Origin: an uncultured Mucilaginibacter sp.
GTDB taxonomy: Bacteria; Bacteroidota; Bacteroidia; Sphingobacteriales; Sphingobacteriaceae
DNA length: 55,515 nt
Direction: 5' to 3'
NCBI GenBank assembly: GCA_903863845.1
Contig: CAIPDP010000066.1
Coordinates: 1 to 55,515, forward strand
The number at the start of each line of letters is the position of its first letter. Within the stretch, counting starts at the first letter, position 1. Position numbers and translations under genes: made by a program. This document shows positions 1 through 55,515 of the stretch, piece after piece. The notes below the pieces were generated by a model. That model was not told where the DNA came from and searched no databases. It saw only the letters and a list, made by a program, of their open reading frames with translations.

Positions 1-357
1 AATCCCGACCCAACCGTAGCTGCAAATCCAACTGCCTCGTAGAGGCTACCCCTTTGTAACTCTCTCCGGATAAAACATAGAAATCTTGCGTCGAAGGTGC
101 TACCCTCTGCAGCCAGGTTGATCAACTTTTCGATTAAGGGTAGCCTCTACGAGGCAGGATGAAGGGTAGTATTTAGGACAGTTTTCTTGTAACTAAAATG
201 TAAATCCCGAACCAACCGTAGCTGCAATTCCTACTGCCTCGTAGAGGCTACCCCTGCTTTGCCGGGCTTATCAACTTTACAAGGGTGGGAGTCCGTACCA
301 GAAATTATAAGCGCTGCGATATTGCAATTTCAGTAGGATAAAAAATTAAAACTTTGA
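1..357. repeat. Gene-free block with direct and inverted intergenic repeats
   Basis: No convincing gene lies here. A unit of about 53 bp occurs twice in the same orientation, at 1-53 and 203-255, with only a few mismatches. Each copy ends in a small hairpin (GCCTC-GTA-GAGGC) followed by TACCCCT. An inverted copy of the last 20 bases is at 138-157. Short flanking words such as ATCAACTTT followed by AAGGG also recur (about 121-140 and 268-286). This is the arrangement of a REP- or MITE-like intergenic repeat; no transposase is visible. The block lies downstream of the exonuclease III stop codon (minus strand). Confidence 0.75.
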
Positions 358-1125
358 TTATAGATTCAATTCTAACAATACCGGGCAATGGTCAGAATGC
401 CTTGCATCCGGTAAAATGGCAGCGCGTTTGATGTGCTTTTCCAATGTTTCAGTTACCATGATATAATCGATGCGCCAGCCCAGGTTCTTGGCCCTTGAGT
501 TGGCCCTGAAACTCCACCAGGTATAATTATGCGGTTCTTTATTGATATGCCTGAACGAATCGATAAAACCTGAATTGATGAAATTCTCCATCCACTCACG
601 TTCTTCGGGAAGGAAGCCGGAAGAATTGGCATTTGATTTTGGGTTATGGATATCTATCGGGCGATGGCAAATATTATAATCGCCGCATACTATAAGATTC
701 GGGTAGGCCCATTTCAACTGGTTGATATACTCGCCGAATTCATCCAGGAATTTATATTTGAAGTCCTGCCTTTCGTCGCCGCTTGAACCGGAAGGGAAAT
801 AAACGCTCATCACCGATACATCCTCAAAATCGACCCGGATATTGCGCCCTTCACGGTCGTAATGCGCGATGCCGCAGCCATATTCAACATGTTTTGGCGT
901 TTGTTTGGTGAAAATCGCCGTTCCGCTATAACCTTTTTTCTCAGCCGGGAACCAATAGTGCTGGTAGCCCAGTTGCTCGATCAGCGCAAGGTCGGTCAGC
1001 ACATCAGGCGATGCTTTGATCTCCTGCAAACAAACCACATCGGCATCAGTTGCCTGGAGCCATGACAGCCAGTTTTTGCTGATGGCCGAGCGGATGCCGT
1101 TAACGTTATAGGTGATGATTTTCAT
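358..1125 (-). CDS. xth: Exodeoxyribonuclease III (AP endonuclease, ExoA/Xth type)
   Basis: This is a cytoplasmic DNA-repair enzyme that cuts at abasic sites and degrades 3' ends of duplex DNA. The 255-residue product spans the whole endonuclease/exonuclease/phosphatase fold. Visible motifs are the N-terminal NVNGIRSA, LQEIK with the metal-binding Glu, YSGTAIF, GDYNICHRPIDIHNPK, WRIDYIM and the C-terminal ARHSDHCPV with the catalytic Asp-His pair. An in-frame extension upstream to 1200 exists, but its 25 residues come from a repeat-rich spacer. The start at 1125 (MKIITYNVNG) is where the family begins. It is co-directional with the cyclophilin gene, separated by a hairpin repeat. Confidence 0.95.
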   Translation of the reverse strand: MKIITYNVNGIRSAISKNWLSWLQATDADVVCLQEIKASPDVLTDLALIEQLGYQHYWFPAEKKGYSGTAIFTKQTPKHVEYGCGIAHYDREGRNIRVDFEDVSVMSVYFPSGSSGDERQDFKYKFLDEFGEYINQLKWAYPNLIVCGDYNICHRPIDIHNPKSNANSSGFLPEEREWMENFINSGFIDSFRHINKEPHNYTWWSFRANSRAKNLGWRIDYIMVTETLEKHIKRAAILPDARHSDHCPVLLELNL

Positions 1126-1140
1126 GAGTCGGGTAAGGAA

Positions 1141-1239
1141 AAATTTCGTGTGGGTAAATATCGAATAATGAATGCTGAATATCGAATGATGAAGTGACAA
1201 ATACTTCGATATTCAGCATTTGTTATTCGGTGTTCGATA
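1141..1239. repeat. Intergenic hairpin built from TCGAATA-like repeats
   Basis: A perfect 16-bp inverted repeat (AATGCTGAATATCGAA at 1171-1186 and its complement at 1205-1220) encloses an 18-nt loop. Variants of ATCGAATA/ATCGAATG recur on both sides. It fills the gap between the cyclophilin stop codon and the start of xth, both on the minus strand. It has no T-run on the minus strand, so it is not a classic intrinsic terminator. Confidence 0.8.
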
Positions 1240-1938
1240 TTAAAATTTCAGAATTTTATCCAGCTGTTTGCATTCCCGCTTACTCAATAACTCTACCGTC
1301 ATCGGGACATCTTCAAGCGGACGGTCTTTGGCGTCACGTTTAACAGCAGCGATGCGATCCACCATATCGATACCAAATACCACTTCACCATACACCGTAT
1401 AATTTTGGTCGAGATGGGGCACGCCGCCAACGGTGGTATAAAAATCTCTCTGCCATTGGGGTATTTTCCGGCCTTTTAAGCGGGTTTGCTCCAGCGTATC
1501 CAGCTTGCCGGGGGTAAATCGTTTGCCTTCGACAATATAGAACTGGCAGCCGCTGGAAGCCTTCTGCGGGTTATCGTCCCTGGCGGCGGCCAATACGCCC
1601 CGCTTATGAAACAGGCTGTCCCTGAATTCGGCCGGAACAGTATAGCCCACATCGCCATCACCTAACTCAGCACCGGGAGCGGCTTTCTTAGGGTCTTTTG
1701 AATCGGGATCACCACCCTGTATCATAAAATTTTGGATCACGCGGTGAAACAACGTCCCGTTATAAAAACCCTGCTTGGCCAGCTTTATAAAATTATTGCG
1801 GTGTTTAGGCGTCTCGTTATACAACCTGATGATACATTCCCCATAGCTGGTTTTGATACGCACATATTGGTTTTTGGGCTTACCGGCAAAGGCAGTAGCG
1901 GTGAGTAGCAGGAGGGTGAAGGTGAGGAGGTTTTTCAT
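1240..1938 (-). CDS. Exported cyclophilin-type peptidyl-prolyl cis-trans isomerase
   Basis: The enzyme catalyses cis-trans isomerisation of prolyl bonds, here most likely in the periplasm. The 232-residue product starts with a short signal peptide (Lys-Asn, hydrophobic core to about residue 18, cleavage near AFA-GKP). The cyclophilin core follows, with FHRVIQNFMIQGGD (catalytic Arg, Phe and Gln), the GVLAAA strand, SSGCQFYI and a C-terminal YGEVVFGIDMVDRI. An extra segment of about 45 residues rich in charged and aromatic residues follows the QFYI strand, as in other Bacteroidota homologues. Its start codon abuts the repeat block at 1941-2040. Family assignment is secure; the client proteins are unknown. 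Confidence 0.93.
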   Translation of the reverse strand: MKNLLTFTLLLLTATAFAGKPKNQYVRIKTSYGECIIRLYNETPKHRNNFIKLAKQGFYNGTLFHRVIQNFMIQGGDPDSKDPKKAAPGAELGDGDVGYTVPAEFRDSLFHKRGVLAAARDDNPQKASSGCQFYIVEGKRFTPGKLDTLEQTRLKGRKIPQWQRDFYTTVGGVPHLDQNYTVYGEVVFGIDMVDRIAAVKRDAKDRPLEDVPMTVELLSKRECKQLDKILKF

Positions 1939-1940
1939 TT

Positions 1941-2040
1941 TAGTTGTAGTGGTTGTATTGGTTGTAGTAGTTGTAGTGGTTATACTGGTTTATATCTTTA
2001 CTAAATTAACTAATACAACCAATACAACCAATACAACCAA
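1941..2040. repeat. Intergenic tandem repeat with complementary arms
   Basis: Three perfect tandem copies of AATACAACC lie at 2012-2038. The left arm (1941-1990) is built of imperfect copies of the complement, including an exact GGTTGTATT at 1951-1959. The two arms could fold into a long imperfect stem with a loop of roughly 25 nt. The block fills the whole gap between two minus-strand genes. Confidence 0.8.
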
Positions 2041-2046
2041 ATCTCC

Positions 2047-2415
2047 CTAAAGCGAAGCGTCAAAATAATCAACGATCAGCGATTTCATGATCAGTTCCTG
2101 TTCGAGCAGGGTATAGTTGGGTATTTTGTCTACCAGTTTCCAATGCGGCCAGCCGTCCTTGTCGAGACCCTCCAATTCGTAAAAGCCCATTTGGCTAAAC
2201 AATTTGCAGTTGGCGATATGCATCAGCTCTTCTTTCTGCCGCTTGCTGAACTTGCGGGCGCCCTGCCCCAGTTCCTGGACGCCGATGAGGAACAAGATCA
2301 CTTTCATGTCCGGAATTTCAGAATCGAAATCCGCAGCAATGCGTTCTTGCAGGGCCTTCCATTTGGTGTTGATGTCGGCAGCTTTCATGCCGTAAAGATA
2401 CATTCGCAGGTCCAT
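2047..2415 (-). CDS. Conserved-looking small protein of unknown function
   Basis: I do not recognise the family of this 122-residue protein. It has no signal peptide and no long hydrophobic segment except a short buried-looking stretch (KVILFLIGVQELG, about residues 38-50), so it is probably cytoplasmic and mostly helical. A basic segment (RKFSKRQKEEL) and a C-terminal part rich in Leu, Tyr and Asp follow. The translation reads like a real protein rather than noise, and it is co-directional with the downstream cyclophilin gene across a repeat spacer. A second in-frame ATG five codons in (2403) is an equally possible start. Confidence 0.7.
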   Translation of the reverse strand: MDLRMYLYGMKAADINTKWKALQERIAADFDSEIPDMKVILFLIGVQELGQGARKFSKRQKEELMHIANCKLFSQMGFYELEGLDKDGWPHWKLVDKIPNYTLLEQELIMKSLIVDYFDASL

Positions 2416-2470
2416 TTTACGAATTATGCAAACATTCTATACAACGATATTGTTACCCAAACATGATGAT

Positions 2471-2504
2471 TTGCTTGCATAAATGCGTATTTTTGCGCAA
2501 GCAA
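2471..2504 (+). promoter_or_regulatory. Promoter -7 element bracketed by an 8-bp inverted repeat
   Basis: A TATTTTTG at 2488-2495 fits the Bacteroidota -7 consensus TAnnTTTG. It lies between perfect arms TTGCTTGC (2471-2478) and GCAAGCAA (2497-2504). The first gene begins about 24 bp downstream. The geometry suggests a dimeric regulator binding over the promoter, which is an inference. Confidence 0.5.
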
Positions 2505-2518
2505 AGGGTTTTTAAATT

Positions 2519-2836
2519 GTGAACAAAAACAGGCGCCATATTCTGTACACCTGGATCATCCTCGTCTGCTTCGCAGCTGGACAGTGGTCGGTTTATGCGC
2601 ATTACCATGCCATCAGCAGATCGCAGTTAACTTCTTCTGCTACCGCGAAACATCAGCATACGATCTCTGAAAAGTGCCAGTTATGCGATGCGATGCACCA
2701 TACTGCTATGCTGCATCAAAGTCAGCTGCTATTGACAGCTATTTCCGTTACTAACGTTAACTACCAACCCTGCCAGTATAATTTTGTAAGTCAATCTATT
2801 GTACTTGCCTCCGGCCGGGCTCCGCCATTGTCCTGA
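2519..2836 (+). CDS. Small exported Cys/His-rich protein preceding a TonB receptor
   Basis: This 105-residue protein starts at a GTG (2519); no in-frame ATG offers a complete signal sequence. A hydrophobic N-terminal segment (about residues 10-27) is followed by AHYHA and then a His-rich part containing CQLCDAMHH. The CxxC plus clustered histidines look like a transition-metal binding site. The rest is low in recognisable features. It lies 66 bp upstream of the TonB receptor and probably shares its promoter. A role as a periplasmic metal-binding partner is inferred only from the motif and position; I cannot name a family. Confidence 0.65.
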   Translation: MNKNRRHILYTWIILVCFAAGQWSVYAHYHAISRSQLTSSATAKHQHTISEKCQLCDAMHHTAMLHQSQLLLTAISVTNVNYQPCQYNFVSQSIVLASGRAPPLS

Positions 2837-2902
2837 GTTTCCCAACCCCCAATTGGACACTGCTTTTTGAGCAGTATTATTCACTTATGACATTAGAATC
2901 TT

Positions 2903-5413
2903 ATGAAATTAAAGCTGTTTTTTTGCTTTTTGACGCTCTTTATAAATTATAGCACTTTTGCGACCCCCGCTAATAGCGGAGGAATAAAAGATGGAAATGG
3001 AACACTTTCGGGTTTGGTAACTGATAAGGCTACCGGAACTACCATCCCGGGGGCAACGGTATCCATCCCCGACCTGCGTACAGGCACCGTCACCGATGCC
3101 AACGGTAAATACCTGATCAGCAATTTGCCCAAAGGCGTTTACCTGGTGCAAATAAGCTTTGTTGGCTATGCCACCTTTAATCAGCGGGTCGATCTTTCTA
3201 AAATATCTGTTTTAAATGTGCAGTTGCAATCCTCATCGATAGAAGCTGCGGAAGTAGTGGTGACCGGTGTGAGTAAAGCAACCGAGATCAAACGCGACCC
3301 GGTGCCGATGGCGGCGATCAGTAAAACTTTTATTGACGAACACTCCGCTTCTTCCAATGTGATTGATGAGATCGCTAACCTGCCGGGCGTAAGCGCGGTA
3401 ACCACCGGGCCTAACGTTTCCAAACCATTTATTCATGGGCTGGGTTATAACCGGGTAGTTACGCTTGAAGATGGGATGCGCCAGGAAGGGCAGCAATGGG
3501 GCGATGAACACGGTATCGAAGTCGATCAAAATTCAATAGACCGGGTAGAAGTGATCAAAGGACCGGCTAGTTTAAGTTATGGCTCTGACGCCATCGGTGG
3601 CGTGGTAAACCTGATCACTACACCCCCTGTTACAGATGGCAAGATATTGGGGTCATTTTCGGGTGATTATGGAACTAACAATAACCTGGTCAATACTTCA
3701 TTCCGTTTACAGGGCAACCAAAATGGTTTTGTGTGGGGTACGGTTATTTCGGGCAAAGCGGCAAAGGATTACCAGGATCAGCACGATGGCAGAGTTTACG
3801 GTACCGGCTTCCAGGAAAAAGATGCCCGGGTTATGCTTGGCTTAAATAAAAGCTGGGGTTATTCATACCTCAACGCATCGGTATTTGATGACGAACAGGA
3901 GATTCCTGATGGTAGCCGCGATTCGTTGTCAAGAAGATTCACGATGCAGGTGACCGACGCGGATACCTATCGTCCTATAGTACCTGACGCTATTTTAAAC
4001 TCCTATGAAATCACGCCGCTGCACCAGCATGTACAGCTTTACCGCATATATGATAACAGTAATATTACGCTGGGAAATGGCAACCTGATTGTTAACCTCG
4101 GCTACGAGTACAGTCACCGGCGCGAGTTTACGCACCCGGCTGCACCGGATATCGCGGGATTGAACCTGCATCTGGTAGATTATACATACGATGTAAAATA
4201 TAACTTCAACCTGGGTAACGATTATGAAACAACCCTCGGCATAAATGGTCAATACCAAAATAATACCATTGGCGATGCTACGGATTTCCCGATCCCCGCT
4301 TACCACCAGTTTGACATCGGACCGTTCTTCATCATTAAAAAATCATACGGCAAACTCGACCTGGATGGTGGTGCACGATACGATACCCGTTCGATCACCT
4401 CACAAACTGCATATGTTGATAATACCATACCTTATTACCCAACATTGTATACTGGCGCCAACCCAACCAATACGCCGAATGTGACGCAACAGTTCAGCGG
4501 TTTCGGTAAAACTTTTTCGGGTGTTACGGGAAGTTTCGGGGCGACCTATAATTTTTCGGATAAATTTCTGGTCAAAGGCAATATCGCCCGCGGTTTCAGG
4601 GCGCCAAGTATTGCCGAATTGTCGGCCAACGGACCTGATCCCGGTTCGCAGATCTACCATGTCGGCAACAGCAATTTCAAGCCTGAATTTAATACCCAAT
4701 CGGATATCGGGGCGTTTTTAACCTTGCACGATTTGTCCGCAAGTATCGAACTATTTGATAATAATATCCAAAACTATATCTACCAGCAGCAGGAATTGAA
4801 CCCTGATGGCAGCCCGGTTCGCAACCCTGCCTTTCCGCAATACACCGTTTTCAGCTATGTGCAAAATAAAGCCAGGATCAACGGAGGTGAGTTTTTTCTC
4901 GACCTGCACCCTCGTCCGTGGCTGCATTTTGAAAATTCAATGAGCCTGACTTATGGTACCAATTTAGGTAATAACGGTCACGAACCTGACAGCCTTAAAT
5001 ACCTGCCTTTTATACCACCGCTGCATACACACTCTGAATTACGGAGCACCTTTGCCAAAGGTTTTGGCAGCTTTAGGAATGTCTATGGTTTTGTTGGCTT
5101 CGATCATTTCGATGCGCAGGGTCATTTTTTTGCAGCCTATGGAACCGAAACCTATACAGCCGGATACAATTTGTTGAGTGCCGGAGTAGGTGGCAATATT
5201 GTGGATGAAAGCGGCAAGCCTATACTCAAAATATTTATAGAGGGTACCAACCTGGGTAATGTCAACTACCAATCGAATATGAGCAGGTTGAAATATTTTG
5301 ATAACGCTGTAGTACCAGCAGGGGTACAGCCTGGTATTTTTAACATGGGCCGCAATATCAGTATCAAGGTGGTGGTACCATTTGACGTTTCGCCAAAAAC
5401 TAAAGCCGAATAA
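2903..5413 (+). CDS. TonB-dependent outer-membrane receptor with CarboxypepD_reg-like domain
   Basis: An 836-residue outer-membrane transporter for energy-dependent uptake of a scarce substrate. A signal peptide (about 1-20) is followed by a CarboxypepD_reg-like beta-sandwich (about 33-115, SGLVTDKATGTTIPGATV), the plug (about 120-240, with EDGMRQEGQQWGDEHGI and VEVIKGPASLSYGSDAIGG) and a full 22-strand-type barrel ending in an aromatic-rich C-terminus. HGLGYNR, WGDEHG and FDHFDAQGHFF give unusual histidine density in plug and barrel. With the Cys/His-rich neighbour upstream this favours metal uptake (Zn or Cu). No SusD partner is present, which argues against a glycan system. The substrate is not proven. 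Confidence 0.93.
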   Translation: MKLKLFFCFLTLFINYSTFATPANSGGIKDGNGTLSGLVTDKATGTTIPGATVSIPDLRTGTVTDANGKYLISNLPKGVYLVQISFVGYATFNQRVDLSKISVLNVQLQSSSIEAAEVVVTGVSKATEIKRDPVPMAAISKTFIDEHSASSNVIDEIANLPGVSAVTTGPNVSKPFIHGLGYNRVVTLEDGMRQEGQQWGDEHGIEVDQNSIDRVEVIKGPASLSYGSDAIGGVVNLITTPPVTDGKILGSFSGDYGTNNNLVNTSFRLQGNQNGFVWGTVISGKAAKDYQDQHDGRVYGTGFQEKDARVMLGLNKSWGYSYLNASVFDDEQEIPDGSRDSLSRRFTMQVTDADTYRPIVPDAILNSYEITPLHQHVQLYRIYDNSNITLGNGNLIVNLGYEYSHRREFTHPAAPDIAGLNLHLVDYTYDVKYNFNLGNDYETTLGINGQYQNNTIGDATDFPIPAYHQFDIGPFFIIKKSYGKLDLDGGARYDTRSITSQTAYVDNTIPYYPTLYTGANPTNTPNVTQQFSGFGKTFSGVTGSFGATYNFSDKFLVKGNIARGFRAPSIAELSANGPDPGSQIYHVGNSNFKPEFNTQSDIGAFLTLHDLSASIELFDNNIQNYIYQQQELNPDGSPVRNPAFPQYTVFSYVQNKARINGGEFFLDLHPRPWLHFENSMSLTYGTNLGNNGHEPDSLKYLPFIPPLHTHSELRSTFAKGFGSFRNVYGFVGFDHFDAQGHFFAAYGTETYTAGYNLLSAGVGGNIVDESGKPILKIFIEGTNLGNVNYQSNMSRLKYFDNAVVPAGVQPGIFNMGRNISIKVVVPFDVSPKTKAE

Positions 5414-5527
5414 TGTGGGTTATAGGAATGGGGTTCCAAAAAAATTCCCATGGTTTGGGCGACTCTATTTTAGCTGTATTACAGCATAATAACTAACTTG
5501 GTAAGCTAAACGAACAACCGATAACGA

Positions 5528-6712
5528 ATGAAGCAAAAATTTTACGATACTGCTGAGAAGCAGGAAAAAGTTATACTGGTAGGTGTCATCACACCGAACG
5601 AAACGGAGGAGCAGGAAAAAGAGTACCTGGAAGAACTGCAATTTTTAGTAGAAACGGCAGGAGGTTTGACCGTTCGGCATTTTACGCAAAAGATGCAAAG
5701 ACCCGAGCGGGCAACTTTTGTAGGTACCGGTAAACTGGAAGAGATCAAAGCTTTTGTTGATTCGGAGGAGATCGATATCGTGGTGTTTGATGATGAATTA
5801 TCGCCATCGCAGCTCAGAAATATTGAAAATGAGTTGCAGGTGAAAATTCTTGATCGCAGTAACCTGATCCTGGATATTTTTGCCGGACGAGCACAATCTG
5901 CCCAGGCGAAATCGCAGGTTGAATTGGCCCAATTACAATACTTGTTACCTCGCCTTACACGGATGTGGACCCATTTGGAGCGCCAAAAAGGTGGTATCGG
6001 TATGCGTGGACCGGGTGAGTCGCAGATAGAGACCGACCGTCGTTTGATCCTGAATAAAATTTCGCTTTTAAAAGAAAAATTAAGGCAGATCGATCGCCAG
6101 AACGAGACCCAGCGCAAAAACCGTAACCAATTGGTGCGCGTGGCATTGGTGGGTTATACCAACGTGGGCAAATCGACGATCATGAATATGATCTCGAAAT
6201 CGGATGTGTTTGCTGAGAATAAATTGTTTGCAACGCTGGATACTACTGTGCGAAAGGTGGTGATCGAAAATTTACCTTTCCTGTTATCAGATACTGTTGG
6301 ATTTATCCGCAAGTTGCCTCACCATTTGGTGGAATGCTTTAAATCGACGCTGGATGAAGTGCGCGAAGCGGATATTTTGGTGCATGTGGTTGATGTTTCG
6401 CACCCGAATTTTGAAGACCAGATACGCACAGTAAATGAGACTCTAAAAGAGCTTGGTGCGGTAGATAAACAAACTATCACCGTATTTAATAAGATCGATG
6501 CTTATAAACCCAAACAGGCTAGTCCGGAAGAGCACGCCACCCAGCTAACCCTGGAAGATTTTGAGCAAAGTTGGATGGGTAAAAATAACAGTCCGGCTAT
6601 ATTTATCTCGGCACTAAAAAAGGAGAATGTAGAGGAGTTCAGGAAACTGCTTTACGATAAGGTAGTAACGATACATATGCATCGGTATCCTTATGACAAA
6701 CTGTTATATTAA
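5528..6712 (+). CDS. hflX: Ribosome-associated GTPase HflX
   Basis: HflX binds the large ribosomal subunit and splits or rescues stalled ribosomes under stress. The 394-residue protein has the N-terminal HflX domain (about 20-130), the glycine-rich linker with GIGMRGPGESQIETDRR, and a G domain with GYTNVGKST (G1, about 208-216), DTVGFIRKLP (G3), NKID (G4) and SALKKENVEE (G5). Length and motif order match the family. Its stop codon overlaps that of the convergent mqnD by two bases, so no terminator separates them. Confidence 0.96.
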   Translation: MKQKFYDTAEKQEKVILVGVITPNETEEQEKEYLEELQFLVETAGGLTVRHFTQKMQRPERATFVGTGKLEEIKAFVDSEEIDIVVFDDELSPSQLRNIENELQVKILDRSNLILDIFAGRAQSAQAKSQVELAQLQYLLPRLTRMWTHLERQKGGIGMRGPGESQIETDRRLILNKISLLKEKLRQIDRQNETQRKNRNQLVRVALVGYTNVGKSTIMNMISKSDVFAENKLFATLDTTVRKVVIENLPFLLSDTVGFIRKLPHHLVECFKSTLDEVREADILVHVVDVSHPNFEDQIRTVNETLKELGAVDKQTITVFNKIDAYKPKQASPEEHATQLTLEDFEQSWMGKNNSPAIFISALKKENVEEFRKLLYDKVVTIHMHRYPYDKLLY

Positions 6713-7554
6713 GTTACTGCATTTAAAAATATCTCGTGCTTAATTGCGGGAATGATACCCTTTTCAGTCGCGGTAGCAAAAAGCAAATTAATGGCCCGGC
6801 GCCCCTCTTCGCCCAGGTCGAGCGAATATTTATTGACATAAAGCTCGATATGTTTGTACATCACTTCCTCGCTCATTTCCTGCGCATGCTGGCGAATAAA
6901 GTCAAGCCCCGATTTCGGGTTGGCAAATGCAAACTCCACCGATTTCTTTAAAACGCGGTTGATCTTTTGCAGAACTTCAGGTGCCAGTTTACGATGAGCA
7001 ACAATACCACCTAATGGTATAGCGCATCCGGTTAATTTTTCCCAGTAATCACCCAAATCGATGATCTTTTTCAATCCCTTTAACTGGTAAGTGAAACGGT
7101 TCTCGTGAATGATGAGGCCTACGTCGATCTGCTCATTCAGCAATGCATCTTCTATCTCCGAAAAAACCATTTCCTGCTTATTTGTAGCCTTAGGTAATGC
7201 TAATCCCAAGAGAAAATTAGCGGTGGTATATTTGCCCGGTATGCCAATTTTATGGTCAGGATTATTTAATTCCGCAATCGACATTTCGCCCTTCGAAATC
7301 AATAATGGCCCCACGCCAAAGCCCAATGCGCTACCTGCATCCAGCAAAACATATTGATCTACCACAAACGCAAATGCATGATAGCTCAATTTGGTGATAT
7401 CCAATTCGCCGCGGAAGGCTTTCTGGTTCAAGGTTTCCACGTCATCATAAGATACTTCAAATTCCAGCCCCTCGGTGTCTATCTTGTGGTGAATCAGCGC
7501 ATCGAAAATAAAAGTATCGTTCGGGCAGGGGGAGAAGCCGAGGGTTAGTTTCAT
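6709..7554 (-). CDS. mqnD: 1,4-dihydroxy-6-naphthoate synthase MqnD (futalosine pathway)
   Basis: MqnD converts cyclic de-hypoxanthine futalosine to 1,4-dihydroxy-6-naphthoate in menaquinone biosynthesis. The 281-residue protein begins with the diagnostic FSPCPNDTFIFDALIH. It keeps the periplasmic-binding-protein-like fold of the family, with KLSYHAF, GVGPLLISK, IGIPGKYTTA and the ALLNEQIDVGLIIHENR segment carrying the conserved His. Its ATG overlaps the stop of the upstream DinB gene by four bases (ATGA), indicating translational coupling. It is the last gene of the mqnB-phzF-dinB-mqnD operon and ends against hflX. Confidence 0.95.
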   Translation of the reverse strand: MKLTLGFSPCPNDTFIFDALIHHKIDTEGLEFEVSYDDVETLNQKAFRGELDITKLSYHAFAFVVDQYVLLDAGSALGFGVGPLLISKGEMSIAELNNPDHKIGIPGKYTTANFLLGLALPKATNKQEMVFSEIEDALLNEQIDVGLIIHENRFTYQLKGLKKIIDLGDYWEKLTGCAIPLGGIVAHRKLAPEVLQKINRVLKKSVEFAFANPKSGLDFIRQHAQEMSEEVMYKHIELYVNKYSLDLGEEGRRAINLLFATATEKGIIPAIKHEIFLNAVT

Positions 7555-7997
7555 AGATCCAGTAATCGTCTGTGGTAATTTATTTGTCCTAAATGATAAG
7601 AAAGGTGGGAAGCCAGGTGGATCAAAAAATATTCGGTCGACATCGGGAACCCAAAAACCTGGATAGGAAATTCAGCAGCAAATTGCTCAGCAGTTATATG
7701 GACTAAAACGGAATCAACGACTTTAATAGTGTCTTCGATATTGGTAATTAGGTCGGCCTTCGGGATGTCTTTTAATGAAAACTCAAGTTCACGGTGCCTA
7801 ACGTAGCCGGTTTGCCCAATTTGGGTGCCTATAAAATGGTTGATATTGCCCACCAAATGCAGGCATAGGTTACCTGCGGAATTTGCGATTCCATCCCTAA
7901 TGATCCAAATATTACTTTCATTACTGTAAGCGTTGATCTCGTCTTTCAGTTTATTCAGATCACGGATAAATATCAGCTTTAAACTTTCATTTAACAT
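7551..7997 (-). CDS. DinB-family putative metal-dependent protein
   Basis: This 148-residue protein is a four-helix-bundle DinB/YfiT-like protein. The family contains thiol transferases and many members of unknown activity. Conserved metal-type histidines are visible in LCLHLVGNINHFIG and in the C-terminal HLASHLSYHLGQINYHRR, a typical DinB signature. The ATG at 7997 is preferred over an upstream start at 8045, which would overlap the preceding gene with unrelated residues. It lies 16 bp after phzF and overlaps mqnD by four bases, so it is firmly inside the mqn operon. A role in menaquinone synthesis is not established. Confidence 0.85.
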   Translation of the reverse strand: MLNESLKLIFIRDLNKLKDEINAYSNESNIWIIRDGIANSAGNLCLHLVGNINHFIGTQIGQTGYVRHRELEFSLKDIPKADLITNIEDTIKVVDSVLVHITAEQFAAEFPIQVFGFPMSTEYFLIHLASHLSYHLGQINYHRRLLDL

Positions 7998-8013
7998 ATT
8001 TTCAGTTTTAATC

Positions 8014-8823
8014 TTAACTATCAAATGCGAGCAGGTTTCCTTCAAAAATGATCACCGCCTGGCTTTTTAATAAAACTTTATCACCCTTCAATTCAACATC
8101 CATTGTCCCTGTACGCTTAGACGACTGAAAGGCCTTCATATTTGTTTTTCCTAATTTTTTGCCCCAGTAATTGGCTAAAAATGTTTGCACGCCGCCTGTT
8201 ACCGGATCTTCATCAGTGCCCGCCCAGGGCCAAAAGTAACGATAGTGATAGTCATAGGCAGGCATATTGGATGAGGCCGTAACCAAAACACCGTTGATGC
8301 CTTTATAGGAATTGACCAATGCTTTAAAATCAGGTTTTAACGACGCTAGCGCATCGGCACTATTAATCTCCAATAAAATTATCTTATTTCGCTCACTGTA
8401 GGCACTGTTAACTATCGCAGATAGTCCAAGGGCATTTAATATCGAATTTGGTACTTCAATAGGTATTGTTTCGTAGGTGGGGAATTCCATGATGATCTCA
8501 TCGTGTTCACGAGCAATAAACAGTTCAAGATTTTCTCCCGTTATAAAATGGATTCGGTCGCCCCCATTAATTTTAAAAAGCACTTTTGCAGATGCAAGCG
8601 TTGCATGACCACAAAGCGGTATCTCTTTTTTGGGCGAAAAATACCTGATTCTGTAAGTGTTTTCATTATCGGCAGCCCAAACAAAGGCCGTTTCAGAAAG
8701 GCCCAGCTCATTTGCAATATCCAGCATTTTTTGGTCGCTGATATCGGTAAGGGGGAAACATACCCCCGCTGGGTTACCCTTGAAGGCTTCTTTGGTAAAT
8801 GAATCGACAGTGTAAGTTTTCAT
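8014..8823 (-). CDS. PhzF-family isomerase/epimerase-like protein
   Basis: PhzF-type proteins are two-lobed (diaminopimelate-epimerase-like fold) isomerases; most members have unknown substrates. The 269-residue sequence has the N-terminal DSFTKEAFKGNPAGV, the catalytic Glu in GLSETAFVW, the anion-binding CGHATLASA and the C-terminal lobe motif TDEDPVTGG. The usual GSAH after that Thr reads GGVQ here, a departure at the active-site edge. Its start overlaps the mqnB stop by four bases. It is therefore co-translated with a menaquinone enzyme, but no known futalosine step needs a PhzF protein. Confidence 0.9.
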   Translation of the reverse strand: MKTYTVDSFTKEAFKGNPAGVCFPLTDISDQKMLDIANELGLSETAFVWAADNENTYRIRYFSPKKEIPLCGHATLASAKVLFKINGGDRIHFITGENLELFIAREHDEIIMEFPTYETIPIEVPNSILNALGLSAIVNSAYSERNKIILLEINSADALASLKPDFKALVNSYKGINGVLVTASSNMPAYDYHYRYFWPWAGTDEDPVTGGVQTFLANYWGKKLGKTNMKAFQSSKRTGTMDVELKGDKVLLKSQAVIIFEGNLLAFDS

Positions 8824-9434
8824 TGCTGCGTTGCCTTTATTATCGCTAGAAACTCCGCAGCAAAGGTATTCAGATTTTTAATGGCTAAGCCTATTTGCCA
8901 GGCATCGCGGTTGCGCCTTTCTACGTAATTTGACACTGCCCTGATCTGAATTGCCGGGATACCAGCCATTTGACAGGCATAGAAAAATGCGGCACCTTCC
9001 ATGCTTTCCAATTGGGTATCGGTACTAATCTTAGCGATGCTTTCGTCATTGCCATGCACGGTGTTGACGGTGATCGCGCTTACTTTTGTTAAACCGAAGC
9101 CATCCGGAAGCTGGTAGGAGGAACTAAAAGTGCTTGCACCAAAGCCCAATTGATCGATGCTCAAAAAATTGTCACCATCTTCAGCACCCAGTTCAGAAAA
9201 GCGGTCACTGGTAATTTCAACTACCTCGCCCAAGCCAATATTGCGGTCGAAACTGCCGGCAATACCCAGATTAATGGCCAGGTCGTATGAATTGCTTGCC
9301 AGATGCCTACCCAGAGCAAAAGCGGTTGAAACCATTCCCACGCCGGTTATGATGAGTTCCAGGTCTTCAGTCTTAATTACTGAGTTCAGTTCTTCAACTT
9401 CAAACGGGGTAGCGGCGACAAACAGTACGCGCAT
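8820..9434 (-). CDS. mqnB: Futalosine hydrolase MqnB
   Basis: MqnB removes hypoxanthine from futalosine in the alternative menaquinone pathway. The 204-residue protein is a nucleoside phosphorylase/nucleosidase-fold enzyme. It shows VAATPFEVEEL at the N-terminus, TGVGMVST, INLGIAGSF, and the catalytic region ESMEGAAFFYACQMAGIPAIQIRAVSNYV with the purine-nucleosidase MEG motif. It heads the operon that ends in mqnD, which supports futalosine specificity over MTA/SAH nucleosidase. Upstream lies a 73-bp divergent region shared with the pterin gene. Confidence 0.92.
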   Translation of the reverse strand: MRVLFVAATPFEVEELNSVIKTEDLELIITGVGMVSTAFALGRHLASNSYDLAINLGIAGSFDRNIGLGEVVEITSDRFSELGAEDGDNFLSIDQLGFGASTFSSSYQLPDGFGLTKVSAITVNTVHGNDESIAKISTDTQLESMEGAAFFYACQMAGIPAIQIRAVSNYVERRNRDAWQIGLAIKNLNTFAAEFLAIIKATQQ

Positions 9435-9485
9435 AATGGCTTTATTTTGACAACGAAGATAAACAAAGCCCGGTTTTTTGTTTTG

Positions 9486-9493
9486 TATATTTG
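9486..9493 (+). promoter_or_regulatory. -7 promoter element TATATTTG of the pterin-folE operon
   Basis: The octamer matches TAnnTTTG exactly and lies 14 bp upstream of the ATG at 9508. I see no TTG at the expected -33 distance. The opposite strand of this short region must also hold the mqnB promoter. Confidence 0.5.
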
Positions 9494-9507
9494 CCGCAAT
9501 AATTAAA

Positions 9508-9927
9508 ATGATGATCTATATAACACGGAAAGAACATTTTAACGCTGCGCACCGCATGTATCGTGAAGAGTGGAGCGCCGAAAAAAACGCCGAGGTGTTT
9601 GGCAAATGTGCAAACCCTAACTGGCACGGGCATAATTATGATCTGTTTGTAACGGTTAAAGGTGAGATCACGCATGCCACGGGATATTTAATGGATCTGA
9701 AGGACCTGAAGGTGATCATCAACGATTACGTGATCGAAGCGCTCGACCATAAAAACATTAACCTGGATGTACCCTTCATGAAAGGTAAAATGGCTTCGAC
9801 CGAATTGCTCTGTATTGAAATATTCAAGCAGTTAAAAGGTCCGATAGAAGCGCAAGAAGGCGTTATTCTGCACTCTGTTAAACTTTACGAGACGGAGAAC
9901 AATTACGCTGAATACTTTGGCAATTAA
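9508..9927 (+). CDS. 6-pyruvoyl-tetrahydropterin synthase-family enzyme (PTPS-I-type active site)
   Basis: The family converts 7,8-dihydroneopterin triphosphate to 6-pyruvoyl- or 6-carboxy-tetrahydropterin. From the ATG at 9508 (139 residues), zinc ligands are His15, His40 and His42 and the catalytic Cys is Cys34 in GKCANPNWHGHNY. The Cys-x5-HGH spacing, and the 19-residue His-to-Cys distance, match mammalian PTPS. Bacterial QueD usually has Cys-x3-HGH. ALDHKNIN and the C-terminal YETENN are also conserved. It is followed by folE after 9 bp, so it takes product from the same GTP branch. Most annotation pipelines would call it QueD; the active-site spacing argues for a biopterin-type reaction, untested. 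A longer in-frame start at 9478 overlaps the promoter. Confidence 0.88.
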   Translation: MMIYITRKEHFNAAHRMYREEWSAEKNAEVFGKCANPNWHGHNYDLFVTVKGEITHATGYLMDLKDLKVIINDYVIEALDHKNINLDVPFMKGKMASTELLCIEIFKQLKGPIEAQEGVILHSVKLYETENNYAEYFGN

Positions 9928-9936
9928 TGTACGAAC

Positions 9937-10572
9937 ATGAATAAAGAAAACATGCTTCCGGACGATGATGAAGTTGAGGGATACCTCAAAATTGACCGTT
10001 ATAATGATGTTCTGATCGAAAATCTAAAGACGCATTACAAAGGCGTACTGGAACAGTTGGGTGAAGATCCGAACAGAGAGGGATTGGAAAAAACACCGGA
10101 GCGTGTTGCCAAAGCAATGCTTTTCCTGACACAGGGATATGATCTGAATGCAGATGCAATCCTCCGGTCGGCGATGTTTAAAGAAGAATACAGCCAGATG
10201 GTGGTGGTAAAGGACATTGAAGTATATTCGATGTGCGAACACCATATGTTACCTTTCTTTGGTAAGGCACATGTTGCTTATATACCCAATGGGCATATAG
10301 TTGGCCTGAGTAAAATACCGCGCATAGTAGATATATTTGCGCGCCGCTTACAGGTGCAGGAACGTCTGACGAACGAGATAAGGGATTGTATACAGGACAC
10401 GTTAAATCCACTGGGTGTAGGCATCGTAATTGAATGCCGCCATTTGTGCATGAGTATGCGGGGAGTACAAAAGCAAAACTCGGTCACCACAACATCGGCT
10501 TTTACCGGTGAATTTTTAAAGGAAAAAACCCGTACAGAGTTTTTAAATTTGATAGCGGCGAAGTTGGGGTAG
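9937..10572 (+). CDS. folE: GTP cyclohydrolase I
   Basis: FolE converts GTP to 7,8-dihydroneopterin triphosphate, the entry to folate and tetrahydropterins. The 211-residue protein shows the family signatures [17 protein letters not shown], the zinc site [39 protein letters not shown] and the second zinc Cys in [12 protein letters not shown]. The C-terminal TTSAFTGEF is canonical. It lies 9 bp after the pterin-synthase gene, indicating an operon. A repeat-rich spacer follows its stop codon directly. Confidence 0.97.
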
Positions 10573-10739
10573 GAGGTAGCAGGTATTGGGTATCGGTGAA
10601 CGGGTATCTGTTAACAGATATTTTTGAGCTGGATATTTTATTAAATCTAATATTAAGAAGACACCTACAATCCAATACCCAATAACTAATACCCGATACC
10701 CGATACCAGATAACCAATAACAAATAACCAATCACTAAA
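10573..10739. repeat. Intergenic repeat block with complementary arms and a 16-bp palindrome
   Basis: The left side (10575-10607) carries GGTATTGGGTATCGG-like words. The right side (10672-10735) carries their complements as tandem ACCCGAT and ATAACCAAT words. A perfect palindrome TATCTGTTAACAGATA lies at 10605-10620. The block begins at the folE stop codon and ends at the TTG start of fabD. It is the same type of spacer as 1141-1239 and 1941-2040. Confidence 0.8.
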
Positions 10740-11624
10740 TTGAAAGCATACATTTTTCCAGGGCAGGGCGCCCAGTTTCCTGGTATGGGCCGGGATCTTT
10801 ATGAAAAGTCGGAACAAGCCCGTCAATTATTTGAACAGGCTAATGAAATTTTAGGTTTCCGCATTACCGATATCATGTTTGAGGGTACCGACGAGGATCT
10901 CAAACAAACCAAAGTGACACAGCCAGCTATTTTCTTGCATTCGGTAATCCTTGCCAAAGTTTTGGGTAGTGATTTTCAACCCGATATGGTTGCCGGTCAT
11001 TCATTAGGTGAGTTTTCGGCTTTGGTATCTGCCGGGGCACTCTCTTTTGAAGATGGCTTGAAGCTGGTAGCTTCCCGTGCCAACGCGATGCAAAAGGCAT
11101 GTGAGATACAGCCATCCACCATGGCTGCAATACTGGGGCTGGATGATTATACCGTAGAAAATATTTGCCTTGAGGCGACCGATGTGGTGGTTCCGGCTAA
11201 CTATAACTGTCCGGGGCAACTGGTTATTTCAGGCACTATTGCAGGTATTGATTATGCCTGCGAAAAGTTGCTGGCGGCAGGTGCAAAACGCGCGCTGAAG
11301 TTGAATGTGGGTGGCGCTTTCCATTCGCCTTTGATGAATGCTGCTAAGATGGAGCTTGAACATGCGATCGCTCATACCGAGATCAAGGCTCCCGTTTGCC
11401 CGGTTTATCAGAATATTGATGCCAAACCCCATACTGATCCCGAAGAGATCAAACATAACCTGATCGAACAACTGACCGGGCCTGTGCGATGGACCCAGAT
11501 CGTTTCGCATATGTTAGAGGATGGTGCAAGCTCCTTTACCGAGGTAGGACCCGGGAATGTGCTGCAGGGCCTGGTTAAAAAAGTCGACCGCGCGGTACCC
11601 ACCAGTAGTGCTGCTTTGCAATAA
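10740..11624 (+). CDS. fabD: Malonyl-CoA:ACP transacylase
   Basis: FabD transfers malonyl groups from CoA to acyl carrier protein for fatty-acid elongation. The 294-residue protein starts at a TTG; the family N-terminus KAYIFPGQGAQFPGMG begins immediately after it, and no alternative ATG is available. Ser88 in GHSLGEFSALV is the nucleophile, and His195 in GGAFHSPLM is the general base. QPAIF and TEVGPGNVLQGLVKK are conserved. It directly abuts the repeat block after folE. A strong terminator follows. Confidence 0.96.
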   Translation: MKAYIFPGQGAQFPGMGRDLYEKSEQARQLFEQANEILGFRITDIMFEGTDEDLKQTKVTQPAIFLHSVILAKVLGSDFQPDMVAGHSLGEFSALVSAGALSFEDGLKLVASRANAMQKACEIQPSTMAAILGLDDYTVENICLEATDVVVPANYNCPGQLVISGTIAGIDYACEKLLAAGAKRALKLNVGGAFHSPLMNAAKMELEHAIAHTEIKAPVCPVYQNIDAKPHTDPEEIKHNLIEQLTGPVRWTQIVSHMLEDGASSFTEVGPGNVLQGLVKKVDRAVPTSSAALQ

Positions 11625-11628
11625 AAAA

Positions 11629-11668
11629 CAAAAGCCATCTCAACAATACGCAGATGGCTTTGTTATTT
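11629..11668 (+). terminator. Intrinsic terminator after fabD
   Basis: A perfect 10-bp stem (AAAGCCATCT at 11631-11640 with its complement at 11652-11661) encloses an 11-nt loop and is followed by a T-rich tail. Confidence 0.8.
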
Positions 11669-11699
11669 TATCGTATTTTTATGGCTACCTTCTGAAAAA

Positions 11700-14600
11700 T
11701 TGACAAGCTCCGCAAAAATAAGGCTGATGCTGGCATTGTTATTTGCCAGCTTTTTATTGACAGCTATTGTTGTCAGGAAAACCTATACACCCAAGAACGT
11801 ACTGCTTCAGGCAGCACAAACGCTCGAGAGCAACCTGCATAAAAAGGAATCGCTTGTTAAAAATGTGCTCGAAGACAGCGTTTCTTTCGCAAATCTAAAA
11901 TTACTCGACAATAATGACCATGCGGCCATCGGACTCATCAACGACTTTACAGCGCAACAGAATATTTGGCTCATTACCGTCAAAAAGGGGCGGCTTGTGT
12001 TTTGGAGTGGTATTAAAGTGGTGCCGGATAACCCGGACAGAATAAAAAAGGGTTACTCGATCCTTGAAACGGCCAACGGATTTTACGAGACCATTAAGAA
12101 AGTACAGGGTGATTTTTATGCGGTGTTCTTCATACCCATCAAATCGGCCTATCCCTTCCAAAACCAATACCTCCATAATACCTTCGCCAAAAGCCTGCTG
12201 CAGGATAATATCATTGAAATAGCCGAATACAACGATAAGAACATTTATGAAATAAATAGTATCAGTAATCAATACCTGTTTTCAGTAAAATTGGCACCGG
12301 CGCAGGTGAGTCAAAGGTTTTTTTATGAGGAAGCCATTGCCTGGAGCTTATGTGTGATCGTTTTATGCTTCTTTATTCAAAACTGTTGTAATTATCTTGT
12401 AAAGAAAAAACATCCCTACCTGGCTGTTCTTTGCCTGGGCCTATTTATACTATTGTTCAGACTGCTGAATCTTTTTGGAGACTTCCCTGATCTGCTGTAC
12501 AAACCACCGTTATTTACCGGTCAGCTATATCACTACGGCCTGTTTTTTCCATCTCTGGGCGATTTTTGCCTCAATCTTTTGGCCTTCAGCTGGTTTTGCG
12601 GATTTGTGTACAGACATCGCGAAAAATTAGTCGATGTACAGATTGGTAAAAAATTGGGGTACCTGGTGGTTGGCTTTTCCCTGCTTATTTTGATGTTTGT
12701 TGCACTTTCGCTACTGCATTTATTTTATACCCTGGTAGTGTTATCGACCATCGATTTTGATGTCAACAATGTACTTAACCTGTCGGTATACAGTTTGCTA
12801 GGCATTTTAATGCTTTGTTTTGCCTTCCTTAGTTTTTACATATTGGTTGAACTAAGCCTGGCCTTTGCCGTCAGATCAAATGTGCAACGTTTGCATCAGC
12901 TGGCACTATTGATATCGGGAGTTGTTATAGCTTCTGTTTTAGCCACATTACGAACTGGTGAATTCAGTTTGTTTTTTGTTCTGTTTGCGGCCTGGGTTTT
13001 GATCAGGGCCTATGCATTTTATTACAAAGACAGCCAGCTTAGTGCTACGGCGCTTGTAGGCATCATATTTGTTTGTTCGGCAATTTCGGCCAGTAAGCTT
13101 AATCATTTTGAATCTATCAGAGAAAATGTATTAAGGAAGGACTACCTGCGGCAGTTGGAAACTTCTGATGACCCTCGCGCGGATGACATTTTCAAGCTTG
13201 CCGAGGAGCATATTGAAAAAGATAAGTACATTAAAAGATCCCTGGCCGATACTTCTCAAAACACTTCAAACCTCGAGAATTATTTTCAGAAAACGTATTT
13301 CCCCTATTTGACAAGATATGCCATCGGTGTTTATTTATTTAATGACCGCGATCAACAGTTACGGGGAGAAAAGAAAGTTGATTTGCACGACTTTAAAGAT
13401 ATAGTTGTACTTAGGGCAAATAAGGTCTCCGATTATTTTTACCGGGTAAATAGCTCTTTCGGGTTTAGTAATTACTTTGCCTTGATACCCCTGAGCAAGA
13501 GCGATAAAAAACTGGGCACTTTGGTCATTCAACTCAGTTCACGTACCAGCCAAACCGAAAATGCCTATCCCGAATTATTGGTTGAAGATATTGGCGGCGG
13601 CACATCCGAACAATTTAGCGATTACTCCTATGCTTTTTACAGTGATAACAGGTTGAAGCGGCAGCATGGAAAGTATGATTACAGCCTTTTAAATACCGAG
13701 TTTAAGGGCGAACTAAAACAATTTACCTATACCAATACCCTTGCACCTTCTAATGCGGGTATCGATATATGGTCGAGTTATAACCACATGGTTTACCAAC
13801 CGGGTAAGCATGAGTTACTGGTTGTAAGTAAAAGGAAAAATTTGGTATTTGATATCATTACCTCAACTACTTTCTTCTTCATTATCTTCCTGGTGTTTTG
13901 TATGCTGGTGTTGTTGATCAAGTGGCTGTGGGCGAGAATACGTATCTTATACATCGACAATGATTTTTTCCATTGGCGACTGAAGTTTAACCTGGATCAT
14001 ATTCTTTACAAAACCAGGATCCAATTCTCGATTGTGTTTGCGGTGGTGATCACACTGGTAATGGTGGGTATGATCACCTACTTTTCGATCGTACAGCAAT
14101 ATGGCGAGCAGCAGGATAATTCGATCAGCGACCGGGTAACGCGCATCGGGGATGCCTTCAGTAAAGGTGGATTGGGTGATGAAATGGAAAATGATGGTGC
14201 CGAATTCAAGACCCGGTTTATCAACTTTGCAAGCGTTTACGCTGCTGATCTGACACTTTTTAATATCGATGGTGAAGAGCTAATAACAACCCAGCCCAAG
14301 ATATATGATGCAGGGTTGATCGCTCCGCGTATCAACGGGCGGGCTTATATTAGTTTAAACAAATTGCATAAGTCGGTTTTTGTAAATAACGAGATCATTG
14401 GCGACCTCAATTATAAGGCAGGTTACGTACCGGTCACCGATTCAAAAGGTAAGGAAGTGGGTTACCTTGAATTACCTTATTTTTCGAATGATGCCGACTA
14501 TCGCTCGCGCGTAGGTTCGTTGCTCAATGCCATGATCAACGTTTACGCATTGATATTTATAGCAATTGGGTTGCTGGCGATCATCATCGCGCGGCAGATC

Positions 14601-15440
14601 ACCTGGCCGCTCAGCGTGATACAATCGATATTAAGCAAAACCAAATACGGTCAAAATAACGAACCTATAAAATGGAAACGGAAAGACGAGATAGGTACAT
14701 TGATCAATGAATATAACAATATGATCGCCGCCCTCGATCAGGGGGCCCAAAAGCTGGCCCAGTCGGAGCGCGAAAGTGCCTGGCGGGAAATGGCCAAACA
14801 GGTAGCCCATGAAATTAAGAACCCATTAACCCCTTTAAAACTGGGCTTGCAGCTCCTGGAAAAATCATGGCGGGATAAGGATCCGAAATTCGACGAAAAA
14901 TTTGAGCGTTTCAGCAAATCTTTTGTCGAACAGATCGAAAGCCTTTCTTCTATCGCCTCCGAGTTCTCGGCTTTTGCAAAAATGCCTGAAACAAAGCTTG
15001 AACCCATCAATGTGTTCGAGGTGCTTAACCAGGCAGTGGTGGTTTTTAAGCAGATGGACGATATTGCCATTTATTACCAGGTACCAGCAAAACCCTTCAT
15101 CATTAGCGCCGACCGCGACCAGCTGCTGCGGTGCTTCAATAACCTGCTGAAGAATGCGATCGAAGCATTGCCATATGGTAGAACCGGCGTTATCAATATC
15201 AATAACCTGGTTACCGAAAAAAATATCCTGCTAAGCATCATGGATAATGGCAAAGGGATACCTGAGAATCTGCGCGAAAAAATATTTGAGCCCAATTTTA
15301 CAACGAAAAGTTCGGGTACAGGTTTGGGCCTGGCATTTGTAAAGAATTCGATTGAAAATGCGGGAGGCAAGATTTGGTTTGAAACCGCCCTTGACGAGGG
15401 AACTACCTTTTACATCAGTCTTCCATCGGCGATTCAATAA
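11700..15440 (+). CDS. Very large multi-pass membrane sensor histidine kinase
   Basis: This 1246-residue kinase has an N-terminal membrane segment (about 9-25), an extracytoplasmic part, a block of six or more membrane helices (about 210-465), a second extracytoplasmic region (about 480-715), further helices near 720-745 and 790-815, another sensor region, a helix near 955-980 and a HAMP-like linker. The kinase core follows: His1037 in VAHEIKNPLTPLKL, N box NNLLKNAIEAL, G1 DNGKGIP, F box FEPNFTTK and G2 GTGLGLAFVK. The H box resembles the NtrB/NtrY class. It starts at TTG 11700; ATG 11727 is an alternative. No response regulator is adjacent, so its partner is unknown. Confidence 0.9.
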   Translation: MTSSAKIRLMLALLFASFLLTAIVVRKTYTPKNVLLQAAQTLESNLHKKESLVKNVLEDSVSFANLKLLDNNDHAAIGLINDFTAQQNIWLITVKKGRLVFWSGIKVVPDNPDRIKKGYSILETANGFYETIKKVQGDFYAVFFIPIKSAYPFQNQYLHNTFAKSLLQDNIIEIAEYNDKNIYEINSISNQYLFSVKLAPAQVSQRFFYEEAIAWSLCVIVLCFFIQNCCNYLVKKKHPYLAVLCLGLFILLFRLLNLFGDFPDLLYKPPLFTGQLYHYGLFFPSLGDFCLNLLAFSWFCGFVYRHREKLVDVQIGKKLGYLVVGFSLLILMFVALSLLHLFYTLVVLSTIDFDVNNVLNLSVYSLLGILMLCFAFLSFYILVELSLAFAVRSNVQRLHQLALLISGVVIASVLATLRTGEFSLFFVLFAAWVLIRAYAFYYKDSQLSATALVGIIFVCSAISASKLNHFESIRENVLRKDYLRQLETSDDPRADDIFKLAEEHIEKDKYIKRSLADTSQNTSNLENYFQKTYFPYLTRYAIGVYLFNDRDQQLRGEKKVDLHDFKDIVVLRANKVSDYFYRVNSSFGFSNYFALIPLSKSDKKLGTLVIQLSSRTSQTENAYPELLVEDIGGGTSEQFSDYSYAFYSDNRLKRQHGKYDYSLLNTEFKGELKQFTYTNTLAPSNAGIDIWSSYNHMVYQPGKHELLVVSKRKNLVFDIITSTTFFFIIFLVFCMLVLLIKWLWARIRILYIDNDFFHWRLKFNLDHILYKTRIQFSIVFAVVITLVMVGMITYFSIVQQYGEQQDNSISDRVTRIGDAFSKGGLGDEMENDGAEFKTRFINFASVYAADLTLFNIDGEELITTQPKIYDAGLIAPRINGRAYISLNKLHKSVFVNNEIIGDLNYKAGYVPVTDSKGKEVGYLELPYFSNDADYRSRVGSLLNAMINVYALIFIAIGLLAIIIARQITWPLSVIQSILSKTKYGQNNEPIKWKRKDEIGTLINEYNNMIAALDQGAQKLAQSERESAWREMAKQVAHEIKNPLTPLKLGLQLLEKSWRDKDPKFDEKFERFSKSFVEQIESLSSIASEFSAFAKMPETKLEPINVFEVLNQAVVVFKQMDDIAIYYQVPAKPFIISADRDQLLRCFNNLLKNAIEALPYGRTGVININNLVTEKNILLSIMDNGKGIPENLREKIFEPNFTTKSSGTGLGLAFVKNSIENAGGKIWFETALDEGTTFYISLPSAIQ

Positions 15441-15444
15441 GGCA

Positions 15445-15480
15445 TAAAAAATCCCGCCTGCTAAAAACAAGCGGGATGTA
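15445..15480 (-). terminator. Intrinsic terminator between convergent genes
   Basis: ATCCCGCCTG (15451-15460) pairs with CAAGCGGGAT (15468-15477) with one C-A mismatch. On the minus strand the stem is followed by T6, which fits termination of the coiled-coil gene at 15500. It may also end the kinase transcript. Confidence 0.7.
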
Positions 15481-15499
15481 TTGCAAATGCGGGTGTTTT

Positions 15500-16414
15500 T
15501 TATTTAAGTGAAAATGTACCCTGACCCATTGTTGAATTATCCGAATATAAATAAACGGTATAAGTACCTTTCTGGAATGCAGGATTACTCTGGCTTACCC
15601 AATCAATGGTGAATGTGCTGCCATCATCCTTAAAATCGATAGAGGTTTTATAAGTATACTGAAGGCTTTGGCCATCGGCAGTAAAATTTCCAGCATCGCC
15701 GGTAATTACCAGGTTGCCGGTTGGATCAATGATGCGTACATATACATCATGCAATGCTTTATCGGCAAGTGTATTACTTGCTACCGTAAAGTTGATCTTT
15801 ATCTTTTTAGCCGGGCTCGCGCGGGTCACTTCAACTTCTTTACCGCTGCCCTTAACTTTGTAAGCGACAATATCGATCTTGCCGGCTTTCAAAGCTTTGG
15901 CAATTTGAACTTTACTGTCAAGGTCTTTGTTCTGGGCCTCAAGGTTACTTGCTTTTTGGGAAGTTGTAGCCAGATTGCTTTTCAGCGTATCCCTTTCAAT
16001 TACCAGGTTGGTATTTTGTTTTTTCAGTTCTTCGATCTGAGCAGTATAGTTGGCAACAAAATAGCGAAGCTGTTTTACATCTTCCTGCGCTTTAGCAAGT
16101 TCGGCTTTGGTTAGTTTACCTTTGTCGAGCTGAACACGCAGCACTTTAATTCTGGTTTCGAGCGAGTCGTTTTTGGCGCGCAATTCGGCGGTGATCTTTG
16201 CTTTGCCGGTACTTACCTGTTCGATTTGGGCCTCCAGACTGTCGAGCTCAACTTTAAGCCTGTTTTTTTCATCTTCCTGGTAAACGATCCTGGTGTCCGA
16301 TTTGTTCTTTTGCAAAAACAGGTAAACATCGGTAGCCAGCAATGCTAGGACCACAACGATCAGAAAATAAATAACATTTGAATTTTTTTTAGATTGTCCG
16401 GATTGATTTTCCAT
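15500..16414 (-). CDS. Membrane-anchored coiled-coil protein with C-terminal beta domain
   Basis: I recognise no named family in this 304-residue protein. A cytoplasmic N-terminus (about 1-13, Lys/Asn/Ser-rich) precedes one membrane helix (about 14-34). A long heptad-rich region (about 45-180) follows with blocks of Glu, Lys, Leu and Asn typical of a coiled coil. The C-terminal third (about 185-304) is rich in beta-forming segments such as IKINFTV, VYVRIIDPTGNLVI and GTYTVYLYSD, suggesting an immunoglobulin-like sandwich. The topology places the coiled coil and beta domain outside the cytoplasm. It converges on the large kinase across a terminator. A structural or envelope-spacer role is a guess. 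Confidence 0.8.
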   Translation of the reverse strand: MENQSGQSKKNSNVIYFLIVVVLALLATDVYLFLQKNKSDTRIVYQEDEKNRLKVELDSLEAQIEQVSTGKAKITAELRAKNDSLETRIKVLRVQLDKGKLTKAELAKAQEDVKQLRYFVANYTAQIEELKKQNTNLVIERDTLKSNLATTSQKASNLEAQNKDLDSKVQIAKALKAGKIDIVAYKVKGSGKEVEVTRASPAKKIKINFTVASNTLADKALHDVYVRIIDPTGNLVITGDAGNFTADGQSLQYTYKTSIDFKDDGSTFTIDWVSQSNPAFQKGTYTVYLYSDNSTMGQGTFSLK

Positions 16415-16716
16415 GGCTGTTTTCTAGTTTAAATTTAGGATGGGTGCAAGCAATAATTAGGATATTACTTGTTGCTTTTCAATAGTAACTTTAACGGTTT
16501 ACAACAACAACTTTATCAAATTGTTTTAACCAGCTGTTAAATATTCGTAAAGTTGGCAGCATCGCTTAGCTTTTGAATGGTAGCCTTGCTTTTAATGCCT
16601 TATGCGATAAAAATAGCTACATTTAATTAAAACACAAAGCCCTGCATTATTTGCTCGTTATAATAAAATTATAAACCCTCAGTTTATATCTTTGTAAATT
16701 AATACTACAGCCCGGA
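16415..16716. other. Divergent intergenic region
   Basis: This 302-bp AT-rich stretch separates the divergent coiled-coil and GHL10 genes. I see no RNA gene. The only clear signal is a TATCTTTG at 16687-16694, 22 bp upstream of the GHL10 ATG. No convincing minus-strand -7 element was found. Confidence 0.6.
16687..16694 (+). promoter_or_regulatory. -7 promoter element TATCTTTG of the GHL10 gene
   Basis: Exact match to TAnnTTTG, placed 22 bp before the start codon. A TTTG at 16650-16653 is too far upstream (33 bp) to be the normal partner. Confidence 0.5.
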
Positions 16717-18336
16717 ATGTGTGTATACCGCTATTTATTGACTTTCTTTTTTGTTTCAATTTTCTGTCTTCATACTTATGCTGCGGGGGATAGTACAAAA
16801 ACAACTACCCGGAAAGACACAGCGAAAAGCCGCACAATTGTAACTGTTCCCAATAAACCTGCAACTCTTGCTAATATTGCACCGAAACGTGAGTTCCGGG
16901 GGCAATGGATCGCTACTGTCGTAAATATTGACTGGCCGAGTGACGTACATTTATCAGTAGTCAGGCAACAACAGGAATTGATCAGCCTGTTAGATGCTGA
17001 TCAGCGTGCAGGTATCAACGCGGTGATGTTACAGGTACGACCAGCGGCGGACGCTTTTTACGCAAAAAGCGGCGAGCCCTGGTCAAGGTGGCTAACTGGC
17101 AAACAGGGGATGGCGCCAAGCCCGGCCTATGATCCGCTTGAATTTGCGATCACCGAAGCGCATAAACGTGGCATGGAGCTGCATGCCTGGTTTAACCCTT
17201 ACCGCGCCACCTTCGATGGTAATTTTAAAAGTCTATGCACCTGCCATATTACCAACCAATCGCCGTCATGGTTTTTCACCTATGGAGGTATCAAGCTATT
17301 TAATCCGGGTATACCCGAAGTGCGCGACTACATCATCAAAGTAATATTGAACGTTGTCGATAATTATGATATCGATGGCGTTCATATGGATGATTATTTC
17401 TATCCCTATAAAATTGAGGGTCAAAAAATAAACGATGAACAAACATTCAGAACTTACGGCGGCGAGTTTACTGATATCAAAGACTGGCGCCGCAATAACG
17501 TTGATCTTTTGATCGGGGCTTTAAGTGATAGTATACATGCGCACAAACCCTTCCTGAAGTTTGGTATCAGTCCCTTTGGCATTTGGAAAAACGCCAGCCA
17601 GGACCCCGAGGGCTCAGATACCCATGGTGGTAACTCCTATTACGAATTGTATGCTGATACCCGCAAATGGTTACAGCAGGGCTGGATCGACTACGTGATG
17701 CCACAGCTCTATTGGAACATTGGCTACCATCTGGCTCCTTTCGAGAATCTGGTTGATTGGTGGAGTGATAATACTTACGGTCGGCATTTATATATCGGGC
17801 AGGCGCCCTACAGGGCATTTGAACCGAAATCGAGGCCATTCCATAACCCATCAGAGATACCCAACCAGATCAGGTACCTGAGAAGCAATCCGAATGTCCA
17901 GGGTAGCTCGTTTTTCAGCGCAAATACCTTGTTGAAAAACCCGCTTGGCTTTGCCGACTCCTTGCATTTTAATTTTTATAAATATCCGGCTTTGCCGCCC
18001 CCTATGCCCTGGTTGGATTCGATAGCGCCTAATCAGCCCCGAAACGTAGTAGCAAAAGTTGGCCAGAAAATGGTGAGCCTTAAATGGGATACACCAGTAA
18101 TGGCGGCTGATAGCGAGGATGTTTATGGTTATGTGATCTACCGTTTTGCAGCGGCCGATTCAATTGATCTGGATAATCCCAAATTTATCCTGCATATACA
18201 ATACAACGATCAAACAGCCTATATGGACGATACTGCCGAAAGCAACAAAACCTATATTTACGTGGTAACTGCAATAGACAGGCTAAAGAATGAAAGCGAT
18301 CCTTCGGCTAAAGTTACAGTAACTACCAACCAATAG
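16717..18336 (+). CDS. Exported GHL10-family glycoside-hydrolase-like protein with FnIII domain
   Basis: The GHL10 (DUF187) family is a TIM-barrel glycoside-hydrolase-like group; some members are thought to act on peptidoglycan or surface glycans. The 539-residue product starts with a signal peptide (about 1-22). The barrel begins at EFRGQWIATVVNIDWPS and runs to about residue 420, with MLQVRPAADAFY, GMELHAWFNPYRA, IDGVHMDDYFYPY (the Asp-Asp pair is the likely catalytic region) and YVMPQLYWNIGY. A fibronectin-type-III-like domain occupies about 440-535. Export to the periplasm or outer surface is expected. The substrate cannot be told from sequence. Confidence 0.9.
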   Translation: MCVYRYLLTFFFVSIFCLHTYAAGDSTKTTTRKDTAKSRTIVTVPNKPATLANIAPKREFRGQWIATVVNIDWPSDVHLSVVRQQQELISLLDADQRAGINAVMLQVRPAADAFYAKSGEPWSRWLTGKQGMAPSPAYDPLEFAITEAHKRGMELHAWFNPYRATFDGNFKSLCTCHITNQSPSWFFTYGGIKLFNPGIPEVRDYIIKVILNVVDNYDIDGVHMDDYFYPYKIEGQKINDEQTFRTYGGEFTDIKDWRRNNVDLLIGALSDSIHAHKPFLKFGISPFGIWKNASQDPEGSDTHGGNSYYELYADTRKWLQQGWIDYVMPQLYWNIGYHLAPFENLVDWWSDNTYGRHLYIGQAPYRAFEPKSRPFHNPSEIPNQIRYLRSNPNVQGSSFFSANTLLKNPLGFADSLHFNFYKYPALPPPMPWLDSIAPNQPRNVVAKVGQKMVSLKWDTPVMAADSEDVYGYVIYRFAAADSIDLDNPKFILHIQYNDQTAYMDDTAESNKTYIYVVTAIDRLKNESDPSAKVTVTTNQ

Positions 18337-18343
18337 CTTTGCA

Positions 18344-19135
18344 TTAAAGCCTGATCAGGCCCAGTGCTTGCAAACGCTTTAGGTAGAGGTCGATCTCCAG
18401 GTCGCCCATCCCGTAGATTTGCTGGGTATCCCAAAATCTCTGGTACAGTTCCTGCTTCGTTTCAGCACCCGATTGGTACGATGACAGGAGGTACTGCTCG
18501 ATATAATTCAGGCCTTGTGCATTGGTGCGCAGGCGCCTGATATGTGCTTCCAATGCTGGTTTCAGTGGTGTAAGTGCTCCCCAGAATTTTGTGTCAGCGA
18601 TCCATTTTTCCAGTGCGTCCGCATTGCTTTCCACGTATAGTGCCCAAGCCTGGGCAGCAATAAAAAAATCGGGTTCCCCAAGCTCTACCCTAATGGTGTC
18701 GAAAAGGTATTGTAACTCTTTACCATTAAGTTCGCCCATCCCCCTAAAATTGCTTTTGCCGGGAAAATCTCCCGGGCAGATCAGGTAAACCGCAGGCGGC
18801 GATAAATTGGTCTTGCCCGAAAGCAAAGCCAGCACACCCAGCAGGTTGGCCTGGCAATGCAGGTCAAATTCGAACCAGAGGTTGATCTCGTCATAAGGTG
18901 CGTTGAGCTTTTCGACCGGACCAAGTACTTTTATTTCGTAATCGGACGCCGGTTCATTAAAAGTTTGGCTGATCCATTCTAAACGTGCTTTCCAAAAATT
19001 TCCCGAAGTAATATCTGCAGTTACCGGCCCTTGTGAGAGTATCTCGCGCCAAACCAGCATGTCTCCCTCCAGGCCTGTATCCGGAAAGCTAAAGGCAGTG
19101 GCATCGCCGTTCAGCACGTGAAGGATGTTGCTCAT
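18344..19135 (-). CDS. DUF1835 domain protein
   Basis: This 263-residue cytoplasmic protein begins with ILHVLNGDATAF and has GDMLVWREILSQGPV, the DUF1835 signature. The C-terminal half (about 150-263) is helical, with EAHIRRLRTNAQGLNYIEQYLL and a winged-helix-looking end where DUF3658-like sequence is often found. No enzymatic function is established for the family. It ends 7 bp from the convergent GHL10 stop codon and is divergent from lpxH across 111 bp. Confidence 0.85.
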   Translation of the reverse strand: MSNILHVLNGDATAFSFPDTGLEGDMLVWREILSQGPVTADITSGNFWKARLEWISQTFNEPASDYEIKVLGPVEKLNAPYDEINLWFEFDLHCQANLLGVLALLSGKTNLSPPAVYLICPGDFPGKSNFRGMGELNGKELQYLFDTIRVELGEPDFFIAAQAWALYVESNADALEKWIADTKFWGALTPLKPALEAHIRRLRTNAQGLNYIEQYLLSSYQSGAETKQELYQRFWDTQQIYGMGDLEIDLYLKRLQALGLIRL

Positions 19136-19231
19136 GGTTTTACTGATGTTTATATTGCCAAATTACGAAAATATATGCCCTGCTGTGTCGATAAAAGAAG
19201 GATGTAAAAACGCCTCTTCCGAAATTCTTCC

Positions 19232-19239
19232 TACTTTTG
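19232..19239 (+). promoter_or_regulatory. -7 promoter element TACTTTTG immediately upstream of lpxH
   Basis: An exact TAnnTTTG match ending only 7 bp before the lpxH ATG. If used, transcription would begin at or within a few bases of the start codon. Confidence 0.5.
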
Positions 19240-19246
19240 CAACCAA

Positions 19247-20017
19247 ATGCCAACCCGAAACAAACTTTACTTCGCTTCCGACTTCCACCTTGGTACACCC
19301 AGTTATGCTGCCAGTCGCGAACGGGAATCACTCATTGTCAATTGGCTCGACGAGATCAAAACTGATGCTGCCGAAGTATTTCTGATGGGTGATGTATTTG
19401 ATTTTTGGTTCGAATACAAATATGTCGTCCCAAAAGGATACCTGCGTTTTTTCGGTAAACTGGCAGAAATGGCTGATTCGGGCATCAAGATATATTTTTT
19501 TAAAGGCAACCACGATATGTGGATGTTTGACTATTTCGAGAAAGAACTTAGCGCAACAATCATTACCAACGAACTGATCATTGAACGAAATGGTAAGAAA
19601 TTCTTTCTGCACCATGGTGATGGGCTTGGTTCCGGCGATCATTTCTATAAATTCCTTAAGAAATTTTTCCGGAGCGGGCTTTGCCAGTGGCTATTTGCAC
19701 GGATACACCCTAATTTCGGTGTTGGGATCGCCAATGGCTGGTCTGTTAAAAGCAGGCATGTAAATATAAAAAAAGAAGCCAAACAGCCGAACCTCGAGCG
19801 CTTTGAGATTTTACCTGCCTTTTGTAATGATCTTTTAGAGCGCGAATATTTCGATTACCTTTTATTCGGACACCGGCACCGCGCGGCTGATATCCTGCTT
19901 AACAATGGCGTAAGTCGCTATATTAATCTTGGCGAATGGATTTTTAAGCCCTCATACGCTGTTTTCGATGGCGAAAACCTTGAGCTAAAGTACTTTGCTC
20001 AACCGAATGTGGGTTGA
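19247..20017 (+). CDS. lpxH: UDP-2,3-diacylglucosamine diphosphatase
   Basis: LpxH hydrolyses UDP-2,3-diacylglucosamine to lipid X in lipid A synthesis at the inner membrane surface. The 256-residue calcineurin-like phosphoesterase shows all metal motifs: SDFHLG, GDVFDFWFEY, GNHD, HHGDG and GHRHRA. The helical insertion with YKFLKKFFRS supplies the membrane-facing lid. Length matches the family. The ATG at 19247 sits unusually close to a -7 promoter element. It is the main evidence in the window for a lipid A outer membrane. Confidence 0.93.
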   Translation: MPTRNKLYFASDFHLGTPSYAASRERESLIVNWLDEIKTDAAEVFLMGDVFDFWFEYKYVVPKGYLRFFGKLAEMADSGIKIYFFKGNHDMWMFDYFEKELSATIITNELIIERNGKKFFLHHGDGLGSGDHFYKFLKKFFRSGLCQWLFARIHPNFGVGIANGWSVKSRHVNIKKEAKQPNLERFEILPAFCNDLLEREYFDYLLFGHRHRAADILLNNGVSRYINLGEWIFKPSYAVFDGENLELKYFAQPNVG

Positions 20018-20069
20018 TTGTCATATTCAGGCCCCGACGTTTAAGCTTAAAAATATGACCGAATTTTCG

Positions 20070-20077
20070 TATTTTTG
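20070..20077 (+). promoter_or_regulatory. -7 promoter element TATTTTTG upstream of prfA
   Basis: Exact TAnnTTTG match 59 bp before the prfA ATG. The short leader contains a small hairpin (CTCCG at 20104-20108, CGGAG at 20116-20120) just before a GGG-rich stretch near the start. Confidence 0.5.
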
Positions 20078-20136
20078 TGCGCTTTTTAGCAAGGTTACAA
20101 TGTCTCCGCTAAACCCGGAGAAAAGGGCAGGCTATT

Positions 20137-21210
20137 ATGTTAGAGAAATTAGAAGCGATAAACCAACGTTGGAAAGACGTTGAAACCGAGTTGACCAATC
20201 CGGATGTAATGTCTGATATGAAGCGGTATGCTCAGTTAAATAAAGAATATAAAGATCTGGCTAAGGTTGTAGATGAATACAATATCTATCGCAACATCCT
20301 TAGCAATATAGATGCCAACAAAGATATTCTGGCTACAGAAAAGGACGAAGAGTTTCGTGAAATGGCAAAAATGGAACTGGATGAATTGTTGGTTCAGCGC
20401 GATGAAAAGGAAGAAGAAATTCGCCTGATGCTGATCCCCAAAGATCCGGAAGATACCAAACATGCAATCGTCGAAATTCGCGGTGGTACCGGTGGCGATG
20501 AAGCCGCCTTATTTGCCGGTGACCTTTACCGGATGTACATGCGCTATTGCGAAAAGAAAGGTTGGAAAACTGAACTGGTCGACTTTACTGAAGGAACTGC
20601 CGGCGGCTACAAGGAAATCGTATTTAACGTTTTAGCTGATGATGCCTATGGTACGCTAAAATATGAATCGGGTGTTCATCGTGTACAGCGTGTGCCTGAT
20701 ACCGAAACTCAGGGTAGGGTACATACTTCGGCCGCCAGTGTGGTAGTATTGCCCGAAGCGGATGAATTTGACATCGATTTGAATCCTTCCGATATCCGCA
20801 AAGACCTTTTTTGCGCTTCCGGACCTGGCGGGCAATCGGTAAATACAACCTACTCGGCGGTTCGTTTAACACATATACCGACCGGTATAATTGCGCAGTG
20901 TCAGGACCAAAAATCGCAATTGAAAAATTTTGATAAAGCTTTACAGGTGCTTCGTTCCAGAATATTTGAAATGGAACTGCAAAAGCACCTCGAGGAAATA
21001 TCAAAAAAGCGTAAAACCATGGTTTCTACAGGCGATCGTTCGGCAAAGGTGCGTACCTACAATTATCCGCAGGGCCGCGTGACTGAACATCGTATCGGGT
21101 TAACTATTTATAACCTGCCAGAGGTTATGAATGGGGGCATCCAGGAAATATTGGAATCTTTACAATTTGCTGAGAATGCCGAAAAATTGAAAGAAGGAAC
21201 GATTGCATGA
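20137..21210 (+). CDS. prfA: Peptide chain release factor 1
   Basis: RF1 recognises UAA and UAG stop codons and triggers peptidyl-tRNA hydrolysis. The 357-residue protein has the N-terminal helical domain, [19 protein letters not shown], the codon-recognition loop with a PxT-type tripeptide ([10 protein letters not shown]) rather than the SPF of RF2, and the catalytic GGQ in [16 protein letters not shown]. The C-terminal [14 protein letters not shown] is conserved. Length and motif order are normal. A weak hairpin about 40 bp after the stop (21251-21270) may be its terminator. Confidence 0.97.
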
Positions 21211-21401
21211 TCGTATCTTCAGGCGCAATTTAACTTACACGATCAATAAAAATACCGCTCCCGGTTATTTTCATGTTAATTTCATAAAAGGCAACTATTT
21301 TCGTCTCAATGTTGCTTTCTAGCTCCCCTGTTGATGGCCCATAAATGAAATTTAAACCATTTAGGTTTGAATTTATCTGATGATTTATAATTGGTTCTTA
21401 T

Positions 21402-22328
21402 ATGTTAGCAGTAAAGACATTCAGCAGTGACTTTCAAATTTTCAGGCGCGAAGCGCGATTGATGGGCAATAGGTTCGAGATCAGCGTAGTAGGTAAAGAT
21501 GCCCTATGGGCCGAGGGCTGCTTTGATAGTGCTGTTGCTGAAATAAACCGCGTTGAAAAAATGCTTAGCGCATTTAACGATGATGGACAGATAACTGAGA
21601 TCAATCGTCAGGCAGGGCTTGTTCCGATAAAAGTTAATGCTGAAATATTCAGATTAATAGAAAGAGCTCTGAGCATTTCAGAACTTACCCAGGGTGCTTT
21701 TGATATCACTTTTACTGCTGTTGAAAAAGTTGCGGGCAGAAGATCGACAAGTAAAAAAGCCAGCAATATTCCTTTTTACAAAAAAGTGAAATTAGATGCC
21801 GAAAAGTCGACCGTTTTCCTGGAGAACAAAAAAATGCGGATCGGTTTTGGAAAAATAAGCAAAGGATATGCCGCCGATCGCGCTAAATATATTTTGCAAA
21901 TGATGGGTGTGGCAAGTGGTGTTGTGAATGCAGGCGGCGATCTGCTTGCCTGGGGTTCGCAACCTGATAGCGAACCATGGACCATTGCGTCAGCGGATCC
22001 CAGCCAGGATAACCTTCCTTACTCAGAAATGCGTATCAGTAATATGGCCGTTGCATCATCCAATAATTTTGACGCAGCAATTCCGGTTTCCGATTCACTG
22101 AATAAGGTTTCACCAGGCACCGAACAGGTTTTTGAAGTTAGTGCACTCAAACGCGTTAGCGTAGTAAGCCCAACAGCTGAGCTTTCGGATGCCATGGCAA
22201 CTCCGATAATGAAGATGGGGGTAAATGCAGGTCTTTATCTGATCAACAAATTACAGCAATTGGCATGCGTGATCGTTGATGATAGCGACCGGGTTTATAC
22301 TTCTAAAGAAATTAGCTTTTTGACGTAG
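21402..22328 (+). CDS. Divergent ApbE-like FAD:protein FMN transferase
   Basis: ApbE enzymes attach FMN from FAD to Thr/Ser of target proteins such as NqrC or RnfG. The 308-residue protein carries MGNRFEISV, FGKISKGYAADRA, VVNAGGDLLAWG and the metal-binding SDAMATP motif near the C-terminus. Two features are unusual. The HIIDPxTG motif normally just before the last region is not recognisable, being replaced by an Asn/Ser-rich stretch. There is also no signal peptide or lipobox, so it should be cytoplasmic. The leader has an 11-bp hairpin at 21348-21374. It is followed by a terminator-like hairpin, so it is probably transcribed separately from the downstream cluster. Activity is uncertain. Confidence 0.82.
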   Translation: MLAVKTFSSDFQIFRREARLMGNRFEISVVGKDALWAEGCFDSAVAEINRVEKMLSAFNDDGQITEINRQAGLVPIKVNAEIFRLIERALSISELTQGAFDITFTAVEKVAGRRSTSKKASNIPFYKKVKLDAEKSTVFLENKKMRIGFGKISKGYAADRAKYILQMMGVASGVVNAGGDLLAWGSQPDSEPWTIASADPSQDNLPYSEMRISNMAVASSNNFDAAIPVSDSLNKVSPGTEQVFEVSALKRVSVVSPTAELSDAMATPIMKMGVNAGLYLINKLQQLACVIVDDSDRVYTSKEISFLT

Positions 22329-22415
22329 CCCCTTAAGGCTATTCAATATAATACCCCTAAATACCACCGGGTCGGCCACCCGTAAAAAAGGCTTTTTACA
22401 TCTCTCCTAATGTTA

Positions 22416-22472
22416 GCAAATTTTATTTGTTCCGCCGCAAGGGAAAACGGAACGAATAAATTTGCCATTTTT
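22416..22472 (+). terminator. Long hairpin with T-tail after the apbE-like gene
   Basis: About 18 bp of stem (22416-22434 with 22448-22465, one bulge and one G-T pair) encloses a 13-nt loop and is followed by CATTTTTG. It is suited to ending the apbE transcript. Confidence 0.6.
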
Positions 22473-22555
22473 GTACACTGGAGTTATGGTTGTTTTACCG
22501 GTGTTAGGGTTTAACAGTTTACAATTGATGCTCGTACAAAGTCTTTTTCCTTCAA

Positions 22556-22885
22556 ATGAATAGATGGTTTGCGTATATCGTATTTTTGCTGATATCGCTG
22601 CCTTTTTTGTTAGCCGCCAGATCAGATGATGGCGGAGTGCATATTTCTGCCAGGTCAGGGAATGTGATTGATTCTTTATATATCGGTGTTGCTGATACGA
22701 CCAATAAAGCAAAGCCCCCTCCCGATGATAAGAAAAATAAAATAAAAGAAATTTCTAAAGCTAAACAAGTGCCAAAACCCGAGAAGGTTGATGACGCAAA
22801 TAACGCTCAAAAAGCTAAAAAGCGGCAACACCGACCTCCCGGTATGGAACGACCGCCCGAAATTCCGCGGCATAATGGCAACTAA
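22556..22885 (+). CDS. Small exported Lys/Pro-rich protein of unknown function
   Basis: This 109-residue protein has a clear signal peptide (about 1-20, ending LLAARS) and a short mature part. After about residue 50 it becomes low-complexity, rich in Lys, Pro, Asn and Asp (PPPDDKKNK, KKRQHRPPGMERPPE), and is probably unstructured and strongly basic. No family recognised. It lies 35 bp upstream of an outer-membrane barrel gene, so a partnership at the envelope is plausible but inferred. Confidence 0.65.
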   Translation: MNRWFAYIVFLLISLPFLLAARSDDGGVHISARSGNVIDSLYIGVADTTNKAKPPPDDKKNKIKEISKAKQVPKPEKVDDANNAQKAKKRQHRPPGMERPPEIPRHNGN

Positions 22886-22920
22886 CAATATGGTTTTAAA
22901 TTATATTGCATGATATTGTA

Positions 22921-23817
22921 ATGAAAAAAATTGGTGTACTCTTTTTCCCTGTAATGCTCCTGGCCCTGAGTGTATATGCTCGTGGGAACCGGTTTTTGAT
23001 CGATACTGTTCAAAAGAATATTAAGGCGGATACAGATACGGTACAACGAAAACAATCGTTATCGGTTGGTGTTAGCTTTGGAAGTGATGCCCAGTTTTTT
23101 GGAAGGACCGGACCGCAAAAATACCCGTTCATGAATACCGACGTTATCTATAATGCTAAATCGGGCTTTTTTGTTTACGGCTCATTATACAAGGTATTTA
23201 CTTCCACCCCCTTTATTGACGAGACCGATCTGGGTGCCGGTTATTTTTACAAATTTTCGCCTCAGTTTACCGGTAATGTAAGTTATACCCGTTTTATATT
23301 CAACCGCAATGCGCTGATCATTAAATCGGCCTCATCTAACGACATCAACTTTAACAACTCGTACGACTTTAAATTATTTAAAACAGGGGTTGTTCTGGAT
23401 TACCTTTTTGGTGAATCGAGTGACTTTTTTGTAACGATAAATACGTCCAAATACATTGAAACCAGCTGGAGTGTTTTTTCGGATAATGATTACCTGTCGT
23501 TTAACCCCGGATTTCAATTTATTCTAGGAACGCAAAACTTTGTTCAGAAATATGCCATTAATCACCCGGGGAAATTTGATCATGATGGCTACAATCATGA
23601 CCCGTATTTGCAACCGCCTGTTTACCCCCAATATGCAGGGTACAACAGCGAGTTCCAGTTTCTGAATTATAGCATTAAAATACCCATAGCTTATAATATG
23701 CCCCACTATACTTTTGAATTTGCCTACAAATATTCCATTCCTTTTAATGTAGAAGGCATATTAAAAAACCATCGGGAGTCGTTTTATAATCTGACATTTT
23801 ATTATTTGTTTTATTAG
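22921..23817 (+). CDS. Predicted outer-membrane beta-barrel protein
   Basis: This 298-residue protein starts at ATG 22921; a TTG start five codons upstream is possible. A signal peptide (about 1-21, ending VYARG) precedes a sequence dominated by alternating hydrophobic and aromatic residues: SLSVGVSFGSDAQFFG, GYFYKFSPQFTGNVSYTRFIF and IPIAYNMPHYTFEFAYKYSIPF. It ends in an aromatic residue (FYYLFY), the usual outer-membrane insertion signal. No named family recognised. It ends 3 bp before a response-regulator gene, so the two are almost certainly one operon. A signalling or porin-like role is inferred. Confidence 0.8.
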   Translation: MKKIGVLFFPVMLLALSVYARGNRFLIDTVQKNIKADTDTVQRKQSLSVGVSFGSDAQFFGRTGPQKYPFMNTDVIYNAKSGFFVYGSLYKVFTSTPFIDETDLGAGYFYKFSPQFTGNVSYTRFIFNRNALIIKSASSNDINFNNSYDFKLFKTGVVLDYLFGESSDFFVTINTSKYIETSWSVFSDNDYLSFNPGFQFILGTQNFVQKYAINHPGKFDHDGYNHDPYLQPPVYPQYAGYNSEFQFLNYSIKIPIAYNMPHYTFEFAYKYSIPFNVEGILKNHRESFYNLTFYYLFY

Positions 23818-23820
23818 CCT

Positions 23821-24504
23821 ATGAATGTTTTGATCGTTGAAGATGAGCGGGCATTAACTACCGAGATGGAGTTGTTTCTTCAAAGCAACAACTACCTTTG
23901 CGAAACCTGTTATAACGGAGCAACTGCTTCTGAAAAGATAGCAACCAATTTATATGATTTCATCCTCATTGACCTTGGTCTTCCCGACTATGAGGGCCTT
24001 GATCTGTTAAAAGAAGCAAAGAAGCACAACCCCGAAGCAACCTGTATCATTTTAACTGCCCGGGCCGCAGTTGATGATAGAATAAAAGGGCTTGACCTGG
24101 GTGCGGATGATTATCTTTCGAAACCATTTTCGCTGCTTGAATTGCAAAGCCGCATGCAGGCAATAACAAGACGTAAATTCGGACTAAAAAATGCAATTGT
24201 TGCCCTGGGTAATTTCAATATCGATCTGACCAATCGTTCTATTTCTTTTAAGGATATTCCGATCAATGGCATTACTAAAAAAGAATTCGACCTTGTAGCT
24301 TATATGCTTTTGCATAAAAACCGCACTCTTACCCGTTCGCAGTTGAGCGAACACATATGGGGGAGTTTGGTCAATGACGACTATGATTCTAATTATATTG
24401 ATGCTCATATCAAAAACATACGGAAAAAGCTCAACGTCTTCGATACGCCCGATTGGCTCGAGACGGTGCGGGGTTTGGGTTACAGGATAAATATTAACAG
24501 TTAA
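23821..24504 (+). CDS. OmpR-family response regulator
   Basis: This 227-residue regulator has a receiver domain (about 1-118) with acidic EDE near the N-terminus, phospho-acceptor Asp51 in LIDLGLPD, Thr in LTARAAV and Lys in YLSKPFS. A winged-helix DNA-binding domain (about 130-225) ends with the usual VRGLGYRI. It is sandwiched between the barrel gene (3-bp gap) and its kinase (4-bp gap), so it probably controls this cluster. Confidence 0.95.
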   Translation: MNVLIVEDERALTTEMELFLQSNNYLCETCYNGATASEKIATNLYDFILIDLGLPDYEGLDLLKEAKKHNPEATCIILTARAAVDDRIKGLDLGADDYLSKPFSLLELQSRMQAITRRKFGLKNAIVALGNFNIDLTNRSISFKDIPINGITKKEFDLVAYMLLHKNRTLTRSQLSEHIWGSLVNDDYDSNYIDAHIKNIRKKLNVFDTPDWLETVRGLGYRININS

Positions 24505-24508
24505 ATAC

Positions 24509-25846
24509 TTGAAACTCGGCACCAAACTGACACTCTTTAATACCATCTCGAAGATGGTTATAGTAGTTCTGTTTGTTTTATTGCTGCCTGTTTTAATTCG
24601 TGACATCAACCGTAAGTACACGGATAACTGGCTTCATCGCCAAAAAGATAAGGTACTTCAAACAGTTCGCTCCCAGGGTATCGAAAAATACATACAAAAT
24701 GGCGAAGGTTTCGGTAGCTATAATGCCTTGTTAAAAGAGGAATATGTTAGTATGGACGTCGACTCGGTTGACCGGAGTTTGGATACGATTGTAAACGAAC
24801 GCCGGCTTGTTGAAGGAGATACCATTCAATACCGCATTCTTAGTCACAATTTCAGGATCGGGAAAAAAAATTACCTGCTTGAGATCGGAAAGAGTATAGA
24901 TACGATCAACGAGACAACAGCCCCACTTCAAAATATTGCCTTCGAGATACTGCTCGGTATGGTTTTGCTGACCATATTGGCCGATCAGTTTTACTCGACT
25001 TACGTGTTGCGGCCTTTGGGTCGAATCATACGTACCAAACTGATAGGGCAGAAATTCCCCTCGCGTACACCCTACCGTAAAGTGGTTACTTCAACCACAG
25101 ATTTCGCCTATCTCGATATCAGCATCTATAAAATGATGCAGACGATAGAGAATACTTTTCAGAAAGAACGCGAATTTATTTCAAACGCATCTCATGAACT
25201 GATGACACCGATATCGATCATGCAATCGAAGATCGAGAATATGTTTGGCAGAGAAGATATCAACGATGAAGTTAAAGAACGCTTGCTTGAATTTCAGCGA
25301 ATTTTAAACCGGCTAAAAAGTATCACCAAGACCTTACTGCTGATCTCTCAAATAGAGAATGAACAGTTTTTGAAAGAAGATCATGTACAGGTAGGGGATC
25401 TGCTACAGGAAGTTTATGATGAAATTTCGATCCGTTTGCAGGAGAAGAACATTAATTGCGAGATTAATGTGCCTGCTGATTGGGAATTGGAGCAGGTAAA
25501 TAAATTCCTGCTGTTTAACCTGGTATTTAACCTGGTAAATAATGCCATAAAGTATAACAAAGAAAACGGCAGTATTTGGATAGTTGGCGCAAAGGTGGAT
25601 AAACATTATATCCTCTCTATTACCGATACCGGTATAGGTATCGATGCCGAGCAGTTACCACATATTTTTAACCGGTTCAAGAAGTTCAGTAAATCATTGC
25701 AGCAGGATAGTTTTGGGCTGGGCTTACCGATCGTCAGATCCATTGCCGATTTTCATCGTATCCAGATCGAGGTAGAATCGGAAGCCGGTTTGGGCAGTAC
25801 TTTCCGCTTGATCTTCCCGGATGAAGCATTAAAAAAAGAAAAATAA
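24509..25846 (+). CDS. Sensor histidine kinase paired with the upstream regulator
   Basis: This 445-residue kinase has two membrane helices (about 16-33 and 142-162) around an extracytoplasmic sensor of about 110 residues. HisKA follows with His229 in SNASHELMTPIS, then the ATPase domain with N box NLVNNAIKYN, G1 DTGIGID, F box FNRFKKF and G2 FGLGLPIVRS. It begins at a TTG (24509) 4 bp after the regulator stop codon; the next ATG at codon 16 would cut into the first membrane helix. It forms a two-component pair with the preceding gene. Confidence 0.93.
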   Translation: MKLGTKLTLFNTISKMVIVVLFVLLLPVLIRDINRKYTDNWLHRQKDKVLQTVRSQGIEKYIQNGEGFGSYNALLKEEYVSMDVDSVDRSLDTIVNERRLVEGDTIQYRILSHNFRIGKKNYLLEIGKSIDTINETTAPLQNIAFEILLGMVLLTILADQFYSTYVLRPLGRIIRTKLIGQKFPSRTPYRKVVTSTTDFAYLDISIYKMMQTIENTFQKEREFISNASHELMTPISIMQSKIENMFGREDINDEVKERLLEFQRILNRLKSITKTLLLISQIENEQFLKEDHVQVGDLLQEVYDEISIRLQEKNINCEINVPADWELEQVNKFLLFNLVFNLVNNAIKYNKENGSIWIVGAKVDKHYILSITDTGIGIDAEQLPHIFNRFKKFSKSLQQDSFGLGLPIVRSIADFHRIQIEVESEAGLGSTFRLIFPDEALKKEK

Positions 25847-25898
25847 AAATATTTTTATAAAAAACTACAAAACCTATAGGAGATATAGATATAATCAA

Positions 25899-25906
25899 TA
25901 TATTTG
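25899..25906 (+). promoter_or_regulatory. -7 promoter element TATATTTG of the candidate sRNA
   Basis: Exact TAnnTTTG match 53 bp after the kinase stop codon, with no plus-strand protein gene downstream. Transcription would begin near 25912. Confidence 0.5.
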
Positions 25907-25910
25907 TACC

Positions 25911-26033
25911 ATACAATTCGCCGTTAGGGGCTACGATGGTTCGACGCCATGTTTTGTATCCTTTCTCTTCTCATAATTTAGGTTTTATAATTGGTTATAA
26001 GAGCTCCTGCCCATCAGGAGCTCTTCTTTTTTT
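25911..26033 (+). ncRNA. Candidate small RNA of about 120 nt
   Basis: The segment is bounded by a -7 element and an unusually strong terminator. ATACAA (25911-25916) can pair with TTGTAT (25954-25959), enclosing a hairpin ATGG-TTCGACG-CCAT (25936-25950) whose 7-nt loop resembles a tRNA T-loop. A second small stem TTATAA/TTATAA follows at about 25985-26000. There is no ribosome-binding site with a credible reading frame. I do not recognise an Rfam family. The 5' part (GGGGCTACGATGGTTCGACG) superficially resembles the start of tmRNA, but no tag frame or tRNA-like 3' end is present. Confidence 0.45.
25999..26033 (+). terminator. Strong intrinsic terminator of the candidate sRNA
   Basis: A perfect 11-bp GC-rich stem (AAGAGCTCCTG at 25999-26009 with 26015-26025) and 5-nt loop CCCAT are followed by CTTTTTTT. 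Confidence 0.88.
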
Positions 26034-26108
26034 ATGCCCCAAAGGGATGTATAATGGTTGAAATGAAAATGTCGGGATGCCTTATGATTTGCATTCCCGA
26101 GCGCAAGA

Positions 26109-26140
26109 CAAAAAAGCGACCCGTTTTTAGGGCCGCTTTA
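26109..26140 (-). terminator. Intrinsic terminator of the VWA/YfbK-type gene
   Basis: AAGCG-A-CCC pairs with GGG-C-CGCTT around a GTTTTTA loop. On the minus strand the stem is followed by T6. It lies about 42 bp beyond the stop codon at 26182. Confidence 0.7.
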
Positions 26141-26181
26141 AGATTTAGGTTTAGAAATAATTTGAGGATAAGGTTCAGATC

Positions 26182-28218
26182 TTAATAATTTGCAGTTACA
26201 TAGTTGTTATAGGCGAGCGATCGGGCTATTTCAGCAATACGGACGAATTCTGCACGGTACCCATCCTCATCGCGTCCACGGGCATTGCCGGCTATCGCGA
26301 TCACCTGGTCATAATTTGAACGTTGTTTAAATTGAGAATTGCGAAGCAGCATCCCGAATTCAGCAACTGCAGAAGCAAATCTGAAATCGCTGGAACTGCT
26401 GTTAAATGAAGCCGGCTGATCTTTAACTACCGCAACAGACATTTTGCTATAATCAGATTCGGGTTGTTTGTACCTGAATTTAACCGTCATCAATTCGTTG
26501 GCATAGGGCGAAGCAGGGGTGTTTTTAGGTTGTTGGTATTTCAATGGGTCGCCGCTATTGCTGTAATCATCCGCATAACCCTGTGGCACGATCTCGTACA
26601 AGGCAGTAACGGTATGCCCCGAGCCCATATCACCAGCATCTTTCAAATCGTCGTTAAAATCTTCTTTATTCAAAAGGCGATCCTCATAGCCAACAAGGCG
26701 ATAGGCTTGCACTTTGGCCGGGTTAAATTCAACCTGCAGTTTTACGTCTTTGGCAACCATAAAAAGGGTTGCAGCATAGTCGTCGACAAGGGCCTTGGTG
26801 GCTTCACTTAAATTGTCGATGTATGCGTAGTTTCCGTTGCCCCTGTCGGCCAGAATTTCCATTTTGCTATCCTTCAGATTACCCATACCCATACCCAGGA
26901 TGGTGATCGGCACGTTACTGTACCGTTCGCGGGTAATGAGGCTTTCCATATCGGCATCACTCGATTCCCCAACATTAAAATCGCCATCTGTTGCCATAAT
27001 AATGCGGTTATTACCACCGTTGACATAGTTTTCCCTCGCGATGGCATAGGCAGTTCTGATCCCTTCTGCACCTGCTGTTGAACCGCCGGCACGCAGACGA
27101 TCGATAACGCCATTGATCATATCCCGTTCGCTGCAGGGTGTCGATTCTAATTGCACACCTACGTGGCCGGCATAGGTAACAATTGCTACCCTGTCAAAAG
27201 GGCGAAGCCGGCCGATCAGCATTTTCATAGCAGCTTTTACGAGGGGTAATTTATTGGCGCTGGCCATTGAACCGGAAATATCCAGCAGGAATACCAGGTT
27301 TGAAGGTGGCAATTGGCTGATTGCAGCTTCACGCGCTTTTAGTCCGATCCGTACCAGCCGGTGATTAGGGTTCCATGGTGCTGAAGATACTTCAGTAGTA
27401 ATAGCTACAGGTTCGTTGTTGACTGGTGCTGCCAGCTTGTATTTGAAATAATTGATCATTTCTTCGACACGAACGGCATTGGGTGGGGGCAATTTTCCGC
27501 TATTGATAAAGCGGCGAACATTGCTGTAGGAGGCAGGGTCAACATCGACCCCGAAAGTGGAGAGCGGTACATCTTTTGGATTGCTGAAGCCATTTTCATA
27601 GATCGGCTGGTAACTTTCGTTTGAACTTCCGCCAGCTGGGCGATAAGGGTGGGGTAAATGCGGTCCTCTTCTAACCAGATAATGATTGCCGTTGTTGTAT
27701 ATCTCGGGCAGACTGTTGGGACGGTACGAGTTAATGGCGGGTGCGTTGTATCCGGCACTTTGTTTTGCTTGCCCGTTTTGTGTTTTTTGGCTGCTATTGA
27801 CAGTTGGTGCAAGGTCCATCAGTTGGTTTCGGCTACCGGTGTCGTTGCTTTGGTCATTTTCGGCGTATTTCCGCTTTTCAGGTTGATATTGACTGGTGTT
27901 GTCAGAGGTATTAGTGCTTGCTGACGGATCAAGGTATACATCGAGCGTATCGGTTTTGGTAATGCTTATTGTCTTGCTTTTAAAACCTTTATAGCTGAAT
28001 ACAAGCCTGCTATTGTTGTCGGGCACATCAATGGTATAAACTCCAAAGGTGTTGGTTAATGTTCCGGGGGCTGTACTTCCGTCTATCTTTACGACCGCAC
28101 CCGGAATAGGTAATTTATCATCGCTTCCGTATACCGCGCCAGTGATATGACGGATATTGTTGCACTTGAATGCGGCGAATGCGGCGACTACTAAAGTGAT
28201 CAATATTAACTTTTTCAT
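26182..28218 (-). CDS. Exported YfbK-type von Willebrand factor A protein with CarboxypepD_reg-like domain
   Basis: This 678-residue envelope protein has a signal peptide (about 1-17), a CarboxypepD_reg-like beta domain (about 25-98, ITGAVYGSDDKLPIPGAVV), a low-complexity Asn/Ser/Gln linker, and the YfbK N-terminal region (FGVDVDPASYSNVRRFI, AVRVEEMINYF). A VWA domain follows with an intact MIDAS site (LDISGSM, then ATDGDFN), and the YfbK C-terminal region reaches the end. VWA domains bind partners through a divalent metal. It is divergent from an ECF sigma factor gene across 78 bp. The arrangement suggests it belongs to that sigma factor's regulon. Exact function unknown. Confidence 0.9.
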   Translation of the reverse strand: MKKLILITLVVAAFAAFKCNNIRHITGAVYGSDDKLPIPGAVVKIDGSTAPGTLTNTFGVYTIDVPDNNSRLVFSYKGFKSKTISITKTDTLDVYLDPSASTNTSDNTSQYQPEKRKYAENDQSNDTGSRNQLMDLAPTVNSSQKTQNGQAKQSAGYNAPAINSYRPNSLPEIYNNGNHYLVRRGPHLPHPYRPAGGSSNESYQPIYENGFSNPKDVPLSTFGVDVDPASYSNVRRFINSGKLPPPNAVRVEEMINYFKYKLAAPVNNEPVAITTEVSSAPWNPNHRLVRIGLKAREAAISQLPPSNLVFLLDISGSMASANKLPLVKAAMKMLIGRLRPFDRVAIVTYAGHVGVQLESTPCSERDMINGVIDRLRAGGSTAGAEGIRTAYAIARENYVNGGNNRIIMATDGDFNVGESSDADMESLITRERYSNVPITILGMGMGNLKDSKMEILADRGNGNYAYIDNLSEATKALVDDYAATLFMVAKDVKLQVEFNPAKVQAYRLVGYEDRLLNKEDFNDDLKDAGDMGSGHTVTALYEIVPQGYADDYSNSGDPLKYQQPKNTPASPYANELMTVKFRYKQPESDYSKMSVAVVKDQPASFNSSSSDFRFASAVAEFGMLLRNSQFKQRSNYDQVIAIAGNARGRDEDGYRAEFVRIAEIARSLAYNNYVTANY

Positions 28219-28296
28219 TTTATTGGTTTTTGTATCAGGATGCAGCTACATACAGATTTCCATAAACCGATGAAAAATTTTATTTTGTTGCCCTCA

Positions 28297-28869
28297 ATGA
28301 AGTTTTTCAAAAGGAAGGGTAAGCCTGAGAGCAGTAGTGACGAGGAGCTTTTGGCACGTTACCAAAGTAGCGGTGACCTGGCCCTGCTTGGAACTCTTTT
28401 TGAAAGATATATGCCACTTTTATACGGTGTTTGCCTAAAATACCTAAAAGACGAAGAAAGCGCGAAAGATGCCGTAATGGGTATATTTGAAGAACTGATC
28501 GTTAAAGCAAAAAAGCACGAAGTAAAGCAATTCAGAAGTTGGGTGTATGTTTTGGGCAGAAATTATTGCCTGATGCAGTTGCGCGCCGGCAAAGGACACC
28601 AGGAACTTAGTTTGGATGAAGTTATGGAATCGGTCCCTTTTTTACATCCTGAAGAAAACAACAATAAAGAAGAAGTTTTAAGTGCTTTGGAACGATGTAT
28701 GCAAAAATTAAACGATGGACAGCGACAAAGCGTTCAATTGTTTTATCTGGAGGAAAAATGTTATAAAGAGGTAGTGGAACTTACGGGTTATAGTATGAAC
28801 GATGTAAAAAGTTATTTGCAAAACGGCAGACGTAACCTGAAAATTTGTTTGGAGAAAAATCGTGAGTAA
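28297..28869 (+). CDS. ECF-type RNA polymerase sigma factor
   Basis: This 190-residue sigma-70-family protein has region 2 (SDEELLARYQSSGDLALLGTLFERYMPLLYG, then DAVMGIFEELIVK) and region 4 (LNDGQRQSVQLFYLEEKCYKEVVELTGYS, then NDVKSYLQNGRRNLKICL). I prefer the ATG at 28297 because earlier in-frame starts (28240, 28270) add residues outside the family core. Its stop overlaps the GTG of the next gene by 8 bp, so the two are translationally coupled. It probably drives transcription of envelope genes, including the divergent VWA gene. Confidence 0.92.
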   Translation: MKFFKRKGKPESSSDEELLARYQSSGDLALLGTLFERYMPLLYGVCLKYLKDEESAKDAVMGIFEELIVKAKKHEVKQFRSWVYVLGRNYCLMQLRAGKGHQELSLDEVMESVPFLHPEENNNKEEVLSALERCMQKLNDGQRQSVQLFYLEEKCYKEVVELTGYSMNDVKSYLQNGRRNLKICLEKNRE

Positions 28870-30151
28870 GCAACGGGATCAAATAGGGCAGATAAAGAAA
28901 TACACCAGCGGACAGCTGGATGCACGGGCTATGCACCAGCTGGAGCGCGAAGCACTCGACGATCCTTTCTTTTCGGATGCACTTGAAGGTTACCAGACCT
29001 CAGACGCTAAACAAGAGGCAAACCTTGCTGAATTGAATGATCGCCTGCAATTGAGAATCGAGACACCAGTTCGCCGCCTGATCCCCTGGAAACCTTTGGC
29101 AATTGCAGCTTCGATATTGATCGTGATCGGTATCGGGCTTTGGTTGATGATACCTGTGAATAAAGGAAAAAACCAGTTGGTGGCAGACAATGTAAGGCCT
29201 GCGGCGCATGACAAACAAAATATTGCCCCGGTACCTGCCAGTATACCCGGCACTATCGATTCAACAGATAAAAAACTGCGTAACACTAACGATGCCAGTC
29301 AGCAAGGCGTGCCGGCCTTGTCTGCGCCTATTGCCATTCAAAAGCAGACTTTAGCCAATAATCAAAATTCTTCACCGGCAGCTAATAAACCGCTGAAGAA
29401 TGATACATCGCTTTATGCAACTACCGTGCTGGCAAAGCCAACAGACAAACAAGCACCACCAACCACGCTGAATGAAACTTCCATAGCTCAACAGGATGTA
29501 AGCTTGGTTAAGAAAGCCAGCCAGCCGCCAATTGCCCAGGCAGACAAATCAGCCAGGCAGCAAACCTTATTGCAAAGCAAGGTTGAAGGGCTAAATGTAA
29601 GCCCTGCAAACCGGACATTGACCGGCACCGTAACGGGCTTAAATGGTACACCATTAGCAGGGGCAGTCGTTAAAATGTCCGGGACTAATTTTGGGGCAGT
29701 AACAGACGAAAACGGCCGTTTTGTGATCCACGATGTGCCGGAAAAGAAGAACCTGACCATTGGCTATATTGGTTACAGTTCGGCTAATGTCAGAATTAAT
29801 GGTGAGGATTCGGTAAATGTTAGTTTATCGCCAACGTCGCGTATGAATGCAGGCTCAAACACCGGATCAATGGACGCCCAAAGAGCAACTGACGCCCACC
29901 CCAGCCCAGGCTGGAAAGCTTTGCAAGCCTACCTGGCAAAAAATGCCACTTTGCCTGATGGGCAGATCGGGAAAGTTTATCTTTCCTTTTCGGTGGACGG
30001 CCAGGGCAATCTGAGCAATTTTAAGGTATTAAAAAGTTTAAGTGAAACAGCCGACCAAAAAGCGATCGATCTACTGGTTCATGGTCCGGGTTGGGTTGGC
30101 AATGCCGACGGTAAAGCGCATGAGGTTAAGTTGACGGTGGAGTTTAGGTAG
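28862..30151 (+). CDS. Transmembrane anti-sigma-like protein with CarboxypepD_reg and TonB_C domains
   Basis: This 429-residue protein begins at a GTG inside the end of the sigma gene. The cytoplasmic N-terminus (about 1-72, helical and charged) has the size and position of an anti-sigma domain. One membrane helix follows (about 77-96). A periplasmic linker rich in Lys, Gln, Ala and Pro (about 100-250) leads to a CarboxypepD_reg-like domain (about 255-325, TLTGTVTGLNGTPLAGAVV) and a TonB_C-like domain (about 345-429, YLSFSVDGQGNLSNFKVLKSL). The likely role is sensing an envelope state and holding the sigma factor. The anti-sigma assignment rests on context and topology, not on a recognised ZAS motif. 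Confidence 0.82.
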   Translation: MSKQRDQIGQIKKYTSGQLDARAMHQLEREALDDPFFSDALEGYQTSDAKQEANLAELNDRLQLRIETPVRRLIPWKPLAIAASILIVIGIGLWLMIPVNKGKNQLVADNVRPAAHDKQNIAPVPASIPGTIDSTDKKLRNTNDASQQGVPALSAPIAIQKQTLANNQNSSPAANKPLKNDTSLYATTVLAKPTDKQAPPTTLNETSIAQQDVSLVKKASQPPIAQADKSARQQTLLQSKVEGLNVSPANRTLTGTVTGLNGTPLAGAVVKMSGTNFGAVTDENGRFVIHDVPEKKNLTIGYIGYSSANVRINGEDSVNVSLSPTSRMNAGSNTGSMDAQRATDAHPSPGWKALQAYLAKNATLPDGQIGKVYLSFSVDGQGNLSNFKVLKSLSETADQKAIDLLVHGPGWVGNADGKAHEVKLTVEFR

Positions 30152-30181
30152 GGGTGGAAGACATGCAATATTATCAATTAG

Positions 30182-30610
30182 CTAAATTATTGCTTTTAAC
30201 TTTTTATAGGCCTTTAAATACTTGTTCAATCTTTTAAGATCTTTTCGGCGTACTTTATCCATCCTTGTTATTGTTAAATTATCTGCTAAATCATTCAATT
30301 TTACTCTGATTGCTAGCGGATTCTCAGCCACCCGATCGATGAATGCTTCATAGTCTTCGTCCTCGTTGATTTTGGTAACACATTTCAAAGCTTCTATAAC
30401 TTCATTTGAAAAACCCTCCGCAAGCAATTGATCGAAAGGCCACTCTGTGTCTTCCACAACATCATGCAGTGCACCAACAATCTTTTCATCATTTGTTTTG
30501 CCGGCATTTATAACCCTTTTAATATGTTCGATATAAGGAACACCATATTTGTCTACTACTCCCTTATGAGCCTGAGTAGCGATATCAATTGCTTTTTTTA
30601 AGGTTGCCAT
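30182..30610 (-). CDS. Small HD-domain hydrolase resembling (p)ppGpp hydrolase (MESH1/SpoT-type)
   Basis: This 142-residue single-domain protein keeps the hydrolase motifs of RelA/SpoT proteins: AHKGVVDKYGVPYIEHI, the HD pair plus ED in ALHDVVEDTEWP, and VKLNDLADNL, which supplies the last metal Asp and an Asn. It lacks any synthetase, TGS or ACT domain, so it fits a small alarmone hydrolase. Some residues between motifs differ from classical SpoT, so another nucleotide substrate is possible. It stands alone, converging on the anti-sigma-like gene. Confidence 0.8.
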   Translation of the reverse strand: MATLKKAIDIATQAHKGVVDKYGVPYIEHIKRVINAGKTNDEKIVGALHDVVEDTEWPFDQLLAEGFSNEVIEALKCVTKINEDEDYEAFIDRVAENPLAIRVKLNDLADNLTITRMDKVRRKDLKRLNKYLKAYKKLKAII

Positions 30611-30871
30611 AATTATTGTTTTAATGTCTTTTTGTTCCTTAATTTCAATAATATTTTAAAACTGCAGGCAAAGGGTCTTTTCAATCAACAATATGTCTCA
30701 ATATTAATTGCCAGCGTTATCATCAAAGGCACGTTAAATATAAAGTACAGTATATCCTGGGTATTATATTTGCCTGAGCCAAATAAATATAAGATTATTA
30801 GAAATTAAGCCGCTGAAAAAAAGAGAAAACGTAATAAAGGTGGAATATCTTATTTGCGACCCTTTCACCAC

Positions 30872-31588
30872 TCAATGTACCACCTTGTCCGCAAACGAAA
30901 ATACCTTTTGCATCACCGGCGTTGGGCGGGCCCCTATGTTTTGCCTGATGTTCAATTCTTCCTCGGCAATTTTTACGAATAGCCCATCAATGGCTTTCTG
31001 GGTGGCATAATCGGATATATCCGGATTGAGGTGTTTTACGAAGGGTATTTTGTTGTATTCTTTGGCAGCATCGCCATAGTATTTGGTGGCGCCAACTTTG
31101 TTTAAACTGGCCTGAATTACAGGTTTAAATTGTGCGGCGAGTGCAGCAGATGTGTTTGTCCTGAAGTATTGGATAGCGGCGTCTTTTGGGCCCATTAAAA
31201 TATTACTTACATCGGTTAGCGTCATTTTTTTGATGGCAGTCAGGAAAATTGGCTTGGCATCTTTAGCGGCATTTTCGGCTGCACGATTAAGCGAAAGAAT
31301 AACGTTATCACAAAGGTTTCCGAGGCCAATTTCACGCAAAGCTTTTTCTGCGTCTTTGGCTTCCGGAGGAAATACGATCTTAACTTCTGCGTCTCCCATG
31401 AAACCATTGAGGGCCGAAAGTTTATCGGTGCTTTTTGAAGTGCCTTGTTCCAGAGCCTGTTTTAAGGCTGTGCCGATCTCAGGTATTGACGGACCATCCT
31501 GAATGGTGGCTGTTGGATTGATAATGTCAAAGCTTGAAAAAGTTAAGCTAATTGTCAACAAAAACAGTATTAAGTATACTTTCTTCAT
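30872..31588 (-). CDS. Exported DUF4197 protein
   Basis: This 238-residue protein starts at ATG 31588 (MKKVYLI); an earlier in-frame start at 31699 reaches into the upstream PiT gene and lacks a signal peptide. After the signal sequence (about 1-20) the DUF4197 pattern is clear: IGTALKQALEQG, PPEAKDAEKALREIGLG, LNRAAENAAKDAKPIF, MTLTDVSNILMG, YFRTNTSAAL and the C-terminal EEELNIRQNIGARPTPVMQKVF. The domain is helical and of unknown function. It lies 32 bp after the PiT stop and may be cotranscribed. Confidence 0.9.
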   Translation of the reverse strand: MKKVYLILFLLTISLTFSSFDIINPTATIQDGPSIPEIGTALKQALEQGTSKSTDKLSALNGFMGDAEVKIVFPPEAKDAEKALREIGLGNLCDNVILSLNRAAENAAKDAKPIFLTAIKKMTLTDVSNILMGPKDAAIQYFRTNTSAALAAQFKPVIQASLNKVGATKYYGDAAKEYNKIPFVKHLNPDISDYATQKAIDGLFVKIAEEELNIRQNIGARPTPVMQKVFSFADKVVH

Positions 31589-31620
31589 GGTTGCAAAATG
31601 GATGAAATGTGAGGGTTTAT

Positions 31621-32631
31621 TTATCCTATCAATCGTAACAGGGCAAAAACACCTGCAGCTATCAACGCTGAAATAGGGATAGTTATTATCCATGCCCATA
31701 TCAGGTTAACAGTGACACCCCAGCGCACAGCTGATAATCGTTTGGTGAGTCCTACGCCAATAATCGAACCGGTAATGGTATGCGTAGTAGAAACCGGGAT
31801 GCCAAAATATTGCGTAAAAAACAAAGTGATTGCGCCGGCAGTTTCGGCACTCACACCTTCTAAAGGCGTGATCTTGGTGATCCGTGATCCCATGGTTTTT
31901 ACAATTTTCCATCCACCCGAAAGAGTACCCAATGCTATCGCCGAATAACACGCCAATGGGATCCAATTAGGCATTGCAGCACCGGAGCCAATTACTTTGG
32001 CAGCAATGAGTGCTACATAGATGATACCCATTACCTTTTGCGCATCATTACCGCCATGCGCATAACTCAACGCAGCAGATGATAATAATTGCAAACGTTT
32101 AAACCATTTTTCGGCATTTGCCGGACGCGAGTTTTTACTGAGGTGCAATACAATAATGGTAACGATATAAGCGACTACCATACCCATCAATGGAGCGAGT
32201 ACGATATAGGCGATGGTGGTTAATACCAATTTTAAATTTATGGCACTTATGCCATTGGCACCCATATACAAAGCATTGGTAATACCGGCACCGGCAAAAC
32301 CACCGATGAGTGTGTGCGACGAACTGGAAGGAATACCAAACCACCAGGTAGTAAGATTCCAGGTGATAGCTGCTATTAAACCGGCAAGTAATACCTGCAG
32401 GGTTACAAAATGCTCGTTAACTATTTTAGATACTGTTTTAGCAACGTTATGTTCTTTAACAAAAAAGAATACAATGAAATTAAATGTGGCTGCCCATAAA
32501 ACCGCCTGGAAAGGTGTTAGCACCTTAGTTGAAACAATGGTTGCTATTGAATTTGCCGCATCGTGGAAGCCATTGGTGTAATCAAACAATATAGCCAGGC
32601 CAATTACGAGTACGAGTGTGCTTGTTACCAT
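31621..32631 (-). CDS. pit: PiT-family inorganic phosphate transporter
   Basis: This 336-residue inner-membrane permease (about ten helices) imports phosphate or metal phosphate with protons. The duplicated PiT signatures are present: DYTNGFHDAANSIATIVST near the N-terminus, GGFAGAGITNA in the first half, and AHGGNDAQKVMGII plus GIPVSTTHTITGSIIGVG in the second. Length is typical of the short PiT type. It starts 9 bp after the DUF47 gene, the usual DUF47-PiT operon. A Pho-box-like element lies upstream of that operon. Confidence 0.95.
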   Translation of the reverse strand: MVTSTLVLVIGLAILFDYTNGFHDAANSIATIVSTKVLTPFQAVLWAATFNFIVFFFVKEHNVAKTVSKIVNEHFVTLQVLLAGLIAAITWNLTTWWFGIPSSSSHTLIGGFAGAGITNALYMGANGISAINLKLVLTTIAYIVLAPLMGMVVAYIVTIIVLHLSKNSRPANAEKWFKRLQLLSSAALSYAHGGNDAQKVMGIIYVALIAAKVIGSGAAMPNWIPLACYSAIALGTLSGGWKIVKTMGSRITKITPLEGVSAETAGAITLFFTQYFGIPVSTTHTITGSIIGVGLTKRLSAVRWGVTVNLIWAWIITIPISALIAAGVFALLRLIG

Positions 32632-32640
32632 GTAATCCGA

Positions 32641-33291
32641 TCAGGCGTTTTTTACTAAAATTGATTCCATCACGTTTGCAGCATCCTCGCAACGGTCGGT
32701 AGCGGTTTCAAGGGCTGAATATATCTCTTTATATTTGATTAGCCGTATCGCGTCAGTTTCGTACAGGAAGAGGTCGGCTACGGCCCGGTCAAAAACAAAG
32801 TCGGCCTGGTTTTCTACGCTGTTGATACGAATGCAGGAATCGGCAATAGCGCGAACGTTTCGTATGTCTTTCAATTCCCTAACTGCTTTTTCAAGGTCGA
32901 GACTCGCCTGGTAGATCAGATCTGATAATTTACGGATATGTTCGTTCAGATCATCGATCCGGTAAAGCAGCATTCGGTTGGCTGCGCCTTGTATATTATC
33001 GGCTACATCATCAATAGCAGTGGCAAGGGCATGAATATCTTCGCGGTCAAAAGGCGTGATAAAGTTTTTCCCAAGTTCAAGGTATATCTGGTGGGTAATT
33101 TCGTCTCCTTTGTTCTCTAGTTTGTCAATATGTTTGTAAAGCTCATCCCGCGTGCCCGAATTGGCTGAATTTACTGCTTCAACCAGGCTGCCGGCCATAG
33201 CTATCACATTATTAGCGGCTTGTTCGAATAATGGGAAAAATATTTTTTTGTCTTTTGGAACAAAATACTGGAAGATACTATTCAGAGACAT
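32641..33291 (-). CDS. DUF47-family (PhoU-like) regulator of phosphate transport
   Basis: This 216-residue all-helical protein of the DUF47/TIGR00153 family shows GTRDELYKHIDKLENKGDEITHQIYLELGKNFITPFDREDIHALA and the second repeat with DIRNVRAIADSCIRINSVENQAD. It resembles PhoU, binds metal clusters through the acidic helix faces, and typically controls the adjacent Pit transporter. It heads the operon with pit. The promoter (33338-33345) and the 11-bp direct repeats (33356-33372) lie directly upstream, within the end of the kinase gene. Confidence 0.92.
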   Translation of the reverse strand: MSLNSIFQYFVPKDKKIFFPLFEQAANNVIAMAGSLVEAVNSANSGTRDELYKHIDKLENKGDEITHQIYLELGKNFITPFDREDIHALATAIDDVADNIQGAANRMLLYRIDDLNEHIRKLSDLIYQASLDLEKAVRELKDIRNVRAIADSCIRINSVENQADFVFDRAVADLFLYETDAIRLIKYKEIYSALETATDRCEDAANVMESILVKNA

Positions 33292-33337
33292 ATTAGAAAG
33301 ATCAGTAGTCGATTACAAATCGTTTGTTAAATTTTTG

Positions 33338-33372
33338 CAAAGTTAATGTTTCCAATGTTAATTTTATGTTAA
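33338..33372 (-). promoter_or_regulatory. Promoter with Pho-box-like direct repeats upstream of DUF47-pit
   Basis: Read on the minus strand: TTAACA (33372-33367), 5 bp, TTAACA (33361-33356), 10 bp, then TAACTTTG (33345-33338), an exact -7 element. The 11-bp period is that of PhoB and PhoP boxes. The first hexamer overlaps the stop codon of the PhoR-like kinase gene. A near-identical arrangement occurs at 36493-36526. Confidence 0.65.
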
Positions 33373-34433
33373 CTATTTAGAACAGGTATTGCTGGAAATG
33401 AAATGCCCTGTTTGGCTTTTTGTAAGGTAAAACCGAATGTCGAACCCAGGCCCTCGGTACTGCGCACATTAATGGTTTGCTGGTGCGCCTCGATAATATG
33501 TTTAACAATAGCCAAACCAAGCCCCGAACCGCCGATTTGCCTTGAGCGACTGGTATCAGTTCTGAAAAAGCGTTCAAAAAGACGGGGAAGGTATTTTTCT
33601 TCAATACCGATGCCATCATCAGTAACTTCAACCAATACCTGGTCATGCAGTTCAAACAGGCTTACCGAGGTGCTGCCCTCTTCTTTGCCATATTTGAACG
33701 AATTATCGATCAGGTTTACCAATACCTGTCTTATTTTTTCCCGGTCGGCATTGACCAAAATAGGATCATCATATTTTTGTTTAAAGACCAACTTGATATG
33801 GTGATCAGCAGCTTTCATTTCTAATGATTCGAAAACCTCTTTGATCAGGTCGTTGATCTTGAACTTTGTATAGTTAACGGGTATTTCGCCTGTTTCCAAT
33901 TTCGAGATCTCGTCCAAATCTTTGATCAGGTAGCTCAGGCGGTCGACATTTTTTGAGGCTTTATCCAGAAACTGGCGAGCCATGTCGGTATCTTCAAAGT
34001 CATCATCTACGATGGCATCGATATAACCCTGTATCGCAAAAAGCGGTGTCTTGAATTCATGCGATATATTTGAAAGGAAATCGCGCCTGAATTTTTCCTG
34101 TTGGCGCAGATCGTCTATTTCGCTTTTCTTTTGTCGCGCCCATTCGGTTACTTCCTGTTGTACATCATTGATCGGGTCGGCACTAACATGTTCACCCAGC
34201 GCATCCCGTAGATCGCGACCCAATTTCAGGTTATGGATCAGTTTGTAAATGATCTTAATTTTGGAATAGATATACTTTTCGAGCAATGCATAAAAAGTAA
34301 CAAAACTGATAACTAAGGTGATGAAGAAAGTGACACCTACATCATACCAGCTATGCTTAAAATAAAAGTTGACCGCCGAAACGGTAATAGCCACAGCAGC
34401 CGCGTTAATGAATACCAGAACCCGTAATTTCAT
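33369..34433 (-). CDS. PhoR-like sensor histidine kinase
   Basis: This 354-residue kinase has two N-terminal membrane helices (about 5-22 and 30-52) with almost no extracytoplasmic loop, like PhoR-type kinases. A short linker with a helical signalling segment leads to His125 in SNISHEFKTPLF. N box NLIDNSFKYG, G1 DDGIGIEE, F box FERFFRTD and G2 GGSGLGLAIVKHI follow. The start at 34433 (MKLRVLV) is preferred over 34460. No response regulator is adjacent. Its position directly upstream of DUF47-pit, sharing DNA with a Pho-box-like site, favours a phosphate-sensing role; that is inferred. Confidence 0.88.
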   Translation of the reverse strand: MKLRVLVFINAAAVAITVSAVNFYFKHSWYDVGVTFFITLVISFVTFYALLEKYIYSKIKIIYKLIHNLKLGRDLRDALGEHVSADPINDVQQEVTEWARQKKSEIDDLRQQEKFRRDFLSNISHEFKTPLFAIQGYIDAIVDDDFEDTDMARQFLDKASKNVDRLSYLIKDLDEISKLETGEIPVNYTKFKINDLIKEVFESLEMKAADHHIKLVFKQKYDDPILVNADREKIRQVLVNLIDNSFKYGKEEGSTSVSLFELHDQVLVEVTDDGIGIEEKYLPRLFERFFRTDTSRSRQIGGSGLGLAIVKHIIEAHQQTINVRSTEGLGSTFGFTLQKAKQGISFPAIPVLNS

Positions 34434-34534
34434 ACCCGTAAAGTTACAATTTACAGGCAACTATGATTCAATTAATGAAGAGAAGAATATTAAATTACAG
34501 TTATTAATTTGTAGATTTTTTCTGACACAAGTCC

Positions 34535-35071
34535 TTATTTCGAGGTGGTTAGGTCGAGGTCAATAATCACATCGTTTGACATGACCAGGCTGTGGCCGCC
34601 AACGCCATAATCGGTTCTTTCTATCTGAAATTCGCCTTTAAATTCAGCAACTGAACCGGTTTCGGTATAGGTAAATGGGATGGTAACGGTATTGGTTTTG
34701 TCTTTGATCGTCAAATTGAAGGTTCCGGTAAATTTATTGCCGGCAATATGTTTAAAGGAGACCGATTTAAGCGTAATGTTAGGATATTTTGTTACATCGA
34801 AATAGCTGTCGCTTTTCAGATGGTCGTTACGTGTGCCATTATCCGTATCGATCGTATTGGTTTCAACTGATGCTAAGATCGAACTGCCGGGCAGGTTAGC
34901 CTCATCAAATTTAATTTCTCCTTTAAAACCGGTCAGAGTGCCATCCACCGTTATACCCAGATTTTTGATGTGAAATAAGATCGAAGATTTGGTAACAGTT
35001 TGTGTTTTAACCTGTGCAAAGCAAATTGCATTGAATAGCACAAAGAGCAATACCAATAATATCTTTTTCAT
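34535..35071 (-). CDS. Exported YceI-family protein
   Basis: This 178-residue periplasmic protein has a signal peptide (about 1-19, ending CFAQ) followed by the YceI lipocalin-like barrel: SSILFHIKNLGITVDGTLTGFKGEIKFDEANLP, NDHLKSDSYFDVTKYPNITLKS and TIKDKTNTVTIPF. The fold binds long isoprenoid or fatty molecules in known members; the ligand here is unknown. It stands between the porin and PhoR-like genes on the same strand with about 100-bp gaps. Confidence 0.93.
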   Translation of the reverse strand: MKKILLVLLFVLFNAICFAQVKTQTVTKSSILFHIKNLGITVDGTLTGFKGEIKFDEANLPGSSILASVETNTIDTDNGTRNDHLKSDSYFDVTKYPNITLKSVSFKHIAGNKFTGTFNLTIKDKTNTVTIPFTYTETGSVAEFKGEFQIERTDYGVGGHSLVMSNDVIIDLDLTTSK

Positions 35072-35172
35072 CTGCTAAATATAATTAAGCAATCTGAGAT
35101 TAAGACGTATAGGTAATCAGATTATTACACAGAATAGGTAAATATATTCTTAGATCAAGTGGCTTTTTTGAA

Positions 35173-36483
35173 TTAAAACTCCACATGCGCCCTCAAACCA
35201 AACACATTTACAGGCCCCCTGTCTGTGTTGTAGGCAGGGTGTATGATAAATTGGTAGTCGGGGCTAAGCCAAACTTTTTTCTGGTAGGCGTTGATCTTGT
35301 AATAGAACTCTGCGATGAATTCGGGCGAGTAGCTTAATTGACCATCGCCTATGATAAAACCATAACCACCAGCGGCAAGATAGGCACGGTGGTCGGCGGA
35401 AATGCCGTTAACAATAAATGCCAGTCCTATTTCGTCATCAGCCCGTTTCCAGGAGTTGCCCTTTAGCACGCCGCCGAAGGAAACTGAGCGATCGATCTCG
35501 GTAAAAAACCAGGTTTCGGTATGACCGTCGTTATAGCTGGCTTTGGCAAAAACACCGAAATCTTTGCTTAAATACTGATCAGTGTTGATCCCGAACCCAT
35601 ATTTATGCCGTCCGTAGTGCTGTGTACTGTCGATGTTTGGTGCAGCGGGATTTTGCTCAACAGCCAGTTTGTAATTGCCGAATTTGCCATTATTGAGGAA
35701 GGTAAGCACCCGGAACGAGCCTTTCTGCCCATCGATCGTATAGCGTTTTTCAAATTCAAGTGTTTGGGTATTGGCCTGCCCAATTTTGCCATCCCATACC
35801 GACTGGTTAGCTTCGGTCGTAACCATGGTCAATGCCAGGCGCAGCGTCCAGGTGGGTTGTCCAAGTTCTCCTGTTAAGCCTAGCACATATCCCCTGGTAT
35901 TTGCAGGATAATCCCATGCGCCGTTATCCATCAAAGCCCAGTTCATGAATTGGGCACGCGGGTCATGACTGAAATTATTGTTATCGAAAAAATCGGCCAT
36001 CCCAAATTTTCCTACAACAAGGGAAAAATAACGTTTGCTCCTTAGCCTTGCTAGTTGATTGATATCGTCTTCAATAGTGTCTTTACCGGCACCCCATTCA
36101 AAAGTCTGTTTTAAGTACAATCGGGCTATATATATCTTATTTTGAACACCTCCCACCCTAAATGTTTCGCCATTGGGAAAGCCGGCGATGCCGAGCGTCT
36201 GACTTAAACCTGCACCACCGGATATCTCCGGATCGAAATAAGCTTCCGCGCCTTTCCAAAGCCTGGTTCCTCCAAATAAAGTGGAAGTAATTGAGGATTG
36301 TGTTTCTTCTTTCGTTGATAAACTATTCTTGCCCGAATACGGCGCATTAAATGACGGCTTGTATTGCGTAATGATCGTTTGCTGAAAATGCAGATTAGTT
36401 TGCTGTTGTTTTACGGTATCCTGGGCAACGGCAATACGGACAATCGCGATAAAAATTGATACAATGGAAATAAATTTCTTCAT
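35173..36483 (-). CDS. OprB-family outer-membrane porin
   Basis: This 436-residue protein starts at 36483 (MKKFISIV). A signal peptide (about 1-20) precedes an OprB-type barrel with FGGTRLWKGAEAYFDPEISGGAGLSQTLG, FNNGNF-like FFDNNNFSHDPRAQFMNWALMDNGAWDYPANTRG and a C-terminus ending in aromatic VEF. In Bacteroidota the family is named after carbohydrate porins, but substrate is rarely known. Its promoter region carries direct repeats nearly identical to those of the phosphate-transport operon, which suggests a phosphate-responsive porin. This function is inference. Confidence 0.88.
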   Translation of the reverse strand: MKKFISIVSIFIAIVRIAVAQDTVKQQQTNLHFQQTIITQYKPSFNAPYSGKNSLSTKEETQSSITSTLFGGTRLWKGAEAYFDPEISGGAGLSQTLGIAGFPNGETFRVGGVQNKIYIARLYLKQTFEWGAGKDTIEDDINQLARLRSKRYFSLVVGKFGMADFFDNNNFSHDPRAQFMNWALMDNGAWDYPANTRGYVLGLTGELGQPTWTLRLALTMVTTEANQSVWDGKIGQANTQTLEFEKRYTIDGQKGSFRVLTFLNNGKFGNYKLAVEQNPAAPNIDSTQHYGRHKYGFGINTDQYLSKDFGVFAKASYNDGHTETWFFTEIDRSVSFGGVLKGNSWKRADDEIGLAFIVNGISADHRAYLAAGGYGFIIGDGQLSYSPEFIAEFYYKINAYQKKVWLSPDYQFIIHPAYNTDRGPVNVFGLRAHVEF

Positions 36484-36492
36484 AAAGCAGGG

Positions 36493-36526
36493 TAAAAGTA
36501 GCATTGCGTTATTAAGTTTATGTTAA
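36493..36526 (-). promoter_or_regulatory. Promoter with Pho-box-like direct repeats upstream of the OprB-type porin
   Basis: Minus strand: TTAACA (36526-36521), 5 bp, TTAATA (36515-36510), 9 bp, then TACTTTTA (36500-36493), one base off the -7 consensus. The 19-base stretch starting AGTTAACATAAA differs at only two positions from that at 33374-33356. A larger inverted repeat, CATTGCG/CGCAATG (36502-36508, 36534-36540), also brackets the site. Confidence 0.6.
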
Positions 36527-36597
36527 CTAATTGCGCAATGTTTCCGGGCAAAACCGGTTGTAATATCCGGAGTAATAAAATTGCCATCGAATTTGTT

Positions 36598-39312
36598 TTA
36601 CAGCCATAGTTCGAATTTTTTGATGAACCAGGTTTTGACTGCCTGTGTAAGTAAACAATAGGCCAGCAGTATACCCAGCAACCAGGGGAAAAATGCTAAT
36701 GGCAATGCTACCATTTTAAAGGCAGCTGCAAATGGCGAAAAAGGTATAAAAATGCCGATGGCCATGATCGCACTTGTCAACGCAACTACCGGTGCGGTAG
36801 CCCAGCTTTGTATAAATGGTATTTTCCGGGTACGTATCATATGAACGATCAATGTTTGCGATAGTAAACTTTCAACAAACCAACCCGTCTGAAACAATGA
36901 CTGGTGTGCCGGAGAATTTGCTTTGAAAACAAACCACAGCACCGCAAAAGTGGCATAATCAAAAACCGAACTTATCGGTCCGATGAAGATCATGAACCTG
37001 CTGATACCGCCAGCGTCCCATTTGCGTGGTGTAACGATATAATCTTCGTCCATAAAGTCCCAGGGAATGGAAATTTGTGAAACGTCATACAGTAAGTTAT
37101 TGATCAGGATCTGGATCGGCATCATGGGCAGGAATGGGAGCAGCGCACTGGCGCCCAGCATACTGAACATGTTCCCGAAATTACTACTGGCCGTCATCTT
37201 GATGTATTTGATGATGTTACCAAAGGTCCGACGGCCGTAGATGACACCCTTGCGAAGCACCATCAGGTCTTTCTCGAGCAGAATTATATCTGCACTTTCC
37301 TTAGCAATATCTACAGCAGTATCTACCGAAATACCGACATCCGCATCCCGTAATGCTGCTGCATCATTTATTCCATCTCCCATAAATCCTACCGTATGAC
37401 CCTTGGCTTGTAATACCTTTACTACCCTCGATTTTTGCAAGGGACTTAATTTGGCAAGAATACTGATATCGTCTATCCTGGCACTCAGTTCCTCGTCGCT
37501 CATATCTTCTAATTCTTTGCCCAGGAGTATATTGTTGATGGGTATACCTACATCCTTACATATCTTTTTGGTAACAACTTCATTATCACCGGTCAGCACT
37601 TTGATACTGATGCCTAAACGGTGTAAAGCCTCGATAGAAGGTTTAGCCGATGGTTTTGCAGGATCAAGAAAGCCTATAAAGCCAGTCAGTATCATATTGC
37701 TTTCGTCGGCAACCGAATAATTCAGTGGCCGTTCGTCATATTCTTTGACGGCAACCAGCAAAACCCGAAGACCTTCTTCATTCAACCTGGAAGATATCTT
37801 CAAAATGGTTTGCTTCATTTTTTCATCCATCGGGATAATGTCGTCCTTATCGATTTGCAGACTATTGTCTTCACCCGGATCAAAAGCATGACTGCACAGG
37901 TCGAGCATTTCTTCTACGGCACCCTTACAGATCAATAAATGCTTATGATTTTTTTCTTCCAGGATCACTGACATGCGTCTGCGTTGAAAGTCAAAAGGTA
38001 TCTCATCAACCTTTTGGTAAGATTCGCCCTCCTTCAGGCAGGCGTGCAGTTCGACGTGCTCTAAAACAGCCACATCGAGCAGGTTTTTCAGCCCGGTTTG
38101 ATGATAGCTGTTCAGGTAGGCCCATTTCATTACTTCGCTGTCCTCAAGGCCATACACGTTCAAATGCCGCTCCAGCACGATCTTGTCCATAGTAAGCGTA
38201 CCGGTTTTATCGGTGCACAAAATATCCATTGCGCCAATGTTCTGGATCGCGTTCAGGCGTTTTACCACTACCTTACGTTTTGACATGTTAACCGCGCCCT
38301 TGGCCAGGTTGGCGGTAACGATCATAGGCAGCATTTCGGGTGTCAGACCAACTGCTATCGATATGCCAAATAAAAATGCCTCCAGCCAGTTGTGCTTGGT
38401 TAAACCATTGATCAAAAACACCAGCGGTACCATTATCAGCATAAACCTGATGAGGAGCCAGCTAACGCTGTTAACCCCCTTATCGAAACTCGTTTCGGCC
38501 CGTTTACCAACGAGTGATTTTGATAACGAACCAAAATAAGTTTCTCCACCGGTATTGACAACGATCGCCTGGGCAGTACCGCTAACCACGTTGGTACCCA
38601 TAAAGCAAACATTATTTAGATCTAAGGGTGATTTTTTTTTGGCTCCGCGATCAGCTGCGTCTGTTTTTTCTACAGGTAAAGCTTCGCCTGTTAATATGGC
38701 CTGGCTCACAAACAAATCCTTTGAATGAAGAATGCGCACATCAGCAGGGATCATGTCTCCTGCCGAAAGCTGGATCAGATCACCCGGAACCAGTTTTTTG
38801 ATATCGATCTCCTGTTTTTCCTGGCCCTCGCGCAACACGGTCGCCGTCGTTTTTACCATCGACTTTAATTTTTCAGCCGCCTGGTTACTGCGAAACTCCT
38901 GCACAAACCGGAGCATCGCACTCAACATTACCATGATACTGATCACGATAACGGTTGTATAGTCGCGGTCGGCCGGCGCCTGTATCACCACGTCGGTAAT
39001 AGAAGAGATAATTGCCAATACGATCAAAACCCCGATGAACGGGTTTAAAAAGGCCTCGAAAAATTGAATGTACCATTTCGGTGCTTTCTCATGTGCCACT
39101 TCGTTCGGGCCATAAGTGCTTATACGCTCTCTCACCTCATCTGCCGCGATACCCTGATCGCTTGTACCCAGTAATTCCAGAAAATCAACTTTACTGCCGG
39201 CGGAAGCTTCTTTGATCTTTAATGCCGATACACCTTCAAATTCGCTGGCTGAATTGCCGTTCTTTTTGGCTAAATTTTTATAAACTGAACTGATTTTTTC
39301 TCTTTTAAGCAT
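36598..39312 (-). CDS. mgtA: Magnesium-translocating P-type ATPase
   Basis: MgtA/MgtB imports Mg2+ with ATP hydrolysis and is normally induced by Mg2+ starvation. The 904-residue P3B ATPase has an N-terminal cytoplasmic tail, actuator motif LTGEALPVEK, the phosphorylation site DKTGTLT, LTGDNEVVTKKI, MGDGINDAAALRDADVGIS and about ten membrane helices. GLTPEMLPMI lies in the transport helix, as in MgtA. The upstream leader is structured. The gene is monocistronic by spacing. Confidence 0.95.
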   Translation of the reverse strand: MLKREKISSVYKNLAKKNGNSASEFEGVSALKIKEASAGSKVDFLELLGTSDQGIAADEVRERISTYGPNEVAHEKAPKWYIQFFEAFLNPFIGVLIVLAIISSITDVVIQAPADRDYTTVIVISIMVMLSAMLRFVQEFRSNQAAEKLKSMVKTTATVLREGQEKQEIDIKKLVPGDLIQLSAGDMIPADVRILHSKDLFVSQAILTGEALPVEKTDAADRGAKKKSPLDLNNVCFMGTNVVSGTAQAIVVNTGGETYFGSLSKSLVGKRAETSFDKGVNSVSWLLIRFMLIMVPLVFLINGLTKHNWLEAFLFGISIAVGLTPEMLPMIVTANLAKGAVNMSKRKVVVKRLNAIQNIGAMDILCTDKTGTLTMDKIVLERHLNVYGLEDSEVMKWAYLNSYHQTGLKNLLDVAVLEHVELHACLKEGESYQKVDEIPFDFQRRRMSVILEEKNHKHLLICKGAVEEMLDLCSHAFDPGEDNSLQIDKDDIIPMDEKMKQTILKISSRLNEEGLRVLLVAVKEYDERPLNYSVADESNMILTGFIGFLDPAKPSAKPSIEALHRLGISIKVLTGDNEVVTKKICKDVGIPINNILLGKELEDMSDEELSARIDDISILAKLSPLQKSRVVKVLQAKGHTVGFMGDGINDAAALRDADVGISVDTAVDIAKESADIILLEKDLMVLRKGVIYGRRTFGNIIKYIKMTASSNFGNMFSMLGASALLPFLPMMPIQILINNLLYDVSQISIPWDFMDEDYIVTPRKWDAGGISRFMIFIGPISSVFDYATFAVLWFVFKANSPAHQSLFQTGWFVESLLSQTLIVHMIRTRKIPFIQSWATAPVVALTSAIMAIGIFIPFSPFAAAFKMVALPLAFFPWLLGILLAYCLLTQAVKTWFIKKFELWL

Positions 39313-39428
39313 CGTAAGTGATTTGCCCTGTTTTGTCGGGCTGCCTAAAAGGTATGCGGTCCGGCTAACAGGAGGTTAGTAGTTCTTTTGAAATACAACT
39401 CGGACCAGTATCCATTTTTTATTTTTTA
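39313..39428 (-). promoter_or_regulatory. Structured 5' leader of mgtA, candidate Mg2+-responsive RNA
   Basis: A leader of about 115 nt is expected from the -7 element at 39435-39442. It contains a compact three-way junction: outer stem GGTCCG/CGGACC (39358-39363 with 39401-39406), inner hairpins CTAAC/GTTAG (39365-39369 with 39375-39379) and AGTT/AACT (39381-39384 with 39397-39400). A GCCC/GGGC hairpin (39325-39341) lies close to the start codon. The Mg2+ role is inferred from the gene. Confidence 0.45.
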
Positions 39429-39434
39429 ATAGCG

Positions 39435-39442
39435 CAAAAGTA
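39435..39442 (-). promoter_or_regulatory. -7 promoter element TACTTTTG of mgtA
   Basis: An exact TAnnTTTG match on the minus strand, 122 bp upstream of the mgtA ATG. I see no TTG at 17-23 bp spacing. Confidence 0.5.
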
Positions 39443-39598
39443 TAAAACAAAACAATTTAATTTCATTATTCCTGCTTTTGTTATCAATAGGTTTAAACAC
39501 AAGCCTGATTTCCAACCGTGACATGCTAAACGGTGATCATATTTCCGGGATTTTGTATCCAGGCAGCTGACGTTGTCGTTGAATTCAACACCGCAACT

Positions 39599-40252
39599 CT
39601 ATAGTATAATATCAACTTCGGTATAAAATTGCTTCAAATACAATTCCATAAACTCGTGCCGTTGTATGGCAAGACGTTTACCTGCGGCTGTATTCATTTT
39701 ATCTTTCAGCAATAAAAGTTTTTCGTAAAAGTGATTGATGCTGGGTGCGTTGGATGACTTGTAAGCCTCTTTTGACAGGTTCAGATCAGGATTTATATCC
39801 GGGTTATAAATTTCTCGGCCTTTAAAACCTCCATAACTAAATGCCCTCGCAATGCCAATGGCCCCGATAGCGTCTAACCTATCTGCATCCTGTACAATAG
39901 CCAACTCTTTTGAATGAAAGCTGATATTTTCGAACCCTGACTTAAACGAGATATGCCGGATGATCTGCTGAACATGTTCGATGACCGTAGCATCCATAGC
40001 GATACTTTGCAGAAATTTCCCGGCTACTTCGGGCCCTATTTCTTCGTTTCCGCCATGAAACTTGCTATCCGCGATATCATGCAGCAAGGCAGCCAGTTCA
40101 ACGATCAATAAATCGCAGGGTTCGTCGGCAGCAATTCTTTTTGCATTTACCCATACCCTATAAATATGCCACCAGTCGTGACCACCTTCGGCATTCTTCA
40201 GGGTCTCTTTAACAAAAGAGCTTGTTTTTTCTATGATCGCAGCATGTTCCAT
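39599..40252 (-). CDS. HD-domain phosphohydrolase (YedJ-like)
   Basis: This 217-residue protein of the YedJ-like HD family is likely a cytoplasmic metal-dependent phosphohydrolase. It shows GGHDWWHIYRVWVNA, the HD pair in LAALLHDIAD, and VQDADRLDAIGAIGIAR with the final metal Asp. The segment FSYGGFKGREIYNP is also typical. I chose the ATG at 40252 (MEHAAIIEK); an in-frame start at 40273 adds seven residues. Substrate unknown; nucleotides are usual for the superfamily. Confidence 0.88.
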   Translation of the reverse strand: MEHAAIIEKTSSFVKETLKNAEGGHDWWHIYRVWVNAKRIAADEPCDLLIVELAALLHDIADSKFHGGNEEIGPEVAGKFLQSIAMDATVIEHVQQIIRHISFKSGFENISFHSKELAIVQDADRLDAIGAIGIARAFSYGGFKGREIYNPDINPDLNLSKEAYKSSNAPSINHFYEKLLLLKDKMNTAAGKRLAIQRHEFMELYLKQFYTEVDIIL

Positions 40253-40299
40253 ATGGCTACAAAAATAGGGCAATTCGGGAAACTAATTCTATCAGATAA

Positions 40300-40539
40300 T
40301 TATACCTGGACGGCGATTTTTAAGCCGATCAATTGGTAAGGATCGGTCTCGAGAATCTCGGCGATATGTAATAGCCTGTCGACGGTGATCTTGGTATAGC
40401 CCAGTTCTATCTTGCTATAAGCGTTTTGAGAGATACATAATTTAGCTGCCAGGTATTCCTGGGTATAATTCCTGTATTCACGTACTTTCCTGATATTTTC
40501 CGCTACGTGTTTGGTTCTATTATTTAGTGCGTCCTTCAT
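40300..40539 (-). CDS. Small XRE-family helix-turn-helix regulator
   Basis: This 79-residue protein is essentially one Cro/C1-type domain: ENIRKVREYRNYTQEYLAAKLCISQNAYSKIELGYTKITVDRLLHIAEIL, with helix-turn-helix at about residues 26-46. The start at 40539 (MKDALNN) is preferred to 40581, whose extra residues are not family-like. There is no effector domain. It lies 47 bp upstream of the HD-hydrolase gene on the same strand and may be cotranscribed. Target unknown. Confidence 0.88.
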   Translation of the reverse strand: MKDALNNRTKHVAENIRKVREYRNYTQEYLAAKLCISQNAYSKIELGYTKITVDRLLHIAEILETDPYQLIGLKIAVQV

Positions 40540-40616
40540 AATTGCCGTGTTTAAACAAGTTATTATTAAACAAGTACGCAACCTGGACAGGAATGGTTTT
40601 TTGAGAAGGACTGAAA

Positions 40617-41111
40617 TTATGGCTCGTTATCGTAAAGAACGGTAATGGCGGGTAGTAAAGTTGCCAGGTTAAGTGGTATTTGGTCGTTGCTTAAAATTGG
40701 CTTATGCTTGGCATAGAAGTTATAAACGGCTGCTTCGTCATCTTTGCTGTCTTTATTGCTTGTATGAAATCTGAATTGAAAAGGAATCACAAAATCATGA
40801 AGTTTTTCTTTGTCGGGAATGATCCATTTGTGATTAGACTTTTTCATCGCATCAATAACCGCGGGTACCAGGATGGCATCATCGGCATAATAAATAACCA
40901 GATTTTTTAGATTGCCCTGATCGTCGGCCGAAAATTTGAAAACAACCAAACCACTTGCCTTACTCATCCTGATGCTTTGGCTTACTTTCAGGCTGTCGCG
41001 AAAGAACTGGGTCATGGCAGTTTTACCTCCCTGAAATGGAAAGGCAAGCTGCTGTTGTGCCAGGCAATGGGTGCAGATCAGTAAAGCTACGATCAAAAAT
41101 ATTTTCTTCAT
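40617..41111 (-). CDS. Small exported TonB_C-like protein
   Basis: This 164-residue protein has a signal peptide (about 1-18, ending CLAQ). Residues about 50-118 (GLVVFKFSADDQGNLKNLVIYY, then KKSNHKWIIPD and FVIPFQFRF) follow the strand-helix-strand pattern of the TonB C-terminal domain. No membrane anchor or Pro-rich linker is present, so it is not a TonB energy transducer. It begins 9 bp after the methyltransferase gene. Function unknown. Confidence 0.75.
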   Translation of the reverse strand: MKKIFLIVALLICTHCLAQQQLAFPFQGGKTAMTQFFRDSLKVSQSIRMSKASGLVVFKFSADDQGNLKNLVIYYADDAILVPAVIDAMKKSNHKWIIPDKEKLHDFVIPFQFRFHTSNKDSKDDEAAVYNFYAKHKPILSNDQIPLNLATLLPAITVLYDNEP

Positions 41112-41120
41112 TTCAATGGG

Positions 41121-42290
41121 TCATTCCTGAGGCGCTCTTTTTGTGCCTTCGTAAAGTTCATATTCTAAAAGGCGGCAATCCAATTTGCCGTTATAAAACT
41201 CAACCCGACGATTGGCTGCGAGGCCGATTTTTTTAGCCAGGTCCGGATTTCCTGTAAAAATATAGCCACAGTAGCCTTTACATTGCTGCTTCATATAATC
41301 GCCAATTCGCCGGTAGGTAGCTTCAAGTTTAGTATGCGTACCAAGCCGTTCACCATATTCCGGGTTAAACATAACAATACCTTTTTCTTCCGGCACAGGT
41401 GTTTCGGCAAAATCACAAACGTTAAAATCGATCAAATGGTCTACGCCAGCGGTTTTTGCATTTTTTTGTGCGATATCAACCGCATCTGCCGAGAGATCGG
41501 TGGCAATGATCTTAAAGCCCAGTTGTTTTTTTGCCTGATCCTTCAACTTTCGTCTTTCTACAAAAAACACCTCTTCCTGGTAGCCGATGATGTGCATGAA
41601 ACCATAATTCATCCTGAAAAACCCTGGAGTTTTGTCTGTTGCAAGCAAAGCTGCCTCAATTGCCAGGGTCCCTGAGCCGCACATAGGATTTATAAATGTA
41701 CTATTGCGGTCCCAGTTAGTTGCCAGGATGGTTGCTGCTGCCAAAGCTTCGAGCATTGGCGCTTTACCTGGTATTTTCCGATAGCTGTGTTTAGCCAGGG
41801 TTTCGCCCGAAGTATCCAGAAAAATATCTGCACGGTCATCTTGCCAGTACAAATGAACCACAGTTTTGTTCTGCTCGGCGCCTGAGTTTGGCCTGATACC
41901 TTTTTTGTCTTTGATGCGATCAACAATAGCATCTTTCACTTTCACATTGGCGAAGAGTGGCGTAGTTATATGCTCGTTGTTAACATTGGATGTTACCGAG
42001 AAATAGCCGCTGAAATCTATCAGTTCTTCCCATTCGATGCCAACCAATTCGTCGTAAAGTTCCTGCGGGTCGGCTGCTTTAAAGCTCTTTATCAGGTAAA
42101 TTACCTGGCTGGCACAACGCAGGTTAAGGTTCAATGCAACGCAGTCATTGACAGTGCCCTTAAGCTCAACGCCAGTTGCAAATACCCTTGATGGCTTAAA
42201 GCCAAGATCTTCAACCTCTTTCTGCAAATAGGGTGAAAGCCTTTTATTGCAGGTAATAACGATCCTGCTTTCGGTGTGGAAAACTTCCAT
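41121..42290 (-). CDS. rlmL: THUMP-domain RNA methyltransferase, RlmL-like
   Basis: This 389-residue class I SAM methyltransferase belongs to the RlmL N-terminal family (23S rRNA m2G2445). A ferredoxin-like and THUMP region (about 1-160, ending RIKDKKGIRPNSG) precedes the Rossmann domain with FINPMCGSGTLAIEAAL (SAM site) and MFNPEYGERLG. The catalytic motif is normally NPPY; here the second Pro is Glu. The RlmK domain found fused in gammaproteobacteria is absent, as usual outside that group. It may be cotranscribed with the small exported gene downstream. Confidence 0.88.
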   Translation of the reverse strand: MEVFHTESRIVITCNKRLSPYLQKEVEDLGFKPSRVFATGVELKGTVNDCVALNLNLRCASQVIYLIKSFKAADPQELYDELVGIEWEELIDFSGYFSVTSNVNNEHITTPLFANVKVKDAIVDRIKDKKGIRPNSGAEQNKTVVHLYWQDDRADIFLDTSGETLAKHSYRKIPGKAPMLEALAAATILATNWDRNSTFINPMCGSGTLAIEAALLATDKTPGFFRMNYGFMHIIGYQEEVFFVERRKLKDQAKKQLGFKIIATDLSADAVDIAQKNAKTAGVDHLIDFNVCDFAETPVPEEKGIVMFNPEYGERLGTHTKLEATYRRIGDYMKQQCKGYCGYIFTGNPDLAKKIGLAANRRVEFYNGKLDCRLLEYELYEGTKRAPQE

Positions 42291-42371
42291 AAATTGTTGG
42301 CGAATTTATGAATTTAACTCCCCGATTTTATAGCTTAACCATTAACTTTACATTTTTAATTTTTAGAACAT

Positions 42372-42734
42372 ATGGAAATTAAGGGCAAAGTACATGAAGT
42401 TTCGCCTACCGTACAGGTAACTGACTCATTGAAGAAGCGGGAATTGATCGTTGAATACGTTGAGAATCCGCAATACCCGGAATATTTGAAGTTTGAAGCG
42501 ATACAAGATCGCTGCAATTTGCTGGATAACATTCGTGTTGGGGATGATATTGAAGTGTTTTTTAACCTTCGTGGTCGTCCATGGACCGACAAAACCGGCA
42601 AAAAGACCTATTTTAATTCGCTGCAATTGTGGAAGATCAACGTTTTAGCCGGTGCAAATAATAACACTGTGCCTGAATTTGCGCCACCAGTTGACCTTAG
42701 TGCAGCGCCTGAAGAAGACGATCTGCCGTTTTAA
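42372..42734 (+). CDS. DUF3127 OB-fold protein with SSB-like acidic tail
   Basis: This 120-residue Bacteroidota-specific protein has a beta-rich OB-like core (EIKGKVHEVSPTVQVTDSLKKRELIVEY, then VGDDIEVFFNLRGRPW and YFNSLQLWKINVL). The C-terminus is a disordered Pro/Ala linker that ends in EEDDLPF. That tip closely resembles the acidic peptide of single-stranded DNA-binding protein (DDDIPF), which docks DNA-repair enzymes. A nucleic-acid role is therefore plausible but not proven. It is divergent from the methyltransferase gene and ends at a strong bidirectional terminator. Confidence 0.88.
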   Translation: MEIKGKVHEVSPTVQVTDSLKKRELIVEYVENPQYPEYLKFEAIQDRCNLLDNIRVGDDIEVFFNLRGRPWTDKTGKKTYFNSLQLWKINVLAGANNNTVPEFAPPVDLSAAPEEDDLPF

Positions 42735-42768
42735 TTTAGCCTGAAGCGGTATTATAATGAGCTTTAAG

Positions 42769-42808
42769 AAGGCCCTTATCTGCAAATGATAAGGGCCTTA
42801 TTGCTTTG
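42769..42808. terminator. Bidirectional intrinsic terminator
   Basis: A perfect 12-bp stem (AAGGCCCTTATC at 42769-42780 with 42788-42799) and 7-nt loop lie between the convergent DUF3127 gene and the small membrane-protein gene. Confidence 0.85.
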
Positions 42809-43054
42809 CTATTTTTTGGCTTTATCAAGGTTTCCGGGTTCATTTGATCCTTTAATTCTTTTAAGTGCACGTAAACGATCAGTTTCAGGAAGTTGTTGCA
42901 GCTTTTTCCCATTGATAATAGAATCGCCATCGTTGATCCTGAACGCTATTGGCCTATTATTTTGTCCAAAAATCAGTGCAGGGAGCGTAAATATCAGGAT
43001 GATCGATATGCCAAAAATCAGCTCGAAGCCTGGTTTATTAAAACGCTGTTCCAT
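42809..43054 (-). CDS. Small single-pass membrane protein
   Basis: This 81-residue protein has a basic N-terminus, one membrane helix (about 11-30, FELIFGISIILIFTLPALIFG) and a short polar C-terminal tail with basic clusters (DRLRALKRIKG). No family recognised. It ends against the strong terminator shared with DUF3127 and is divergent from the kinase at 43186. Its coding quality and placement suggest a real gene. Confidence 0.65.
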   Translation of the reverse strand: MEQRFNKPGFELIFGISIILIFTLPALIFGQNNRPIAFRINDGDSIINGKKLQQLPETDRLRALKRIKGSNEPGNLDKAKK

Positions 43055-43148
43055 GATAAAATTTAAATTTACCTTTCAAAACTACCAAGCTATTCAATAC
43101 CAAGGTGTTAAATTGCCGGGCGCATTTGTTAAAAATTGTTAAAACGGG

Positions 43149-43177
43149 TTGTTTTGAGCTTATTTGAAATATTTTTG
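43149..43177 (+). promoter_or_regulatory. Promoter TTG-N18-TATTTTTG of the RprX/RprY-like operon
   Basis: TTG at 43149-43151 and TATTTTTG at 43170-43177 are separated by 18 bp, a full Bacteroidota promoter. Only 8 bp separate the -7 element from the ATG, so the leader is very short or absent. Two copies of TTGTTAAAA with a 10-bp period lie just upstream (about 43128-43146). Confidence 0.6.
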
Positions 43178-43185
43178 CTGTAATA

Positions 43186-45012
43186 ATGAAGAAGAAGAGT
43201 TTAGGATTGATCATCGGCCTTATGGGTTTTGCACTGCTGGGTGTATTGGCGATGCAATTGTATTTTCTTCGCCAATCATACCTTACCCAATCGGATATTT
43301 TTGATCGATCTGTCAATGACGCTTTAAATGCGGTAGTTGCCAAACTTGCAAAGCAGGATGCTAACAGCTTTTTGCATAAGAAAGCAAGGATGATGGAGTT
43401 ACAGCAGCAAAAGAGCAATAAAGCTTATTTGGCCAGTCAGACCGAAAAAATATCAGTTGACGAGCAGGAAAAAAAGCCTAAAAAGTCGATGTCATCGCAC
43501 GAACGCCGGTTGAATGCTTTGCGCGACAGCCTCAGACAGGTAATAGCCACCAATAAACTGGATGAAGAATTCTTCAATATGGCGCAATCCGGCCAATTGA
43601 TGCTGCATGTGCGCTACGAAGAATACACTGATGAATTTGGTATCACCCGTTCCAGAATGATCGATCCGAAGATCATACGGGAAGCCGGAGCTAAAGTGAT
43701 GTACAAAAAGCCGGCCCGGTTGCACAAATATGATACAGCCTATGTTGATTACATCGACCCGCAATTTGGCAAACAGACCATACCAGTGGTGCAGATCGAC
43801 CCCTTATGGCAGCGTGAACAGGATCGGAAAAAAAGCGAACGCCAGTTTCAGGAAGTGAAAAAGATGCTGGAGGTTGATTCGATCCAAAACCTGAATAAAG
43901 GCATTAAATCCAATGTGATAGAGAACCTGGCATTTGAATACCAAAAATCAAACGAGCCGCTGGCTAAACGCCTGAACTGGTTTTGGATCGATTCGCTGTT
44001 GAAATTTGAGTTTCATAATAAAGGCATATCGCTTCCCTTTATTTACCAGGTTAAAACCTTCAACACCGATTCGTTATTGTTTTCGAACGCTAACTATACG
44101 GCCAGCGAAAAAGTAAACGCAAAGGATGCCAATGCCTACCAGGTGGCCATTTTTAGCAAGGAAGTGATCAATGATCCCGGTAAGATCAAGGTATATTTTC
44201 CGCAAAAAAATAAATTGATCCTCACCAAAATGACGGCAACTATGGCTACCTCGGGCGGATTGCTGCTTATTCTGATCGTTAGCTTTGGTTATACCATATT
44301 TTCAATTCTCCGTCAGAAGAAAATATCCGAGATGAAGATGGACTTCATCAATAACATGACGCACGAATTCAAAACGCCGGTTTCTACCATCATGATCGCC
44401 AGCGAAGCACTAAAAGACAAAGAGATCAACAATGACAGGGCGCGTGTTGAACGCCTGGCCAATATTATTTTTGAAGAGAATCAGCGCCTGGGTAGCCATA
44501 TTGAACGTGTGCTAAATATTGCCAGGATAGAAAAAAATGACTTTAAGCTGGACATCAGGGAAATCGATGTTAACGAAATGGTTACTACTGTACTTGATAG
44601 CATGGCACTAAAACTGCAAAAACATCAGGTTACTGCTAACTTGCACCTTGATGCGCAGCATGCGACAATTGAAGCAGACGAATTGCATTTTTCGAATATA
44701 TTGTATAACCTGATTGATAATGCCATCAAATACAGCCCCGAAGCACCTGAAATTACGATCAGTACTTTTAATAAAGATGATCAATTGGTGATAAGGGTTG
44801 CAGATAAGGGAATTGGAATGAACCGCGACCAGCAAGCTAAAATATTTGAGCAGTTTTACCGGATACCAACCGGGAACCTGCACGATGTAAAGGGTTTTGG
44901 GTTAGGCCTCAGCTATGTCAATACAATAGTTAAAAAGCTGAATGGTTCGATCAGCGTGAGATCAGAACGAGAAAAAGGCTCGGAATTTGAATTGAAATTC
45001 CACACCACATAA
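43186..45012 (+). CDS. Sensor histidine kinase, RprX-like
   Basis: This 608-residue kinase has an N-terminal membrane helix (about 7-27), an unusually long, Lys/Glu-rich extracytoplasmic region (about 30-350), a second membrane helix (about 355-378) and a standard core: His393 in NNMTHEFKTPVST, N box NLIDNAIKYS, G1 DKGIGMN, F box FEQFYRIP and G2 FGLGLSYVNTI. It is followed after 10 bp by its response regulator. The pair resembles the RprX/RprY system of Bacteroides in order and regulator sequence; this comparison is from memory. Confidence 0.92.
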   Translation: MKKKSLGLIIGLMGFALLGVLAMQLYFLRQSYLTQSDIFDRSVNDALNAVVAKLAKQDANSFLHKKARMMELQQQKSNKAYLASQTEKISVDEQEKKPKKSMSSHERRLNALRDSLRQVIATNKLDEEFFNMAQSGQLMLHVRYEEYTDEFGITRSRMIDPKIIREAGAKVMYKKPARLHKYDTAYVDYIDPQFGKQTIPVVQIDPLWQREQDRKKSERQFQEVKKMLEVDSIQNLNKGIKSNVIENLAFEYQKSNEPLAKRLNWFWIDSLLKFEFHNKGISLPFIYQVKTFNTDSLLFSNANYTASEKVNAKDANAYQVAIFSKEVINDPGKIKVYFPQKNKLILTKMTATMATSGGLLLILIVSFGYTIFSILRQKKISEMKMDFINNMTHEFKTPVSTIMIASEALKDKEINNDRARVERLANIIFEENQRLGSHIERVLNIARIEKNDFKLDIREIDVNEMVTTVLDSMALKLQKHQVTANLHLDAQHATIEADELHFSNILYNLIDNAIKYSPEAPEITISTFNKDDQLVIRVADKGIGMNRDQQAKIFEQFYRIPTGNLHDVKGFGLGLSYVNTIVKKLNGSISVRSEREKGSEFELKFHTT

Positions 45013-45022
45013 CCTAAAAATC

Positions 45023-45715
45023 ATGAAAAAAATACTTTTGGTGGAGGACGATCCGAACCTGGGACTACTTTTGCAGGATTACCTGCAACTGAAAGGAAAG
45101 TTTGAAGTTATTTTATGCAAAGATGGGGAGGAGGGCTTGCGTACATTTACCAAACATAATTTCGACCTGTTGATATTGGATGTGATGATGCCAAGGAAAG
45201 ATGGTTTTACGCTGGGAAAAGACATCAGGCGGATCAATGAAAAGGTGCCTATTATTTTTGCTACCGCCAAAGGTATGATCGAAGATAAAACACAGGCTTT
45301 TAACCTTGGCGGCGATGATTATATCACCAAACCATTCAGAATTGAGGAATTGTTATTGCGTATCAATGCTTTACTCAAGAGGGCTAATAACTCAGAAAAA
45401 AGTGAAGAAGAAAAGCAAACGCACTTTAAAATAGGGAATTACGAATTTGATTTTACCACTCAGGTGATCTCGATCGGTGATTCTCATCAAAAATTGTCGA
45501 CCAAAGAAGCTGAATTGTTGCGCCTTTTGTGTTTGCGTAAGAACGATGTACTAACCCGCGAGGAAGCGCTGCTGAATATATGGCACGACGACAATTATTT
45601 TAACGGCCGCAGCATGGACGTTTTCCTGAGCAAGATCCGAAAGTATTTGAAAGACGATCCGGCTGTCGAGATCATCAACGTGCATGGCCGCGGTTATAAA
45701 TTGCTGATGAATTAA
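45023..45715 (+). CDS. OmpR-family response regulator, RprY-like
   Basis: This 230-residue protein has a receiver domain with acidic residues EDDPNLG, Asp53 in LLILDVMMPRKDG, Thr in FATAKG and Lys in YITKPFR. A winged-helix output domain (about 130-228) ends in NVHGRGYKLL. VEDDPNLGLLLQDYLQLKG and the insert after the receiver match RprY-type regulators. It is cotranscribed with the preceding kinase, separated by 10 bp. Confidence 0.94.
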   Translation: MKKILLVEDDPNLGLLLQDYLQLKGKFEVILCKDGEEGLRTFTKHNFDLLILDVMMPRKDGFTLGKDIRRINEKVPIIFATAKGMIEDKTQAFNLGGDDYITKPFRIEELLLRINALLKRANNSEKSEEEKQTHFKIGNYEFDFTTQVISIGDSHQKLSTKEAELLRLLCLRKNDVLTREEALLNIWHDDNYFNGRSMDVFLSKIRKYLKDDPAVEIINVHGRGYKLLMN

Positions 45716-45728
45716 TATTGGAAAAGCA

Positions 45729-46115
45729 TCAACTTTTTACCGGCGAACGCATAAAAAGAATAACGAACACGAGCCCAAAGATCACATAGATACCTGTCAA
45801 TACCCAAATTATAATCGGTTTATCCGGATGATGAATAAGGTCTTTTAAAAGTGCCAGTCCGCCTACCATGAATTGGGCCAAATTGGCTGTAACCAAAGGC
45901 TTATTGTAAATACCACCTATAACGCTTTCCTTGGCCATCCAGTTGAGCATAGCGAACCCGAAAAATAGTCCACCCATAACCTGGAGCGCCAGGATCAATA
46001 GCGACTGGAAGCCGATATTTAAATAATTAGCTATTTCAACCGGGAAGAAAGTTAGACTGATGCCAATGATCGCAAGAAATACTGCGCTGGTGGTCATAAT
46101 GATCCTGGTGTTCAT
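45729..46115 (-). CDS. Four-helix small membrane protein
   Basis: This 128-residue protein begins at ATG 46115 (MNTRIIMTT) and has four hydrophobic segments (about 8-25, 35-57, 72-90 and 100-122). A start at 46190 is possible but its extra 25 polar residues overlap the upstream VOC gene. No family recognised. It is probably cotranscribed with the VOC gene, and its stop lies 13 bp from the convergent regulator stop. Confidence 0.7.
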   Translation of the reverse strand: MNTRIIMTTSAVFLAIIGISLTFFPVEIANYLNIGFQSLLILALQVMGGLFFGFAMLNWMAKESVIGGIYNKPLVTANLAQFMVGGLALLKDLIHHPDKPIIIWVLTGIYVIFGLVFVILFMRSPVKS

Positions 46116-46170
46116 TTTCTTTGTCTTTTCAAAAAATTCTGTTGTAAACTGGTCGTAATTTAATTGTTGA

Positions 46171-46518
46171 TTATTTGAGGGCTTCCCCAAAGTGGATAAT
46201 ATTACCGTTATTATCCAATACGCTGAACTGCTTCATACGCCAGGGCTTTATCGCTAATTTTCCATTGGGATGAACCAGGCCGAGTGGCTCATATTGGGCA
46301 TAAAGCTGATCAACTTCTGTTACATGCAGGAAACATCCGGTAGCCTTTGGTATTTCGATATCACTGCAGGGCCATAAATGTATTTGAATTTTATCCTTGC
46401 TAAAAATTAAATAGCCATCCCAATTAGCGACCAATGAAAAGCCAAGTTTTTCTGTATAAAATGCTATCGTCTCATCCGCATTAAGCGAAGCTAAAATAGG
46501 GTCGGCGGTTTCTATCAT
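46171..46518 (-). CDS. VOC-superfamily (glyoxalase/bleomycin-resistance-like) protein
   Basis: This 115-residue single VOC module shows ASLNADETIAFYTEKLGFSLVANW at the N-terminus, KIQIHLWPCSDIEI, CFLHVTEVDQLYAQYEPLG and FSVLDNNGNIIHFGEAL. Such proteins dimerise and either bind drugs such as bleomycin or act as metal-dependent lyases or dioxygenases. Too little is visible to choose. It is followed on the same strand by the four-helix membrane protein. Confidence 0.88.
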   Translation of the reverse strand: MIETADPILASLNADETIAFYTEKLGFSLVANWDGYLIFSKDKIQIHLWPCSDIEIPKATGCFLHVTEVDQLYAQYEPLGLVHPNGKLAIKPWRMKQFSVLDNNGNIIHFGEALK

Positions 46519-46614
46519 AACAATCGGTTGATTTGAGTTTCAAATATAACTGTTAGGGTTTAGCTTGTAACAAATTTGTTAGCCGGCGGCAGAAAATATT
46601 AGTAGTAAAATAGA

Positions 46615-46622
46615 TAGGTTTG
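46615..46622 (+). promoter_or_regulatory. -7 promoter element TAGGTTTG of the M28 peptidase gene
   Basis: Exact TAnnTTTG match 31 bp before the ATG; no partner TTG at the normal spacing. Confidence 0.4.
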
Positions 46623-46653
46623 TTTATTCTTCAAACATTAACTGATCAAAACA

Positions 46654-48210
46654 ATGAAAAGAAAATTACTTTTTTCCGCTTTATTTTTTGCCGTTTTTTC
46701 GGGCTCCGCTTTTGCGCAAAGCGAGGGTGACGCGGCAACCCTTCAAAAGATAAGGGACGAGGGGCTCAATCATTCCAAAGTAATGGAAACGGCTTTTTAC
46801 CTGACCGATGTAGCCGGTCCGCGTCTGGCTGGTTCGCCGGGTTTAAAACGCGCACAGGATTGGGCTGTTGATCAGCTGAAAACCTGGGGGCTGGTAAATG
46901 CTCAGCGCGAACCCTGGGGTAAATTTGGCAAAGGCTGGGAGGTGCAAAAAAACTATGCTGCTATTACGGTGCCTTACTACCACGCAATTATCGCTATACC
47001 CAAAGCCTGGACGCCAGGAACAAATGGGGAAATTAAAGGCGATGTTGTAGTGGTTAAGATAGACACCACTGCCGATTTTGATAAATATAAAGGCCACCTG
47101 ACGGGTAAGATCGTCATATTTGATACTAAATCAACCACACTTGCCGGGGGTACCCGGCCCGATCTGACCCGCTATACTGACGAAGAATTGGATAAAATGG
47201 AAAAAGCCATGGCCCCGCCCACAGCGCCTCGTCGCGGACCAAACCCCCAGGCTGCTGCATTCATGAGGCTTCGTGCATTGAGGGCCGCAATCAGTGCTTT
47301 TTTGCTGCAGGAAAATGTTGGGCTGATCATAAGCCAGGGAAGAGGTACCGATGGAACAGTATTTACCAGCAATGGCGCATCTTATGCAGATACCGCCAAA
47401 GCCGTAGCCCCCGAACTTGAAACCAGCAGCGAAGATTACCTGAGGATATTGCGATTGGTAAAAGCCGGCATAAAAGTGCAGATGGAGGCCGATATTAAAA
47501 CACAATTTTTTACAGACGACCTGCAGGGATACGATGTAGTTGGTGAAATACCGGGTACCGACAAAAAATTAAAAGAGCAGTTGGTGATTATTGGCGGTCA
47601 CCTCGACTCCTGGCATGCGGCAACCGGGGCAACCGACAACGGAGCCGGTAGTGCCGTTATGATGGAAGCAATGCGTATTTTAAAGGCAATTAACTTTAAA
47701 CCAAAAAGAACAATAAGAATTTGCTTGTGGAGTTCGGAAGAACAGGGATTGTTCGGGTCGCGTTTTTATGTACTAAACCATTTTGGCGACCCTAAAACCA
47801 TGGTCTTAAAACCCGATCAGGGCAAAGTTTCGGCCTATTATAACCTGGATAATGGTACTGGTAAGATACGTGGAATTTACCTGCAGGGCGATTCTGCAGC
47901 AAGACCGGTCTTCAAACCATGGCTTGAACAATTCAAAGACCTTGGCGCAGGCACGGTTACCATCAGCAATACCGGAGGAACCGACCACCTTTCGTTTGCT
48001 GCAGTGGGTATTCCCGGTTTCCAGTTCATCCAGGATTCAATGGATTATGGAACCCGTACGCACCACAGTAACCAGGATACTTACGACCGCCTGAGCGAAG
48101 ATGACCTGAAGCAGGCAGCGACTATTGTAGCAACTTTTGTATTCAATACCTCGCAGCGCGATGAAATGATACCAAGGGCCGAATTGCCTAAGGTACAGGG
48201 CACTAATTAA
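46654..48210 (+). CDS. Exported M28-family zinc aminopeptidase
   Basis: This 518-residue exported zinc peptidase has a signal peptide (about 1-22). A PA-like inserted region (about 100-270) interrupts the fold. The M28 metal residues are in IGGHLDSWH, GATDNGAGSA, WSSEEQGLFGS (the catalytic Glu pair), YYNLDNGTG and THHSNQDTYD. It probably trims peptides in the periplasm or outside the cell. Monocistronic: its own promoter element lies upstream and a strong terminator follows. Confidence 0.93.
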   Translation: MKRKLLFSALFFAVFSGSAFAQSEGDAATLQKIRDEGLNHSKVMETAFYLTDVAGPRLAGSPGLKRAQDWAVDQLKTWGLVNAQREPWGKFGKGWEVQKNYAAITVPYYHAIIAIPKAWTPGTNGEIKGDVVVVKIDTTADFDKYKGHLTGKIVIFDTKSTTLAGGTRPDLTRYTDEELDKMEKAMAPPTAPRRGPNPQAAAFMRLRALRAAISAFLLQENVGLIISQGRGTDGTVFTSNGASYADTAKAVAPELETSSEDYLRILRLVKAGIKVQMEADIKTQFFTDDLQGYDVVGEIPGTDKKLKEQLVIIGGHLDSWHAATGATDNGAGSAVMMEAMRILKAINFKPKRTIRICLWSSEEQGLFGSRFYVLNHFGDPKTMVLKPDQGKVSAYYNLDNGTGKIRGIYLQGDSAARPVFKPWLEQFKDLGAGTVTISNTGGTDHLSFAAVGIPGFQFIQDSMDYGTRTHHSNQDTYDRLSEDDLKQAATIVATFVFNTSQRDEMIPRAELPKVQGTN

Positions 48211-48220
48211 GAAACCGGTC

Positions 48221-48270
48221 TTAAACGAAAAACCTCCCGTCTAGTGGGAGGTTTTTCGTTTAAAAAAACT
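48221..48270 (+). terminator. Very long perfect-stem intrinsic terminator
   Basis: An 18-bp perfect stem (48221-48238 with 48246-48263) and 7-nt loop GTCTAGT follow the M28 gene. Within the stem a T5 run and the flanking A-rich arms allow function in both directions. Confidence 0.85.
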
Positions 48271-48360
48271 AAATTATTAGTTGCTTTTTTAAAAACTATT
48301 TTATACTTTAGATTAGCCTGCCTTACAAATTTGATGAACGCCAAAATTATAAAATAAGAA

Positions 48361-48732
48361 ATGGAAATAAAGGAGTTAACCAGGGCCGAAGAACAAATAA
48401 TGCAAGTGCTATGGCAATTAAAGAAGGGCTTTGTGAAGGACCTGATAGATGCTTTACCTGAACCTAAACCAGCCTATAATACCGTATCAACTTTTGTAAG
48501 GATACTTGAAACCAAGGGCTTTGTAGATCATACTGCTTTTGGGAAGAGTCACGAATATTTTCCTGTCATCAGCAAGGAGCAATACCAGGGTTTTGCTACT
48601 GATAAACTACTAAGCGGATATTTTGATAATTCTGTTAAGCGCATGTTCTCGTTTTTTGTAAAGAAAGAAAAGATAGACCTGAAAGAAGCAGACGAGATAT
48701 TGAAACTAATTGAACAATTGAAAGACAAATAA
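48361..48732 (+). CDS. BlaI/MecI-family transcriptional repressor
   Basis: This 123-residue winged-helix repressor has LTRAEEQIMQVLWQLKKGFVKDLIDALPEPKPAYNTVSTFVRILETKGFVDH, the BlaI DNA-binding core, and a C-terminal dimerisation part with FFVKKEKIDLKEADEILKLIEQL. It precedes an M56 sensor protease by 10 bp, the classical BlaI-BlaR1 pair. In that system a membrane signal triggers repressor cleavage. No beta-lactamase gene is nearby. Confidence 0.93.
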   Translation: MEIKELTRAEEQIMQVLWQLKKGFVKDLIDALPEPKPAYNTVSTFVRILETKGFVDHTAFGKSHEYFPVISKEQYQGFATDKLLSGYFDNSVKRMFSFFVKKEKIDLKEADEILKLIEQLKDK

Positions 48733-48742
48733 TTTAATAGCA

Positions 48743-50422
48743 ATGATCTGGTGGCAGTACTTGTTGTTAGTTAATCTTTACCTTGTATTGTTTTACGGGT
48801 TTTATGTCCTGTTGCTACGTTCCGAGACGTTTTTTAACCTTAACCGGGCATACCTGGTAACCTGTTCATTATTGTCATTTTTTATCCCGCTTATCCATTC
48901 GCGGTGGATCAGTACTTTATTTATTACCCAGAAAGTCCAGCAAACAATTTTTGTTTATGCGAAGCCTGTAACAGTTTATCAGATCAAACCAATCGAACAA
49001 CATGCTATTTCAACAGGTACAATACTGTTTTTCATTTACGTGGCTGGTGCATCTTTTCTGGCCCTCAGGCTGGCAAGCCAGTTGATCTCGCTCAGCAAAC
49101 TTATTGATCAACCTGAAGAGGCAACAGCGTTTTCGTTCTTCAAAAAAATAAGTCTGGGAAGCAAGCTCGAGGGTCGCGAAATTATCGCAGAACATGAAAA
49201 GGTTCATGCCCGGCAGTGGCACTCAGCAGATATTATGTTGATCGAAGTTATTGCGATCATCAATTGGTTCAATCCGATAGTTTATTTGTACAAACGCGGT
49301 ATAAAACATATACACGAGTATATAGCTGATAGATTGGCATTAACAAACGGCACTACAAAAGCCGAATATGCTTTACTCTTATTAAGTCAAAGTTTAAAAA
49401 CACCTCCAAGCCAGCTAGTGAATCCCTTTTATAACCAGAGTTTGCTCAAGCAGCGCATCATGATGTTGCATAAGGACCGGTCAAAATACCGTGCTTTGTT
49501 GAAATACGGACTTTCAGCGCCATTGTTTATGCTGATGCTGGTACTTTCATCGGCCGCTGTTTTGAAGACGCACACTGTAAAGTTTTTTAACAGTGCCCCT
49601 GATGTATTGCTATTATCACCCGCATCTGCTGTTGATGTCAAATCCAGGCAGTCGGAGAAATCAAAAGTGCAGGTAAATGGAGGCCAGGATAATGCGGTTA
49701 TTGTTGCAAATGAAAATAAACCCGCCTCAATTAAACTGAAAGCAAATAGTGGACAAGTAATTGCAACTGATCCCATCTTTCTTTCCGTAGAACAAGAGCC
49801 TGAGTTTAAGGGGGGAATGCGGCAATTTTACCAATTTTTAGCAGCCAATCTGAATTACCCTGAGGCGATGATCAAGTTCAACGTTCAAGGTAAAGTGTTT
49901 GTAATGATGACCGTTGAAAAAGACGGATCCTTGTCTGATATCAAATCCCTCAGAGATATTGGATATGGTTCGGCGGAAGAAGCTATACGGGTGTTGAAAT
50001 TATCGCCTAAATGGCAGCCGGGTTACCAGAACGGCCATCCGGTGCGGGTCAGGTATACCTTACCCATTCTATTTAACCTGGTAAGTTTGAAAAACGAGCC
50101 GGATAGCCTGACTAAAGTTACCTATACTTACAAGAGCAACGAGTTAAATCCGGCAACTGAGAAAATTGCTGTTAAGGCTGATACAACTGGCAGGAAGATC
50201 AATATGATCAGGGCGGATGATTTTGATTTTCAAACGAATGCATTATACCTGCTTGACGGGAAAGTTATTGCCGGATTAGATGGCATCGACCCCAACAACA
50301 TTAGATCGGTCAAAGTGCTTCGACATATAACCAAAGACAATACGTATTATACTGCCTACGGTGCCAAAGCATTGAACGGAGTTATTCTGATTGAATTGAA
50401 AAAAACCGGAGAAAGTAAATAA
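48743..50422 (+). CDS. M56 (BlaR1-type) membrane metalloprotease fused to TonB_C and a plug-like tail
   Basis: This 559-residue protein has four membrane helices (about 4-22, 34-52, 88-108 and 250-272). The protease motif HEKVH (His151, Glu152, His155) and the downstream EYIADRLAL lie in the cytoplasmic part. Beyond the last helix is a periplasmic linker (about 280-330), a TonB_C-like domain (about 335-430, GKVFVMMTVEKDGSLSDIKSL) and a C-terminal segment (about 485-555) with GIDPNNIRSVKVLR and YGAKALNGVILIEL, as in TonB-receptor plugs. The penicillin-binding sensor of true BlaR1 is absent, so the signal is probably not a beta-lactam. Confidence 0.9.
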   Translation: MIWWQYLLLVNLYLVLFYGFYVLLLRSETFFNLNRAYLVTCSLLSFFIPLIHSRWISTLFITQKVQQTIFVYAKPVTVYQIKPIEQHAISTGTILFFIYVAGASFLALRLASQLISLSKLIDQPEEATAFSFFKKISLGSKLEGREIIAEHEKVHARQWHSADIMLIEVIAIINWFNPIVYLYKRGIKHIHEYIADRLALTNGTTKAEYALLLLSQSLKTPPSQLVNPFYNQSLLKQRIMMLHKDRSKYRALLKYGLSAPLFMLMLVLSSAAVLKTHTVKFFNSAPDVLLLSPASAVDVKSRQSEKSKVQVNGGQDNAVIVANENKPASIKLKANSGQVIATDPIFLSVEQEPEFKGGMRQFYQFLAANLNYPEAMIKFNVQGKVFVMMTVEKDGSLSDIKSLRDIGYGSAEEAIRVLKLSPKWQPGYQNGHPVRVRYTLPILFNLVSLKNEPDSLTKVTYTYKSNELNPATEKIAVKADTTGRKINMIRADDFDFQTNALYLLDGKVIAGLDGIDPNNIRSVKVLRHITKDNTYYTAYGAKALNGVILIELKKTGESK

Positions 50423-50475
50423 CAACCGGATAATCAAATAAATTTTATTCTCAATAGTCTGATAACTTGAATCTT

Positions 50476-50880
50476 ATGAACTGGAAAATTATTTTTCAAC
50501 TGTCTGTTTTTGGATTGATCATGGCATTTGGTACCATTTCGCTGATACCAGAGCAATTTGAGTTTATTTTTTGGTTAGTGATATTTGCTTTTTGTGCTTT
50601 TGTCATCGCCAGAACCAATCGCCGGAAATTTTTTCTTCATGGATTTAGTGTAAGTATGGTTAATAGCATATGGTTAACAGTGATCCATGTTTTGTTTTAC
50701 AAGACTTACGCAGATCACCATCCTCAGGTGGTAAAAGCAGTTGGTACCTTACCCCTGGCAATGCATCCCAGGCTGCTGATGGTTTTAATGGCGCCAATTT
50801 ATGGTTGTATTTTCGGTCTTATATTAGGATTGTTCTCTTTTATTGCTTCTAAGATCGTTAGCAGTAAAATTGCCAGGTGA
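50476..50880 (+). CDS. Small multi-pass membrane protein of unknown function
   Basis: This 134-residue protein, starting at ATG 50476, has four hydrophobic helices (about 5-22, 28-45, 55-75 and 100-128) and a short basic loop (RTNRRKFFLH). A TTG three codons earlier is possible. The pattern resembles DUF4199-like or similar small Bacteroidota membrane proteins, but I cannot name a family. It lies 53 bp after the M56 gene on the same strand. Confidence 0.7.
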   Translation: MNWKIIFQLSVFGLIMAFGTISLIPEQFEFIFWLVIFAFCAFVIARTNRRKFFLHGFSVSMVNSIWLTVIHVLFYKTYADHHPQVVKAVGTLPLAMHPRLLMVLMAPIYGCIFGLILGLFSFIASKIVSSKIAR

Positions 50881-50981
50881 GGGTTGCCGGCTTCAGAAAT
50901 TGTAATATTTCACAAAGCTGTTAATTGCTTTGTAAACATTCAGAATAAAACTTAATTTAGCGCCATAAATTTAGTTAGCAT

Positions 50982-51410
50982 ATGAAACCTTTCATCTCCA
51001 CAAAAGTATACGGTTTTTTAAACTACGCATTGGCGCTTACGATGATTGGGTCGCCATGGCTGTTTGGTTTCAAGGATCAGCATGGAGTTTCTTTTTTATT
51101 GCCTCTTTATTTAGGATGGCTCCAGCTCATCATGGCTATTTTCAGTAAACATGAGTGGGGCTTTATCAAAATTTTCCCGGTATCGATGCATACATTTATT
51201 GATGTTATTGCCGGTTCATTTTTGTTTGCTACACCATTTTTGTACGCTTATTCCGACAAAATATTTATTCCTCAACTCGCGTTCGGTTTAATTTTGACTT
51301 TATTAGGCGTATTTGTTCAGGGTTCTCCTTTAACAGGCGAACCAAGCCACGTATTTAAAGATGGTTTGATGAATAATATCGGCGACGTAGACGAGACCAT
51401 GTCTCACTAA
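50982..51410 (+). CDS. SPW-repeat membrane protein
   Basis: This 142-residue protein has four membrane helices. The first helix pair contains the SPW motif (LALTMIGSPWLFGF), and a second GSFLFATPFLYAY repeats it in degenerate form. This places it in the SPW/DUF small membrane family with unknown role. A short polar tail follows. A strong hairpin terminator lies 18 bp downstream. Confidence 0.85.
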   Translation: MKPFISTKVYGFLNYALALTMIGSPWLFGFKDQHGVSFLLPLYLGWLQLIMAIFSKHEWGFIKIFPVSMHTFIDVIAGSFLFATPFLYAYSDKIFIPQLAFGLILTLLGVFVQGSPLTGEPSHVFKDGLMNNIGDVDETMSH

Positions 51411-51428
51411 CAATAAAGAAAAATATGG

Positions 51429-51470
51429 AAAGAAAATGCCCCGTAATTTACGGGGCATTTTCTTTTTAAC
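51429..51470. terminator. Bidirectional intrinsic terminator
   Basis: A 17-bp stem (51429-51445 with 51449-51465) formed by AAAGAAAATGCCCCGTA and its complement is followed by a T-rich tail on each strand. It separates the convergent SPW and DinB genes. Confidence 0.85.
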
Positions 51471-51479
51471 GGGCTTTTG

Positions 51480-51998
51480 TTAAAATAGCATTTCTGCAGG
51501 TGGAGTGACACCCTTTAATCTCAGGTAAACTACTGTCTGGCCCCGGTGATGGGTTTGATGTTCAAAAGCCTTACTTAATATTACCGCCTTTGTTAAGTCT
51601 CTGCCGGCAAATTTGATCACTTCTGCCAGTTGCTCGTTTGTCATTTCCTGAACCGAGTTGATCACAAAATCGTAACTATCCATTACAGCTTTGGTCGTAG
51701 CTTCTTTCGTTTGGGCAACATTTTTTTCGGCCGAATTTTTTGCCAACGGGTTGGGTTTGCCGCTTACTGTCGATGCAAATGTGTAATTGGCATCGGCCAA
51801 ATGAAGCATTTGGGCAGCGAACGAGCGCATTTCAGGCGTTGGCTTAAAACCAAAGCCATTTTCAGGCATCGCATCCAGGTATGCTTTGGTATAAACTTTT
51901 GCCCGGCGCCAATCAGCAATAATTTGATCTTTATTTTGAGCTTTCGCGATGGTAAACGTACTTGCTGCCAGCATAAAAAATAAAACGAGGTGTTTCAT
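51480..51998 (-). CDS. Exported DinB-family protein
   Basis: This 172-residue protein has a signal peptide from the ATG at 51998 (MKHLVLFFML, cleavage near AKAQ). A DinB four-helix bundle with likely metal ligands follows in AAQMLHLADANY and HQTHHRGQTVVYLRL. The family is usually cytoplasmic, so export is notable. An upstream start at 52073 would add 25 polar residues before the signal peptide and is rejected. Substrate unknown. Confidence 0.88.
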   Translation of the reverse strand: MKHLVLFFMLAASTFTIAKAQNKDQIIADWRRAKVYTKAYLDAMPENGFGFKPTPEMRSFAAQMLHLADANYTFASTVSGKPNPLAKNSAEKNVAQTKEATTKAVMDSYDFVINSVQEMTNEQLAEVIKFAGRDLTKAVILSKAFEHQTHHRGQTVVYLRLKGVTPPAEMLF

Positions 51999-52072
51999 GG
52001 TCTTTGTTTTTGGGTTAATGTTTCTGTAAGCTAAGTTATGTAGAAATGCATCACCCCGAGCCGTTAAAAACA

Positions 52073-52100
52073 AAAAAGCCCTACCCTAAAAAAGGGTAGG
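52073..52100 (-). terminator. Intrinsic terminator of the ribonucleotide reductase gene
   Basis: Stem CCTACCCT/AGGGTAGG (52080-52087 with 52093-52100) with an A5 loop is followed on the minus strand by T6, about 84 bp beyond the stop codon at 52184. Confidence 0.75.
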
Positions 52101-52183
52101 ACTCGCACACATTAACCATTATAAAACTGAACAGAAACGTCAATCTATCGGTTAGTTATCTTAAAATGCCCATTGCTCAATGA

Positions 52184-55100
52184 CTAAGAACATCCCATTG
52201 AGTTACCGCAGTTCAGGCATTTATAACAAGTACCGGAACGAACTGTAGTATGACCGCAAACATTACAAGAAGGGGCATCACTTTGAACACCCATGCTCAG
52301 GTCCAGACTTAAGCTTTTCTTACTTTTGGTGTTGCTGGTATCTGCTGCTACAGGTTTTGCCGGTTCATAAACATTGGTTTCATCAGTATTTACATCTTCG
52401 TCAATCAATTGCGGATTTCCGGTTATAACTTTTTGTTCGGTGATCACATGAACCAGGTCGCTACGGTCAAGGTATTCATAACCCAGCATCCTGAAGATAT
52501 AATCGATGATAGAAGTGGCACTCTTGATATTCGCATGTCCGATCACCATACCGGCAGGTTCAAAGCGGGTGAAGGTAAATTTCTCAACATACTCTTCCAG
52601 AGGAACGCCGTATTGCAAACCAACAGAAACTGCGATAGCGAAACAGTTCATCAATGATCGGAAGGTTGCACCTTCTTTGTGCATATCTACAAAGATCTCG
52701 CCCAATGTTCCATCCTCATACTCGCCTGTGCGAACAAATACAGTTTGTCCGTCGATGCTTGCTTTTTGAGTATAACCGCGACGTTTATATGGCAGGCTCT
52801 TCTTTTGCACGACGCGTGACAGCTGGCGCATGAAGTTGGTATCCTTTGATTTCTCCATAATAGCTATGGCAGCCTCTAATACCTGTTCAGGCGTCAGGTC
52901 GCTTAATTTAACATTGGCGGCTTCACCCAATACTTCTTCAACAGTTTCCAGTTTTTCTTCCGCATCTTCTTTCTTGTCTGATTTGGTCGACAATGGTTGC
53001 GATAATTTACAACCATCACGGTAAAGCGCATTGGCTTTTAACCCAAGTTTCCATGAAAGTTCGTAGCAATCTTTTATTTCTTCAACCTTAGCTTCATTTG
53101 GAAGGTTGATGGTCTTAGAAATAGCACCCGATAAGAACGGCTGTGCTGCTGCCATCATTTTAATGTGACCATGAGCATGTATATAACGTTCGCCGATAGC
53201 ACCACATTTGTTGGCGCAATCAAAAATAGGATAGTGTTCTTTTTTCAGGTACGGCGCACCTTCAATTGTCATGGTACCGCAAACGTATTCGTTTGCTTCG
53301 GCAATTTGTTTCCTGGTGAAACCTAAACCGCGCAGCAGGTTAAAGTCCGGAGCATTGTATTGTTCGGGCGTAAAACCGATACGTTTTAATACATCTTCTC
53401 CTAGTGTCCAAACGTTGAAAGCAAAGCTGATCTCAAAAGCAGAAACAACGGCTTTTTCTAATTTTTCCAGGTCTGATTCTGTAAGGCCCTTAGCGAGTAA
53501 GCTGTCGATATTAATATGCGGTGAGTTACGTAAACTGGCGGCGCCTTTAGCATAGTTAACGATCGTAGTGATCTCGTGTTCCTGGTAACCCAGGTTTTGC
53601 AAAGCTTCTGGAACAGCCTGGTTAATGATCTTAAAATAACCACCACCCGATAATTTTTTGAATTTAACCAAAGCAAAATCAGGCTCGATACCGGTAGTAT
53701 CGCAATCCATTACCAGTCCGATTGTACCGGTTGGTGCAATTACCGTGGTTTGGGCATTGCGGTATCCGTATTGCTCACCCATTTCAACCGCTTTATCCCA
53801 GGCATTGCAAGCTGCTGAAAGTAAATAATCAGGACAGTATTTTGGATTGATTCCCGGAGGCAATATTTCCAGTCCTTCGTAGTTCTCGGTCGAGTTGTAG
53901 GCAGCATAGCGATGGTTACGCATTACACGCAGCATATGTTTTTTATTTTCCTCGTAGCGACGGAAAGTACCCAGTTCGCGGGCCATTTCGGCAGAGGTTG
54001 CATAAGCGGTACCGGTCATGATTGCGGTTATAGCGCCACCAATTGCGCGGGCTTTGTCGCTATCGTAAGGAATACCATTTACCATCAGGGCCGAACCAAG
54101 GTTAGCATAACCTAAGCCAAGGGTACGGTAATCATATGAAAGCTGTGCAACTTCTTTGGAAGGGAATTGTGCCATCAAAACCGAAATTTCTAATACAATG
54201 GTCCAGATACGGCAAGCGTGTTCAAATCCTTTTACATCAAAAACACGGGTTTGTTTATCGAAGAAATGCGCCAGGTTGATGGATGCCAGGTTACAAGCGG
54301 TATTATCCAGGAACATGTACTCAGAGCATGGGTTTGATGCATTGATGCGGCCGCCTTCAGGGCAGGTATGCCATTCGTTGATGGTTGAATCATATTGTAC
54401 ACCAGGATCGGCACAGGCCCATGCTGCAAAAGCTACATCGTCCCAAAGTTTTTGAGATGATATTGATTTAACTGTTTTGCCATTCATGCGGCCCTTCAAT
54501 TCCCATTCTCTACCTGAATTTAAGGCATGGAAAAATTCGTTGGGGATACGTACCGAGTTATTTGAATTCTGACCGGATACTGTACGGTAAGCTTCACCTT
54601 CGTAATCGGATGAATAGCCAGCTGCGATCAAAGCTGCAACTTTCTTTTCTTCTTCAACTTTCCAGTTTACAAAACCTTCAATTTCCGGGTGATCGAGGTC
54701 AAGACATACCATTTTAGCTGCCCTGCGGGTAGTACCGCCCGATTTGATGGCACCAGCGGCACGGTCGCCGATTTTCAGGAACGACATCAGGCCTGATGAA
54801 TAACCACCACCCGACAATTTTTCGTTTTCTCCGCGAATCTTCGAGAAGTTGGTGCCAACCCCTGATCCGTATTTAAAGATACGTGCTTCGCGAACCCAAA
54901 GGTCCATGATGCCACCTTCGTTCACCAGGTCGTCCTCAACCGACAGGATGAAACAGGCATGCGGCTGCGGGCGCTCGTAAGCCGACGTAGATTTACTCAA
55001 TACTTCGGTAACCGGGTCGACATAATAATGCCCCTGCGGCTTCCCTGTTATACCATAGGAGGTATGCAGACCCGTATTGAACCATTGCGGAGAGTTAGGG

Positions 55101-55513
55101 GCGGCTAACTGACCAACGATGGTATAAACGATCTCGTCATAAAAAATTTCTGCATCCTTAGCCGATGCGAAATAGCCATAACGCATACCCCAGTCTTTCC
55201 AGCAATTGCCCATGCGGTGAGCTACTTGCTTAATGCTTTTTTCAGAACCAGTAGAGCCGTCGGGTTGCGGAACACCGGCTTTGCGGAAATATTTTTGGGC
55301 GAGAATGTCCGTTGCAACCTGCGACCATGAAGCAGGTACTTCTACATCCTTCATTTCAAATACGGCATCACCTGAAGGGTTGCGTATTACTGATGAACGT
55401 CTCTCATAATTGAAGAGATCGTATACATTCTTTCCGTCTTTGCTGAAGTGTCTCTGCACTTCCAGTCCTTTTCCGCCGGCACCGGCCATTTTTTTTGAGG
55501 AGTTCTTGCCCAT
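52184..55513 (-). CDS. nrdJ: Adenosylcobalamin-dependent (class II) ribonucleotide reductase
   Basis: The enzyme reduces ribonucleotides to deoxyribonucleotides using an adenosylcobalamin radical, with or without oxygen. The 1109-residue sequence includes GVGTNFSKIRGE, the active-site NPCSEYMFLDNTACNLASINL with Asn394, Cys396 and Glu398, and the TVIAPTGTIGLVMDCDTTGIEPDF loop. A large C-terminal extension ends in a zinc-ribbon-like CNVCGH and CYKCLNCG pair that can carry the redox-active cysteines. The start lies two bases from the window edge. ATG 55513 gives a plausible N-terminus, but the gene could begin further upstream. B12 dependence implies cobalamin synthesis or uptake elsewhere. Confidence 0.93.
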   Translation of the reverse strand: MGKNSSKKMAGAGGKGLEVQRHFSKDGKNVYDLFNYERRSSVIRNPSGDAVFEMKDVEVPASWSQVATDILAQKYFRKAGVPQPDGSTGSEKSIKQVAHRMGNCWKDWGMRYGYFASAKDAEIFYDEIVYTIVGQLAAPNSPQWFNTGLHTSYGITGKPQGHYYVDPVTEVLSKSTSAYERPQPHACFILSVEDDLVNEGGIMDLWVREARIFKYGSGVGTNFSKIRGENEKLSGGGYSSGLMSFLKIGDRAAGAIKSGGTTRRAAKMVCLDLDHPEIEGFVNWKVEEEKKVAALIAAGYSSDYEGEAYRTVSGQNSNNSVRIPNEFFHALNSGREWELKGRMNGKTVKSISSQKLWDDVAFAAWACADPGVQYDSTINEWHTCPEGGRINASNPCSEYMFLDNTACNLASINLAHFFDKQTRVFDVKGFEHACRIWTIVLEISVLMAQFPSKEVAQLSYDYRTLGLGYANLGSALMVNGIPYDSDKARAIGGAITAIMTGTAYATSAEMARELGTFRRYEENKKHMLRVMRNHRYAAYNSTENYEGLEILPPGINPKYCPDYLLSAACNAWDKAVEMGEQYGYRNAQTTVIAPTGTIGLVMDCDTTGIEPDFALVKFKKLSGGGYFKIINQAVPEALQNLGYQEHEITTIVNYAKGAASLRNSPHINIDSLLAKGLTESDLEKLEKAVVSAFEISFAFNVWTLGEDVLKRIGFTPEQYNAPDFNLLRGLGFTRKQIAEANEYVCGTMTIEGAPYLKKEHYPIFDCANKCGAIGERYIHAHGHIKMMAAAQPFLSGAISKTINLPNEAKVEEIKDCYELSWKLGLKANALYRDGCKLSQPLSTKSDKKEDAEEKLETVEEVLGEAANVKLSDLTPEQVLEAAIAIMEKSKDTNFMRQLSRVVQKKSLPYKRRGYTQKASIDGQTVFVRTGEYEDGTLGEIFVDMHKEGATFRSLMNCFAIAVSVGLQYGVPLEEYVEKFTFTRFEPAGMVIGHANIKSATSIIDYIFRMLGYEYLDRSDLVHVITEQKVITGNPQLIDEDVNTDETNVYEPAKPVAADTSNTKSKKSLSLDLSMGVQSDAPSCNVCGHTTVRSGTCYKCLNCGNSMGCS

Positions 55514-55515
55514 TG

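Follow-up and report, generated by a model that had tools for sequence, protein, structure and literature searches.

The DUF47-pit operon of an uncultured Mucilaginibacter is preceded by two head-to-tail TTAACAT half-sites with an 11-bp period. This element is best read as a candidate Bacteroidia Pho box with the 7-4-7 layout of E. coli, and it very probably constitutes a PhoB binding site. It belongs to a DNA switch that is common to a bacterial class and stands before several phosphate genes. We regard as highly likely an explanation in which the element is a PhoB operator at DUF47-pit, the adjoining kinase is PhoR, a PhoB encoded on contig C36 of the same genome is its partner, and a similar box at a nearby porin gene was recruited later.

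Paired repeats in the window

The window (the entire 55,515-nucleotide stretch analyzed here) carries the DUF47-pit box, TTAACAT-AAAA-TTAACAT, at 33355..33372 of the minus strand, and the corresponding -7 element, TAACTTTG, at 33338..33345 on the same strand, 10 bp past the second hexamer. The operon itself encodes a DUF47 (PhoU_div) protein of the Pit accessory type (32641..33291, minus strand; Pfam PF01865, 3.6e-25) and a Pit-type inorganic phosphate transporter (PHO4; 31621..32631, minus strand; Pfam PF01384, 1e-89). A Pho-box-like element found in few relatives, TTAACAT-AAAC-TTAATAA, lies at 36509..36526 of the minus strand, with its -7 element, TACTTTTA, at 36493..36500 on that strand, 9 bp past the second hexamer. 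It precedes the gene for an OprB-family porin (35173..36483, minus strand; Pfam PF04966, 4e-35), whose ATG at 36483 stands before a signal-peptide-like stretch, the ORF being listed from 36504. Both boxes were recovered by window scan and position weight matrix (PWM). The initial annotation had described the same element before DUF47-pit and the porin on the minus strand, with two differences per 19 bases, an 11-bp hexamer period and 10 or 9 bp to the -7 element; re-reading confirmed each of these points and placed both sequences where claimed. The element is most naturally parsed as two TTAACAT heptamers in a 7-4-7 layout; the pit copy fits this perfectly, the porin copy imperfectly.

The pattern TTAAYA-N5-TTAAYA matched exactly twice in the window (33356-33372 and 36510-36526, both minus strand) compared to 0.09 matches expected, and two or more matches arose in 1 of 100 shuffles of the window. 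When scored with a PWM derived from 124 sites of other genomes, the pit site (22.4 bits) and the porin site (21.2 bits) ranked as the top two among 110,994 window positions; the third-best position, on the opposite strand of the pit site, reached 13.0 bits. With 3 mismatches permitted, the window count was ordinary (4 versus 3.3 expected). Likewise, the bare degenerate pattern with at most one mismatch failed to show a genome-wide excess (233 versus 246 for the reversed control), and was rejected as genome-wide evidence. The signal rests on the consensus, the -7 spacing and conservation. In the -7-anchored searches, which matched the DUF47-pit box and -7 element as one unit at 33338-33372, a reversed control also reverses the -7 element and is thereby too easy, so a 12-bp spacing control was run. 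The 11-bp search returned 33 sites, and 23 of the 30 examined sit at DUF47; the 12-bp control returned 8, none of them at DUF47.

Distribution of the repeat across genus and class

Of 78 genus DUF47 loci, 76 had the exact hexamer pair before the gene and the other 2 had it with 1 mismatch; the TTAA pair was present in 77. Among the 76 loci with the exact pair, 66 place the box 9 bp from the -7 element and the remaining 10 place it 10 bp away. At the level of the class, a TTAA pair at 11 bp was found in 32 of 56 DUF47 loci and missing from 24, compared to 1.5 expected from shuffles that, as for the genus, phoB, ppk1 and kinase promoters, keep base composition only; the next spacing was seen in 12 loci. 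Leaving out the window's own family, the 11-bp pair was found in 26 of 49 loci. A column table was compiled from 71 sequences selected for TTAA[CT] and TTAA at 11 bp, columns that are invariant by selection. In the columns left free by this selection, half-site position 6 was A in 71/71, and positions 5, 6 and 7 of the second unit were C, A and T in 70, 70 and 69 of the 71, respectively. Because the stop codon of the kinase gene directly adjoins the first half-site, part of the conservation of that half-site could be coding. Locus L086, which is without the kinase, still has the box (1 mismatch). Control genes of the same loci displayed no exact boxes: 0 before pit (79), DUF4197 (58), YceI (65) or the kinase (75). 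The YceI-family gene of the window (34535..35071, minus strand), located between kinase and porin, similarly has no box of its own; among the relatives, the YceI entry of L066 was an artefact of partial matches. The pit element is an operator under strong constraint.

The repeat also precedes phoB in 20/20 genus genomes, ppk1 in 30/30 genus relatives (a site first found by scanning the window's own genome) and, in looser form, the pst operon in 6/6; five of these six possess the 11-bp TTAA pair, the looser exception being G005. Recurrence before orthologues and before other phosphate genes, both of which were to be expected of a Pho box, was thus observed, with a class-wide peak at 11 bp. The window's own genome contains exact boxes before DUF47-pit, a second DUF47 gene (DUF47-2), phoB and ppk1, and a box with mismatches before pst. 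Of its 17 exact degenerate sites, 12 precede neither the porin nor any established phosphate gene, and one of these 12 is inside phoB. Among 20 class phoB loci, which were hand-picked from the top PhoB matches rather than drawn at random (16 genomes, one of them twice, plus three loci beside DUF47-pit), 12 displayed a TTAA pair at 11 bp compared to 0.4 expected, and the full hexamer pair was found in only 1. Repeat units number two or three at phoB and pst. Reading of the sequences places the ppk1 and pst repeats 9-10 bp from the -7 region, as at pit; the phoB repeats lie further upstream than the ~10 bp seen elsewhere. PhoX alkaline phosphatase was set aside as a further target, as PhoX matches in the genus are remote at best and G000, the window's own genome, has none. 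The search returned 5 of 41 genomes at E values of about 4e-4 to 1e-3; four of these exceeded the cut-off, going by listed scores that count neighbouring pieces.

In activated E. coli promoters the Pho box lies about 10 bp upstream of the -10 element, and E. coli phoB is autoregulated. The element described here likewise combines 11-bp direct repeats, occurrence upstream of several phosphate genes within a single genome and a distance of ~10 bp to the -7 element at DUF47. Bacillus PhoP boxes consist of TTAACA-like repeats with an 11-bp period, usually with more repeats per operator; half-site and period are the same as here, albeit in another phylum. The E. coli PhoB box, CTGTCAT-N4-CTGTCAT (PMC3131613, PMC4415409), shares the 7-4-7 arrangement, the 11-bp direct repeats and an A/T-rich spacer, and pst and ppk are typical members of the E. 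coli regulon, as here (PMC4415409). In contrast to E. coli, the half-site is TTAACAT rather than CTGTCAT, the -7 element is the Bacteroidota TAnnTTTG, and the kinase and regulator genes are split in Mucilaginibacter. In Bacteroides fragilis, the pst, ppk, phosphate permease and porin O genes are PhoB-dependent and EMSA demonstrated binding at pstC; this PhoRB regulon resembles the set predicted here in pst, polyphosphate kinase and phosphate permease, but is much larger (585 genes), and the main text gives no binding motif or consensus (PMC3547664). A Flavobacterium low-phosphate study likewise gives no motif (PMC8115612). DAP-seq of PhoP from Riemerella anatipestifer, of the same phylum, identified 583 peaks with TTTAACA as the most conserved bases and binding at its own promoter, matching the core and the own-promoter site found here; the main text mentions neither 'direct repeat' nor 'pst' (PMC9603813). 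For Bacteroidia, the present analysis yields a testable Pho-box consensus, TTAACAT-N4-TTAACAT located 9-10 bp before TAnnTTTG, together with a core gene set, and Pho regulons should become predictable in soil and plant-associated species.

The kinase, its probable PhoB partner and alternative regulators

Ending against the Pho box is a gene for a PhoR-type histidine kinase (33369..34433, minus strand; ATG at 34433, ORF listed from TTG 34460). A domain search of its product found HisKA and HATPase_c only; PAS was not found. A profile of PhoB-adjacent kinases ranked it first among 43 matches in the genome (418.5 bits, with the runner-up at 166.7), which identifies it by sequence as the orthologue of kinases that adjoin phoB elsewhere; the earlier proposal of a PhoR-like kinase between the two elements thus holds in a strict sense. 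Because it scored under the curated cut-offs (232.5 versus 334.2 for TIGR02966; 167.3 versus 500 for NF053855), we call it PhoR-type without filing it under those models. Of the 77 genus loci long enough to show it, 76 have the kinase gene immediately upstream of DUF47. Control of the kinase gene itself by the box was rejected, as exact boxes preceded it in 0 of 75 relatives; kinase promoters displayed a weak excess of TTAA pairs at 11 bp (12/75 versus 1.1 expected).

The phoB gene is an orphan on contig C36, away from the kinase, and is preceded by the same repeats. Its product contains a receiver (PF00072) and a C-terminal winged helix (PF00486), and is the best TIGR02154 match of its genome. 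It scored under the curated cut-offs (231.8 versus 296.2 for TIGR02154; 219.5 versus 270 for NF053854, the Bacteroides PhoB model), so it is identified as PhoB by ranking and context; a search of 41 genomes returned no match above the TIGR02154 cut-off. In four other families DUF47-pit and phoB are arranged either divergently or in line. The C36 PhoB is the likely partner of the window kinase, pairing an orphan kinase with an orphan regulator. Under low phosphate, the presumed signal, PhoR would phosphorylate this PhoB, and PhoB-P dimers would bind the repeats. The second half-site, which stops 9-10 bp short of the TAnnTTTG element, covers the -33 region. Binding would recruit polymerase, with activation as the expected effect and a joint shift in expression of DUF47-pit, pst, ppk1 and phoB.

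Could the same sequences be explained otherwise? A role for the repeats as part of the Bacteroidota core promoter rather than as an operator is scarcely credible: they do overlap the -33 region at a fixed distance before a good -7 element, but the control genes of the same loci lack them, sites of 11-bp spacing concentrate at DUF47, and phoB and pst carry two or three units. Binding of another OmpR/PhoB-family regulator, ArcA-like for example, with the phosphate genes as just part of a wider regulon, strikes us as improbable. The PhoB model does find 50 matches in the genome at E <= 0.001, and 11-bp repeats are common among winged-helix regulators. Moreover, the Riemerella PhoP motif, present at 579 of the 583 peaks, was likened to that of ArcA, and the main text names neither pst nor polyphosphate (PMC9603813). 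However, the repeat stands in the promoter of phoB itself in all 20 genus genomes, phoB or a PhoR-type kinase adjoins DUF47-pit in several families, and the genes concerned (DUF47-pit, pst, ppk1 and phoB) belong to the kinds named for Pho regulons (for Pst and Ppk, PMC4415409).

Repression of DUF47-pit by PhoB, as part of a switch from low-affinity Pit to Pst, is somewhat less far-fetched, albeit unlikely. It would parallel S. meliloti orfA-pit, which is repressed on phosphate starvation (PMC3131613), and a protein bound over the -33 region could block there too. In B. fragilis, expression of BF4351 (a Na+-dependent phosphate transporter) dropped 101-fold at low phosphate in the wild type but not in the phoB mutant; on the other hand, relative to wild type at high phosphate, the permease gene BF3715 at low phosphate was 52-fold down in the phoB mutant and unchanged in the wild type (PMC3547664). 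Also against repression, ppk1 and pst share the spacing of pit to the -7 region, and a PhoU match is missing from 14 of 20 genus genomes of at least 90% completeness, implying, as read from PhoU alone, that these 14 probably possess no Pst as a switch target. Given that Riemerella pstS is 8-fold up in a phoPR mutant (PMC5399024), and given the S. meliloti precedent, activation is the expected rather than the settled sign at pit. The same missing PhoU matches, together with a PhoR that has no recognisable sensor domain, make it conceivable, though we lean against it, that PhoR-DUF47-Pit forms a self-contained phosphate sensor in most Mucilaginibacter, with DUF47 standing in for PhoU, Pit for Pst, and PhoB closing the loop via the operator. 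The finding also raises the question of how cells without PhoU sense phosphate when PhoR is adjoined by a PhoU-like DUF47.

The porin box

The porin gene of the window is neighboured by that of a Mg2+-translocating P-type ATPase (MgtA/B type; 36598..39312, minus strand; TIGR01524, 1292 bits), and such an ATPase adjoins an OprB porin in three other families as well. Among 42 genus porin loci (a set that leaves out L045, a partial-match artefact), the box was exact in 2, carried one mismatch in 2 and two or more in 38, while 0 of 16 other OprB loci drawn from the class had a box at one mismatch or fewer. The initial annotation's suggestion of a Pho regulon with its own outer-membrane porin stands as to the Bacteroidota Pho box, and we rejected the OprB porin as a general member for both genus (38/42) and class (16/16), keeping it as lineage-specific. 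Judging by these loci, the porin copy is a local addition without counterpart in most relatives examined, and would represent a recent, lineage-limited recruitment of an MgtB-linked porin into the circuit.

There is a real, if lesser, chance that the porin element is instead a fortuitous or decayed match without function, and that a metal regulator runs the porin together with MgtB. The mismatched genus loci just described include L038 and L048, whose porins (79 and 77% similar) are as similar as those with a box; a TTTAG-N-CTAAA palindrome occurs within 200 bp in 15 of the 42 loci, and a FUR-family gene adjoins the porin in L068 and L078. Furthermore, 9 bases separate the porin -7 element from the ATG at 36483, so the predicted leader would be very short or absent. 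Retention of function is nevertheless suggested by the rank of the box as second-best PWM site in the window, unequalled in 600 kb of Markov sequence, by its exact preservation in L019 despite changed flanking bases, and by its occurrence at the same place in L028, L076 and L078. The pst operon, on another contig, begins with the gene for a putative outer-membrane protein that does go with the regulon.

Conservation of the repeat upstream of DUF47

Both repeat elements lie on the minus strand where the initial annotation placed them, TTAACAT-AAAA-TTAACAT before DUF47-pit and TTAACAT-AAAC-TTAATAA before the OprB-type porin, and they represent the only exact matches to TTAAYA-N5-TTAAYA in the window (0.09 expected). 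At up to 3 mismatches the window count was ordinary, showing no excess. The genome to which the window belongs as contig C66 (3.98 Mb, 201 contigs) contains 17 exact sites, while sites with at most one mismatch numbered 233, compared to 246 for the reversed pattern. Since the bare pattern displayed no genome-wide excess, conservation and geometry were needed as the deciding evidence.

We took the best 80 of 558 DUF47 loci as the genus set, of which 78 have sequence upstream of DUF47. As the initial annotation anticipated, the box recurred before these orthologues: the repeat was exact in 76 of the 78, and the other 2 carried one mismatch. Among 71 distinct sequences chosen by presence of a TTAA pair, half-site positions free to vary were identical in 69-71; most of the bases separating the box from the -7 element were variable. 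The box lies 9 bp from TAnnTTTR at 66 of the 76 exact loci and 10 bp from it at the other 10. The genus consensus, TTAACATTAAYTTAACAT, shares the E. coli Pho box layout when read as TTAACAT-N4-TTAACAT. Mucilaginibacter supplies the nearest named relatives, the best match over DUF47 (98%) being an uncultured Mucilaginibacter bin.

Genes on the minus strand are transcribed in the order MgtA/B-type Mg2+ ATPase, OprB porin, YceI, histidine kinase, DUF47, Pit and DUF4197, with no response regulator among these seven. The kinase immediately precedes DUF47 in 76 of the 77 genus loci with enough upstream sequence to hold it, and in the window the box abuts its stop codon. The intervening gap spans only 49-82 bp across genus loci, indicating that it is filled by the promoter. 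Locus L086, the only one with room but no kinase, retains the box before DUF47 with one mismatch, which argues that conservation is not merely that of the kinase stop codon.

The box combined with the -7 element occurred 56 times in 54 of 61 genus genomes, and all 30 sites that were fetched sit before DUF47; the reversed pattern, an easy control, gave no sites in the same 61 genomes. With a looser version, 25 of 41 genomes yielded 33 sites; among the 30 examined, 23 stand in front of DUF47 genes, two paralogues of only 34-38% identity among them. When the spacing was set to 12 bp as a control, 8 sites turned up in 6 of the 41 genomes, none of them at DUF47. Likewise, no exact pair was found before pit, DUF4197, YceI or the kinase in the same genus loci.

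Across Bacteroidia, 119 genomes were sampled, of which 52 have DUF47 (56 matches), and upstream regions were read for all 56. TTAA pairs at 11 bp occurred within 150 bp at 32 of these loci (1.5 expected by shuffling), compared to at most 12 for any other spacing from 6 to 20, leaving 24 loci lacking such a pair. Full TTAAYA pairs at 11 bp were present at 18 loci (0.1 expected), with no more than 2 at other spacings. The window's own family contributed 7 loci, 6 of them with a TTAA pair; excluding this family, the count was 26 of 49. Five loci (L167, L170, L172, L187 and L313) bear TTAAG half-sites in place of TTAACA, still spaced by 11 bp, possibly reflecting a change of PhoB specificity.

The repeat at other phosphate genes

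The 17 exact sites of the window's genome comprise one inside phoB, 4 before phosphate genes, one at the porin and 11 elsewhere. The best PhoB match in this genome is an orphan regulator (contig C36:10058-10726), whose promoter reads TTAACA-N5-TTAATA-N5-TTAACC. The exact pair precedes phoB in 20 of 20 genus genomes, this one included; in a chosen set of 20 class phoB loci, 12 have an 11-bp TTAA pair and only one has full hexamers. Another exact site (C96:9100-9116) begins 63 bp before the polyphosphate kinase gene, which was unused in defining the motif, and the exact pair was present in all 30 relatives fetched (61 genomes searched). All six pst operon promoters that were read (contig C152 of the window's genome and five relatives) contain two or three 11-bp repeats, the last ~9-10 bp before a CAnCTTTG element; genome G005 is looser, its first unit being GTAATC. 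A seventh genus genome with PhoU, G009, falls outside this count as its contig ends before the pst promoter. TTAATA-N5-TTAATA stands before a second DUF47 gene, which is divergent from pst. The repeat therefore extends, as predicted, to phosphate genes other than pit.

Proteins of ~450-530 aa with a signal-peptide-like start head the pst operons (L232:3982-5334, minus strand; L222:4596-5951; L219:8597-10186). They had no Pfam or NCBIfam match and are candidates for a putative phosphate porin family. Among the 11 remaining sites, one (L011:7568-7584, G000:C75:13567) lies 103 bp before a gene whose product is a putative lipoprotein carrying a Phosphoesterase domain (PF04185); the rest have no clear phosphate link, and one (L009:5224-5240, G000:C14) precedes the gene of a large outer-membrane protein that bears a CarboxypepD_reg domain. 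Both genes are possible further members of the regulon.

Kinase, regulator and sign of regulation

We aligned eight kinases encoded beside phoB in other genomes and used the resulting profile to score the window kinase, which matched over nearly its full length at 418.5 bits; the next best of 43 matches in the same genome scored 166.7 bits. This ranking upholds its annotation as PhoR-like. Genes for phoB and DUF47-pit are neighbors in four other families (L173; L189 and L220; L221; L318). Taken together, the orphan kinase and orphan regulator are most likely the PhoR-PhoB pair, split in the genus. Both proteins scored below the curated PhoR and PhoB model cut-offs, and no Pfam sensor domain was found in the kinase. 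Elsewhere in the window, an OmpR-family regulator followed by a kinase (23821-25846) and a further kinase-like frame (43186-45012) were observed. Of 25 genus genomes searched for PhoU, 7 have it, 6 of these among the 20 that are ≥90% complete; a bolder idea is that DUF47-Pit stands in for PhoU-Pst beside PhoR.

In E. coli, Pho boxes are placed ~10 bp upstream of the -10 element. Given the similar spacing here, PhoB bound at the box would most likely activate transcription, by analogy. E. coli PhoB is reported to bind 11-nucleotide direct repeats in tandem, contacting sigma-70 (PMC4415409). In B. fragilis, the PhoB dependence of pst, ppk (BF2645) and a phosphate permease (BF3715), together with PhoB binding at the pstC promoter, supports the activation reading (PMC3547664). 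Evidence against a uniform sign comes from another B. fragilis phosphate transporter, which decreases with PhoB at low phosphate (PMC3547664), from Riemerella pstS, which increases in the phoPR mutant (PMC5399024), and from S. meliloti orfA-pit, which is starvation-repressed (PMC3131613). Pho boxes and Bacteroidota PhoB are already known. TTTAACA forms the most conserved bases of the Riemerella PhoP motif (PMC9603813), and a Flavobacterium PHO regulon study gives no motif (PMC8115612). Our searches of the open PMC library did not turn up a Bacteroidia Pho box of the form TTAACAT-N4-TTAACAT.

The porin element

The proposal of a Pho-regulon porin was less well supported. When scored with a PWM from which the window and its nearest relative were left out, the porin element ranked as the second-best site in the window, but the box was exact in only 2 of 42 genus porin loci and had one mismatch in another 2, while all 16 other class OprB loci had at least 2 mismatches (with the longest ATG frame setting the start). 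Porins with the box are 76-88% identical; no box precedes those of L038 (79%) and L048 (77%).

A Mg2+ ATPase adjoins the porin in the window (35173-39312), L019, L034 and L038, and OprB porins neighbor MgtA/B-type Mg2+ ATPases in three other class families (L275, L281 and L286), which suggests a porin for Mg2+ uptake. In our reading the porin belongs with Mg2+ uptake and was recruited to the Pho box in the window's lineage. Since Pit takes up metal-phosphate complexes, a physiological link between such a porin and the Pho box is conceivable.

A palindrome of the TTTAGAC-NN-GTCTAAA type, not seen before the window porin or in L019, lies within 200 bp upstream of the porin at 15 of 42 genus loci (L026, L028, L034, L047, L048, L060, L064, L065, L068, L069, L076, L077, L078, L080 and L090). 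It looks like a metal-regulator operator, and a FUR-family gene adjoins the porin in L068 and L078.
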